From: an uncultured Bacteroidales bacterium
GTDB taxonomy: Bacteria; Bacteroidota; Bacteroidia; Bacteroidales; UBA4417
Reading direction: 5' to 3'
DNA length: 52,778 nt
Assembly (NCBI GenBank): GCA_903913645.1
Contig: CAIWMA010000132.1
Coordinates: 1 to 52,778 of the forward strand
Shown: one piece after another, positions 1 through 52,778 of the stretch
How the letters are laid out: the number at the start of each line of letters is the position of its first letter
Position numbering within the stretch: position 1 is the first letter of the stretch
Program-made: the position numbers and the translations under genes
Notes under the pieces: generated by a model
Seen by the model: only the letters and a program-made list of their open reading frames with translations
The model's database searches: none
What the model was told of the DNA's origin: nothing

Positions 1-201
1 AAAATAAATAATAAAAATAATAGGAGCAGGCTGATCAGGCGCATAATCTTGGAAATGAATTGCAAAAGTACCTGTAAATCAATTTGTAAAAAAGTTAATA
101 CTTGTTAACAGGAACTTCCCTGCCACCAGATATGTTCGCATCCGGAAAGGTTCTGATGAAGATTTTTATTAAAAGTTTAGCACGGGAAAAGAAATAAGTG
201 C

Positions 202-678
202 TTATTTCGCTTTCGTCAACACAATACCGATTTCCTCAATCCCTACAGTTTGAATTATGGGTATCAGGTTCTCTATGCTGATCTTGCAAATGCCATTGGC
301 GGCGATATGGATGTCTTTCCAGAGAACCAATCGCGAATCTGGCATGACTCCTTTTGGTTCTGTTATCAACTTACCTTTCTCACGAACCGGGATAGATATT
401 TCGTTTATGCTCTCTTCGCTTTTTGGAGAGGTTAAAATTACATAAACCGGAAGTCTATCAGGTTTAAATTGCTCATTGCAGCGAACAACCAATGTGATAT
501 CATAGCTTTTATTCGGCTCTTTAAGAAGAATATCAAAATGTTTAATATCAAAGCGATCCCAGGTTGAGTTTTTCAATTTCAGGTATTTTTCGAAAACAGG
601 ATCCTTATCGCACGAAATGGAAGAAATTGCGAGTGCACTGAAAAGAATAATGTAGAGAAGCAGTTTTGAACTTTTCAT
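202..678 (-). CDS. hypothetical lipoprotein
   Basis: 158-aa ORF; N-terminus MKSSKLLLYIILFSALAISSISCDKD has a hydrophobic signal followed by a lipobox-like SISC. Confidence 0.7.
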   Translation of the reverse strand: MKSSKLLLYIILFSALAISSISCDKDPVFEKYLKLKNSTWDRFDIKHFDILLKEPNKSYDITLVVRCNEQFKPDRLPVYVILTSPKSEESINEISIPVREKGKLITEPKGVMPDSRLVLWKDIHIAANGICKISIENLIPIIQTVGIEEIGIVLTKAK

Positions 679-813
679 AAAGTTTGATTACTATTTTGCC
701 GAGTACCAAAACCTGGGACAGGAAATTTAAAATTACGAAACTGGATATTGAGACTTGAAACCTGAAATACTGAAACTCATCTTTTATAATTCATCACTCC
801 TATCTCATTCATC

Positions 814-1878
814 CTATTCAATCACCCCGCTCCCGAAGCAAATCCGAGAATCCTTGTCGTAGACAACGCCAAATTGCCCTGCCGCCACTCCCGATACCGG
901 AACCGATGATTGAAGCACATATTTTTCACCGGTTTTTCGAAGAATCCCTTTTGTAAAATCAGGTGTATGCCGTATTTTGAACGTAATTTCGTGATCAACT
1001 GCTTCCTCCGGCCAGGGATTTCCGCTGATAAAATGAAAGTCAGTCAATCCAATCACATCATGGTATTGCGATTCGGGATCATAGCCGTTGGAAACGAAAA
1101 TTGTGTTTTCGACTGAGTCCTTTTTCACCACAAACCACGGTCCGCCGCCCAGGTTAAGTCCTTTGCGCTGACCAATGGTATGAAACCAATACCCTTTGTG
1201 TTTACCAAGAATTTTGCCTGTTTCCAGTTCCACGATCTTGCCTTCTTTTTCGCCTATGTATTTCCGCAGAAAATCTACATAGTTCACTTTCCCAAGGAAA
1301 CATATTCCCTGGCTGTCGCGGCGGTGAGCACTTGGCATATTCTGCTTGTGAGCTATGGCACGAACCTCGCTTTTCATCATATTCCCAACCGGGAACAAAA
1401 GTTTGCTCACTTGTGAGTATGTGATCTGTGCGAGGAAATCAGTCTGGTCTTTAATAGGATCCTTGGCTGCTGTAAGCCAGGTTTTCCCGTCTTCGACCAC
1501 TGTATTGGCATAATGGCCCGTCGAGATTTTATCGAAATCTTTACCCCAGTATTTTTCAAACTCACCGAATTTGATTAACCTATTGCACATCACGTCAGGG
1601 TTTGGCGTAAGCCCTTTACGGACAGCATCGAGCGCATAAGCCATCACATTGTCCCAATATTCTTTATGTAAGGGAACAACCTCCATTTTTAAGCCGTAAT
1701 AATTTGCAAGCCAGGTTGTAAGCTCAATATCTTCTTCGGATGAGCAATCAAGGAAACCTTCATCGTCTTTCATACCAATACGGATATAAAAGATTACCGG
1801 TTCATGGCCTTGCTCCTTGAGTAGATGCAACATAACCGAACTGTCGACGCCTCCCGAAACTAATGCTGCTATATTCAA
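814..1878 (-). CDS. mnmA: tRNA-specific 2-thiouridylase MnmA
   Basis: 354 aa; N-terminal [18 protein letters not shown]-loop, [30 protein letters not shown] and [10 protein letters not shown] motifs typical of MnmA. Confidence 0.95.
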
Positions 1879-2015
1879 TGGTTACTTATTATTAGGTGTG
1901 CAAAAATACGATTTTTTAGCGATCTGACCGGATATTAGATAGCCGAAACCACTTGTATGCTTGCTTTTTTTAATGAAATTTTGTACTTTTATAGTGCTCA
2001 ACAAATTTTCTGATT

Positions 2016-3554
2016 GTGAGACTACTTGGCGTTCACTCAAAAATTATCCTCCTGGCAGTCCTGCTGGCGCTGTATTTTTTCAGTAATTGTCAATCGCATA
2101 CCAATCCGCCAATAACCATGAAAACTCCAGATACCATACCAAGCCGTCAGCCTGCTGTGGCTGGCACTTTTTACCCTGCCGATCCGGCTGAAATTCAGCA
2201 TATGTTAAAAATGTACTTTGCCAAAGCGCCTGTTCATTCCTCCGACAGTGAAGTGATGGCGATCATTTCACCCCATGCGGGATATGTGTTTTCGGGCGAA
2301 GTGGCGGCGGCGGCTTTCAACCAGCTTGATCCTGAAAAGAAATATAAAACCATTTTTATCCTGGGAAGCAGTCACCGGAATTCATTCGCCGGAGCATCCG
2401 TTTACAGCATCGGAAATTATAGCACACCGCTTGGAATTGTGAAAAGCGATCTCGAAATCGCGCAGAAACTGGCAGCTGAAAATAAGGTCCTGGCTTTCGA
2501 TCCTCAGTATCATAAATCAGAGCATAGCATTGAAGTCCAGATCCCTTTTCTCCAATATTTTTTAAAAAAAGACTTCAAAATTGTGCCAATCCTTTTAGGT
2601 ACACAGGACCCGTCGATTTGCAAACAAATTGCAAAAGCATTAAAACCCTATTTTTTACCTGGAAATCTCTTTGTGATCAGCACTGATTTTTCGCACTATC
2701 CGGCATATAGGGATGCTATTATCACTGATCACCAGGTTGGAGATGCGATAGTGACCAACAATCCGAATAAATTTCTGAATGCTGTGGAAAGCTGTACCGG
2801 GAAAAATATTGAACACCTTGCAACGGGCTGTTGTTCGTGGCCTTCTGTATTAACCTTGATGTATCTCACCGAAGAAATGAAAGGAATTGCATTTAAAAAG
2901 GTTTTATATAAAAATTCAGGCGATTCGCAATATGGTGAAATGGACAGAGTAGTCGGATATTATGCCCTCAGCGTATTAAAGGAAAAACAGAACACGATGG
3001 CATTGTCTGATTCAGACAGGAACGTACTGCTGCAGATTGCCCGTAACACTATAAACACATATATTCAGGAAAGCCAGACTTCAACCGTTGACAGCGAATC
3101 TTTATCAACAACTTTACTTAGCAAGGCAGGTGCTTTTGTAACATTAAAAAAAGCGGGTGAACTTCGTGGTTGTATCGGTCACTTTGAAGCAGATAAACCA
3201 CTTTATAAGATTGTTCAGCAAATGGCGATTGCTGCTGCTACGCAGGATTACCGTTTCGATGCTGTAAATGCTTCTGAATTGAAGCAGGTTGACATCGAAA
3301 TTTCGGTGCTTACACCCATGCAGAAAATAAGCAATGTCAATACTATCAAACTTGGCATTGATGGCATTTATATCAGGAAAGGAAGCAGGAGTGGTACTTT
3401 TTTACCTCAGGTAGCCACCGAAACGCACTGGAACCTGGAAGAATTCCTGGGTCACTGTGCCCGTGATAAAGCCGGGATCGGATGGGAAGGATGGAAAGAT
3501 AAGGATGCTGAAATATTTGTTTACCAGGCATTTGTGTTTGGTGAAAAAGAATAG
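2016..3554 (+). CDS. AmmeMemoRadiSam system protein B (Memo-like) fused to AmmeMemoRadiSam system protein A (AMMECR1 domain), with N-terminal lipoprotein-like signal
   Basis: Memo features RQPAVAGTFYPAD, SPHAGYVFSG, LGSSHRNSFAG, STDFSHYP; then AMMECR1 features (LRGCIGHFEADKPLY, YRFDAV, DIEISVLTP). N-terminus IILLAVLLALYFFSNCQS resembles a lipobox. Confidence 0.9.
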   Translation: MRLLGVHSKIILLAVLLALYFFSNCQSHTNPPITMKTPDTIPSRQPAVAGTFYPADPAEIQHMLKMYFAKAPVHSSDSEVMAIISPHAGYVFSGEVAAAAFNQLDPEKKYKTIFILGSSHRNSFAGASVYSIGNYSTPLGIVKSDLEIAQKLAAENKVLAFDPQYHKSEHSIEVQIPFLQYFLKKDFKIVPILLGTQDPSICKQIAKALKPYFLPGNLFVISTDFSHYPAYRDAIITDHQVGDAIVTNNPNKFLNAVESCTGKNIEHLATGCCSWPSVLTLMYLTEEMKGIAFKKVLYKNSGDSQYGEMDRVVGYYALSVLKEKQNTMALSDSDRNVLLQIARNTINTYIQESQTSTVDSESLSTTLLSKAGAFVTLKKAGELRGCIGHFEADKPLYKIVQQMAIAAATQDYRFDAVNASELKQVDIEISVLTPMQKISNVNTIKLGIDGIYIRKGSRSGTFLPQVATETHWNLEEFLGHCARDKAGIGWEGWKDKDAEIFVYQAFVFGEKE

Positions 3555-3576
3555 CTATTATTTTTGAATCATAAAA

Positions 3577-6150
3577 ATGCCGGATACTCCCTATTCCATC
3601 GTAACTATCAGCACTATATGCCTGTTGTTTTATGGCTTGTCCGTCGCATTAGTAAAGTTTGAAATCATTTCCATTGCCTTTCAGCGAAAATTCTGGAACA
3701 CCTTGCTGTTGCTGGCTATAACCGTAGCTGGCAGCCTTGGATTGTTATTCGCAATTACAGTAAATTTCAAAATTGATCTTTCCATTGCCGACAGCCTCCT
3801 GGTATGGCATGTCGATTTTGGAATTGCACTTTTCCTGATTTCTGTATTTCATTTTTCATGGCATTTAAAATATTATTTGTCTGTTTTTGATAAACCTGAC
3901 AAAGCCAGCCAGGAATTTGATGATTCAATTGTCAAACCACTTTCAAATCTGCCAGGTAACAGGCCAGAGTTTAATTTAAAATGGCTTCCATTCAGCCTTG
4001 GCTTTACTGCCATGGCCACGCAGCTTATCCTGATCCGCGAGTTTTTGTCCGTTTTTAATGGAAACGAACTCGTAATTGGCATTGTACTCGCAAACTGGAT
4101 GTTACTAACAGGATTTGGAGCGCTCATGAATAGAAAAGCTAAAAATCCAGCAACTTTGCAAGGAATCATGGCAGGTTTATTCACATTGGCAATCATTCCG
4201 GTGATAACGCTTTTCCTGCTTTACCGGTTACGGAATATCGTACTTCCGGTTGGCGGTACTCCAGGCTTAGGCGAAATACTGGTTGGAACAAGCTTATTAC
4301 TGGCTCCTTTCTGCCTGCTATCAGGCTTGCTTTTCAGTGCAGTGAGCCACTATTTGTCGCATACGCTTACCGAAAATGCAATCAGCCTCACCTACGGATG
4401 GGAAACATTGGGAAGCATTGCCTCTGGCATATTATGCAGCCTTATTCTTGTTTTCATATTCGAACCATTTCAGAACCTGGCCATTATTCTTTTGCTCAAC
4501 AGCGTGATCCTTTTCCTGATTAGCAGAAAAGAGATTTTCGGGATCCGGAAAAAATTCCTCTTGTATCTTGCTGTTGCTGTTATAATTGCATTTGCTACCC
4601 TGGTTTCGGACCTGGATAAAACGGCTTTGCAATTTCTTTTCCCCGATCAGGAAATCGTTTCATTTAATGACACTCCTTATGGAAAACTTGTTGTGACAGA
4701 GAACGCAGGTCAGCTGAACATTTTTGAGAATAACACACTTCTTTTTACCACAAATAATCTAACTACGAACGAGGAAACGGTTCATTTCGCGTTGCTTCAG
4801 CGCCCGATTAATGGAAATGTCCTGCTTGTTGGCGGAGGAATATCGGGAGTGGCGGAAGAATGTTTAAAGTATCCGCTTAAGAGGCTCGACTGTTTGGAAA
4901 TCAATCCAGGGATCCAGGTAATTGGGAAATTATTCCATCTTTTGCCGAAAGATAAACGTTTTAAAATGCATATTGGTGATCCGCGCCTGCTTGTGAAAAA
5001 CATGTCGCAGGAAAAGGATCGGCTGCATTCTTTAAAGCAGCTAACAAAACAGGATATCGATACTTTTTCTTACGATGCAATTATCCTTAACCTTCCGGAG
5101 CCGTCGACTCTTCAGATCAACAGATTTTATGCGCTCGAATTTTTACAAATACTTAAATCCGTTCTCGTTGAAAACGGCATTGTTACACTCAGCCTTATCC
5201 CCACTCCTGATTATATGGGAAGCGACGCTTTAAAAGTTCAATCCACGATGTATAATACAATGAAAGAAGTTTTTCGGAATGTTTTGGTGATTCCCGGAGA
5301 GAAAAATTACTTCCTGGCGTCCGATGGAGCTTTAACTTCTGCTGTTTCATTTCTTGGTAAGAGCCGGGGAATACCGACCGAATATGTAAATGAATTTTAT
5401 CTTGATAATGTTTCGCTGAAGGAGCGTTCGGATAAAATCATGAAGCGGATTTCAGTTGAAGCACCTTTAAACCGTGACTTCGAACCGGTGGCTTGTTACA
5501 GGCAATTTAACTATTGGCTTAGTTACCCCGGAAACGCTGGTATCTATGTTGTTATTTTACCTGTTATCCTGGTATTATTATTTACCGGATTTCGTTCCGG
5601 CGGGATAACTGTGGCTTTGTTTTCAGCTGGGTTTAGTTCGTTTTCACTTGAAGTCATCCTGATATTAACTTTCCAGGTTTTATATGGCTACGTTTACGTG
5701 ATGACTGGAATATTCATTACCCTGTTTATGGCTGGACTAGCCATTGGCTTGTTTTTAACAAAGAGATTCTATAAAAGAGTTACATATCATTCGCTGATAA
5801 AACTACAGCTCACTTCTGTGTTTCTGGTCTTGGTATGCCTGGCCGGAATTTACTTTTTCAGGCTTTTTCAACTCTCAATAATATTAATGCACTTTCTTTT
5901 CAGTTTGCTTATTGTCAGCATAGCGATTGTAACAGGTACCCAGTTTCATATCACATCAGTTTTAAAAACCGGCGAAATCAATAAGGTTGCTGCTACAAAC
6001 TATTCCGCGGAACTGGCAGGTTCAGCAACAGGAGCGATAATAATTAATGCCTGGATTGTACCTTCTTTTGGTTTAATAGCTTCTCTCATAGTAGTTTCTG
6101 TTGTTAGTGTGTCGGGCATAATTCTCATGCTGCTAAAAAAGCAGGCATAA
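3577..6150 (+). CDS. large multi-TM protein with spermidine-synthase-like SAM-binding domain (fused MFS/spermidine synthase type)
   Basis: 857 aa; many hydrophobic helices at both ends; central VLLVGGGISGVAEECLKYPLKRLDCLEINPG resembles the polyamine synthase nucleotide-binding motif; 22 bp after the Memo-AMMECR1 gene. Confidence 0.75.
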   Translation: MPDTPYSIVTISTICLLFYGLSVALVKFEIISIAFQRKFWNTLLLLAITVAGSLGLLFAITVNFKIDLSIADSLLVWHVDFGIALFLISVFHFSWHLKYYLSVFDKPDKASQEFDDSIVKPLSNLPGNRPEFNLKWLPFSLGFTAMATQLILIREFLSVFNGNELVIGIVLANWMLLTGFGALMNRKAKNPATLQGIMAGLFTLAIIPVITLFLLYRLRNIVLPVGGTPGLGEILVGTSLLLAPFCLLSGLLFSAVSHYLSHTLTENAISLTYGWETLGSIASGILCSLILVFIFEPFQNLAIILLLNSVILFLISRKEIFGIRKKFLLYLAVAVIIAFATLVSDLDKTALQFLFPDQEIVSFNDTPYGKLVVTENAGQLNIFENNTLLFTTNNLTTNEETVHFALLQRPINGNVLLVGGGISGVAEECLKYPLKRLDCLEINPGIQVIGKLFHLLPKDKRFKMHIGDPRLLVKNMSQEKDRLHSLKQLTKQDIDTFSYDAIILNLPEPSTLQINRFYALEFLQILKSVLVENGIVTLSLIPTPDYMGSDALKVQSTMYNTMKEVFRNVLVIPGEKNYFLASDGALTSAVSFLGKSRGIPTEYVNEFYLDNVSLKERSDKIMKRISVEAPLNRDFEPVACYRQFNYWLSYPGNAGIYVVILPVILVLLFTGFRSGGITVALFSAGFSSFSLEVILILTFQVLYGYVYVMTGIFITLFMAGLAIGLFLTKRFYKRVTYHSLIKLQLTSVFLVLVCLAGIYFFRLFQLSIILMHFLFSLLIVSIAIVTGTQFHITSVLKTGEINKVAATNYSAELAGSATGAIIINAWIVPSFGLIASLIVVSVVSVSGIILMLLKKQA

Positions 6151-6228
6151 ATCAGTTTTTTATTTGCATAACGAACACAAAAAACTAACATATGTTGTAC
6201 TTTTGTATAAGTTTCATGCTAATCAGCG

Positions 6229-7362
6229 ATGAACAGACGGACATTTATTAGCACAGGCATTGTTTCAGCAGCCTGCCTGATTTGTAAGAACCACATACTT
6301 ATGGCTGGAATAAATGAATTTTCTCAAGTCCCTCTTGAAAGTGCCGTGTGGAAATGGAGTCGTGAGGCTTACCACTATAAAGTTACGGCACGTGGCGTTG
6401 AATGCACCAACTGCCCCAACCAATGCACGCTTAAACGCATGGAAACCAGCAAATGCCGCAACCGCATCAATGTAAAGGACAAACTTTACTCCATTGCTTA
6501 TGGCAATCCATGTGCAGTACATATCGATCCGATAGAAAAGAAGCCATTTTTCCATTTTCTTCCTGCCTCAACAGCATTTTCTATTGCAACTGCCGGGTGC
6601 AATTTCGCCTGTCTGAATTGCCAGAACTGGGAAATATCGCAGAAAAGTCCGAAAGAAACAGAGAACATGGATCTTATGCCGGCGAAGGTGATTGATGCAT
6701 GCCTGAAAAATAGTTGCGAAAGTATTGCTTATACCTATTCCGAACCTACAGTTTCCTACGAATACGTTTACGATACCGCCAGGTTAGCCCGTGCAAGCGG
6801 AATTAAAAACGTCTATAAATCAAATGGATACATTAACGAGCCACCCCTCAGGATGTTATGCAAATACCTTGATGCTGCCAATATTGACCTGAAAGGATTT
6901 ACTGAGGACACGTATCTTAAACTAAGTTCAGGAAAACTTGCACCTGTTTTACGAACGCTGCAAGTTTTAAAGGAAGAAGGCGTCTGGTTAGAGATCACAA
7001 ACCTTGTTATCCCATCGTGGACTGACAATATGAAAACCATTCGCGATATGTGTAAATGGTTAGTTTTCAATAAAATGGATGATACACCCTTGCATTTCAG
7101 CCGTTTTTCGCCTTTATATAAATTAACGCAGTTGCCCGCTACGCCATTGCTCACTTTACAAAGGGCGCGGGATACAGCTCAGAACGCAGGCATGAAGTAC
7201 GTTTACGTCGGAAACGTGCCCTGCTCAAACCTCGAGAATACCACTTGCCCGAAATGCAGAAAAACCGTTGTGGAGAGAAAAGGTTTCAGGGTAATTCAAA
7301 ACAATGTTACAGGTGGCAACTGCAGGTTTTGCGGGGAGAAAATCGCGGGAATATGGAACTGA
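6229..7362 (+). CDS. AmmeMemoRadiSam system radical SAM enzyme
   Basis: CNFACLNCQNWEIS (CxxxCxxC), CTNCPNQCTLKR and a C-terminal CPKC...CRFCGEKIAGIWN zinc-ribbon-like tail; located next to Memo/AMMECR1. Confidence 0.92.
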   Translation: MNRRTFISTGIVSAACLICKNHILMAGINEFSQVPLESAVWKWSREAYHYKVTARGVECTNCPNQCTLKRMETSKCRNRINVKDKLYSIAYGNPCAVHIDPIEKKPFFHFLPASTAFSIATAGCNFACLNCQNWEISQKSPKETENMDLMPAKVIDACLKNSCESIAYTYSEPTVSYEYVYDTARLARASGIKNVYKSNGYINEPPLRMLCKYLDAANIDLKGFTEDTYLKLSSGKLAPVLRTLQVLKEEGVWLEITNLVIPSWTDNMKTIRDMCKWLVFNKMDDTPLHFSRFSPLYKLTQLPATPLLTLQRARDTAQNAGMKYVYVGNVPCSNLENTTCPKCRKTVVERKGFRVIQNNVTGGNCRFCGEKIAGIWN

Positions 7363-7444
7363 CAGGAATAAAACAAGATATCTGATACCAAAATTTGATA
7401 TCAAAAACTATGATAGGCTAATCAAATGTAACCAGATTCCAGGC

Positions 7445-8572
7445 TTATTTCACCATTTTCCCGTTCGCCATAAGGTGAACGATATTGAACGAAGGATCTA
7501 AAATAAGAATATCGGCATCGAAACCCTCCTGAATATATCCCTTCCCGGTCAGTTTCAAAATATCGGCAGGGTTCGAAGTAGCAACCTGCAAGGCAATTTC
7601 CAATGGAATTCCATCCTCGGTAACGGCTTCTTTAATTTCCCTGAGAATAGAATCAGGCAAACCCATTTCCATCTTAATCAGTTTGCCGGTTTCGGGATCA
7701 AATCCCGGCAACGATCCACAAGCATCTGAGGTAAATGTAATATGCTTGATGGGCACACCGCTTTCGAGAAGCAGTTTTAGTGCTTTTGAAGGTTTGATTT
7801 CTTCGTCCATATAATACGGATACGAACTGGTAGTAATATCCACATACCCTTTTTTACCATATTCCTTAGCGTCTTCAAAAATATAGTCGTTCCGGTTGCA
7901 ATGCGTTGGAATAAACTGTTTGTAGCCCATTTCGCTGTTAGCCACTATATCGTGTAATGGTTTGAACGGATTGCGGGCATCACCCATATGCATATTTATG
8001 ATTCCGGCTTTACCGCCAATCATTCCGGCAACGCGGGCATGGCCGGTTAATTTTGACAATTCGTCAATAGTCGGAACCGAGGAACGATGGTCGGAAATAG
8101 CGATTTCCCCAACGCCTATTATTTCTTCGAAAAGGGTTATGTCGCGCATAATATCGCCGGCAATGTTTGGAGGTGGCACCTGGTAAGCACCGGTATACAT
8201 CCATGCCGACATACCTTTTGCTTTTATACTTTTCACTTTCATCAACACACTTTCCACGCTTCGTGTAATTCCGTCGGTTCCAAGGCAACCAATAACGGTT
8301 GTTACTCCGGCATCAATCATCATGCTAATTTCAAGTTCAGGCATACGACTAGCCGGGCCACCTTCGCCGCCACCACCGGTAATATGAACATGAGAGTCGA
8401 TCAGGCCGGGCACAAGGCTCAGCCCCTCACATTCAACCACCTTAATATCAATGTCTTGCGGCGCATCGATATGATCCTGAATAACAAGGATGGATTTTCC
8501 GCCGACAAGTATATCTTTCTTCCCGATATATTGCGGGTTGTAAACGAATGCATTCTTTATCAGAGTAAGCAT
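7445..8572 (-). CDS. iadA: isoaspartyl dipeptidase (beta-aspartyl peptidase, IadA-like amidohydrolase)
   Basis: 375 aa amidohydrolase; GLIDSHVHITGGGGEGG, TSDACGSLPGFD, VATSNPADILKL and GFDADILILD match IadA. Confidence 0.9.
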   Translation of the reverse strand: MLTLIKNAFVYNPQYIGKKDILVGGKSILVIQDHIDAPQDIDIKVVECEGLSLVPGLIDSHVHITGGGGEGGPASRMPELEISMMIDAGVTTVIGCLGTDGITRSVESVLMKVKSIKAKGMSAWMYTGAYQVPPPNIAGDIMRDITLFEEIIGVGEIAISDHRSSVPTIDELSKLTGHARVAGMIGGKAGIINMHMGDARNPFKPLHDIVANSEMGYKQFIPTHCNRNDYIFEDAKEYGKKGYVDITTSSYPYYMDEEIKPSKALKLLLESGVPIKHITFTSDACGSLPGFDPETGKLIKMEMGLPDSILREIKEAVTEDGIPLEIALQVATSNPADILKLTGKGYIQEGFDADILILDPSFNIVHLMANGKMVK

Positions 8573-8668
8573 ACAAAAAGTTTTTATAAATATTTTCTGA
8601 TAAAATTATTGATTTTTTTAATACTATTTTACTTAATTTCGTTTACTCAATTTTATTCAGTTCTTACT

Positions 8669-10633
8669 ATGTGTATGCCTAAACCACATATTCTCTTTTT
8701 TTTAGCGTGCTCATTCACGGTTTATGCTCAACCGGGCCGTTTATTGCTGGTTGGAGGAGGATCTGAAAAAAACGGCGTATCCAGTTGGAGCACACCCGCT
8801 TATAAATGGGCTGGAGCCGGGAATCGGGTCGCAATTATTGGTACTTCAACAGGCGCTCTTGCTCCATATTTCAAGCAACAATGTGGCGCCGCTTACGCGA
8901 AGGAGTTCGCAATTGCCAGTCGCGACAGTGCCAACAGCCAGGTTTTATACGATACACTTTTAACATACCAGGTTATTTTTTTCAGGGGTGGCGATCAAAC
9001 GGAGTATTACAATCTTTACCGGAATACAAAACTGCAGGATGCTGTAATTAACCTTTATAACAAGGGCGGCACAATTTGCGGAACTTCGGCCGGCATGCAT
9101 ATTCTTTCTTCTATTGTATATACAGCTGCAAATGGCACGGTATATTCCTATGAATCTATAGAAAACCCGAATAACATCTATGTTACGCTTGCCAGCGATT
9201 TTATGGATTTTGCACCGGGTTTTGTTTTTGATACACACGTTGCCGAACGGGCTCGGTTTGGACGCACCGTGGGATTCCTGGCCTATTACAAAATGAACAA
9301 GGGCATCGATATTACCGGTATCGGCATGGATGATATGACTTGTATGACAGTGGATGAAAACGGCCTGGGCACAGTGCGGGGAACAGGGTGTGCCAACATT
9401 TATATGGCCGGAAGTACTTATTCGGTAAACGGCACAAAACTGCTGACTGATAAAGTTGATATTATGCAGCTCCTCCAAGGGTGCACCTATAATTTAAATA
9501 CAAAACAGGTTACTTTTAATACCCTCAACAGGCAAATAAATTCGGCTTCTTTCGAGGAAACCGGTAATTACACCCTGCTTGCAAGTGGAAGCAACACACT
9601 TGCCGAAAACCTGTCAATGCTCACTGAACTGGTTTCAGGAATCGGTTTACCTGCCGATCCGATTCTTATATTATCGGGTGATGAAGCTCTGGCAAATACA
9701 TTTAAAAGTAAGCTTGCGCAATTGGGGGCTGCAGAATCAAACCTTTTCATCATAAACGCTGCTGCGGGCAATGATGCTGATCTTTCTATGAAAATAAACG
9801 CTGCAGTAAAAATCATGTTTGTTTCCAACAATACAGCAGTTTTCAACCAATTTCTGAATACACCCAACGGTGATTTGTTATTGAAAAAAGTTCATACTAA
9901 CGGCATGTTCACAGCTTTTGTCGGCGACGATTCGCGGTACGCAGGTAAAACTGTGGTGGAAAATTATTACACTTTATATTCTTCATATTATGCCCAGCTG
10001 ACATTCAGCAAAGGTTTATCGCTGCTAAATCATAGCATGATCATGCCGAATACGTTTGCCAACAGCGATATGTACGAAAATTCCGCTACCGCTGTTCCCT
10101 ATTGCATGTCGATGGACACGCTGAAATACGGAATCTGGCTCACTAACCATAATTACATGAAATTTACGCCTGTTGTCGGAAAGGCAACACTTACAGGCTT
10201 TGGCACTGCCCCGGTTATGGTTATAAGCAACGCAGGAACACTTTCCGGTTTTTCAACCCAGACCGGCACAGGCGTTACAGGTTCTAAGCCTCGCATGGTT
10301 GCTGGTTTCGACCATTTGCAACTTTCAATGATCGATTACACTACGCCTTATATAATGGGGAATATATTTGTTGAAGGAGTGAAAAATTATACTTTTAATG
10401 AATCGATTGAAATTTATCCAAATCCGGCAAAAAACTGGTTGAATATACCATTAAAATATCGCAACTTTGAATGGGGAATTCACGATCAGCAAGGCCGCCT
10501 GTGTTTGACTGGAAACTCTGACAACCAATCAAAACAACTCGATGTTTCAACATTAAAATCAGGTCACTACATACTGAGAATACAAGACTCAAAAACGAAG
10601 GCTCATGCTTCGGTAAAGTTTATTAAAGAATAA
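8669..10633 (+). CDS. exported cyanophycinase-like peptidase (S51 family) with T9SS type A sorting domain
   Basis: Start set at ATG 8669 (MCMPKPHILFFLACSFTVYAQ signal peptide); LLLVGGGSE, GGTICGTSAGMHIL nucleophile motif; C-terminus IEIYPNPAKNWLNI...GHYILRIQDSKTKAHASVKFIKE is a T9SS CTD. Confidence 0.85.
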   Translation: MCMPKPHILFFLACSFTVYAQPGRLLLVGGGSEKNGVSSWSTPAYKWAGAGNRVAIIGTSTGALAPYFKQQCGAAYAKEFAIASRDSANSQVLYDTLLTYQVIFFRGGDQTEYYNLYRNTKLQDAVINLYNKGGTICGTSAGMHILSSIVYTAANGTVYSYESIENPNNIYVTLASDFMDFAPGFVFDTHVAERARFGRTVGFLAYYKMNKGIDITGIGMDDMTCMTVDENGLGTVRGTGCANIYMAGSTYSVNGTKLLTDKVDIMQLLQGCTYNLNTKQVTFNTLNRQINSASFEETGNYTLLASGSNTLAENLSMLTELVSGIGLPADPILILSGDEALANTFKSKLAQLGAAESNLFIINAAAGNDADLSMKINAAVKIMFVSNNTAVFNQFLNTPNGDLLLKKVHTNGMFTAFVGDDSRYAGKTVVENYYTLYSSYYAQLTFSKGLSLLNHSMIMPNTFANSDMYENSATAVPYCMSMDTLKYGIWLTNHNYMKFTPVVGKATLTGFGTAPVMVISNAGTLSGFSTQTGTGVTGSKPRMVAGFDHLQLSMIDYTTPYIMGNIFVEGVKNYTFNESIEIYPNPAKNWLNIPLKYRNFEWGIHDQQGRLCLTGNSDNQSKQLDVSTLKSGHYILRIQDSKTKAHASVKFIKE

Positions 10634-10653
10634 ACCACGCAAAAATCGCATAT

Positions 10654-11922
10654 ATGCAAAAATTAAAAACAGTCTTTTGTCTTACCCTGCTATTGGTCAC
10701 TTTATCAGCTTTTAGCCAGGTGCTTCCAAAGGGAAGCCTGGTAATTGTCGGCGGAGGCCTCGAACCTGACAATAAAAGCATTTTCAATCAGCTGATTGAA
10801 TTGTCCGGTGGCCCCGAAAAGGCAGTGTTTTCAATAATCCCTTCTGCAAGTGGCGTTGCAACACAGACCTACGTGTATTTTCGGAGCGAGCTGCTTTCGT
10901 ATGGTGTAAAGTCTGAAAACATACACCTTATTCCAATTGCAATGGCCGACGACGACAGCACAAAGGATCTTGATGAATCGACCTGGAAAAATAACGGAAA
11001 TGACCTGAAGCTGGCTGAAATTGTACGGAAAAGCTCCTGTGTCTGGTTCAGCGGAGGTGACCAGATCCGAACAATGAAAACGCTGCACAAAGCCGACGGA
11101 AGTAATACTCCCGTGCTTGATGCCGTGTGGGAAGTTTTCAGATCAGGTGGCGTGGTAGGCGGAACAAGCGCCGGGGCAGCCATTATGAGTGAGCCTATGA
11201 TAGGCGCCGGGAATAGCATGGGCGCACTTAAACATGGAGTAATTACCAACTACAAAGACGAGGATTTTCCTGATGGCGACGGCGTGCTTCTGACTCATGG
11301 ACTAGGGTTTTTCCCGGTCGGAATGGTTGACCAGCATTTTAATACGCGGGCCCGGCTTGCGCGGTTAATTATGGTTATGATGCACGACCAGAAAACTTTG
11401 AAACTTGGTTTTGGAGTGGACGAAAATACAGCCCTCATTTATAACGGGAAATTAAGAACCCTGAAAGTTGCCGGTGCAGCTGGTGTTACCCTCATCAATA
11501 CTGCCAATGCTACTATTTCACAGGCTCAGAACCTACCTCAAATCGAAAATTTATTGATAAGTTATCTCGACGAAGGCGACGGTTATGATATAGCCACCGG
11601 CAATATTATTCCTGCCGAAGGAAAGAAAAGCACGATTGGTAACGAATACTACAATGTAGCAAATCCAGGTCAGACCGGGATGTTTTCGGGTACTGCAACC
11701 AACTTTTTAAACCTGATAACAGTAAACCTAATTGATAATAAAGCTGTAAAAAAAGTAACCAATTTAAACTTTACAGGCCAGGATTCCGGATTCCTGGTTA
11801 CTTTGAGTAAAACTCCTGAAAGCAAAGGATTCTACACCGACAAACCCTTTGACAGATACACGGTTACCGACGTCAGGATGGATATTACTCCGGTTAAAAT
11901 ACAGGTAACCCCACTTAAGTAG
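10654..11922 (+). CDS. cphB: cyanophycinase (S51 family), exported
   Basis: Signal peptide MQKLKTVFCLTLLLVTLSAFSQ; LVIVGGGLEPDN, VWFSGGDQIR, GGVVGGTSAGAAIMSEPMI, FFPVGMVDQHFNTRARLARL typical of cyanophycinases. Confidence 0.88.
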   Translation: MQKLKTVFCLTLLLVTLSAFSQVLPKGSLVIVGGGLEPDNKSIFNQLIELSGGPEKAVFSIIPSASGVATQTYVYFRSELLSYGVKSENIHLIPIAMADDDSTKDLDESTWKNNGNDLKLAEIVRKSSCVWFSGGDQIRTMKTLHKADGSNTPVLDAVWEVFRSGGVVGGTSAGAAIMSEPMIGAGNSMGALKHGVITNYKDEDFPDGDGVLLTHGLGFFPVGMVDQHFNTRARLARLIMVMMHDQKTLKLGFGVDENTALIYNGKLRTLKVAGAAGVTLINTANATISQAQNLPQIENLLISYLDEGDGYDIATGNIIPAEGKKSTIGNEYYNVANPGQTGMFSGTATNFLNLITVNLIDNKAVKKVTNLNFTGQDSGFLVTLSKTPESKGFYTDKPFDRYTVTDVRMDITPVKIQVTPLK

Positions 11923-12030
11923 CCAAGACCTGATACAATTATCTATAAAAGGCGATACAATTCAATACCAAGAAACGTATATTTACGATTTTAACCAAAC
12001 AAATACCAACTTAACCAAACAATTATTCAT

Positions 12031-14937
12031 ATGCGAAAAACTAACTTATTATTGCTGATGTTTACATTTTGCATCAGTTCGCTATGGGCACAGACTATTC
12101 CAATAAGTGGAACGGTTACCTCGGCTGCTGATAAAATGCCGATGCCTGGCGTAACAGTACAGCTGAAGGGTACGCAAAAAGGATCAATTACCGATATTAA
12201 TGGTAATTATAGGCTTGAAGTACCTGCCAAAGCAATCCTTGTATTTTCATTTGTAGGGATGAAACTCCAGGAAGTTCCTGTGGAAGGCCGCAAACAGATA
12301 GATGTTGTAATGGATGAAGAAAGAGTCGATCTGGGTGAAGTTGTGGTTGTAGGGTATAGTACTTCCAGTAAAAAACTGATCTCAGGATCAATAAGTACTG
12401 TAAACGAAAAAGAACTTGAAAATCTTCCGATCAGGACTATTGATGGTGTACTTCAGGGAAAAGCCGCAGGCGTATCGGTAAACCAGAATTCGGGTACACC
12501 CGGTGGCCGGAATGCCATTAAAATGAGAGGTGGCAGCTCTATCAATGCCAGCAACCAACCACTGATTGTTGTTGACGGTGTTCCAACCATAACCGGAAGT
12601 TTTGGACAGATCGGTTATAGCGGGCAGGAGATCGATGCTATGTCGGATCTCAATCCAAACGACATTGAATCATTTACCATTCTTAAAGACGCATCTGCAA
12701 CGGCGATTTACGGTGCGCGTGCTTCGAATGGTGTTATCCTTATTACCACCAAAAAAGGCAACTCCCAGAGAACTAACGTAAACCTCAGCACGTCCTATGG
12801 CTGGCAAACTATGCCAGCAGAACGGATTCCTCATCTGATGAATGCGGCCCAATGGAACGAATATAAAGGTACCGATGTAAAGGGCATAGATACCGACTGG
12901 ATGAAAGAGATCCTCCAGGTTGCTCCTACCTCAAATACCGAGCTTTCAGTTAGTAGTGGGAATGATAAAACACGTTTATTTATTTCGGGGAACTTATACA
13001 GCCAGGATGGTACTGTTAAATCCACCTCCTTCAATCGTTACAGCGGACGTATTAATGTGGATCATAAATTATTGCCCGATCTCACAATCGGTGGTGGAGT
13101 ATCTATGACTTACTCGGTTAACTACCGTGTTGAAGGCGACCAAACTCTGTACGGCCCATTACCAAATGCACTCTCTATTCCAGCTATTTACCCGGTTTAC
13201 AATGCTGATGGAAGCTATAACGAAGATGGTCCATATGCCAACCCTTTAGCTATAATTAATGAAACAAAAAATGTAGCCTACACCAATCGTAACAACGGGA
13301 ACATCTACGTCGAATATAAATTTCTGGATGGGTTTACTTTTAACACCAAGTGGAGCGCAGATATTTATAATCTTCGCGAACATGAGTACGATCCTATTAC
13401 CACTGCACAGGGGAAAAAATATAATGGACTGGGAATTGAAGGAACTACATATGTAAGCAACCTTGTAGGTAGTAATGTACTTCAGTACGTAAAAACTGTC
13501 AATAAAGTCCACAATTTTGAAGCTATGGCAGGATTCAGTTTCGAAAAATATGCCAGGCGGACTACCTACATTGAGGCTACTAATTTTCCAAACGAAAATT
13601 TTCAATATATCAACTCTGCAGGTACTATCAGGGCAGCCAGTGCATCTGCGCTCGACAGGGGTATGACATCCTATTTCGGCCAGTTCAAGTACAACTTCAT
13701 GTATAAATATATTTTTACCCTTACTGCCCGTGCCGACGGATCATCCAAATTTGGTTCAAACAACCGCTTCGGGTATTTCCCTGCCGGTTCGTTTGCCTGG
13801 AGGCTTACTGAAGAACCTTTTATGAAGAACATACCTGTTATCAGTGATCTTAAAATCAGAACCAGCTTTGGCTTAACCGGTAACGACGGCATCGGTGATT
13901 TCGCTTCACTTGGTTTATATAAAGGCGGATATAACTACAGCCAGCAATCGGGTATACAGCCAACCCAACTGCCTAACCCGAACCTGAAATGGGAAACCAC
14001 ACGCCAGATGGGACTGGGAATTGATCTTGGCTTATTGAAAGACAGGATAAGCATTGTGGCTGACATCTATTACAACAAAACCAGTGATCTTCTTCTTGCC
14101 CGCCCTATACCACTTTCGTCAGGATTTAGCTCAATTACTTCCAATATAGGGGATATGGAAAACAAGGGTGTTGAATTTGTACTAAACACTGTTAACGTTC
14201 AAGGCGATTTCACATGGAATACATCGCTCAATTTTTCGGCTAACCGCAACAAAGTATTGAAACTGTTCAACGGACAGCCAATTACCGACCAGGGACGCGG
14301 AAACAACTGGGTTATGGAAGGCGAGCCTATCGGCGTTTTTGTAGGGTATAATTTTCTTGGCATCGACCCCACAACAGGGAAAGAGGTTTATGAAGATTTA
14401 AATGGTGACGGTGTTATTACAACCGATGACCGGAAAATTACAGGAAATCCAAATCCTGACTTTACGTTAGGTTTGACTAATACATTCGCGTACAAAGGAT
14501 TTGATTTTTCGTTTTTCCTTCACGGCGTATTTGGAAACGATGTGTATAATGGCACTTGGATGTATCTTCAGGCACCAACAGACCTGGACCAGCAAACAAC
14601 AGCTGTTTTGCAGGCATGGAAAAAACCAGGTGATGTGACAGATATTCCACGTATCACCGATGGTTTAAAATCATCGAGGTTTATTGAAAATGGCTCGTTT
14701 CTCCGCATAAAGAATGTTACTTTAGGGTATACTCTTTCGAAAGACCTGCTTAAAAAACTTTGGTTAAAATCGGCCAGGATTTATGTTTCGGGTCAAAACT
14801 TATACACGTTTACCGCTTATACCGGTATGGACCCTGAAGTAAATTATTACAGTACCGATAATATTATCATGGGTACCGACTTTTTTACTTATCCTCAGTC
14901 GCGTACTATACTGGTAGGTTTAAACATTGGTTTCTAA
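12031..14937 (+). CDS. SusC/RagA family TonB-linked outer membrane protein
   Basis: 968 aa; CarboxypepD-reg-like N-terminal domain (ISGTVTSAADKMPMPGVTVQLKGT), plug domain MRGGSSINASNQPLIVVDGVP, TAIYGARASNGVILITTKKG, terminal beta-strand. Confidence 0.97.
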   Translation: MRKTNLLLLMFTFCISSLWAQTIPISGTVTSAADKMPMPGVTVQLKGTQKGSITDINGNYRLEVPAKAILVFSFVGMKLQEVPVEGRKQIDVVMDEERVDLGEVVVVGYSTSSKKLISGSISTVNEKELENLPIRTIDGVLQGKAAGVSVNQNSGTPGGRNAIKMRGGSSINASNQPLIVVDGVPTITGSFGQIGYSGQEIDAMSDLNPNDIESFTILKDASATAIYGARASNGVILITTKKGNSQRTNVNLSTSYGWQTMPAERIPHLMNAAQWNEYKGTDVKGIDTDWMKEILQVAPTSNTELSVSSGNDKTRLFISGNLYSQDGTVKSTSFNRYSGRINVDHKLLPDLTIGGGVSMTYSVNYRVEGDQTLYGPLPNALSIPAIYPVYNADGSYNEDGPYANPLAIINETKNVAYTNRNNGNIYVEYKFLDGFTFNTKWSADIYNLREHEYDPITTAQGKKYNGLGIEGTTYVSNLVGSNVLQYVKTVNKVHNFEAMAGFSFEKYARRTTYIEATNFPNENFQYINSAGTIRAASASALDRGMTSYFGQFKYNFMYKYIFTLTARADGSSKFGSNNRFGYFPAGSFAWRLTEEPFMKNIPVISDLKIRTSFGLTGNDGIGDFASLGLYKGGYNYSQQSGIQPTQLPNPNLKWETTRQMGLGIDLGLLKDRISIVADIYYNKTSDLLLARPIPLSSGFSSITSNIGDMENKGVEFVLNTVNVQGDFTWNTSLNFSANRNKVLKLFNGQPITDQGRGNNWVMEGEPIGVFVGYNFLGIDPTTGKEVYEDLNGDGVITTDDRKITGNPNPDFTLGLTNTFAYKGFDFSFFLHGVFGNDVYNGTWMYLQAPTDLDQQTTAVLQAWKKPGDVTDIPRITDGLKSSRFIENGSFLRIKNVTLGYTLSKDLLKKLWLKSARIYVSGQNLYTFTAYTGMDPEVNYYSTDNIIMGTDFFTYPQSRTILVGLNIGF

Positions 14938-14956
14938 CACATAAATCTGAAAACAC

Positions 14957-16303
14957 ATGAAAAAGATACTATTTTACCTCTTTGCCCTGGCATTAACAAT
15001 AATGTCGTGCAACAAAGTACTGGATGTAAAGCCTACAGATAGCGTTGCGGCAGAAGATGCGATAAAAAACAAGGCTGGAGTTGAGCATGCTCTCATAGGT
15101 TCTTATAACGCCCTGCAAGCTACTGGTCTCTATTACCTGAATGCGATGATTGTTGGCGACATTGCTGCTGATAATCTTACACATACCGGCACCATGATGG
15201 AATATAGCCACATTGAAATCAAGCCAATTCCTGCCGAAAATTCAATTGTTGAAGGGATGTGGTCAGGAGCTTACAACGGTATTAATTGCGTAAACAATAT
15301 CCTGGTCAAAATTCCTGGTATTGAGGGAATTACACCGGCTGAATCCGATCAGTATGAAGGTGAAGCCCTGTTTATACGGGCGTTGCTACACTATTACCTG
15401 GTTACCTATTTTGGCGGAGTGCCTGTACAAACCCAGCCTACCCTTGACCTTAGCCATGTTGATATTGCACGCAACACTGTACCGGAAGTTTATGCCCAGA
15501 TTATCAGTGATCTTACAACCGCCAAAGCAAAGCTCTCCAAAACTAAAGTTAGAGGCAGAGCTAATAAATATGCTGCTTCTGCCTTATTGGCAAAGGTATA
15601 TTTATCGAAGTTTCAGCAGTTAAGTGACCAGCCATCAGCAGGCCTGTCAATTACCGAAGCAAGCTATGTAATCGATAGTGCAGGTTATGCACTTGCTACT
15701 GATTACTCAAGTTTGTTCAATCCAAAAAACAATACAAATGAGTCCATTTTTGAAGTTGTATTTGACCTTCAGAACTATACCCGACTGGCACAATATTTCT
15801 TTTCGCGAAATTTATCCGGGAGGTACGAAATTGCTCCTACAACAGGATTGATAAAGAGTTTCGAGAAAAATGATACTTTAAGGCTTGACGCAGCTATTGC
15901 TTATGACACTATTAACAAACAGCCTTATGGCTTTAAATATATTGATGTTGCCGGTGGTACCGATCATGTATATGTTTTGCGTCTTGCTGAAATGTACCTT
16001 ATCAGGGCTGAAGCGCTGGTTTATTCCAATGGCTCCCTTGCAAGCATTCAGGCTGATATTAACACGATACGTAAGCGTGCCGGTCTTTTAAATACTACTG
16101 CAGCAACAATTCCCGATCTGAAACTTGCGCTTGAGAACGAATGCCGCCATGAGTTTGCTTTCGAAGGCCACCGTTGGCCTGATCTGGTCAGGACCAAAAG
16201 AGCAACCACTTTGCTTGGAATAGATGAAAAATATACGCTATTCCCAATTCCTTTGAGCGAAAAGCAAACCAATAATTCAATGGTACAAAATCCCGGTTAT
16301 TAA
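14957..16303 (+). CDS. SusD/RagB family nutrient-binding outer membrane lipoprotein
   Basis: 448 aa; lipobox TIMSC; MWSGAYNGINCVNNIL, EALFIRALLHYYLVTYFGGVP, AEMYLIRAEA, ECRHEFAFEGHRWPDLVR. Confidence 0.97.
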   Translation: MKKILFYLFALALTIMSCNKVLDVKPTDSVAAEDAIKNKAGVEHALIGSYNALQATGLYYLNAMIVGDIAADNLTHTGTMMEYSHIEIKPIPAENSIVEGMWSGAYNGINCVNNILVKIPGIEGITPAESDQYEGEALFIRALLHYYLVTYFGGVPVQTQPTLDLSHVDIARNTVPEVYAQIISDLTTAKAKLSKTKVRGRANKYAASALLAKVYLSKFQQLSDQPSAGLSITEASYVIDSAGYALATDYSSLFNPKNNTNESIFEVVFDLQNYTRLAQYFFSRNLSGRYEIAPTTGLIKSFEKNDTLRLDAAIAYDTINKQPYGFKYIDVAGGTDHVYVLRLAEMYLIRAEALVYSNGSLASIQADINTIRKRAGLLNTTAATIPDLKLALENECRHEFAFEGHRWPDLVRTKRATTLLGIDEKYTLFPIPLSEKQTNNSMVQNPGY

Positions 16304-16327
16304 TAAACTGTATAAAAAACTACGAAA

Positions 16328-17524
16328 ATGAAAAAACACCTGATATATTTTCTCATATTGCTCCCGGCACTTTTTATTGCGCCAGGATGCCAGAAATATG
16401 AAGTTGGTAAACCTTTACCAAGTACAGTGGCCGATTTTACTTTTGTCGCTACCAATAGCAGCAAAGCTCCTTGCATTGTTACTTTTACCAACACATCATT
16501 AAATGCAAACGGGTATTTATGGAATTTTGGTAACGGGAAAACATCCACCGAAGTTAATCCCGTAGTTAATTTTGATACATTTGGTCTTTATACAGTAACG
16601 CTCACCTGCACCGCAGTTAATGATGTGTATTACAACCAACTGGTAAAAACCGTTGTTATCAATGTTAAAGACCCAAATGCAGGACTAACACAGGTTTTAT
16701 ATTTTACCGTCAGGGGACCTGCTAACGGTGGGGTTAAAATGGTACTGTTAGATGATAACGCTCCTGTGGTTACTGATTTTACATCTGTCCCATTACCAAG
16801 GCCTTACGGAATAACAGTAGATACCGCTCATAGTAAAGTGTATGTTTCTGATTATTCCATTAATGTAATTTATCGTTTTGATGCAGACGGGACTAATCCG
16901 TTAAAAATACTGGATGGCGCTGTTGCAGGACAGGAACTATGCCAATCTCCGGAAGCTTTAATGGTTGTAGGCAGCAAACTTTACTGGGGAAGCCCGGGAG
17001 GAATTTACCGCAGCGACCTCGACGGGAAAAATCCTGAAATCTATAATCCGGCATTTGAATTTCCGCTTGATATGCAATATGACCCAAAAACAAGTATGGT
17101 ATATATGGTGAACGAATATGCACCACCAGAACATAATGGAGGGTATTTTACATTTAATTTTGATGGAACAAATTTAAAAGAGCCTTTTACTGATATTGAC
17201 GGAACGGCTATTGAAGTAAATACTGAAACCGGTAAGGCTTATATTGCAGGCTATGGCGACTTTGGACCAACCATGCCCACTAATGGTATTTATATGTGCA
17301 ACCTTGATGGATCATCCTTATCGAAGATTGGCGACTACGGCGCCAAAGCTACATGGGGCATTGCTATTGACAATAAAAGGAGTAAGTTATTCTGGAGCTT
17401 TAAAATTTCCAATTCAGCACCTGATGGTAAAATTATCAGGGCCAACCTCGACGGATCAGGGGCAGAAGACTGGTTAAAAGGCGTCAGTCCACATGCCATG
17501 CAGGCTGTATGGATTAAGTTATAG
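16328..17524 (+). CDS. PKD-domain lipoprotein with YWTD/NHL-like beta-propeller
   Basis: Lipobox LFIAPGC; PKD-like VTFTNTSLNANGYLWNFGNGKTSTEVNPVVNFDTFGLYTVTLT; repeated RFDADGTNPL, RSDLDGKNPE, CNLDGSSL, RANLDGSG. Confidence 0.85.
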   Translation: MKKHLIYFLILLPALFIAPGCQKYEVGKPLPSTVADFTFVATNSSKAPCIVTFTNTSLNANGYLWNFGNGKTSTEVNPVVNFDTFGLYTVTLTCTAVNDVYYNQLVKTVVINVKDPNAGLTQVLYFTVRGPANGGVKMVLLDDNAPVVTDFTSVPLPRPYGITVDTAHSKVYVSDYSINVIYRFDADGTNPLKILDGAVAGQELCQSPEALMVVGSKLYWGSPGGIYRSDLDGKNPEIYNPAFEFPLDMQYDPKTSMVYMVNEYAPPEHNGGYFTFNFDGTNLKEPFTDIDGTAIEVNTETGKAYIAGYGDFGPTMPTNGIYMCNLDGSSLSKIGDYGAKATWGIAIDNKRSKLFWSFKISNSAPDGKIIRANLDGSGAEDWLKGVSPHAMQAVWIKL

Positions 17525-17561
17525 TTTTAAAGCGGCTGCTCGTTGAGCAGCCGCTTTAAAA
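17525..17561. terminator. strong intrinsic terminator-like hairpin after the SusCD operon
   Basis: ttttaaagcggctgctcgttgagcagccgctttaaaa: long perfect stem flanked by A/T runs. Confidence 0.85.
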
Positions 17562-17785
17562 ACTGTAAGTAAACGTGATTTGTTTAAACTACTGAAAAAA
17601 GTTGCAAGATCATTTATGCAAAAGCGTATTCCCGGTTAGTGCGAAAGCTTAAAAATTCAGTGCTTTTGTCCAATGCAGTTTTCTAAAAATCATGTCTTTC
17701 CCTTAATTGTAACATAATCGCAACCTATAACAGAATCTGGAGGTAATTTCTTCGAATGTATACTTACTGAAATCAATAAACTTAA

Positions 17786-18850
17786 ATGGCAAACGTTCCA
17801 ACACCTTTTTCCTGCAGCTACGATCCACAGTTTGCGCAACTATTGCACAATTTGAATATCTCACTGGCCGTCAGTACATACCAGGCGCAAAAAGTAATTA
17901 TACTTAGTCCTGTTGATGAGGATAAACTAATACAGTTGCCACGCACATTTCCTACTGCAATGGGGATAGCTCACGATGGTGACAGGCTTGCTGTGGCTAC
18001 AACCAACTCGGTTGAAGTACTTGTAAATTCTAAACCCCTGGCAAGGAATTACCCGCAAAAACCAGGTGTATATGATGCAATGTATCTTCCACGCGCTACT
18101 TACCACACCGGTGCTCTTGCGTTACATGATATGGCCTTTGCTGGAGGGAATAGGATTATTGCTGTTAATACTCTTTTTTCGTGTCTCTGCTATATTGACC
18201 AAAACAACAGTTTTACACCCTTCTGGCAACCTCCATTTATTGATGAGCTGGCACCGGAGGACAGGTGTCACCTCAACGGTATGGCTATGGAGAATGGCGA
18301 AATAAAATTCGTAACTGCCCTAGGTGCAACCAACACCAGCGGAGGCTGGCGTGAAAATAAAATGCAAGGCGGTATTATCATGGAATATCCTTCCGGAAGG
18401 ATTGTATTGGATGGACTTGGTATGCCCCACTCCCCACGCATTATCGACGGCAAATTATATGTTTTAAATTCCACCCAGGGTGAACTGCTTCGTGTAGATC
18501 CAGAGGCAGGAAGTTATGAAGTGGTATGCAAGCTTGGTGGTTTTGCAAGAGGAATGGACATATTCGACGATTATTTGTTTATCGGTGTTTCCAAGTTACG
18601 ACACAATAGTAAATCATTTGCCGATTTGCCAATTGCTAAAACATCATTTGCCGGAGTTATTGCGGTTTACCTGCCTTATGGAAGTATTTCCGGTGGTGTT
18701 AAGTACATGATGAGCGTTGATGAAATCTATGATGTTAAAGCTATAAATGCTTTACGCCCCAACCTGCTGACTCCCGATATGGAAGTGCACAATCTTGCCT
18801 TATCCTTTCCGGGGCAAACCTTTTGGGGAGGAATAGTAAAAGAAAAATAA
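17786..18850 (+). CDS. TIGR03032-type / DUF4915-like beta-propeller protein
   Basis: 354 aa; FSCSYDPQFAQLLHNLNISLAVSTYQAQKVIIL, FPTAMGIA, LPRATYHTGALALHDMAF, LNGMAM, GLGMPHSPR. Confidence 0.75.
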   Translation: MANVPTPFSCSYDPQFAQLLHNLNISLAVSTYQAQKVIILSPVDEDKLIQLPRTFPTAMGIAHDGDRLAVATTNSVEVLVNSKPLARNYPQKPGVYDAMYLPRATYHTGALALHDMAFAGGNRIIAVNTLFSCLCYIDQNNSFTPFWQPPFIDELAPEDRCHLNGMAMENGEIKFVTALGATNTSGGWRENKMQGGIIMEYPSGRIVLDGLGMPHSPRIIDGKLYVLNSTQGELLRVDPEAGSYEVVCKLGGFARGMDIFDDYLFIGVSKLRHNSKSFADLPIAKTSFAGVIAVYLPYGSISGGVKYMMSVDEIYDVKAINALRPNLLTPDMEVHNLALSFPGQTFWGGIVKEK

Positions 18851-19042
18851 GTATAAAAATAAAAGAATCAGAAGTTCGAAGGAGTCAGAATATTGTATAC
18901 ATTCGTTCTGGGAAAAATAGAATTTTTATCCCACTTTTAGTTTTTTTTCTTAGATTTGTATAACCTGTCATTTCATTTGCAAATCGAATTCGCCGCATGA
19001 AGTTCTTTGCCTTAAAATAGTGTTTAATTTAATCTGACAAAA

Positions 19043-20410
19043 ATGAAAAAAAAGCTACTCTTTAGTAATTTTGGACACCAGTGGAATGCACTGGTATCAA
19101 AATTTTTCAGGCTTCAGCGGAGAATAAACTCTCCTGTATTTGCTGAAGTGTATTCCGAAAAGCAACAGAAAAGTCTTTTGGGTAAATTGCAAAACCTTTA
19201 CCACAGACTTGAGAAGATGCAGAACAATGTAGGTATAAAACTTGCTGGTACTGCTCTTGCACTCATGATGGTTTCAGCTGTGGCAGTTGCTCAACCTGCC
19301 GGATACGGGTGGAAAAAAACAACAGCACCTGTATTAAAAAGCAAATGGAATCCGAATAGCAAGTTGCATACTTTTCCGTCTATGGCTATTGCTGATGCTG
19401 ATAAAGACGGAGATGATGATATTTATGTAGGAACCCAGGATGGATACCTGTTGTTTTTTAAAAATGACGGGACCGGCGCTTTTCCTGATTCTTCAGTAAC
19501 GGTTCAGTCTGCTGGAGCTATCATTGATGTTGGCGATTACATGGCACCTGCCTTTGCTGACCTTGATGGTGACGGTAATTTAGATTTATACGCCGGTGAT
19601 TACTATGGCAAAATTCATGTCTTCAAAAATGACGGAGCAGGAAACTTTACAGAAGGTCCATATTTACAGGCTGACGGAGTTGACATCCAGATCAACGGAA
19701 CTTATGCTAATCCTACTTTCGCCGACGTTGATAAGGATGGCGATCTGGATTTGTATATTGCTACAACCAACAGTGGTTATGGAGCCGTTGAAGTATACAA
19801 AAACAACGCTGGTGTTTTCACCCACGATGCAGATTTAAATTCAGCTGGCGCTCCATTAGTAATAGGATATTCTTATACATCATGTGCTTTTGCAGATATG
19901 GATAAGGACGGAAATATGGATTTATATGTTGGTACTGGCGGAGCCGGAAGAGATTTCCTCAACTACTATAAGAATGATGGTACGGCTTTCGGAGCTGTTG
20001 ATTCACTTGTATATTCCGATGGCCCGGCTAATACAGTTATTCATGAGTTTGGCCGGTATTCCGATCCTACATTTGCCGACATGGATAAAGATGGCAACCT
20101 GGAACTCTGGGCAATGGATTGGGCTTGTAACTTATCCGTATGGAAATATGGCTTGCTGAATACAAACGTTCCATCTCTTCAGGATAATAAAAAGATTGTT
20201 GCATACCCTAATCCTGCAACTGACTTTATTACCTTCGGAAAAGCTAACACATTAGCTACGGTGAAAATATTTAATTCACAGGGGAAAATGGTGGCTAATT
20301 TTTCGAATGTTATAGGAAAATTAAATGTTTCGAACCTGAAACGTGGCATATACGTTGTCGAAGTTAATGATGGATCAAAAAGCTACTCACAAAAGCTTGT
20401 TAAAGAATAA
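19043..20410 (+). CDS. FG-GAP/VCBS repeat protein with long N-terminal extension and T9SS sorting domain
   Basis: Five Ca-loop-like repeats (DADKDGDDD, DLDGDGNLD, DVDKDGDLD, DMDKDGNMD, DMDKDGNLE); C-terminus IVAYPNPATDFITF...GIYVVEVNDGSKSYSQKLVKE. Confidence 0.88.
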   Translation: MKKKLLFSNFGHQWNALVSKFFRLQRRINSPVFAEVYSEKQQKSLLGKLQNLYHRLEKMQNNVGIKLAGTALALMMVSAVAVAQPAGYGWKKTTAPVLKSKWNPNSKLHTFPSMAIADADKDGDDDIYVGTQDGYLLFFKNDGTGAFPDSSVTVQSAGAIIDVGDYMAPAFADLDGDGNLDLYAGDYYGKIHVFKNDGAGNFTEGPYLQADGVDIQINGTYANPTFADVDKDGDLDLYIATTNSGYGAVEVYKNNAGVFTHDADLNSAGAPLVIGYSYTSCAFADMDKDGNMDLYVGTGGAGRDFLNYYKNDGTAFGAVDSLVYSDGPANTVIHEFGRYSDPTFADMDKDGNLELWAMDWACNLSVWKYGLLNTNVPSLQDNKKIVAYPNPATDFITFGKANTLATVKIFNSQGKMVANFSNVIGKLNVSNLKRGIYVVEVNDGSKSYSQKLVKE

Positions 20411-20472
20411 TTCCCGGCCATTTCGAGCCAGTAATTATTTTTAAAATTCGATCCATTAAATTTCTTTAAATT

Positions 20473-20514
20473 AAAAAACGAGGCTGTCTCAAAATTGAGA
20501 CAGCCTCGTTTTTT
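20473..20514. terminator. bidirectional intrinsic terminator
   Basis: aaaaaacgaggctgtctcaaaattgagacagcctcgtttttt between convergent genes. Confidence 0.9.
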
Positions 20515-20644
20515 ATGGAATTCTTACAAAGCGAAACAGTTGAATTCTTTATAAAATCCCTTTTTGGAAATCTATTTTTTTATTTAGAAATTACAATTCC
20601 CCCAGAACTATCAATGTTTTTTTACTGTTCTATTCAGTATTCAA

Positions 20645-22246
20645 TTAAAACCCACTTAACTTCATGGTAACTGTTGGAATCAGTAAAAGCCAGGCCACAA
20701 AAGCCAGGAACAGAACAAACGGGATAATAAATTTAACCCATTTACCATATGGAATCTTGGAAATACCCAATACCCCGATCAAAACGCCGGATGTTGGAGC
20801 AATCATATCGGTAATGCCCGATCCAAACTGAAATGACATAATAGTTGCCTGACGTGAAAGCCCGATGATATCGGAAAATTGTGCCATTATCGGAATGGTT
20901 AATGCCGCTTTGGCTGAGCCGGAAGTAATAATAAGGTTAAGCAGCGACATAAATCCATACATAATACTGATAGCCGTTATTTGCCCGGTGCCTTTCAGTG
21001 AATTTGAGAGTGAATAGAGCACGGTATCAATGATCTGACCATCGTTAAGTATAGCAATTATCCCACCTGCAAATCCAACAACCAGAGCTGCCGACACAAT
21101 ATCTTTAACTCCTTCCTGGAATAGTTTCGTGATTTCTGAATTCTTTTTCCCCGCTGCAAAACCCGTAAATATGCCCATGGCCAGGAATAATGCAGCAATT
21201 TCCATTATATACCAATCGTAACCCAGCACTCCAAGGATGAGGTAAAATATGGTAAATGCAAGGATGTTGAGGATATAAAAATGCAAGGATTTGCGAAGTG
21301 CAAAATAACTTGTTACTGCATAAAAAGCCGTCAAAATAGGAAGGAATGGTCCGGTAACGGTATTCAATCCAACTTTCAGATCAGTTGAAGGGTAGTAGAA
21401 TGAATACACCAGCATAATAACAAGGAGCACTCCTGCAACTATCCATGCCGACTTTGGTGTGTAGTAAGCGATCTTCTCAACATCCGATTCAGAGCTTTTT
21501 CTCCAGTAATCATCCTCGTGATACATGATTGATTTTTTGGGATTCTTCTTGATGCGCTTGGCATATATCAATACGAAGGCTATAGCCAGGAAAGTGAAAA
21601 TAAACCAGCAAAGCACCCGGTATTCAATTCCGGTAAACAAGGGAACGCTTGCCAGTCCCTGGGCAATTCCGATGGTAAACGGATTAAGAATTGCGCCGGC
21701 AAAACCCACGTGAGCAGCAAAATAACAAATCCCGATTCCTACCAGCGAATCGTATCCCATCCGGATTGAAAGTTGTACAAATATCAGTGTAAATGCCAGG
21801 GTTTCCTCCGCCATGCCGAAAATCGCCCCGAAAGCACTGAAAATAATCATGATAAATACCATGATGATATTGTCGACTCCAAGCCACCTTATAACTTTCC
21901 ACTTTTCGAACCGCTTGGTTAAAGTAAGGAAAGAGAGTATTCCTATATCAATGGATTTTGTTTCATTCATGATCCAGAAGGCACCGCCAATCATTAAAAT
22001 GAAAACCACAATATGCGACATATTGATAAATCCCTTGTAAAAAGCCGAAAAGATCTGCCAGGTTTGAGGTTGACTATCTACTTGTTTATACGTGTTATTC
22101 ACAATTACAGTTCGTTCAACGCCATTCACTTTAATGGTCTGCCTGTCGTATTTCCCTCCGGGAACGATCCAGGTGAGCATGGCTGCCAGGATAATAATTG
22201 AAAATACAATAACGATGTTGTTAGGAACTTTAAAGTTTTTAAGCAT
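20645..22246 (-). CDS. YfcC family / DcuC-ArcD-like membrane transporter
   Basis: 533 aa polytopic; PNNIVIVFSIIILAAMLTWIVPGGKYDR, MAEETLAFTLIF, HVGFAGAILNPFTIGIAQGLA, SGSAKAALTIPIMAQF. Confidence 0.82.
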   Translation of the reverse strand: MLKNFKVPNNIVIVFSIIILAAMLTWIVPGGKYDRQTIKVNGVERTVIVNNTYKQVDSQPQTWQIFSAFYKGFINMSHIVVFILMIGGAFWIMNETKSIDIGILSFLTLTKRFEKWKVIRWLGVDNIIMVFIMIIFSAFGAIFGMAEETLAFTLIFVQLSIRMGYDSLVGIGICYFAAHVGFAGAILNPFTIGIAQGLASVPLFTGIEYRVLCWFIFTFLAIAFVLIYAKRIKKNPKKSIMYHEDDYWRKSSESDVEKIAYYTPKSAWIVAGVLLVIMLVYSFYYPSTDLKVGLNTVTGPFLPILTAFYAVTSYFALRKSLHFYILNILAFTIFYLILGVLGYDWYIMEIAALFLAMGIFTGFAAGKKNSEITKLFQEGVKDIVSAALVVGFAGGIIAILNDGQIIDTVLYSLSNSLKGTGQITAISIMYGFMSLLNLIITSGSAKAALTIPIMAQFSDIIGLSRQATIMSFQFGSGITDMIAPTSGVLIGVLGISKIPYGKWVKFIIPFVLFLAFVAWLLLIPTVTMKLSGF

Positions 22247-22531
22247 ATTGCCAGGGATTATGTTTGGTGCTATTCATTTCAACAGGCTAAAATAAGAAGA
22301 TAAATTTGAGTAAAGAGTACCGTTTTGTTTTTTATTTCGTGGATTCGCAGTTTTAATGCAGTTTGTCTTTCTGTTTTTGATTTCTTTCATCAGCAAAGCA
22401 AATATTGTGCAAACACCACATCTGTTAATTATCTTCTCCTTCTCTGAATTCGTATTTTATATCCTTCTACATTTGCATTGGATAACTGAGTTAAAATACC
22501 GCTCACTGGTATCAAATATCAGACGACTTGA

Positions 22532-25498
22532 ATGGAAAATCAAAAATTTGTTGTTGCACTACTATCATTCATTAAACCAATAGGTTATGTGATATTGCCT
22601 TATTCGTGCTACAGGGATAACGATAATTTTATCACTGTTCACGAGAGACTCACATCACTTAATATCAGCCGCTATCACGAACTGAGTAATGCCGAATCGG
22701 AGATTATCAAGCTTACCGAAAGCTTCTCAAACCAGGCCATTATCAAACAATTTTCGAAGAAAAATCAGACGCCAAAAGACTTTTTTACAACCCTGGATAA
22801 AAAACTGCTTGATGAAATGATCAGGCCCTTTGTGGAGCGTAAACTTTCGAAAATTATCGAACTGTTACATGCAAATGAAATTCCTTTTTACGAAAGTGAA
22901 AGTACGAACCTACATCCTGAAGACCGGATTACCATTGAAAATGAAAGCCCGCAAGCCAGGTTAAAGTTTACACGTACTGATGAAGGTACGCAATACAAAC
23001 TTCGGGCATATCATTTGAAAAAGGAGATAGTTCTGAACCGTCCCGGAAATAAAATACTTGTAAATGAACCTTGCTGGTACCTGGCTGGCAATAAATTGTT
23101 CAGATTCCCTGACAATATCAGCGGCAAACTTCTTACTCCGTTTAAGAACAAAGATTTTGTTATTATTCCGAAACATATTGAATACAAGTACTTCAGCACA
23201 TTTATCCGAAAAATTGCAAACCGCTGCGACATTGAGGCTGAAGGATTCCAGATATACGATCTCGAACCGGTACCTGATGCCATACTTTCGCTTGAAACTG
23301 ACTGGCAGGGCCGCATGGCACTGATTCTCTCATTTCAATATGGTGATAAGGTTGTTTTGGCCAACAACACGCAAAAAACTTTCACTACACTGATTGCCGA
23401 CGAAAATGGTTTTATATTCAACCGCTTCAGGCGTAACCTGGTATGGGAAGCTAAAAATATCGCATTTCTGAAATCGATGAATCTGAAACAGGTAGAGGCC
23501 ACTTTTTTGTTAGATGAAAATGAGCCGGCACTTTATAAAGGTTACCAGCTGATAGAATGGTTGTCAGCAAACCGGTCGGAACTTTTACAGCACTCGTTTT
23601 CGATAAAACAGCCGGAAAATTCTAAATACCTTTTAGAAATTCCTGTGCTGAACCTCGAAATGCAAACCGGCAAGGATTGGTTCGACTTGAATGGTATGGT
23701 GGTATTAAAGAATTTCGAAATCCCGTTCAGCAAGTTCAGGAATCACATCGTGAATAACAGGAAAGAATACGAACTGCCAACTGGTGAAATTGTAATCCTG
23801 CCTGATGAATGGTTTTCGCGTTACCAGGAAATTATGCTGTATGCAAAAGAGCGCACACAATCTATCAGGCTCAGTAAACATCACTATAAGTTGTTGTCCG
23901 ATATTTTTGTTCCTGAAACTCAGCAACTCGACAATTCCCTTTCGTCTCCGGAGCATATCATCCTGCCGGAACTTACAAATGTAACACTACGTCCTTATCA
24001 GTTGGCTGGTTTCTACTGGATGCATTCGCTGAAACAAAATGGATTAGGCGGGATATTAGCCGACGACATGGGCCTGGGTAAAACACTTCAGACTATTGCC
24101 TTGTTAGCTTCATTTTATCCAAGGAAGGATTGGAATTCGTATCCTGAGGATTTTAGCAGAAATGCACTTTCTTCCGCAACCGCATTTCAACTTGATCTGT
24201 TTGCACAAGCTATTGCTGAAATGGTATCGCCATCAATTTCCAGTTCCCCGGCATCAGTTACCCAGCTTCCATGCAGCCTTATTGTGCTGCCTTCCTCACT
24301 CATTCACAACTGGTTAAACGAATTTTCGCGGTTTGCACCCTGGCTACGGATTTATATCCATTCAGGAGCCAACAGGGTTGCCAGTACGGCTGTTTTTAAG
24401 CGGTTTGATATTGTCCTGACAACCTACGGCACCATGCGCAACGATATTGAAATGTTGAGTGCGTTCAGGTTTGGATATATAATCCTGGATGAAAGTCAAA
24501 CCATCAAAACTCCTGCAGCAAAAGCTACGCAAGCGGTTTTTAATCTTCAGGGTGAATATCGCATGGTACTGACAGGAACTCCCATACAAAATTCTTTATC
24601 GGATATCTGGTCGCAGTTTAATTTCCTGAATCCGGAAATGTTGGGGACGCATCAGCATTTTATGAAATACTATGCAGTACCATTATCAAAAAACCAGGAT
24701 GATCCCATCGCCGAAAAACTCAAAAAACTGATCAACCCGTTCATCCTCCGCAGAACTAAGGAGGAAGTTGCCCCCGAATTGCCCCCGATAACTGAAACTG
24801 CAGTTTTCTGTGAAATGACTGAAGAACAGCAGAGTTTGTATGAAACAGAAAAATCGAAAGTCAGGAACCTCATCATCGAAAATTTTGAATCGGGCGGCGT
24901 TAAAAATTCAGCAGTTTTAGTATTACGTGCTTTAACCATGCTCAGGCAGTTAGCCAATCATCCGCGTATGCTCGACAAGAGTTCCGATGCCGGGAGCGGA
25001 AAATTTAAGGAAGTATCTGATAGCCTCGAAACCGTACTTGCCGAAAATCATAAAGTGCTGATTTTCTCTTCATTTGTTAAACACCTCAACCTTGTTGAAG
25101 AGTATTGCAACGAAAAAGGCTTCAAGTACGCTTTGCTTACAGGCTCTACAACCAACCGCGAAAAGGTTATCAATTCCTTTAAAAAAAGAAGCGACATTCA
25201 GCTGTTTCTGATTTCACTCAAAGCTGGAGGTGTTGGGCTAAATCTCACCGAAGCTGATTATGTGTTTATCCTTGATCCATGGTGGAACCCTGCCGCCGAG
25301 ATGCAGGCGTTAAACCGTGCGCATCGCATTGGTCAGGATAAAAATGTCTTTGTGTACCGGTTTATCACTAAGGAAACTGTTGAGGAAAAAATAGTCCAGC
25401 TGCAGCAAAAGAAAAAGGACCTGGCTGACATGTTTGTAACTTCAGATTCATCCATTGCCGGAATGACACGGAATGAAATCCTGGAAATTTTTATGTGA
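22532..25498 (+). CDS. SNF2-family DEAD/DEAH-box helicase
   Basis: 988 aa; GILADDMGLGKTLQTIALL, LDESQTIKTPAAK, LTGTPIQNSLSDIWSQFNFLNP, SLKAGGVGLNLTEADYVFILDPWWNPAAEMQALNRAHRIGQ. Confidence 0.96.
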   Translation: MENQKFVVALLSFIKPIGYVILPYSCYRDNDNFITVHERLTSLNISRYHELSNAESEIIKLTESFSNQAIIKQFSKKNQTPKDFFTTLDKKLLDEMIRPFVERKLSKIIELLHANEIPFYESESTNLHPEDRITIENESPQARLKFTRTDEGTQYKLRAYHLKKEIVLNRPGNKILVNEPCWYLAGNKLFRFPDNISGKLLTPFKNKDFVIIPKHIEYKYFSTFIRKIANRCDIEAEGFQIYDLEPVPDAILSLETDWQGRMALILSFQYGDKVVLANNTQKTFTTLIADENGFIFNRFRRNLVWEAKNIAFLKSMNLKQVEATFLLDENEPALYKGYQLIEWLSANRSELLQHSFSIKQPENSKYLLEIPVLNLEMQTGKDWFDLNGMVVLKNFEIPFSKFRNHIVNNRKEYELPTGEIVILPDEWFSRYQEIMLYAKERTQSIRLSKHHYKLLSDIFVPETQQLDNSLSSPEHIILPELTNVTLRPYQLAGFYWMHSLKQNGLGGILADDMGLGKTLQTIALLASFYPRKDWNSYPEDFSRNALSSATAFQLDLFAQAIAEMVSPSISSSPASVTQLPCSLIVLPSSLIHNWLNEFSRFAPWLRIYIHSGANRVASTAVFKRFDIVLTTYGTMRNDIEMLSAFRFGYIILDESQTIKTPAAKATQAVFNLQGEYRMVLTGTPIQNSLSDIWSQFNFLNPEMLGTHQHFMKYYAVPLSKNQDDPIAEKLKKLINPFILRRTKEEVAPELPPITETAVFCEMTEEQQSLYETEKSKVRNLIIENFESGGVKNSAVLVLRALTMLRQLANHPRMLDKSSDAGSGKFKEVSDSLETVLAENHKVLIFSSFVKHLNLVEEYCNEKGFKYALLTGSTTNREKVINSFKKRSDIQLFLISLKAGGVGLNLTEADYVFILDPWWNPAAEMQALNRAHRIGQDKNVFVYRFITKETVEEKIVQLQQKKKDLADMFVTSDSSIAGMTRNEILEIFM

Positions 25499-25716
25499 AA
25501 AACCTGTCAATATGTAAAGGGTTCTGTCTTGCTTCCTCTTCGATTGTTGCCCGGTACTGGAAATACAGATTCACAAAAGGACTAATATTTGTTGTGCTTT
25601 TACAAGACGGTTAAATGGTTAACTATTAAAATTCTATATTTGCTCTCCGGCAGAACCATTTGGGCAATGCGACCAAATGTATTTACACCTGATTTAAAAA
25701 CCTTTAGTACAATTCT

Positions 25717-26223
25717 ATGAAAGCCCTATTCTCAATCCTGTTCTGCTTTACAGCCTTCGGCGTGTTCTCACAAAACACTTCACAGTACGATAACATACCT
25801 CTCAATTCAGCGGTTACTTATCGTAAAGCCGAGCCTCAGGTTATACTTGCAGCCGACTATGTTTATTCATCGCCTGTTGATAAAGAAAACATAAACAGGA
25901 AAAACGCCGTCGCGTTCATAATGAAATGGATGGCGGGTACATCCGATTATTCATTTGGTATGGATGAAACCATCAGTAAAATTGCAGGTGGCGACAATGA
26001 AGTCCTGGGAATGTATTTTGTATGCCTAACTAAATATGCACTGGCCAAAGGTAAGGGCGTTGACCGCGAAGAATTAAAGTACAATGCTTATGTGATGCTG
26101 GCAACGTTTTGCGAAAATCCAAATAACAATTACAAGCCCAAAGGCGAAGTAAAGAAAATGATCGACGCTAAAAATCAGGGTAAGTTAAAAGAATTCCTGG
26201 CCTCAAAACAAAAGAAACCATAA
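25717..26223 (+). CDS. exported hypothetical protein
   Basis: 168 aa with signal peptide MKALFSILFCFTAFGVFSQ. Confidence 0.8.
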   Translation: MKALFSILFCFTAFGVFSQNTSQYDNIPLNSAVTYRKAEPQVILAADYVYSSPVDKENINRKNAVAFIMKWMAGTSDYSFGMDETISKIAGGDNEVLGMYFVCLTKYALAKGKGVDREELKYNAYVMLATFCENPNNNYKPKGEVKKMIDAKNQGKLKEFLASKQKKP

Positions 26224-26367
26224 TACCAGTAATTCGTTCCTTTTATTAGGTAAATACCCGAATAAATTGACGTTGAACAATTGAATTCAGAACGGTCCCC
26301 AAGTCTCCCATCGCCTTGTGCTCATTTTTCCTGAAATCCGTAACCTTAAATCCTAATCCCCAATTCC

Positions 26368-27351
26368 TTGACACCGTCCATTTATCTTGCTCCATTCCAG
26401 GGAATCACCGGGGTCACTTTCAGGAATATCTATTCAAAGCATTTCCAGGGAGTAGATAAGCTTTTTACGCCGTTTTTTACCACTATTAACAATGAGTTGA
26501 AACTTCCAACCAGGAAACAGGCTGAGCTTGGCTGCAGTTCTGAAAATGGCGTAGAAGTGGTACCACAGATTTTGAGCAAAGATGCTGATGAAATTATCTG
26601 CTTTGCTCTTTTCTGCGAAAAACAGGGATTCAAAGAACTCAACTGGAACCTGGGATGCCCTTATCCTATGGTAGCCAATAAAAAGCGAGGTTCGGGAATG
26701 CTGCCGTATCCCGAAATGGCAGAAGAAATCCTGCAAAAAGTGATGGCCGAAACTGCTATCCGCTTCTCGGTAAAATGCAGGCTCGGCTATTTTTCGCCTG
26801 ATGAAATCTTCAACCTGATTCCCATTTTCAATCAGTATAAAATATCAGAATTAACTATTCATGCCCGCATCGGGAAGCAGCTTTACAGCGGCGAACCCGA
26901 CCTGGAAACTTTCCGGAAAGCACTTTCATTGCTAACCGTTCCGGTAGTGTATAATGGCGATATCTTTGCGATAAACGATTTTGAAAGAGTTAGTGACTGC
27001 TTCCCTACAATCAATACCTGGATGATCGGACGGGGTTTACTTTCGGATCCGTTTCTTCCTGCTTCAATTAAAGGACTACAACTGCCGTCTGATCGCCAGT
27101 CCGCTATCAGGCAATTTACAAACGAACTGTATCTGGCATACCGGAAACAGCTAAACGATAACCCTGCAGTGCTGGGAATTTTAAAAGAATACTGGCATTA
27201 CTTGGCCGAATCGTTTGACAATCCTCACAAAGTTTTTAAGAAACTAAAAAAGGTGAAAAGGTTTGACGAGTTTGAAGATGAAATTGATTCTGTTTTTAGG
27301 GAATATGAGTGGGTAGGTTCGGAGAAATTGGTAAAGAGAAGCCAGAATTAG
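26368..27351 (+). CDS. dus: tRNA-dihydrouridine synthase
   Basis: LAPFQGITGVTFRNIY, NWNLGCPYPMVANKKRGSGML, HARIGKQLYSG, NGDIFA, IGRGLLSDPF; start is TTG at 26368. Confidence 0.9.
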   Translation: MTPSIYLAPFQGITGVTFRNIYSKHFQGVDKLFTPFFTTINNELKLPTRKQAELGCSSENGVEVVPQILSKDADEIICFALFCEKQGFKELNWNLGCPYPMVANKKRGSGMLPYPEMAEEILQKVMAETAIRFSVKCRLGYFSPDEIFNLIPIFNQYKISELTIHARIGKQLYSGEPDLETFRKALSLLTVPVVYNGDIFAINDFERVSDCFPTINTWMIGRGLLSDPFLPASIKGLQLPSDRQSAIRQFTNELYLAYRKQLNDNPAVLGILKEYWHYLAESFDNPHKVFKKLKKVKRFDEFEDEIDSVFREYEWVGSEKLVKRSQN

Positions 27352-27401
27352 TTTTTAGACATTTCCAACTCCTTTCGGAATATAATCCCGTCTTTTCTGA
27401 A

Positions 27402-27434
27402 ATAAAAAACCCCGCCTTTAAAGCAGGGATATTA
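27402..27434. terminator. weak terminator-like hairpin between convergent genes
   Basis: aaaaaaccccgcctttaaagcagggatatt. Confidence 0.45.
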
Positions 27435-27500
27435 TTAATTCTTTCGCTTTGTCGCTCCTCGCTTAGTCGCTCCGTCTCCGCTCTCCTTTTCTCCCCTCAC

Positions 27501-28499
27501 TTACTTAGGATCGTACGCCCATTTTAGTAAAGTAGCTCCCCAGGTAAATCCACCTCCAAATGCTGCAAGAATTATATTATCTCCTTTGCGGAGTTTTGAT
27601 TCCCATTCCCAGAGGCAAAGCGGGATAGTTGCTGAAGTCGTATTTCCATATCTTTCGATATTGATCATAACCTTTTCTTTTGCAAGCCCCATACGGTTAG
27701 CAACAGCATCAATGATACGCATGTTTGCCTGGTGAGGAACCAGCCAGGCAAGATCGTCAGCTTTCAGGTTATGTTTCTCCATCATTTCGACAGAGATATC
27801 GGCCATTTTAGAAACAGCCCATTTGAAAACGGTCTGACCGTCCTGGTATATAAAATGTTCTTTGTTATCAACAGTCTCGTGCGAAGCAGGACGTTGTGAT
27901 CCGCCGGCTTTCATATATAGATGATGACGGCCGGTGCCGTTTGTTCTGAAAATTGAATCTACCATTCCAACTTCTTCGGTGGTAGGCTCAAGCATTACAG
28001 CGGCAGCGGCATCTCCGAAAAGCGGGCATACAGCGCGATCGGTATAATCAGTAATGGCCGACATTTTATCTGCACCAACAATAATTACTTTTTTATGCGT
28101 TCCTGATTCAATAAATTTTTGTCCAACAGTCAGCGCAAACAGGAAACTGGAACAAGCCGCATTCATATCGTAGCTAAAGGCGTTGGTAATTCCGCATTTA
28201 TCGCTGATAATATTGGCAGTGGCCGGAAACATCATATCTGGTGTAACTGTAGCACATATCACCAGGTCAACATCTTCAGGATTTGTATTTGTCTTAGCTA
28301 AAAGGAGCTTTACAGCTTCTGTTCCCATATCCGAAGAAGCCAAACCTTCGCCTTTTAAAATATGGCGTTCGCGGATACCAATACGGGTCATTATCCATTC
28401 GTCGGTAGTATCAACCATACGGCTTAATTCCTCGTTGTTGAGAATATAATCTGGGGCATATCCAGCAACACCGGTAATAGCGGCTCTAAGTTCAGTCAT
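27501..28499 (-). CDS. fabH: beta-ketoacyl-ACP synthase III (FabH)
   Basis: [65 protein letters not shown]. Confidence 0.96.
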
Positions 28500-28593
28500 A
28501 AGTTTTTAGTTTCCAGTTGTAAATTAGTAGTTTATGTAAACACAGTTTACAAATTCCGTAATGAATCCTTCCTTGTAATCAGGTCCGAAAAAA

Positions 28594-29559
28594 TTATTCC
28601 ACTACAAAACCTCCATTGAGGTTAAAAAGAGCATGTTTGATCTTTGAAGCAATCTTTGCTTTAAACACGTCGCGTCCAAGTAATACCATATTTTTGATGG
28701 CGATGTCATTCGAAATACCATGCCCCATAATAACGGCACCGTTGATACCCAGAATAGGAGTTCCACCGTAATTTTCATAGTTTAACCTGTGAATATAATC
28801 GTCCACCAGGTTACGCTTTTCCATCAGGTTATAAAAAGATTCGATGAGTTTCAGGATAATATTCCCGGTAAATCCATCGCAAACAATTACATCAGCTGCA
28901 TTTTGAAGAATGTCACGGCCCTCAATATTCCCTATGAAATTAAAATCTTTCGAATCCTTCATCAGGTGGTAGGCTGATTGCGTGGTAAGGTTTCCCTTTT
29001 CTTCTTCATGCCCGATATTGAGCAGTGCAACTCTTGGATTTTTAACACGGTAAACATTCTGCACATAGATGGATCCTATCAGCCCAAACTGATAAAAAAC
29101 ATCAGGTTTAGCATCCGGATTGGTTCCGACATCAACAAGTAAACTGTATCCTCCGACTTCCTGCGGAATAATAGCAGAGGTTAGAGGCCGAACTATTCCA
29201 GGAATTGTTTTTACATTGAAAATTGATCCCACAAGCATAGCACCGCTGTTTCCGGCACTGGCAAAGGAATCAAGTTTTTTGTGCTTCAACAACTGAAACC
29301 CGACACTAATACTGGCATCAGGTTTGCGGGCCATGGCTTTAGTGGGATGTTCACCCATTTCAATAACATCAGCGGCATGTACAATATCGAAAACAGAAGC
29401 TTCGCAACCGCGTTCGTGCAATAACGAACGGATAACGGCTTCCTGACCTATCAAAACGATCCTGTCGTTTACGGATAGCTCCTTAGCTGCAAGAATAGCT
29501 CCATCAATAGCAGCTACCGGCGCAAAATCGCCGCCCATTACATCTAGTCCGATTCTCAT
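28594..29559 (-). CDS. plsX: phosphate acyltransferase PlsX
   Basis: MRIGLDVMGGDFAP, MARKPDASISVGFQLLK, SAGNSGAML, LVDVGTNPDAKP, VCDGFTGNIILK. Confidence 0.96.
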   Translation of the reverse strand: MRIGLDVMGGDFAPVAAIDGAILAAKELSVNDRIVLIGQEAVIRSLLHERGCEASVFDIVHAADVIEMGEHPTKAMARKPDASISVGFQLLKHKKLDSFASAGNSGAMLVGSIFNVKTIPGIVRPLTSAIIPQEVGGYSLLVDVGTNPDAKPDVFYQFGLIGSIYVQNVYRVKNPRVALLNIGHEEEKGNLTTQSAYHLMKDSKDFNFIGNIEGRDILQNAADVIVCDGFTGNIILKLIESFYNLMEKRNLVDDYIHRLNYENYGGTPILGINGAVIMGHGISNDIAIKNMVLLGRDVFKAKIASKIKHALFNLNGGFVVE

Positions 29560-29605
29560 TTAAAGAATCTTTTACTGTACATGATTTGCCGTGTTATAGG
29601 CACAA

Positions 29606-29791
29606 TTAAGCTGTTGTGTTTTTCTCAATAGCGAGACGGCCTTTATAATAGCCACATTCAGGGCATACCCTGTGATAAAGTACTGAGGTGCCACAGTTTG
29701 AGCAAAGTATGAAGGTTGGAGCTTCAAGTTTATAATGTGTCCTGCGTTTTGCTGTTCTCGTTTTCGAGAACCTGTGTTTTGGATTTGGCAT
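29606..29791 (-). CDS. rpmF: 50S ribosomal protein L32
   Basis: MPNPKHRFSKTRTAKRRTHYKLEAPTFILCSNCGTSVLYHRVCPECGYYKGR. Confidence 0.97.
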   Translation of the reverse strand: MPNPKHRFSKTRTAKRRTHYKLEAPTFILCSNCGTSVLYHRVCPECGYYKGRLAIEKNTTA

Positions 29792-29823
29792 TGTATTGTT
29801 TTATTTATTGTTAGTTCAAAAAT

Positions 29824-30405
29824 TTATTGATCAGTATTAAGCTTTTTAAGTGCTTCCCACCGGGGATCAAAAGTATCTCCTGTTGGGGCAAGTGTTTCAA
29901 GTAATCGCAACATATCAGGATCGCAGGTGCTGTTGCCGTCTTCATCGTCCGGATGAAGCAGGCGTACCGGCAATGCCAGGTGTATGAATTCATAGATATA
30001 CGACGAAAGATCGAATTGGTATTCCGTTTCCGGAATTACAACCACATCTTCACTTTCTTCCATATACTCAGCGCCTAGTTTTACAATAAGTCGCTGTGTG
30101 TCAGATATCGGAAAGCTGAACTCATTCGTGCAACGATCGCAGGTTACCAGTGCGTTTCCCTGCAAGCTCATGTCGAAAATCATCATTCTCTCCATCTTTT
30201 CAAGGTCGACCGTAACATGTATCTGCCCATGCTGAATTTGCGAAAACTCGAAATGTTCAAAGAACGAATCACTCACTTCAAACTCAAACTGATGGTTCCC
30301 GGGCTCAAGCCCAACGAACTGAATATTATATTCTTTGAGTCTATTCACCGCAGTCAATATTAAATTGAGGGGCGCAAAATTACAAAATCCTATTTTAAAT
30401 ACCAA
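29824..30405 (-). CDS. DUF177 / YceD-like protein
   Basis: ORF directly upstream of rpmF on the same strand; CDRCTNEFSFPI motif; start codon uncertain and probably internal to the listed ORF. Confidence 0.8.
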   Translation of the reverse strand: MVFKIGFCNFAPLNLILTAVNRLKEYNIQFVGLEPGNHQFEFEVSDSFFEHFEFSQIQHGQIHVTVDLEKMERMMIFDMSLQGNALVTCDRCTNEFSFPISDTQRLIVKLGAEYMEESEDVVVIPETEYQFDLSSYIYEFIHLALPVRLLHPDDEDGNSTCDPDMLRLLETLAPTGDTFDPRWEALKKLNTDQ

Positions 30406-30506
30406 ACACTTGTTTTGCAGATATTTATTAGCTCTAAGTGCCGCAGTTACACTGCCTCAGCCATAAAAGGGTATAACCTGCTGTTTTCATTTAGCATTTA
30501 TTAACA

Positions 30507-31154
30507 TTATTTTCTTCCAAAATCTGCCGGAATTTCCCCCCATGCCTTGGTTTCCCATTTTAATATCCTGGTATCGTATGAATTGTTATGAAGCCATTCG
30601 ATTGCCCGATCCAGAAGTTCAAACAATTCCTTGTTTTTGGCATTCCGAACCAGTTTGGTATTCGCTTTCTTTTGTTGTATCCATGAAATCGCATTCCGCG
30701 AATCGCTGTACAAAGGTAATGCCAATCCATTTTTCTTCAGGAAAGCAAGTCCGGTAACAATTGCCAGGAATTCACCAATATTGTTTGTTCCTTCAGGAAA
30801 AGGTCCACGATGGAATATTTCCTGGCCTGTAACAATGTTTACGCCCCGGTATTCAAGAATTCCCGGATTACCGCTACAAGCAGCATCCACACAAATTGCG
30901 TGTTTCAAGGGTTCTCCAAATGCTTTGCTGAGTGTTTTACTTAAAGGCGCCTTAGCTCCTTTCCCAATATAATTCCATGCATTGCTTCCAAATGCACTTT
31001 TTGCCTCTTCAAGTGTCGAAAAGCCTTTATATTTTGCAGCCGCATATCCGTCAACCTGTTTTTTGCATTTATCCCATGTATCGAAAATGCCGGTCTGATG
31101 GCCTTCCCATACTACATAATATTTGCTCTTCGTCTTTTTCATTTCAGGCTGCAA
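30507..31154 (-). CDS. ribonuclease H with N-terminal viroplasmin-like domain
   Basis: KSKYYVVWEGHQTGIFDTWDKCKKQVDGYAAAKYKGFSTLEEA (viroplasmin) followed by CVDAACSGNPGILEYRGV, NNIGEFLAIVTGLAFL, YSDSRNAISWIQ (RNase H). Confidence 0.92.
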   Translation of the reverse strand: MQPEMKKTKSKYYVVWEGHQTGIFDTWDKCKKQVDGYAAAKYKGFSTLEEAKSAFGSNAWNYIGKGAKAPLSKTLSKAFGEPLKHAICVDAACSGNPGILEYRGVNIVTGQEIFHRGPFPEGTNNIGEFLAIVTGLAFLKKNGLALPLYSDSRNAISWIQQKKANTKLVRNAKNKELFELLDRAIEWLHNNSYDTRILKWETKAWGEIPADFGRK

Positions 31155-31203
31155 AAATAGGCGAATTACGTTAAGGTTGGATATCTTTATTCAATAATCC
31201 AAT

Positions 31204-31236
31204 AAAAAAACCCCGGCTAGAAAGCCAGGGTTTTTC
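31204..31236 (-). terminator. intrinsic terminator downstream of the EF-G paralog
   Basis: aaaaaaaccccggctagaaagccagggttttt. Confidence 0.75.
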
Positions 31237-31261
31237 GTTATAAACAGAGATGTTCCGAAAA

Positions 31262-33397
31262 CTATTCTTCTTCTTTTTCCTGATCTTCGTAAGCTTTCAG
31301 TAATGTAGTCTGTACATCAGGTGGAACCTGTGAATATTCGCCAAATGCAAGGGAATAGGTACCACTACCTGAGGTAAGTGAGCTAAGTGCGGTCGAATAC
31401 CTGTTCATTTCAGCCAAAGGAACTTTAGCTTTTATTTTCTGGTAGTTTCCTTCGCTGTCCATTCCCATGATGATGGCACGGCGGCCCTGTAGGTCGGTCA
31501 TGATATCGCCCATACGATCGGCTGGAACCATAACTTCAACATCATAAATAGGCTCAAGGATTTTCGGACCTGCATTTTTGAAGGCTTCGCGGAAAGCATG
31601 ACGACCTGCGAGTTTGAAAGCGAGTTCGTTTGAATCGACAGGGTGCATTTTACCATCGTAAACATTTACAACGATATCGCGTGCATAGGAACCGGTAAGC
31701 GGACCTTCTTCAATTTTTTCCATAATCCCTTTGAGGATGGCCGGTAAGAATCGTGCGTCAATGGCTCCCCCAACAATACAGTTGTTGAAAACCAGTTTTC
31801 CGCCCCATGCAAGTTTTTGTTCGTCGGTACCACGCACTGGGAATTCGCTCTGAAATTTCATACCTTCTGTATAAGGCTCAATCAGCATATGCACTTCACC
31901 AAACTGGCCTGCTCCACCCGACTGCTTTTTATGGCGGTACATGGCTTTTGCTGATTTGGTGATAGTTTCACGATATGGGATTTTAGGAGCAATATATTCA
32001 ACAGGAATTTTATCAAGGTGTTCTAGGTACCATTTAGCAATATTCAGGTGAAGTTCGCCTTGTCCTTTTATGATAATTTGTTTCAGTTCTTTAGAATATT
32101 CAACTAAAAGCGTTTGATCCACTTTGTGCATTTCGTTGAGGCGTGCACCCAGTTTTTCATCATCGCTCGAATTCTTAGGCTTGATAGCCATGCTGATTTT
32201 TGGCGAAGGGAATTGTATAGGGACAATCTTGTCATCTGCATTTTTAAGCGAATTCAGAGTATCTCCTGTCCGGGTATTTTTCAGCTTTATAGTTGCTGCG
32301 ATATCACCGGCACAAACCCTGTCTACTTTTTCGCGTTTTTTACCGGCAATGATCAGCAATTGAGAAATGCGCTCTTTACCGGAGTTGGTACTATTCATAA
32401 GGTCCATGGCTTCGGTAACTTCTCCTCCATACACTTTAAAGAAAGCAATTTCGCCAAGGTGCTCTTCAACCGAAACTTTCACTACCTGTAATGAAGTAGG
32501 ATCAGCAGCATTGCATCGCAGTTCTTTGCCGGTTATTGTTAGTTTTGCAGGCATTTCATCTGGTGCCGGAACAGAGGAACAAACAAATTCCATCAGGCGG
32601 CCAACGCCCATATTTTTCTTAGCGGATATGCAGAAAACAGGATATAATCCACGGGCGATAATACCCGCTTTTAATCCTTTTTCGAGTTGTTCTTCGGTAA
32701 GCGTACCATTTTCGAAGAAAGCTTCCATCAGTGATTCATCACTTTCGGCTGCTTTTTCGATAAGTACGCCTTGCAGGTTTTCGGCTTTAGCCATTTCGCC
32801 GGCAGGAATATCAAGAATTTCTGGTTTTCCGCCACCATCAGTGTACTTTAGCATTTTCATCTGCATAAGGTCGATAATGGCATTAAAGCCCAGACCTTCG
32901 TTAACAGGGTATTGAAACAGAGTAACATTTCCTCCGAATTGAGTTTTCAGCTGACGAAGAGTTTCGTCGAAATTGGATTTTTCATGATCCAACTGATTCA
33001 AAGCAAATAAAACAGGAATCTGGTTTTTATTGGTTTGCCTCCAGGTAATTTCAGTTCCGACTTCAACCCCGTTATGGCCATTCACAAGCATGATAGCTGT
33101 ATCGGCCACATTAAGTGATCCGACTACTTCACCAATAAAATCATCGAAACCCGGGGTGTCCATGACGTTTATTTTCTTGCCCTTGTACTCTACATACATC
33201 AGGGTTGAGCAAACTGAATTCTGCCTTTCCAACTCTATCTCGCGATAATCGGAAACGGTATTTTTATCTTCAATTGTTCCACGGCGGGATATAACCCCGC
33301 CTTCAAAAAGCATTGCTTCGGCTGTGGTAGTCTTTCCTGATTTGGCTCCACCAATAAGTGCAATATTTCTTACTTCGCTTGTCTTGTAGACTCTCAT
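31262..33397 (-). CDS. elongation factor G-like protein (EF-G paralog)
   Basis: 711 aa; IALIGGAKSGKTTTAEAML, EFG domain IV/V motifs (YRHKKQSGGAGQFGEV, GPLTGSYARDIVV, EPIYDVEVMVPADRMGDIMTDLQGRRA). Confidence 0.93.
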   Translation of the reverse strand: MRVYKTSEVRNIALIGGAKSGKTTTAEAMLFEGGVISRRGTIEDKNTVSDYREIELERQNSVCSTLMYVEYKGKKINVMDTPGFDDFIGEVVGSLNVADTAIMLVNGHNGVEVGTEITWRQTNKNQIPVLFALNQLDHEKSNFDETLRQLKTQFGGNVTLFQYPVNEGLGFNAIIDLMQMKMLKYTDGGGKPEILDIPAGEMAKAENLQGVLIEKAAESDESLMEAFFENGTLTEEQLEKGLKAGIIARGLYPVFCISAKKNMGVGRLMEFVCSSVPAPDEMPAKLTITGKELRCNAADPTSLQVVKVSVEEHLGEIAFFKVYGGEVTEAMDLMNSTNSGKERISQLLIIAGKKREKVDRVCAGDIAATIKLKNTRTGDTLNSLKNADDKIVPIQFPSPKISMAIKPKNSSDDEKLGARLNEMHKVDQTLLVEYSKELKQIIIKGQGELHLNIAKWYLEHLDKIPVEYIAPKIPYRETITKSAKAMYRHKKQSGGAGQFGEVHMLIEPYTEGMKFQSEFPVRGTDEQKLAWGGKLVFNNCIVGGAIDARFLPAILKGIMEKIEEGPLTGSYARDIVVNVYDGKMHPVDSNELAFKLAGRHAFREAFKNAGPKILEPIYDVEVMVPADRMGDIMTDLQGRRAIIMGMDSEGNYQKIKAKVPLAEMNRYSTALSSLTSGSGTYSLAFGEYSQVPPDVQTTLLKAYEDQEKEEE

Positions 33398-33632
33398 TTT
33401 AAAAGTAAATTTATTGTGATTGAAACTGTTGTTCAGAGATAAATGGGTTGCAAAGTTATAAATCTTAGTAATATATGCAAATGTTATAAGTAAAGAGGCG
33501 AATTAAAAAATGGGCTTCCCCTAAACAGACTGAAGGCTAAGCGCTTAACATAGTCAGGAAACTGCATTTATAGAAGCTAAAGTGAATAATCCGGCCAGAG
33601 AGCTGGAAGGCTATAAGAAAGAAATCGGGAAG

Positions 33633-34586
33633 TTATATATGTACTCTTTTACTCCTGTAAAATGCAGAAACTTTTAGTTCTGCTTTTCGGAGCCAGACAG
33701 ATGCAACGGCAAGAATTATCCTGGGCCAGATTAGCCAGTGGATGGCATATCCGAGTGTAAGAAAAAGCAAAGGATCTTCAAGTTGGGAATGTGAAAGCGC
33801 AACGTGGTGATTGAGTAAATCGGCATCTTCACGGTTCATTTTTCCTTTCTCCGATTCGTCGATCATGATTGCTGAGCCATAAGCAAGCCCGATAAGGTTG
33901 GCAACAACCCATGATAAAGTTGTACTTCGCGGCAAGCCCATTATTTTCATAAAAGGAGATAAGGGTTTTTCGATAGTACCGATCCATCCGAATTCGTCGA
34001 GTATCCGCTGGAATATAAGGAGCAAATTTACCAGTATCAGTATTTTTAAAATAGTATGGGAAATGGTATTCAGCCAGTGCATGAACACCGGTCCAAAATC
34101 CTGTTGTTTTTGAAAGATAGTATGAATCTCAGCCGAAATACTGCCTGGCATGATCAGGTTCAGGATCCATCCAATAACAAAACTTCCGGTAAGTCTCAAC
34201 AGAAGCATCCGAATAGCAGATGAACCGGTTCGTTTCATTACAGCTGTTTCAATCAGAAAACCGTGCGAAACCAGGCACATAGTTGCCAGGATAAGGCCTT
34301 CACGCATGGGCAACTGCAATAATGATAGTACAGCGACAACGGAATAAATATTGGTAAAAATACTGGTCACCAGCACAATTGCTGAAACTCCAGGCAGCCC
34401 CAAATGCCTGAAAACAGGTCCTGTATACTGCCCCATCAAGGCCAGGATACCGAAATAGTCGAGCAACAATACTCCAAAAGAAACCGGAACTGTGATCTTT
34501 ATCAGCCACCATGCGGTTTTCATTCCTTTGGGTAAGGCTGAAGTAATGCTGTGTTTAAGTCGCTGTATGGTGTTGGGTTGTTCCAA
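33633..34586 (-). CDS. nucleoside-recognition (Gate) domain membrane protein
   Basis: 317 aa polytopic protein; general pattern of nucleoside recognition domain proteins (paired repeats, LILATMCLVSHGFLIETAV). Confidence 0.6.
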   Translation of the reverse strand: MEQPNTIQRLKHSITSALPKGMKTAWWLIKITVPVSFGVLLLDYFGILALMGQYTGPVFRHLGLPGVSAIVLVTSIFTNIYSVVAVLSLLQLPMREGLILATMCLVSHGFLIETAVMKRTGSSAIRMLLLRLTGSFVIGWILNLIMPGSISAEIHTIFQKQQDFGPVFMHWLNTISHTILKILILVNLLLIFQRILDEFGWIGTIEKPLSPFMKIMGLPRSTTLSWVVANLIGLAYGSAIMIDESEKGKMNREDADLLNHHVALSHSQLEDPLLFLTLGYAIHWLIWPRIILAVASVWLRKAELKVSAFYRSKRVHI

Positions 34587-34680
34587 AAGGGAAATTACTT
34601 TAGGGCAGCAAAGGTAGTATTTCTCATATGTGTACGAAATTCTGAAGGTGAAATCTTAAAATACGTTATAAACAGACATG

Positions 34681-34726
34681 AAAAAACCCATTGGTATATT
34701 CCAAAAAGGATTTGATACCAATGGGT
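34681..34726 (-). terminator. terminator-like hairpin downstream of 34752..35474
   Basis: acccattggtat ... ataccaatgggt 12-bp stem followed by a T run on the minus strand. Confidence 0.7.
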
Positions 34727-34751
34727 GAATTTATCCCAGGAAAGCTATTTT

Positions 34752-35474
34752 TCAGAATTTTCCGAATTTCAATGAAAATCCCCCGGTAAATCCATCCATA
34801 GGATTTGAATCAAAACCTGATGGTTGAAAAGTGGTGGTAAAGCGGTAACTGGCTCCCAATCCAAGCCTTAGCCATCGGGCTACATTAAATTCCAATTCTA
34901 TTCCAGGCTCGGCAATCAGGAAAGCTTCGGCATCCTCAACATATACTTCAGTATAATCATACGGATAGTTGTAATTAGTTAGAATGCTTTTGGCAATGCC
35001 TCCGGCTCCGATAAGTATAGGAAAGGAAACATGTACCGGGAATTTCGGAAATACGATTGGCTCAATGAGGAAGCCTCCATACCCGCCAGTATAATTATAG
35101 CTTGTATGTGATCCTGGTATTAATTCATAAGGCTCAGTTAAAAAGCCTTTGCCGGAAAATCCTATGGCAAGTCCGTGGTTGGCAATCAATGCAAAGGTGC
35201 CGCCTGCGCCAAATGCATCATATCCTGCAATCTGCGAATACTCCGAATGAAAACCAACGTAAAACCCAAGGTTATGCCCAGGACCGGTTAACGTTTGTAT
35301 GCCATTGGGATCACAGGATTTCACAGGTTTGGTTTCAGTTATCACATTCGGGTCGGAAATTGACCTGGTCTTTTGAGGTTCCTTGTGACCAAACAAACGA
35401 ATTGTATCCTGGGCTAGGGCTACATTACCAAAGCAAATGGTAATTATGATAAAAAGCAAGAATATTTGTTTCAT
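34752..35474 (-). CDS. exported hypothetical protein, probable outer-membrane beta-barrel
   Basis: Signal peptide MKQIFLLFIIITICFGNVALAQ; alternating-strand pattern; terminal FSLKFGKF. Confidence 0.7.
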   Translation of the reverse strand: MKQIFLLFIIITICFGNVALAQDTIRLFGHKEPQKTRSISDPNVITETKPVKSCDPNGIQTLTGPGHNLGFYVGFHSEYSQIAGYDAFGAGGTFALIANHGLAIGFSGKGFLTEPYELIPGSHTSYNYTGGYGGFLIEPIVFPKFPVHVSFPILIGAGGIAKSILTNYNYPYDYTEVYVEDAEAFLIAEPGIELEFNVARWLRLGLGASYRFTTTFQPSGFDSNPMDGFTGGFSLKFGKF

Positions 35475-35547
35475 GTAAATGTGAGTTTATTTGTTTTTTA
35501 ATCGGTAATAATTTACCTGGTTTGATGATTAGTTGAGTTGCATTTTC

Positions 35548-36051
35548 TTAAAATGTATACCTCGCGCCGAATGCAATTACAAACAAATGAATTCCGAGGT
35601 TTTGGTTATCAAAAAACTCAAAATAGGGTTTGCACTCCAGGCTCAGGGCAACAGGGTATCGAGGTACCAGGTATTCGAAAGAAGCAAAACCGTCGAACCC
35701 TAACTGGATGGTATTATAGCCATTGCGATAATTAGTATGATCATAAGGATCGTGATAATCGTACGATTTATCAGCTCCGCCAATATGTGCCCCGGCACCG
35801 TAAATGAAATTGAGGTTCAGGTCATCAAACAGTACTGCCGGTTTCTGCTTTTCAAAAAGGAAAACAAGTGCAGTTCCATGATTTTGCCCTAGCAGCATAA
35901 TTTCTCCTGCTGCATCAGATCCTAATAACCGTCTGTAGGTAATTCCTCCGGAACCACCAAGACGCAACCCGGCAGCCTGTTTATAATTCTGGCTCATTAC
36001 TTCGGATATAACCAGCAGAGTCAGGATAAAAATGGTAAATGTTCTTTTCAC
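35548..36051 (-). CDS. exported hypothetical protein, probable outer-membrane beta-barrel
   Basis: Signal peptide MKRTFTIFILTLLVISEVMSQ; terminal VIAFGARYTF. Confidence 0.72.
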   Translation of the reverse strand: MKRTFTIFILTLLVISEVMSQNYKQAAGLRLGGSGGITYRRLLGSDAAGEIMLLGQNHGTALVFLFEKQKPAVLFDDLNLNFIYGAGAHIGGADKSYDYHDPYDHTNYRNGYNTIQLGFDGFASFEYLVPRYPVALSLECKPYFEFFDNQNLGIHLFVIAFGARYTF

Positions 36052-36142
36052 AGGGAATAATTTTTATGATTAAACTTTTTTTTGACGCTTATTTATGGCT
36101 AAAAGTTACATGTTTTGGCATGTAAATTTGCACTATACCTTC

Positions 36143-36235
36143 TCACTTTGTTGAAGTCAGTATAAGTACAATAATGGCCAGCAGAACAAATAGCGTTACA
36201 TAGATTATTGCAGGTTGTTTTTCAATTGCTTTCAT
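36143..36235 (-). CDS. putative 30-aa single-TM microprotein
   Basis: Not in the ORF track; translated by hand: MKAIEKQPAIIYVTLFVLLAIIVLILTSTK* (ATG 36235, TGA 36143-36145), in the gap between two same-strand genes. Confidence 0.5.
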   Translation of the reverse strand: MKAIEKQPAIIYVTLFVLLAIIVLILTSTK

Positions 36236-36400
36236 AGTTTCTACTTTTGTAATATTCTAATGACAGGAAAGTTTCTGCAGGGTTGGAAAGTTTGAAAAAA
36301 AGATTGAGAGTTTATGGTTTCAGGTTGAAGCATAGCGGATACCAGCCAGTGTTTCACTTTAAGTGAAGCCTTAACTAATACCGATTGATAACTGAAAAAA

Positions 36401-37534
36401 CTATTTATTCAGCACAGACAACGATCCTGATTTCGAAGTTACTGAAACATGCGAGCTTCCTGATTTGCCAATGTTTCCACTGGCCTGTACCGTTCCGAGT
36501 TTGGCATCCAGGGTTTCTTTCCTGAGTTGATTGTTTATTTGTGCAGAGATATTAAGGGTGGTCTTTGCATCATACACAAGGTCCATTGAATAGGAATCAG
36601 AAGGATTAAAACCAAGAAAAACATCGGTATACTCCGATTTAACATTGATATTCCGGAAATCGCGTGCTATAGTGTTCAGCTTTAGTTCTCCGTATTTTGT
36701 ATTCATGGTGCACATCGCTTCCAGCCCGTTAATGCGGATTCGGGTGAATGAAGCATCGCCACTGATTGAATTACATGATTTTACAAGCAGTTTGTCGCGC
36801 GACGAAGCCAATTCAATTGCGCCGGTTTCTTCCAGGTCGATAGTTGAAGATCGGCTGTTAAGGTTTAATTTATTGATTTTTCGGGCTGTGAGATCCGAAT
36901 AATTTATAATGAGCTGAGCTTCGCCTGCATCCTGGAAGCTTCCGGAGCCAAATTCAATTTTAAGTTTTAATCCTCCGTTAAAATCACGTGCCTGCAAATC
37001 TCCGTTCGAAACAGTTATATCGGCTTTGCCGTAATGGCTATCCATATAAACATTCCCGAATTTGTTTTCAATCTTGATATCATTGGTTACCGGCATGTAT
37101 ACCGTATAGTTGATCTGCAGGTTATTGCTGGTATTTATCACCTGGCCGGCATACGAAACCACGTCTTTCCAGAAAGTGGAACTATTGTCGTAAAAAACCG
37201 TTCGCGCACTTATTGAATTGGCTGTTGCCATCATTTCACAATCAATAGTCGAAAGTATTTTAACAACCTTCGCGGCTTGTTTTGATTGTGCCGAAATACT
37301 TACATCAATGCGTACTGAATCTTTTTCCCATGGCAACACATTTACGTTGCCGTATTTATTCCATATCTGTATGCTGGTGCCACTTTTCACCTTGAAGCTT
37401 TTACCCTGCTCACGCTTTTCGGAGTATACCTGTGCGCTGAGCCAAACCGGCATGCTGATTGCAAATACAATGAAGAAAAGGATTCGTATACTATTTTTAG
37501 ATTTATTCATGATTGAAATGAATTGAAAAAACAC
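36401..37534 (-). CDS. DUF4097-like / adhesin-like exported protein
   Basis: 377 aa; signal plus repetitive beta-helix-like text (GNVNVLPWEKDSVRIDVSISAQSKQ, NKFGNVYMDSHYGKADITVSNGDLQARDF). Confidence 0.7.
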   Translation of the reverse strand: MFFQFISIMNKSKNSIRILFFIVFAISMPVWLSAQVYSEKREQGKSFKVKSGTSIQIWNKYGNVNVLPWEKDSVRIDVSISAQSKQAAKVVKILSTIDCEMMATANSISARTVFYDNSSTFWKDVVSYAGQVINTSNNLQINYTVYMPVTNDIKIENKFGNVYMDSHYGKADITVSNGDLQARDFNGGLKLKIEFGSGSFQDAGEAQLIINYSDLTARKINKLNLNSRSSTIDLEETGAIELASSRDKLLVKSCNSISGDASFTRIRINGLEAMCTMNTKYGELKLNTIARDFRNINVKSEYTDVFLGFNPSDSYSMDLVYDAKTTLNISAQINNQLRKETLDAKLGTVQASGNIGKSGSSHVSVTSKSGSLSVLNK

Positions 37535-37536
37535 TC

Positions 37537-38112
37537 TTAAAGCTTAGTTTCAAAAGGTTTTTGATTTTGATTGCTTTGTTTTGATTTTCGTAGTTCGGTA
37601 AGCATCTGATTCAGGATTTCAAGTTTTACACGATATGAAAGAATTATCGCCTCAATTACTTTTTCGTCGGCATTGCTTTCGGCGAGGTCTTTTTTAAGCT
37701 CGGCTTTGCTTTTGTCCATTTCTGTAAATTCCTTTTTCAGATCTTCAATAATTTCAGGATGTTGCCTTGCATATTGGGAAAGTTCTGCTTGTTTGCTGAT
37801 GATCTGCGAGGTGTAATAGGCTTCGGCATCCGAGAGTTCTGAAAGTTCAGGGCTGGCTGATGGTTCCATATTCGAAATGTGTTTATCCAATGTCCTTTTC
37901 ATATCCATATAATCGTTCAACAGCCATGCTGAAGTAAAAATCAGGATGGCAGCTGCCACTTTCCAGGCATATGACCAAAGTTTACGAACAGGCTTTTGTT
38001 TGGGCGAAGGAAGTTCTTTTTCAATAAAATCCCAGGCCATTTTAGGTGGCTCGAGACTATCAAACTCCTCGGCATGATTTTTTACGAATTGTTCTAATTT
38101 ATCTTCGTTCAT
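37537..38112 (-). CDS. putative anti-sigma factor-like membrane protein
   Basis: Single TM (AWKVAAAILIFTSAWLLNDYM) after a charged N-terminus; lies directly downstream of an ECF sigma gene. Confidence 0.65.
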   Translation of the reverse strand: MNEDKLEQFVKNHAEEFDSLEPPKMAWDFIEKELPSPKQKPVRKLWSYAWKVAAAILIFTSAWLLNDYMDMKRTLDKHISNMEPSASPELSELSDAEAYYTSQIISKQAELSQYARQHPEIIEDLKKEFTEMDKSKAELKKDLAESNADEKVIEAIILSYRVKLEILNQMLTELRKSKQSNQNQKPFETKL

Positions 38113-38129
38113 GATAATTGTTTTTTGGC

Positions 38130-38690
38130 TTACAGCGCCGGCATCGTAAGAAGAATCTCTTTTACTAATTGTCGGGCCCGCATAAACTGTGTTTTCGACG
38201 TAGATTCCGAAATGTGCAGTATTTCCGAAATCTCTGTATGGTCGTAACCTTCGAGCAGGTAGAGTGAGAAAATGACCCTTGCTCCTTCCGGCAAACGGTT
38301 CATGGCTTTCTTAACCCTTTCAACACTTAATTCCAGTTCTTCTTCATTTATATTTTCATCGTCAGAAGCGGAAGTAAAATCATCAGGAATTTCTTCATCC
38401 GCCCAGGTAATTTTTCTTTTTTCCAGTGCATTGATGCATTTGTTGATCACTATTTTTTTGAGCCATGCACCGAATGTAGACTCAAAGCGGAACAAATCCA
38501 GGCGGCGGAAAGCATCCACAAAACCTTCCTGCAGCATATCCCGGGCATCTTCGGCATTGTTCATCATGCGGTAGCAGATATTATACATGGCCTTGGCGTA
38601 CGAATTGTATAACTCGTTGTATGCCTTACGGTTGCCGGCTTTACATGCCTCAACCAGTTGCCTGTGTATGTCGAAATTCTCCTGGTTCAA
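38130..38690 (-). CDS. ECF RNA polymerase sigma factor (sigma-70 family)
   Basis: YNICYRMMNNAEDARDMLQEGFVDAFRRLDLFR and LPEGARVIFSLYLLEGYDHTEISEILHISESTSKTQFMRARQLV. Confidence 0.95.
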   Translation of the reverse strand: MNQENFDIHRQLVEACKAGNRKAYNELYNSYAKAMYNICYRMMNNAEDARDMLQEGFVDAFRRLDLFRFESTFGAWLKKIVINKCINALEKRKITWADEEIPDDFTSASDDENINEEELELSVERVKKAMNRLPEGARVIFSLYLLEGYDHTEISEILHISESTSKTQFMRARQLVKEILLTMPAL

Positions 38691-38872
38691 GCTGCCGGCC
38701 CCGCGTTTTTAGTTTTAATGACAGGATTATTTTATAAAGGTTGGAAAATTAATGTTAAAAATAGGAAAAAGATTTTTATACCATAACTGTTGAAGGAAGT
38801 AAACATGACGCAATTGTAGTATATTTACCACTTATTTTTCAACCAGATTATTAAACCCTAAATCTAAAAAAT

Positions 38873-39769
38873 ATGTTTTTAAGTGTCCTAGGAATTATTG
38901 TAATTGTTATCGGTTTTTCACTTTCTAAAACCGAATCGCCATTAAGGCCTTATACAAGTATAATCAGGATTGTAGGATTCCTGATGGTGTTAATCGGAGC
39001 AGGTCTATCTGCAATACAACAGATTGAGCCTGGTAATGTTGGTGTTCAGAAACTTTTTGGTAAGGTAAGTAATTCAACTCTGGAAAGCGGGTTAAATGTT
39101 ATTAATCCCCTGGTTGAAGTTGTAACGTTCGATATCCGTACCCAGAATTATACCATGTCGGGTGTAAAAGACGAAGGCGATAAAAGCGGTGACGATGCCA
39201 TCCGCGTACTTACAGCCGACGGGCTCGAAGTAGTTATTGATCTTACGGTACTTTATAAAGTTGTTCCCAGTCAAGCTCCACATATTTTAAGAGAAATCGG
39301 AACTGACTACCGCAATACAATTGTACGGCCAATCTGTAGAACTAAAATACGGGATAATGCTGTTTATTATGATGCTGTAGCATTGTATTCAACCAAGCGT
39401 GACGAATTCCAGGCAAGGATTTTCAAAACCATTGAAAGTGATTTCAAAAACCGGGGTTTGATGCTCGAACAATTACTTGTAAGGAATATTACTTTGCCTG
39501 CTTCGGTGAAAACCACCATCGAATCGAAAATCAATGCTGAACAGGATGCACAGAAAATGACTTTCGTACTTCAGAAAGAGAAACAGGAAGCCGAACGTAA
39601 ACGCGTGGAAGCTCAGGGAATTGCCGATTACCAGAAAATTCTTAGTACAGGACTCAGCGATAAGCAGTTGCAGTATGAAATGATCAAAGCTATCGCAACT
39701 TCACCTAACGCGAAACTGATTATAATGGATACCAAAAAGAGCGCTCCTTTTATTATTGATGCGAAATAA
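38873..39769 (+). CDS. SPFH/prohibitin family protein
   Basis: Two N-terminal TM segments then GNVGVQKLFGKVSNSTLESGLNVINP, DIRTQNYTMSG, VRNITLPASVKTTIESKINAEQDAQKM. Confidence 0.93.
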   Translation: MFLSVLGIIVIVIGFSLSKTESPLRPYTSIIRIVGFLMVLIGAGLSAIQQIEPGNVGVQKLFGKVSNSTLESGLNVINPLVEVVTFDIRTQNYTMSGVKDEGDKSGDDAIRVLTADGLEVVIDLTVLYKVVPSQAPHILREIGTDYRNTIVRPICRTKIRDNAVYYDAVALYSTKRDEFQARIFKTIESDFKNRGLMLEQLLVRNITLPASVKTTIESKINAEQDAQKMTFVLQKEKQEAERKRVEAQGIADYQKILSTGLSDKQLQYEMIKAIATSPNAKLIIMDTKKSAPFIIDAK

Positions 39770-39842
39770 GATTTTAATTCTATTCCCCGACCTGAAGGTG
39801 GGGCAGGTGAAGTGCAGAAATTTATAACTTGATTAGCTTTAC

Positions 39843-39880
39843 ACGAAAAAAGTCCTGCTCATCACAGGACTTTTTTCGTT
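39843..39880. terminator. bidirectional intrinsic terminator
   Basis: acgaaaaaagtcctgctcatcacaggacttttttcgt. Confidence 0.88.
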
Positions 39881-39918
39881 TGGCAAACTATTTTGCCATT
39901 TCCTATTAACCACTAACA

Positions 39919-40410
39919 TTAGTTTGCAGGTAATTCATCAATAGCGGCTGAAGTTTCATTTCTAAGCTTGTTCACATCGAACTGCAGGTACCTGAATTCA
40001 TTTGCAGGCATTTCAGAAATTTCAGAAGTACTGCCGAAATTAGTTGCATCGAAACGCAGGTATTCAAACTCATTCATTGAGGGAAGTTCTGTTATTTCTG
40101 AAAGAATTTCATCATTAAACTTACTTGCATCGAAACGCAGGTAATCAAAGGAATTCAAAGGCAATTCGGCAATTGAACTTTCAGTACTGAACTTATTCAA
40201 ATCAAAACGAAGGTGACTATACTCATCCTCAAATGATGCAGGTACAGCAATTTCGCTGATCGTACTTTTAACTGCTTCTATTTGTTGTTTAGCATGCGAT
40301 TTAATAATATCACCTTCATAATTGGTGAATGGTTTAGCAATTGATGAAACCGACATGAACAATACAAGGTTCAGAATGGTAAGGGTTGTGATAATTTTTG
40401 AAGTTTTCAT
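39919..40410 (-). CDS. exported protein with four YLRFD-type repeats
   Basis: Signal peptide ILNLVLFMSVSSIAKP; repeats YSHLRFDLNKF, FDYLRFDASKF, FEYLRFDATNF, FRYLQFDVNKL. Confidence 0.75.
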   Translation of the reverse strand: MKTSKIITTLTILNLVLFMSVSSIAKPFTNYEGDIIKSHAKQQIEAVKSTISEIAVPASFEDEYSHLRFDLNKFSTESSIAELPLNSFDYLRFDASKFNDEILSEITELPSMNEFEYLRFDATNFGSTSEISEMPANEFRYLQFDVNKLRNETSAAIDELPAN

Positions 40411-40752
40411 TTTTTATGTTTTTAATCTCTCGCGAGGATATTTTTGAAATAGAATTGATTTATTTGAATTGTGTATATGACGGGCTCCCAGATAAAAAGT
40501 TACAAAAATAATTGTACCGGAAACCTACGTTAGAAAATACAGTAGAAAAAGAAAATATCAGAAGACCTCGCAAACTATTGATTTATTTGACTTTAATACT
40601 GCATTTACTGCCAGAGTTAATTAAACAGATAAAAGGTGGTATTTGTTTTGAACTTTCGAAAAATATTTAGAAACTTTCCCGGATTCAATATTCGGATTTA
40701 AAAACTGCACTCCCATTTTAAAGCTTTAATGTGTTGAATATCACGCATCTAT

Positions 40753-40783
40753 GTTGTCCAAAAGGATTTTGAAGTTAAATTTG
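40753..40783 (+). promoter_or_regulatory. Bacteroidota-type -33/-7 promoter candidate for the alkene reductase gene
   Basis: GTTG, 19 nt spacer, TAAATTTG (fits TAnnTTTG); ATG at 40860. Confidence 0.4.
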
Positions 40784-40859
40784 TGATTTCTTTAATTCTC
40801 ATTGCAACTTTTCACCACTTCATTTGTTTAAGTATTGTATTAAAAAAATAAACAACCTT

Positions 40860-41948
40860 ATGAAGGAATATCAATTACTAACTCCGGTAAAATCAGGAAC
40901 ACTTGAGTTGAAAAATCGTGTTGTTATGGCACCAATGACAAGGTGCCGGGCAATAGGCAATGTACCGAATGACCTGATTGCCGAATATTACAGGCAACGT
41001 TCAGGTGCCGGATTAATCATTACTGAAGGAGTATCCCCTTCACCCAATGGACTCGGTTATGCACGCATTCCCGGTATATTTAGCAAAGAGCAGGTTGCTG
41101 GCTGGGAAAAGACAACATCAGCAGTTCATGCTACTGGTGGAAAAATATTTGTTCAGTTTATGCATTCGGGAAGGATAAGCCATCCGCTAAATATGCCTGA
41201 AGGATCACAAATACTCGCTCCTTCGGCTGTAAAAGCAGCTGGTCAGATGTGGACCGACTCGCAACAAATGCAGGATTTCCCTACACCGAAAGCAATGACG
41301 GCGGATGAACTGATACAAACTAAAAATGAATTTGTAGAGGCTGCTTTGAATGCAGTTGAGGCTGGTTTTGATGGTGTAGAACTTCACAGCGCAAACGGCT
41401 ACCTGCTCGAACAGTTCCTTTCACCAGTTAGTAACATACGCACCGATAATTATGGCGGAAGTATCGAAAACCGCTGCCGTTTCGTTCTCGAAGTGGTTGC
41501 TGCTGTAGCTGAAGCAATTGGCAAAGAAAAAACCGGTATTCGTTTGTCCCCTTACGGAGTAGCCAGCGATATGCCACATTATCCTGAAATTGACGCAACA
41601 TATACATACCTGGCAGAAAAACTCAACAACATTGGAATTGTGTACATTCACCTGGTTGACCATTCAGCTATGGGAGCGCCCCCGGTTCCGGTGGAATTAA
41701 AGAAAAAAATACGGGGTATTTTCAAAAACACTATTATCCTCTCCGGTGGATACGAGAAGGAAAGAGCAGAAGCAGATATTGAAAGCGGGCTAGGCGACCT
41801 CGTTGCATTTGGACGTCCATTTATCAATAATCCCGATCTTGTTGAACGGTTCAAAAATAACCAGGCATTATCAGCAGACCTTAAAATGGACTTGTTCTAT
41901 TCGGCTGATGAAAAAGGATATACTGATTACCCGGTATACGGCAACTAA
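40860..41948 (+). CDS. NADH:flavin oxidoreductase, Old Yellow Enzyme family (alkene reductase)
   Basis: LLTPVKSGTLELKNRVVMAPMTRCRA, AEYYRQRSGAGLIITEG, HSANGYLLEQFLSPVSNIRTDNYGGSIENRCRF; ATG 40860 preferred over the listed 40824 start. Confidence 0.93.
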   Translation: MKEYQLLTPVKSGTLELKNRVVMAPMTRCRAIGNVPNDLIAEYYRQRSGAGLIITEGVSPSPNGLGYARIPGIFSKEQVAGWEKTTSAVHATGGKIFVQFMHSGRISHPLNMPEGSQILAPSAVKAAGQMWTDSQQMQDFPTPKAMTADELIQTKNEFVEAALNAVEAGFDGVELHSANGYLLEQFLSPVSNIRTDNYGGSIENRCRFVLEVVAAVAEAIGKEKTGIRLSPYGVASDMPHYPEIDATYTYLAEKLNNIGIVYIHLVDHSAMGAPPVPVELKKKIRGIFKNTIILSGGYEKERAEADIESGLGDLVAFGRPFINNPDLVERFKNNQALSADLKMDLFYSADEKGYTDYPVYGN

Positions 41949-42201
41949 TCATCAGCTATAAAGCTTAGAAAAATTCATGTCCCAGATTCCAGGATTTAAA
42001 TTTCAGGAAGAGAAATTTGCGTTTCGTTGTATTCATAAGATGGAATTTGAATCCCGGAATTTGGAGTTTGCGCCTATAACCCTGGAATTTTCCTAAAAGT
42101 ACCACACTTCTTCCTGAATGTGTAACTAGCCAGTCTCTAAAGGGTTGTAATTTTGCGGCATCATAATCACTTATTTCACAAACCATTAAATTTAAACTAA
42201 A

Positions 42202-42786
42202 ATGAAAAAACTATCCTTAGTTGCTATCGTAGCAATATCGACCATTTTATTCGCTTTCACAGTTGTTACCAGTTCAACCTGGACATACGACAGTAACCAC
42301 GCTAAAGTTGGTTTCACCGTTACTCATATGTTGGTTTCGGATGTTGAAGGTTCATTCAAAAAAGCAACTGCAACATTAACTACAACTAAAGCTGATTTTA
42401 CAGATGCTGTAGTTGAATTAACAGCTGAATCTAACTCCATCAGCACTGATAATGAAAAACGGGATGCGCATTTGCAAAGTGCCGATTTCTTTGATGTAGC
42501 TCAATTCCCAACACTTACATTTAAAAGTACTTCCTTTAAGAAGACAAAAACTCCAAACACCTATGCAGTTAAAGGAAACCTGACTATGCATGGTGTAACC
42601 AAACCTGTAACTCTTTCAGCTTTGGCTAAAACCGGAACAAATCCAATGAGCAAGAAAACAATTGTAGGTTTCAAAATCACCGGTCAGCTTAAACGCTCTG
42701 ACTTCGGAATTGGTGGCAGCATTCCTGCAGCTATAGTTAGCGATGAGGTTTTGATTAATGCAAATGCAGAATTTGTTAAAGAGTAA
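42202..42786 (+). CDS. YceI family protein
   Basis: STWTYDSNHAKVGFTVTHMLVSDVEGSFKK, HLQSADFFDVAQFPTLTFKST, GNLTMHGVTKPVTL. Confidence 0.94.
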   Translation: MKKLSLVAIVAISTILFAFTVVTSSTWTYDSNHAKVGFTVTHMLVSDVEGSFKKATATLTTTKADFTDAVVELTAESNSISTDNEKRDAHLQSADFFDVAQFPTLTFKSTSFKKTKTPNTYAVKGNLTMHGVTKPVTLSALAKTGTNPMSKKTIVGFKITGQLKRSDFGIGGSIPAAIVSDEVLINANAEFVKE

Positions 42787-42847
42787 TGAACTGATTTTGT
42801 AATCATGAATATTTTGTAAGAGGAAACAATGTATTATTGATTCTCAT

Positions 42848-42881
42848 AAAAAAAGAGAGGCTGACCGCCTCTCTTTTTTTT
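42848..42881. terminator. bidirectional intrinsic terminator
   Basis: aaaaaaagagaggctgaccgcctctctttttttt. Confidence 0.92.
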
Positions 42882-42985
42882 GCACTATTGTTTACAACTG
42901 CAGGACCCGGGTAGATGAAGAATTGACTTCATAAGCTTCTGAAAGTTCAACTTTCAGTACTTCAATTGTGTCTGGTATCTCTTTT

Positions 42986-43657
42986 TCAATTCTGTAAGGA
43001 GTTATAATACCTTACCACCTTTTCAATATCTTCCCTGCTTTTGGTAGATATTTTCTCTTTTTTGATAAATTCACTCACTTCTTTATTCTTATCAGCAAAT
43101 GCTACAAGGATTGATTTGCCTTTTTTATCGACAGCAGTAAGTACTCGTCCTACTTTAATAAGGTAGGCTTCTTTAACGGCGACGGTTTCATTCGGGCTAC
43201 CGGTACCAAGAACGATATTGAAATTTGCAGGCACTATTACGGGGTAATAATTCACATAAAGAATGGCCTTACCATCTACAGCAACTTCCATAAAGCGCTT
43301 ATTCCCCTTCACAGGATCCGAATTATCATAAACAAATATTTTCTTGTCCATCAGTACCTGGCTGATACTATCCGGAAAACTGATTACATAATCTGTATTG
43401 TTGGATTGAAAATACAAGCGATTCCGGTAAACATTATAGCGGTAATTAAGACCTGTGATTGTTTCACCTTTAATTGTCAATACTGTACCTGGGACCCATG
43501 ATTCCGTGAGCCAGGGTGAACCATCCAGCCCTTTTTCTTTTTCAGCCGAAACTATTTTATTATGACCCGGTGGCAAATCGGCTACAAAAACCTGGGCATT
43601 AACACTAACCCGGATTCCAATGGAAATTAGTAAAATGAGGAGAACATGCTTTTTCAT
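42986..43657 (-). CDS. exported hypothetical protein
   Basis: 223 aa with signal peptide MKKHVLLILLISIGIRVSVNAQ. Confidence 0.75.
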   Translation of the reverse strand: MKKHVLLILLISIGIRVSVNAQVFVADLPPGHNKIVSAEKEKGLDGSPWLTESWVPGTVLTIKGETITGLNYRYNVYRNRLYFQSNNTDYVISFPDSISQVLMDKKIFVYDNSDPVKGNKRFMEVAVDGKAILYVNYYPVIVPANFNIVLGTGSPNETVAVKEAYLIKVGRVLTAVDKKGKSILVAFADKNKEVSEFIKKEKISTKSREDIEKVVRYYNSLQN

Positions 43658-44119
43658 AAAATTGTTTTCTAGACCTTTTTAACTAAAAAATTAATATTTT
43701 GCAATGTCATATATCGAGATTGCTAACGGATGTCAAAGGTATACTTTTTGCATTCCCGATATTATTTCAAACCGGATTTTTAAAAAAATGACAAAGAAAT
43801 ATTTAATCCAAACACATAATTGCTGCTTAAACCGGATTAAAACATTTTTTGTATTGAAAATATAGTTCCTGTTTTCGTCATCAACCATATTCATTGATCC
43901 TTTACAACAAAAAGACATTTTAGTTGTTTAACTTTTGTTTAAAAAGTCTAACCAAATCCTAGCCGAACAGGTTCAATATTTTGAGTCAAAATTCAGCCCT
44001 GCTTTCCGTATTTCACCTAAAAACCAGCAAATAAATTCAAAATAGAGGTATTTCCCGACTGTTTTGCCGAAATTTGCATTTCTTAAAGTAAATTCAATCA
44101 GAGTTTTAAATTTTTAAAA

Positions 44120-45523
44120 ATGAGCAACACGCCTAAAACATTATTTGACAAAGTATGGGATGCCCATGTGGTAAAAAGCATTCAGGATGGTCCTGATGTA
44201 TTTTTTATCGACAGGCATTTTATTCACGAAGTTACCAGCCCTGTAGCATTCTTAGGTCTGAAAAACAGGAATGTGCCGGTTATGTTTCCTGACAAAACCT
44301 TTGCAACTGCCGATCATAATACGCCCACTATCAATCAGCATTTACCTGTTGAAGACCCCTTATCGGCCAACCAGTTAAAGGCACTGGAAGAAAATGCAGC
44401 CAAACACGGCATTTCGCACTGGGGTTTAGGCAATCCTAAAAATGGTATTGTTCATGTGGTTGGGCCCGAAAATGGCATTACACTACCAGGAATGACAGTA
44501 GTTTGCGGTGATTCACACACTTCGACACATGGCGCTTTCGGTGCCATTGCTTTTGGAATTGGTACATCCGAAGTAGAGATGGTGCTTTCATCACAATGCA
44601 TCATGCAGTCGAAAGCGAAAAAAATGAGGATTAATGTGAACGGCAAATTAGGAAAAGGTGTTACTGCTAAAGATGTTGCGTTATTTATCATATCACAGAT
44701 TACCGCCAGTGGCGCTACCGGGTACTTTGTTGAATATGCAGGTGAAGTATTTGAAACTATGAGCATGGAAGGCCGCATGACAGTTTGCAACCTTTCGATT
44801 GAAAGCGGCGCACGTGGAGGAATGATTGCTCCTGACGAAACAACTTTTGCTTACCTGAAAGGAAAAGAAAAAGCACCTAAAGGCGATGCCTGGGACACGG
44901 CACTGGAATACTGGAAAACCCTCAAAACTGATGATGGTGCTCAATTTGACAAGGAATTGAATTATAATGCCGACGAAATTGAACCACAAATTACTTATGG
45001 AACCAATCCGGGACTTGGAACCGGCATTACCAAAAACATACCTTTTGCCGCTGCTGTAAAGGACGGCGAAGCTTCCTATAAAAAATCCCTTGCCTATATG
45101 GGTTTCGCTGAAGGCGAAAAGATCATTGGTAAAAAGGTCGATTATGTCTTCCTGGGAAGTTGTACCAACGGCCGTATCGAAGATTTTCGTGCATTTGCGA
45201 CCATCGTTAAAGGCCGTAAAAAAGCCGATAACATTACCGCATGGCTGGTTCCCGGATCGCATGTGGTTGAACAGCAGATTAAAGAAGAAGGCATTCTTGA
45301 TATTATTACAGCAGCGGGTTTTCAACTGCGCCAGCCTGGTTGTTCGGCTTGCCTTGCCATGAATGACGATAAAATCCCTGCTGGCAAATATGCTGTGAGT
45401 ACAAGCAATCGGAATTTCGAAGGACGCCAGGGACCCGGCAGCCGGACCTTACTGGCAAGCCCGTTTGTTGCCGCAGCGGCAGCTGTTACTGGTGTTGTAA
45501 CCGATCCGAGAGATCTGTTGTAA
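44120..45523 (+). CDS. leuC: 3-isopropylmalate dehydratase large subunit
   Basis: [91 protein letters not shown]. Confidence 0.98.
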
Positions 45524-45567
45524 CAAGGTACCAGGCAATTAGTTTTAATCAAGAAAATCAGACAAAA

Positions 45568-46164
45568 ATGGCTTACGATAAATTCAATATTTTAAAAAGT
45601 ACTGCAATTCCTCTACCAATCGAAAACGTAGATACCGACCAGATCATTCCTGCCCGTTTCCTGAAAGCGACGGAACGAAAGGGTTTTGGTGATAACCTTT
45701 TCAGAGACTGGAGGTACAATACTGATGGCACACCAAAAACGGATTTCGTTTTAAATAATCCCAGATATTCAGGAAAAATCCTGGTGGGTGGCAAGAACTT
45801 CGGCAGCGGAAGCAGCCGTGAACATGCAGCATGGGCCATTTACGATTATGGCGTTCGTTGCGTGGTTTCGAGTTTCTTTGCAGATATCTTCAAAAACAAT
45901 TCACTCAATATCGGAGTACTTCCTGTTACGGTTAGCCCTGAGTTTTTAGCTGAAATTTACAAGGCCATTGACGCGGATCCCAATACCGAACTGGAAGTAA
46001 ACCTGCCCGATCAAACCATTACTTTACTTGCAACCGGAGAAAAAGAAACCTTCGCAATCGACGGGTATAAAAAACATAATATGCTGAATGGCTTCGACGA
46101 TATCGACTACTTACAGGCGATGAAAAATGAAATCAGGTCTTTCGCTACACAGATGGTACACTAA
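45568..46164 (+). CDS. leuD: 3-isopropylmalate dehydratase small subunit
   Basis: PIENVDTDQIIPARFLKAT, GKNFGSGSSREHAAWAIYDYGVRCVVSSFFADIFKNNSLNIGVLPV. Confidence 0.98.
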   Translation: MAYDKFNILKSTAIPLPIENVDTDQIIPARFLKATERKGFGDNLFRDWRYNTDGTPKTDFVLNNPRYSGKILVGGKNFGSGSSREHAAWAIYDYGVRCVVSSFFADIFKNNSLNIGVLPVTVSPEFLAEIYKAIDADPNTELEVNLPDQTITLLATGEKETFAIDGYKKHNMLNGFDDIDYLQAMKNEIRSFATQMVH

Positions 46165-46204
46165 GCCTTTCGGACAATACATTATTAAGTAAAAGGATAA
46201 AATT

Positions 46205-47728
46205 ATGCCAGGTAAATTACGTCATATTGAAATCATGGACACCACCCTTCGCGATGGTGAACAAACCAGTGGTGTTTCATTTTCAGCCTCCGAAAAACTA
46301 ACAATTGCCCAGTTGTTGCTCACTGAAGTAAAAGTTGACAGGATTGAGGTTGCATCGGCCCGCGTATCTGAAGGCGAATTTCAGGCAGTAAAAAAAATAA
46401 TGGAATGGGCAAGCAGCAAGGGCTTCATCGACAGAATTGAAGTACTCACTTTTGTTGATGGCGACACTTCGGTGAACTGGATGAAAGAAACCGGCGCCAA
46501 AGTAATGAACCTGCTGACCAAAGGCTCCCTAAATCATTTAACACACCAGTTAAAGAAAACACCTGAACAGCATTTTAAGGAAATAGCAGATGTAATTGCC
46601 CTTGCCGGGAAAAACAATATCGCCTGCAATGTTTACCTCGAAGACTGGAGTAACGGGATGCGCCATTCGCCCGAATACGTTTATCAATACCTTGATTTCC
46701 TTACAGCTCAGCCTGTAAAAAGGATTTTATTGCCTGATACTCTCGGCATATTAATTCCTTCCGAAACATTCGAATATGTTTCTGCTATCGTTAAACGATA
46801 CCCTGGTGTACATTTCGATTTTCATGCTCACAACGATTACGACCTTAGTATTGCCAATATTCTGGAAGCTGTTAAAGCTGGTGCACAAGGTTTACATCTA
46901 ACCGTTAACGGAATGGGTGAGCGGGCCGGCAATGCGCCTTTAGCCAGTGCTATTGCAGTTTTAAATGATTTTGTGAAAGGTATCAAAACTTCGGTAGTCG
47001 AGAAATCATTATACCCGGCAAGCCGTTTGGTCGAAACATTTTCGGGTTTACGCATACCTATGAATAAACCCGTTGTTGGTGAAAACGTGTTTACGCAAAC
47101 TGCAGGCATTCATGCCGATGGTGACAAAAAGAATAACCTCTATTTTAATGACCTGATGCCGGAACGATTCGGTCGTCAGCGTAAATATGCATTGGGGAAG
47201 ACCAGTGGAAAAGCCAATATCGAAAACAACTTGCTCCAGTTAGGAATTGAGTTGTCGGATGCAGATTTGAAAAAAGTTACAGCCAGAATCATTGAGCTGG
47301 GCGACAAAAAAGAGACGGTTTCACAGTCTGATTTGCCTTATATTCTATCTGATGTTCTGGATGGCGGCGCATATGAAGAGACCGTCTATATAGAAAATTA
47401 TGTGCTTACAAACTCAAAAGGGCTGAGGCCTTCAGCAACCGTACGTATAAATATTAAAGGGGAAATTTTTGAAGCAGGTGCACAAGGCGACGGGCAGTAC
47501 GATGCATTTATGAATGCCCTGAAGAGGATCTACAAAAAGAAATCACTCGAGTTGCCTTCATTAACGGATTATGTTGTTCATATTCCGCCAGGCGGCCAAT
47601 CGGATGCACTTTGCGAATCGATTATAACCTGGAGCCAGGATGGAAGAGAATTTAAAACCCATGGCCTGGATAGTGACCAGACTGTATCGGCAATAGTTGC
47701 TACCGTGAAAATGCTGAACGGGATTTAG
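46205..47728 (+). CDS. 2-isopropylmalate/citramalate synthase family protein (HMGL-like TIM barrel + LeuA regulatory domain)
   Basis: EIMDTTLRDGEQTSGVSFSASEKL, LPDTLGIL, FHAHNDYDLSIAN, TVNGMGERAGNAPL, HADGDKKN; C-terminal LeuA-dimer-like domain; LeuA/CimA assignment not resolvable by eye. Confidence 0.9.
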   Translation: MPGKLRHIEIMDTTLRDGEQTSGVSFSASEKLTIAQLLLTEVKVDRIEVASARVSEGEFQAVKKIMEWASSKGFIDRIEVLTFVDGDTSVNWMKETGAKVMNLLTKGSLNHLTHQLKKTPEQHFKEIADVIALAGKNNIACNVYLEDWSNGMRHSPEYVYQYLDFLTAQPVKRILLPDTLGILIPSETFEYVSAIVKRYPGVHFDFHAHNDYDLSIANILEAVKAGAQGLHLTVNGMGERAGNAPLASAIAVLNDFVKGIKTSVVEKSLYPASRLVETFSGLRIPMNKPVVGENVFTQTAGIHADGDKKNNLYFNDLMPERFGRQRKYALGKTSGKANIENNLLQLGIELSDADLKKVTARIIELGDKKETVSQSDLPYILSDVLDGGAYEETVYIENYVLTNSKGLRPSATVRINIKGEIFEAGAQGDGQYDAFMNALKRIYKKKSLELPSLTDYVVHIPPGGQSDALCESIITWSQDGREFKTHGLDSDQTVSAIVATVKMLNGI

Positions 47729-47730
47729 GG

Positions 47731-47793
47731 GACGGAGGTTGGAAGACGGAAGACGGAAGTTGGAAGACGGGAGTCGGAAGACGTAAGTCGAAA
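47731..47793. repeat. degenerate 7/14-bp tandem repeat
   Basis: gacggaggttggaa gacggaa gacggaagttggaa gacgggagtcggaa gacgtaagtcgaaa. Confidence 0.85.
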
Positions 47794-47937
47794 GAGACCA
47801 GAATGGGATAATAACTCTAAAGTACAATTTCGCCCCTCGCCACCCCCCTGGCCTGCACTGAGCGGAGTCGAAGTGCCCTTTCCTATTGTTACGAATAAAA
47901 ATTTAACACAGAATTATAATTAAGCCCAAAATCGACT

Positions 47938-49011
47938 ATGGCATCAAAACACATTTTAATTGTTCCCGGTGATGGTATCGGACAGGAAGTAACTGCAGTT
48001 GGCAAAAAAGTACTCGATAGAATCGCTGCACGTTTTAAACATACTTTTACTTATGACGAAGCTTTAATTGGGCATGCAGCCATTGAAGTTACAGGGAATC
48101 CGTTGCCGGATGAATCGCTGGATAAAATGAAACAATCCGACGCTGTATTGTTTGGTGCCGTCGGTCACCCGAAATACGATAACGATCCTTCGGCAAAAGT
48201 CCGCCCGGAACAAGGTTTATTGAGGATGCGCAAGGAATTAGGGCTGTATGCAAATATTCGCCCGATTAAATTATTTGATGAACTTTTGAGTGCTTCCAGC
48301 ATTAAACCCGAAATTTTAAAAGGCGCTGATATCCTCTTTTTCAGGGAACTGACCGGCGATCTGTATTTCGGCGAAAAAGGTAGAAAAAACAATGGCGATA
48401 CCGCTTTCGACGTTGCCGAATACAGCAGGTACGAAGTGGAGCGCATTGCATACAAAGCCTTTATTGCTGCCCGCACGCGCCGCAAAAAACTATGTTCAGT
48501 AGACAAAGCCAATGTACTTGAAACAAGCCGCCTTTGGAGAGAAGTAGTTCAGAAAATTGCTTTGGAATATCCTGATGTGGAAGTTGAACACATGTTTGTT
48601 GATTCAGCTGCTATGATGCTTATTAAAGACCCGTGCCGTTTCGATGTAGTGGTAACGGCTAACTTATTCGGCGATATTTTAACCGACGAAGCTTCGCAAA
48701 TTGCTGGTTCCATGGGAATGCTGGCTTCGGCATCCATCGGCGACGGAACAGGGGTTTACGAACCTATCCATGGTTCGGCACATGATATTACAGGAAAATG
48801 CGTGGCAAATCCTTTAGCTTCCATACTTTCAGTCTCATTAATGTTAGATATTTCCTTTGGCCTGAAAGCCGAAGCAGAAGCAATAATAAAAGCAGTTGAT
48901 GCTGTGCTTAAAGCAGGCTTCCGTACACGCGACATAGCCGACAGTACTACTCCAGCCAATATGATTTTAGGCACGGATGCGATGGGGGAAGAAGTGTTGA
49001 AACAGCTGTAA
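47938..49011 (+). CDS. leuB: 3-isopropylmalate dehydrogenase
   Basis: IVPGDGIGQEVTAVGKKVLD, LFGAVGHPKYD, RPEQGLLRMRKELGLYANIRP, FFRELTGDLYFGEKG, MFVDSAAMMLIKDP, TANLFGDILTDEASQIAGSMGMLASAS. Confidence 0.98.
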   Translation: MASKHILIVPGDGIGQEVTAVGKKVLDRIAARFKHTFTYDEALIGHAAIEVTGNPLPDESLDKMKQSDAVLFGAVGHPKYDNDPSAKVRPEQGLLRMRKELGLYANIRPIKLFDELLSASSIKPEILKGADILFFRELTGDLYFGEKGRKNNGDTAFDVAEYSRYEVERIAYKAFIAARTRRKKLCSVDKANVLETSRLWREVVQKIALEYPDVEVEHMFVDSAAMMLIKDPCRFDVVVTANLFGDILTDEASQIAGSMGMLASASIGDGTGVYEPIHGSAHDITGKCVANPLASILSVSLMLDISFGLKAEAEAIIKAVDAVLKAGFRTRDIADSTTPANMILGTDAMGEEVLKQL

Positions 49012-49042
49012 AAGACAGTTTTGTCATCCTTTGATTAAGCAC

Positions 49043-49080
49043 AAAAAAACAGCTACCCAACAAGTTCGGATAGCTGTTTA
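49043..49080. terminator. terminator-like hairpin after leuB
   Basis: aaaaaaacagctacccaacaagttcggatagctgttta. Confidence 0.7.
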
Positions 49081-49116
49081 ACAATCCATTAAACGTATAA
49101 TCAGGCAAAACGGTCT

Positions 49117-49365
49117 TTACAGCGGATTTTCGGCCTTCTTTTTGTATATACCATGCCATTTTCTTCCGGCATATGCTATGCCTAATGCCATTAATATAAA
49201 TGCGCCATCGCTAATGGATGCCCCCGACCCAACCGGAGTATTGCCACCAACTCCGGTCCTGGGTACTAAGCCACTGTTAGGATGCGGAGGCGACTGAGCC
49301 TGGAGCATGGTTGTTGATACTTGCAGTAAGGCTGTTAAAATGAGTATCTTGACGAGTTGTTTGAT
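49117..49365 (-). CDS. small exported protein with C-terminal TM + basic tail (protein-sorting-like); start codon uncertain
   Basis: Listed ORF starts at ATG 49308, but the reading frame extends upstream as IKQLVKILILTALLQVSTTMLQAQSPP (signal peptide-like) from ATC 49363-49365; C-terminus GAFILMALGIAYAGRKWHGIYKKKAENPL. Confidence 0.55.
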   Translation of the reverse strand: MKQLVKILILTALLQVSTTMLQAQSPPHPNSGLVPRTGVGGNTPVGSGASISDGAFILMALGIAYAGRKWHGIYKKKAENPL

Positions 49366-49486
49366 AGGATATAAAAGGTTAAGGGGTTAGTATCTAATCT
49401 TTTAATTTATTAGCATTTTATTTATTTGAATTAAGGAAGCTATTTTGACATCTTTGACAATGTGCCTTCCCTTTGCAGGAAATAAT

Positions 49487-50326
49487 TTATTCTTCCCTGA
49501 TTTTTTTCTTCAAAAAGGAATCCGGGATCCGGGGCAACCCGTACAAAATTCCGGGGAAAAAGAAGGGTGAACCCAACAGCCCTATCATCCCAAGCGCTGA
49601 AAATATTTGCAAGGCATTCAGTGTAAAAAAAACATCGGAACCTTCGGTAAAAGTTTTAAAAACCGAGAACAGGTGACACAGGATTAAAAGCAATTGAAAT
49701 CCCAGGAAAACAGACAGCCATTTGGTCATAAAATACTGCCCCGAGAGCACAAACAGTTTTTCGTGGCGCATAATATACCTGATAAACATAATGCCCGCCC
49801 ATAGCGTATACGCCAGTACCAGGATGGGTCGGCTAAGGTAAACCATGTAAATGGGAAATATTTCAGATAAAAAAGTGAATTTGTATGTTCCAGCAAAACT
49901 AACATCCTTAACTATTGCTCTTGCTATTTCAACTTTAAAGGAATAAGATGAAAGTATATAGGGCAGAGAAGCTGTTAAATACACCAGCGCAGGAATCAAA
50001 TGCAACATGTCAGTTTTCTTCATCCGGGAATTGTCAGTTAAAACACTTCGGATATATAAATATAGTACCGGGCCCGTGAGATAATACAGAAAAGTAAAAT
50101 TAGTGCAGAAAATACTGATCAGTAATACTGATTGCGAATCTAGCAGGGCATATTGGTTCAGTCCGTATAAACTCACACAGAAAAAGAATGTACCCAGGTA
50201 AATGGCCGGTTTATATCTTATAGCGTTAAAACACAATAATACCAGGGAGAGAATTATTCCGGTCAGCGATAAAAAGAGTAGCATCGGCATCAAAATTGGC
50301 AGTTGTATATTCCAGTACGATTCCAT
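49487..50326 (-). CDS. membrane-domain protein, HTH-less paralog of the neighbouring AraC-type regulator
   Basis: 279 aa; co-linear similarity to the N-terminal ~260 aa of 50440..51648 (FGLNQYALLDSKSVLLVSIFCTNF vs YGLNQYALLDSQSVLLISIFCTNF); stops shortly after FFFPGILYGLPRIP. Confidence 0.8.
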   Translation of the reverse strand: MESYWNIQLPILMPMLLFLSLTGIILSLVLLCFNAIRYKPAIYLGTFFFCVSLYGLNQYALLDSQSVLLISIFCTNFTFLYYLTGPVLYLYIRSVLTDNSRMKKTDMLHLIPALVYLTASLPYILSSYSFKVEIARAIVKDVSFAGTYKFTFLSEIFPIYMVYLSRPILVLAYTLWAGIMFIRYIMRHEKLFVLSGQYFMTKWLSVFLGFQLLLILCHLFSVFKTFTEGSDVFFTLNALQIFSALGMIGLLGSPFFFPGILYGLPRIPDSFLKKKIREE

Positions 50327-50439
50327 CGTATTGCCTTGTAATTCAGGCTAACTGAATGGCAAAGATGAAGCATGTTTTAATCGATTGGAATAAAAAGCGG
50401 GAAAACTTTGTGTCAAATTCTGCAAATGCTACAAAGTTG

Positions 50440-51648
50440 TTAAACCGGTGCTGAATCCTGAGTCATTTTAGCCAAAAAAGAACCGGGTGAGACATCTTCA
50501 ACTTTTTTGAACGCCCTGAAAAAGGTGCTTCGGTTTGTAAATCCGGATAATATACCCACTGCTTCAAGTGTAAGTTCCCCGGTTTTGCCTTCAACCATCA
50601 GGCTTTTGGCATATTCAACCCGGCATTCGTTGCAGTAGTCATTGAACGATTGTTGTTTAACTTCCCTGAAATAGTAGGCCAGGTGGTGAGCCGGAAGCTG
50701 AATAATATCGGAGAACCTGTTCAGGTTCAGTTCCGGCTGAAGAAAAGTCTGAAATTCCTGCATGCAGGAGTCGGCTTTTTTCTGGATTGCCAATATGTAT
50801 TCAGCTTCAAAATTAGGTGCGCTTTTTTTAGATTCAACTGAAAGAGAATCCGGTTTTTCTTCCTCATTTACCTTACTATTCGGTTCCGGTATATGGGGTA
50901 ACCCGTATAAAATCCCAGGGAAAAAGAACGGTGAGATCAACAACCCGATTAAACCTGCACCCGAAAGAAACTGTAAAAAATTGAGAGTGAAAAACACATC
51001 TGAACTTTGTATAAAAGTCTTAAATGTTGAAATCAGATACGTTGAAATCAATATAGTCTGAAATAATAAAAAGACAGAAAGCCATTTATTCATAAAATTC
51101 TGCTGAGTAAAAACTTTCCGGTTTCCTTTTTGTATTAAATAGCAGATAAATAATCCGATCGACCAAAGCGTATATATAAACAGGTGTACAGGACGACTCA
51201 GGTAAACTATATAAATAGGTAATATTTCAGATAACAGTGTGAATTTGTGACTTCCCAAAAATGCAGCATCTTTAACTATTTCTGTTGCAATCTGAACTTT
51301 ATAGGCATACGAGGAAAAAATGAAAGGTAGAGAAGCGATTAGATATATCATGGAGGGAATAAGGTGAAACAGGTCCGTTTTTTTTAGCCGGGAATTGTCG
51401 GTTAAAACACTCCGTATATACCAATACAATACCGGGCCGATAAGATAGTGAAGAAAGGCAAAATTTGTGCAAAAAATACTGACAAGCAAGACCGATTTAG
51501 AATCCAGCAAAGCGTATTGATTCAAGCCAAACAGACTTATTAAAAAAAAGAAAACGCCAAGATAAAGTGTTGATTTAAATTTCCCTGCATTATAGGAAAT
51601 CAGGATTACGGAAAGAAAAATTCCTATCAAGGATAAATATAAAAGCAT
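50440..51648 (-). CDS. AraC-family transcriptional regulator with N-terminal multi-TM domain
   Basis: N-terminal hydrophobic helices; C-terminal QLPAHHLAYYFREVKQQSFNDYCNECRVEYAKSLM...LEAVGILSGFTNRSTFFRAFKKVEDVSPGSFLAKM is an AraC HTH_18. Confidence 0.92.
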   Translation of the reverse strand: MLLYLSLIGIFLSVILISYNAGKFKSTLYLGVFFFLISLFGLNQYALLDSKSVLLVSIFCTNFAFLHYLIGPVLYWYIRSVLTDNSRLKKTDLFHLIPSMIYLIASLPFIFSSYAYKVQIATEIVKDAAFLGSHKFTLLSEILPIYIVYLSRPVHLFIYTLWSIGLFICYLIQKGNRKVFTQQNFMNKWLSVFLLFQTILISTYLISTFKTFIQSSDVFFTLNFLQFLSGAGLIGLLISPFFFPGILYGLPHIPEPNSKVNEEEKPDSLSVESKKSAPNFEAEYILAIQKKADSCMQEFQTFLQPELNLNRFSDIIQLPAHHLAYYFREVKQQSFNDYCNECRVEYAKSLMVEGKTGELTLEAVGILSGFTNRSTFFRAFKKVEDVSPGSFLAKMTQDSAPV

Positions 51649-52329
51649 TTGGGAAACTGGTATTTGTAATTTACAAAATGAAGAACGAATTCATTGAAAA
51701 ACATAAAGATGGGGGCTGTATTTGCATCCCGCGATGAAAACTGCACTTTCGTCGAAACCGGCTTGCTGATAAGTATTTTACTTTTCATTTGTTGTTTCCG
51801 CTCTGCAGTACTTGGCTGCGAAATGACCCGCTAAGAGACGCCAATGAACTTTCTGTCTGGGTTTAAATATAAGAGTAAATAACAAAAAAAAGAAAACATA
51901 TTTGTGCCAATTTTCAAAATTGTTACAGAAAACCCTGGCTTTATCCTATAAATCAAAGGGTTTCGTGAAAACACACATGGAAAAATACTTATTCTTTTTT
52001 TGTGGGTTTTGTAATATAATATTACATGCTGTATTTTACGCTTAGAAATAATGAAGACCCATAGCGTAATTATGACTGAAAATGTAAAGTCTTCGAAATC
52101 CTTACTTGGTTGCTTCCTTCTGCAAGCACGACAATACTTAAAATGCATCCATTTATTGTGAAATTAGTCTTGATAAAAACCGGCTGAACAGTTTTTACCC
52201 AAATTATGCAATATAAGTTGAAGTCGAACTATTTGGGTCCGTTGGTTTATAGGTTACGATAATACTTAATAGGGGGTTTAATAAATATGAGTATCGGGAA
52301 ATACAAGAAAGTAAAAAGCGAAAAGAAAT

Positions 52330-52580
52330 ATCAGAAAATTGCAGCAACCATGCAGATTGGCTGTCAGCATGCAAAAGCTTGGGATTTTTATAGTTTTTTC
52401 ATTGTCGCCGAAAAATATTTCCTGCGAAAGGTCTGATTCCACTGCCTAGACCGCATCTCTATCTGCCAACGTAGTTTATAAATAGTGGCATCCATATCAG
52501 GTGACATATCAAATAAGGTACTTAAGAATTCAAACTCTCATTTGAGTAATCGGTCGTAGAACCCTGTTTTTTGCAGTGTA
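52330..52580 (-). pseudogene. decayed IS4-like (DDE) transposase C-terminal remnant
   Basis: Minus-strand reading gives YDRLLK*EFEFLSTLFDMSPDMDATIYKLRWQIEMR... and, after a frameshift, FFGDNEKTIKIPSFCMLTANLH; resembles IS4-family YKLRWQIELLFK...GDNENAIKIQIW; boundaries approximate. Confidence 0.6.
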
Positions 52581-52668
52581 TGATTGCTTGTGGTGTCGCC
52601 ATCTTTAACGGCTGGTATAGATCAAAGCAAACCCTTTTTCCGGAACATTTTTCTTTTCGCTCATAGCC

Positions 52669-52778
52669 TTATTCTCCTTCCGGCCGGACATAGATGGTCT
52701 TGATCACGCCGGGTTTACCAAGCCTGGTCCGCGCGCTTATCTGAATGATCTTTTGATCCGAAGACACCCTGAATGCAA
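52669..52778 (-). CDS. C-terminal fragment of a protein truncated by the window edge
   Basis: AFRVSSDQKIIQISARTRLGKPGVIKTIYVRPEGE* in one open minus-strand frame; no start in window. Confidence 0.35.
   Translation of the reverse strand, partial: AFRVSSDQKIIQISARTRLGKPGVIKTIYVRPEGE

Follow-up and report, generated by a model that had tools for sequence, protein, structure and literature searches.

The locus studied here raises the question of whether radical SAM chemistry can take place outside the cytoplasm. As far as we know, the characterised radical SAM enzymes all work where SAM and low-potential electrons occur, in the cytoplasm or an organelle matrix or facing the cytosol, and SAM is not known to us to be available outside the cytoplasm. 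The window, which is the whole stretch of 52,778 nucleotides that we analysed, corresponds to contig 132 in a genome of 5.7 Mb from Bacteroidota. Between positions 2016 and 7362, one strand of the window encodes a fusion of Memo and AMMECR1, a membrane protein that we call spmM, and a radical SAM enzyme (Table 1). The three components of the AmmeMemoRadiSam system are encoded together, and spmM alone intervenes. From its sequence features, we consider it likely that this locus encodes an extracytoplasmic AmmeMemoRadiSam system.

In the open papers that we could search, an exported radical SAM enzyme is nowhere described, and the trio of Memo, AMMECR1, and radical SAM proteins is mentioned just in passing. 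A 2024 paper on Tat (PMC10924467) mentions a radical SAM gene merely as a neighbour of other genes. Tat annotations may already be present on individual database entries.

Table 1. Features of the window discussed in the text.
Feature	Position	Strand	Remarks
Memo+AMMECR1 fusion with N-terminal export signal	2016..3554	+	GTG start, 512 aa
Sec / lipoprotein-type signal MRLLGVHSKIILLAVLLALYFFSN, followed by C25	2016..2090	+	Asn at -1 is non-canonical; the Cys recurs in Bacteroidota homologues
Internal ATG (Met35), immediately ahead of the Memo domain	2118..2120	+	Conserved in L047, L050, L052, L053, L054
Memo domain	2145..2972	+	
AMMECR1 domain	3024..3539	+	
spmM, polytopic membrane protein with spermidine-synthase-like domain (PF01564, Spermine_synth)	3577..6150	+	857 aa
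N-terminal 3-helix extension of spmM	3577..3981	+	H78 and H92 invariant; H96 and Y99 nearly so
Spermidine-synthase-like (adenosyl-binding) domain, predicted on the outer face	4609..5541	+	
TACTTTTG, match to TAnnTTTG, the -7 consensus of Bacteroidota	6198..6205	+	23 nt upstream of the leader ATG; weak
AmmeMemoRadiSam radical SAM enzyme (TIGR04337)	6229..7362	+	377 aa; 334 bits against a cut-off of 220
Tat-type leader MNRRTFISTGIVSAACLICKNHILMAG	6229..6309	+	
Radical SAM [4Fe-4S] motif C124-x3-C128-x2-C131	6598..6621	+	
Secreted cyanophycinase-like peptidase S51 genes	~8671-10633; 10654-11922	+	

Components of the system

A preliminary description of this DNA had read a Memo-like domain and an AMMECR1 domain in a single ORF, and profile searches bear this out. 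Residues 44-319 of the fusion match Memo (TIGR04336, E = 2.9e-70; PF01875, E = 5e-60) and residues 337-508 match AMMECR1 (TIGR04335, E = 1.8e-52; PF01871, E = 2e-53), so the domain order is B then A. All three components score above the curated NCBIfam cut-offs (236.6 bits vs. 26 for TIGR04336, 177.2 vs. 99 for TIGR04335, and 334.3 vs. 220 for TIGR04337), and as in other AmmeMemoRadiSam systems they are adjacent, with intact catalytic residues. This system differs from those in its export signals on both polypeptides, its B-A fusion, and its constant polytopic partner spmM; the second radical SAM homologue of the same genome, which has no leader, belongs to another clade.

The fusion is the sole Memo and the sole AMMECR1 of its genome. 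Its domains match human MEMO1 (PDB 3bcz, 7kq8) and archaeal AMMECR1 (1zq7) in sequence, and the His/Asp/Cys residues that resemble a metal site are conserved: H87, H120, D224, and H227 are invariant in 53 of 53 sequences, and C273 is present in 52 of 53. The solved proteins are stand-alone, whereas here both domains are fused and signal-bearing. We did not adopt the idea that Memo is a dioxygenase, as nothing in our analysis bears on it.

The AlphaFold model of the radical SAM enzyme (mean pLDDT 88) matches pyruvate formate-lyase activating enzyme (E = 1e-14), whose structures (PDB 3cb8, 3c8f) are the closest to its core in both fold and sequence. Unlike that enzyme, it has an extra N-terminal C4 and a C-terminal C4 motif as well as a Tat leader, and there is no adjacent glycyl radical enzyme. 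The window's enzyme keeps the motif CNFACLNC, and the full set of three CX3CX2C cysteines is found in 92 of 92 leadered and 48 of 48 leaderless relatives. The leadered enzymes retain all of their catalytic and auxiliary cysteines. Because these enzymes keep their catalytic cysteines and Memo keeps its His/Asp/Cys set, export is not explained by loss of function.

The genome also encodes a second radical SAM homologue (335 aa, G000:C9:42904-43878), which is leaderless and has neither Memo nor AMMECR1 as a neighbour. It falls in a separate clade of leaderless proteins (SH-aLRT 100). L065:8990-9994 and its relatives are orphan paralogues of this kind and form a separate, well-supported clade; in the window's genus, such genes repeatedly adjoin uracil-DNA-glycosylase-like and M23-peptidase-like genes.

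Downstream of the system, a beta-aspartyl peptidase (7445-8572, - strand) lies beside the two cyanophycinase-like genes. One of these was called as an ORF of 848 aa from 8087, and its true start is probably near 8671. This group of peptidases (~7445-11922) is likely to degrade cyanophycin or aspartyl peptides. Next, at 12031-16303, are a SusC/SusD-like pair and two putative secreted proteins that resemble beta-propellers.

The leaders are conserved and usually agree

The fusion begins with MRLLGVHSKIILLAVLLALYFFSNCQS. Its candidate lipobox reads FSN before the cysteine; this cysteine recurs across homologues, the Asn at -1 is non-canonical, and some homologues would be cleaved elsewhere. The leader of the radical SAM enzyme, MNRRTFISTGIVSAACLIC, contains NRRTFI followed by a long uncharged stretch. 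It has the twin-basic motif and hydrophobic stretch of a Tat substrate, and the genome encodes tatC and three genes of the TatA family. Both the Tat-like leader and CNFACLNC had been noted in the preliminary description.

We compared the locus with 60 regions from the same genus or the same order and with 80 loci from named organisms; clustering of gene neighbourhoods used overlap filtering against antisense ORFs. Leaders are conserved across about 90 loci from many phyla. The leadered system is a widespread variant and not an oddity; the preliminary description had noted neither this spread nor spmM. There are two kinds of enzyme: those of ~335-345 aa start at the domain, and those of ~370-430 aa have an N-terminal leader. 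Aligning the N-termini of homologues gave no shift to downstream starts. In Bacteroidota the leaders have the form [ST/N/D][KR]R-x-F-[IL]-K, followed by an uncharged stretch. Among 73 Tat-type leaders, 42 have RR and 31 have KR, which is the weaker form of the motif and counts against export, and 62 have an uncharged stretch of at least 13 residues after the motif.

The leaders are also translated and are not artefacts of misplaced starts. When the window is compared with its nearest relatives, the differences at the first, second, and third codon positions of the enzyme's leader are 3, 3, and 9; 9, 3, and 17; and 10, 3, and 12. The leader of the fusion shows the same trend more weakly (10, 5, 11 and 10, 6, 16). 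Because the differences in the leaders are mainly at third positions, the leaders are under constraint at the protein level.

The fusion and the enzyme agree in whether they have a leader at 58 of 63 loci (Fisher test, 1e-6; the clustering of leader states on the tree means that such values overstate the evidence). A signal-bearing fusion accompanies a leaderless enzyme at five loci (L108, L109, L141, L150, and, by inspection, L170), and these count against our main reading. The lone opposite case, L112, has a leadered enzyme and a fusion with no signal, which is probably due to a wrong start call. Across the tree, the leader state changes about ten times, with only three contrasts on well-supported branches; independent contrasts drawn from the tree were too few to reach significance. 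A search of whole genomes for Tat-like starts by pattern performed hardly better than its control.

The RR/KR-x-F-[IL] motif, the uncharged stretches, the tatC and TatA genes, and the concordance of the leaders all favour export. Conservation, third-position changes, and concordance also lend support to the earlier suggestion that both leaders are real and that the chemistry would occur at or outside the inner membrane.

A membrane protein accompanies the leadered enzymes

spmM shares its locus with a leadered enzyme in 59 of 88 cases and with a leaderless one in 3 of 53 (6e-14; like all of our association statistics, this ignores relatedness). Many of the leadered loci that lack spmM are cut by contig ends. 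Of the three leaderless enzymes with spmM, one is a second copy beside a leadered one, and one has a weak Tat leader. Counted by genome in 70 relatives, 30 of the 31 that encode a leadered enzyme also have a strong match to spmM (E <= 1e-60), as does 1 of the 39 that encode none, and the link holds even if the two genes are on different contigs. The association extends across Bacteroidota, Ignavibacteriae, Desulfobacterales, Omnitrophota, Latescibacterota, Acidobacteria, Planctomycetota, Chloroflexi, and others, mostly in metagenome-assembled records.

The AlphaFold model of spmM (mean pLDDT 84) has seven transmembrane helices, a domain like the aminopropyltransferases, and seven more helices. 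The soluble domain matches PDB 1uir by Foldseek (E = 1.6e-9) and the family by profile (E = 3.5e-29). Might spmM then be an ordinary membrane-bound spermidine synthase with an indirect link to the system? We think this improbable, despite the fold. spmM shares the soluble fold and the adenosine-binding Glu and Asp (E441 and D468, which bind ribose and adenine) with aminopropyltransferases such as 1uir and the PRK03612 type, but it has a 14-helix core, and its scores are far below the cut-offs for spermidine synthases (27 bits vs. 249.6 for TIGR00417 and 86 vs. 472 for NF002956). In the aminopropyl pocket, most of the acidic residues are replaced: GGG[DE]G has become GGGISG-like, and the first Asp of DxxD is Asn in 25 of 54 proteins. 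Also, strong matches to spmM are almost confined to genomes with leadered enzymes, and its domain is predicted to lie outside. Over 54 sequences, Lys+Arg in the loops number 19.3 on the side that holds the N-terminus of the core, compared with 2.6 on the opposite side, and the sign is the same in all 54. Given the positive-inside rule, this asymmetry predicts that the soluble domain is outside. Together, the retained E441 and D468, the changed pocket, and the predicted topology suggest an outward-facing adenosyl-binding domain on a body the size of a transporter, rather than a spermidine synthase.

About a third of spmM proteins have the N-terminal 3-helix extension, in which H78, H92, and H96 are conserved with a 14-residue spacing. 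This could be a heme or electron-transfer module, although it had no match to a heme family in Pfam, and we saw no partner His helix. Stand-alone relatives of the 3-helix domain (L182:3028-3855, L183:3003-3671, and L184:1121-1747) combine a signal peptide with a segment rich in Cys (CGxYIDxDxDGxCDY-like). One of them, in genome G057, is two genes downstream of a single Rnf-Nqr subunit; we saw no full Rnf operon near it, so this neighbour is only a lead. Separately, L092:6952-10775 (genome G053) encodes three tandem Tat-leadered radical SAM paralogues beside spmM, and we found no Memo at that locus.

Other probable export routes in relatives

Some relatives appear to reach the same location by different routes. 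In 14 enzymes, most of which come from Omnitrophota and other candidate phyla, the Tat leader is replaced by a plain Sec-type signal or anchor. Enzymes of this type were found in 8 of 10 genomes without a detectable tatC and in 5 of 28 genomes with it (p = 9e-4); incompleteness of the genomes should blur this pattern, not create it. A DsbD_2 gene adjoins 11 of the 14 Sec-type enzymes but only 1 of 76 Tat-type loci, and that one match is distant and weak. At L130, a single gene joins DsbD_2 to FMN_bind and Fer4_5 domains, and this long architecture is shared by L122 and L127. DsbD-type proteins transfer reducing power from one side of the membrane to the other, and an enzyme that is assembled outside and has eleven conserved cysteines would need such a supply. 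The Sec-type enzymes with DsbD_2 may be a single lineage: the AU test did not reject one clade (p = 0.81) and the constrained tree scored better, so we do not claim repeated independent origins.

In L137, L147, and L152, which form a clade with 98% support, a CxxCH motif lies between the Tat leader and the core. The CxxCH motifs in many other enzymes were set aside, as they are inside the C-terminal zinc-ribbon-like or the N-terminal C4 motifs and are not separate. c-type heme is attached solely outside the cytoplasm.

Another variant is an 838-aa ORF (L077:9285-11798, genome G012) that has Memo, AMMECR1, and radical SAM domains behind one lipoprotein-like signal; we found no tatC in its genome. 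Finally, a DUF362 gene is near eight Tat-type loci, and most of these genes encode a Tat leader of their own. The DUF362 gene lies beside the leadered radical SAM enzyme at L136, L143, L153, L156, L162, L166, and L171.

Could the working enzymes be cytosolic?

SAM and strong reductants are normally cytosolic, and Tat exports folded proteins with their cofactors (PMC10924467). The fold might therefore be exported without performing any radical chemistry outside: the enzyme would react before export, or it would serve as an Fe-S electron carrier. We consider this unlikely. The leadered enzymes keep every catalytic and auxiliary cysteine, and an enzyme of the Sec type cannot fold until it has been exported. 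Because Memo-AMMECR1 takes the Sec route, the partners would meet solely outside, and the near-constant partner of the enzyme is spmM, which is predicted to bind adenosyl compounds.

Somewhat less probable still is a dual location, with the leaders exporting part of the protein while the working enzymes stay in the cytosol, by means of internal starts or as unexported protein. Met35 of the fusion fits this: it immediately precedes the Memo domain, and the closest relatives share it, which makes a second product in the cytosol possible. It might be a second start or a relic of an ancestral cytosolic start. About half of the leadered fusions in Bacteroidota have a comparable Met, but most fusions from other phyla lack it. 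The preliminary description had named a downstream start such as this Met as what would overturn its reading. The leader upstream of Met35 is nevertheless conserved as coding sequence. Furthermore, the leader of the radical SAM enzyme runs straight into the core with no conserved internal start, and with a dual location the leaders would not persist in concert on both partners.

That the leaders are uncleaved tethers at the inner face, with the chemistry in the cytosol, is very unlikely: most of the enzyme leaders have no obvious cleavage site, and those of L122, L127, L130, and L132 resemble single-span anchors, but their positive residues precede the hydrophobic stretch, which by the positive-inside rule puts the N-terminus inside and the domain outside, and the RR/KR-x-F motif, the lipobox Cys of the fusions, the CxxCH of some enzymes, and the predicted location of spmM's domain likewise point outward.

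How an exported system might work

If the system is extracytoplasmic, as we favour, then the Memo-AMMECR1 fusion would be exported by Sec and would probably be lipid-anchored at Cys25. The radical SAM enzyme would fold in the cytoplasm, Fe-S cluster included, before it crosses the membrane by Tat, and the adenosyl-nucleoside-binding domain of spmM would sit at the inner membrane, on its outer face. Most likely, the enzyme would make the 5'-deoxyadenosyl radical outside the cytoplasm and, together with Memo-AMMECR1, act on an extracytoplasmic substrate.

The preliminary description regarded export as unexpected, because SAM and low-potential electrons are cytosolic. The neighbouring genes (spmM, DsbD_2, FMN_bind-Fer4_5, and the CxxCH motifs) offer a possible answer. 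spmM might handle the adenosyl compound, either by supplying SAM or by removing a by-product; that it supplies SAM is a tentative proposal. Electrons would cross the membrane by a module that depends on the lineage. In Sec-type relatives, this might be DsbD_2, with or without FMN_bind-Fer4_5, and at a few loci it might be a c-type heme on the enzyme itself. The DsbD_2, FMN_bind, and Fer4_5 regions beside the Sec-type enzymes resemble parts of DsbD/CcdA and of Rnf/NosR-type conduits. These are absent from the window's own locus, where the His-bearing extension of spmM (H78, H92, and H96) is a candidate substitute. The combined picture, with radical SAM chemistry outside, spmM as a translocator or presenter of SAM or an exchanger of by-products, and transmembrane electron modules that feed the enzyme, is speculative.

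If it is true that there is a widespread exported branch with its own conserved membrane partner, this would overturn the assumption that radical SAM enzymes work solely in the cytoplasm or an organelle matrix or facing the cytosol. It would imply that SAM or an analogue is present on the outer side of the membrane. It would also open a new way into the unsolved roles of Memo and AMMECR1, each of which has a homologue in humans.
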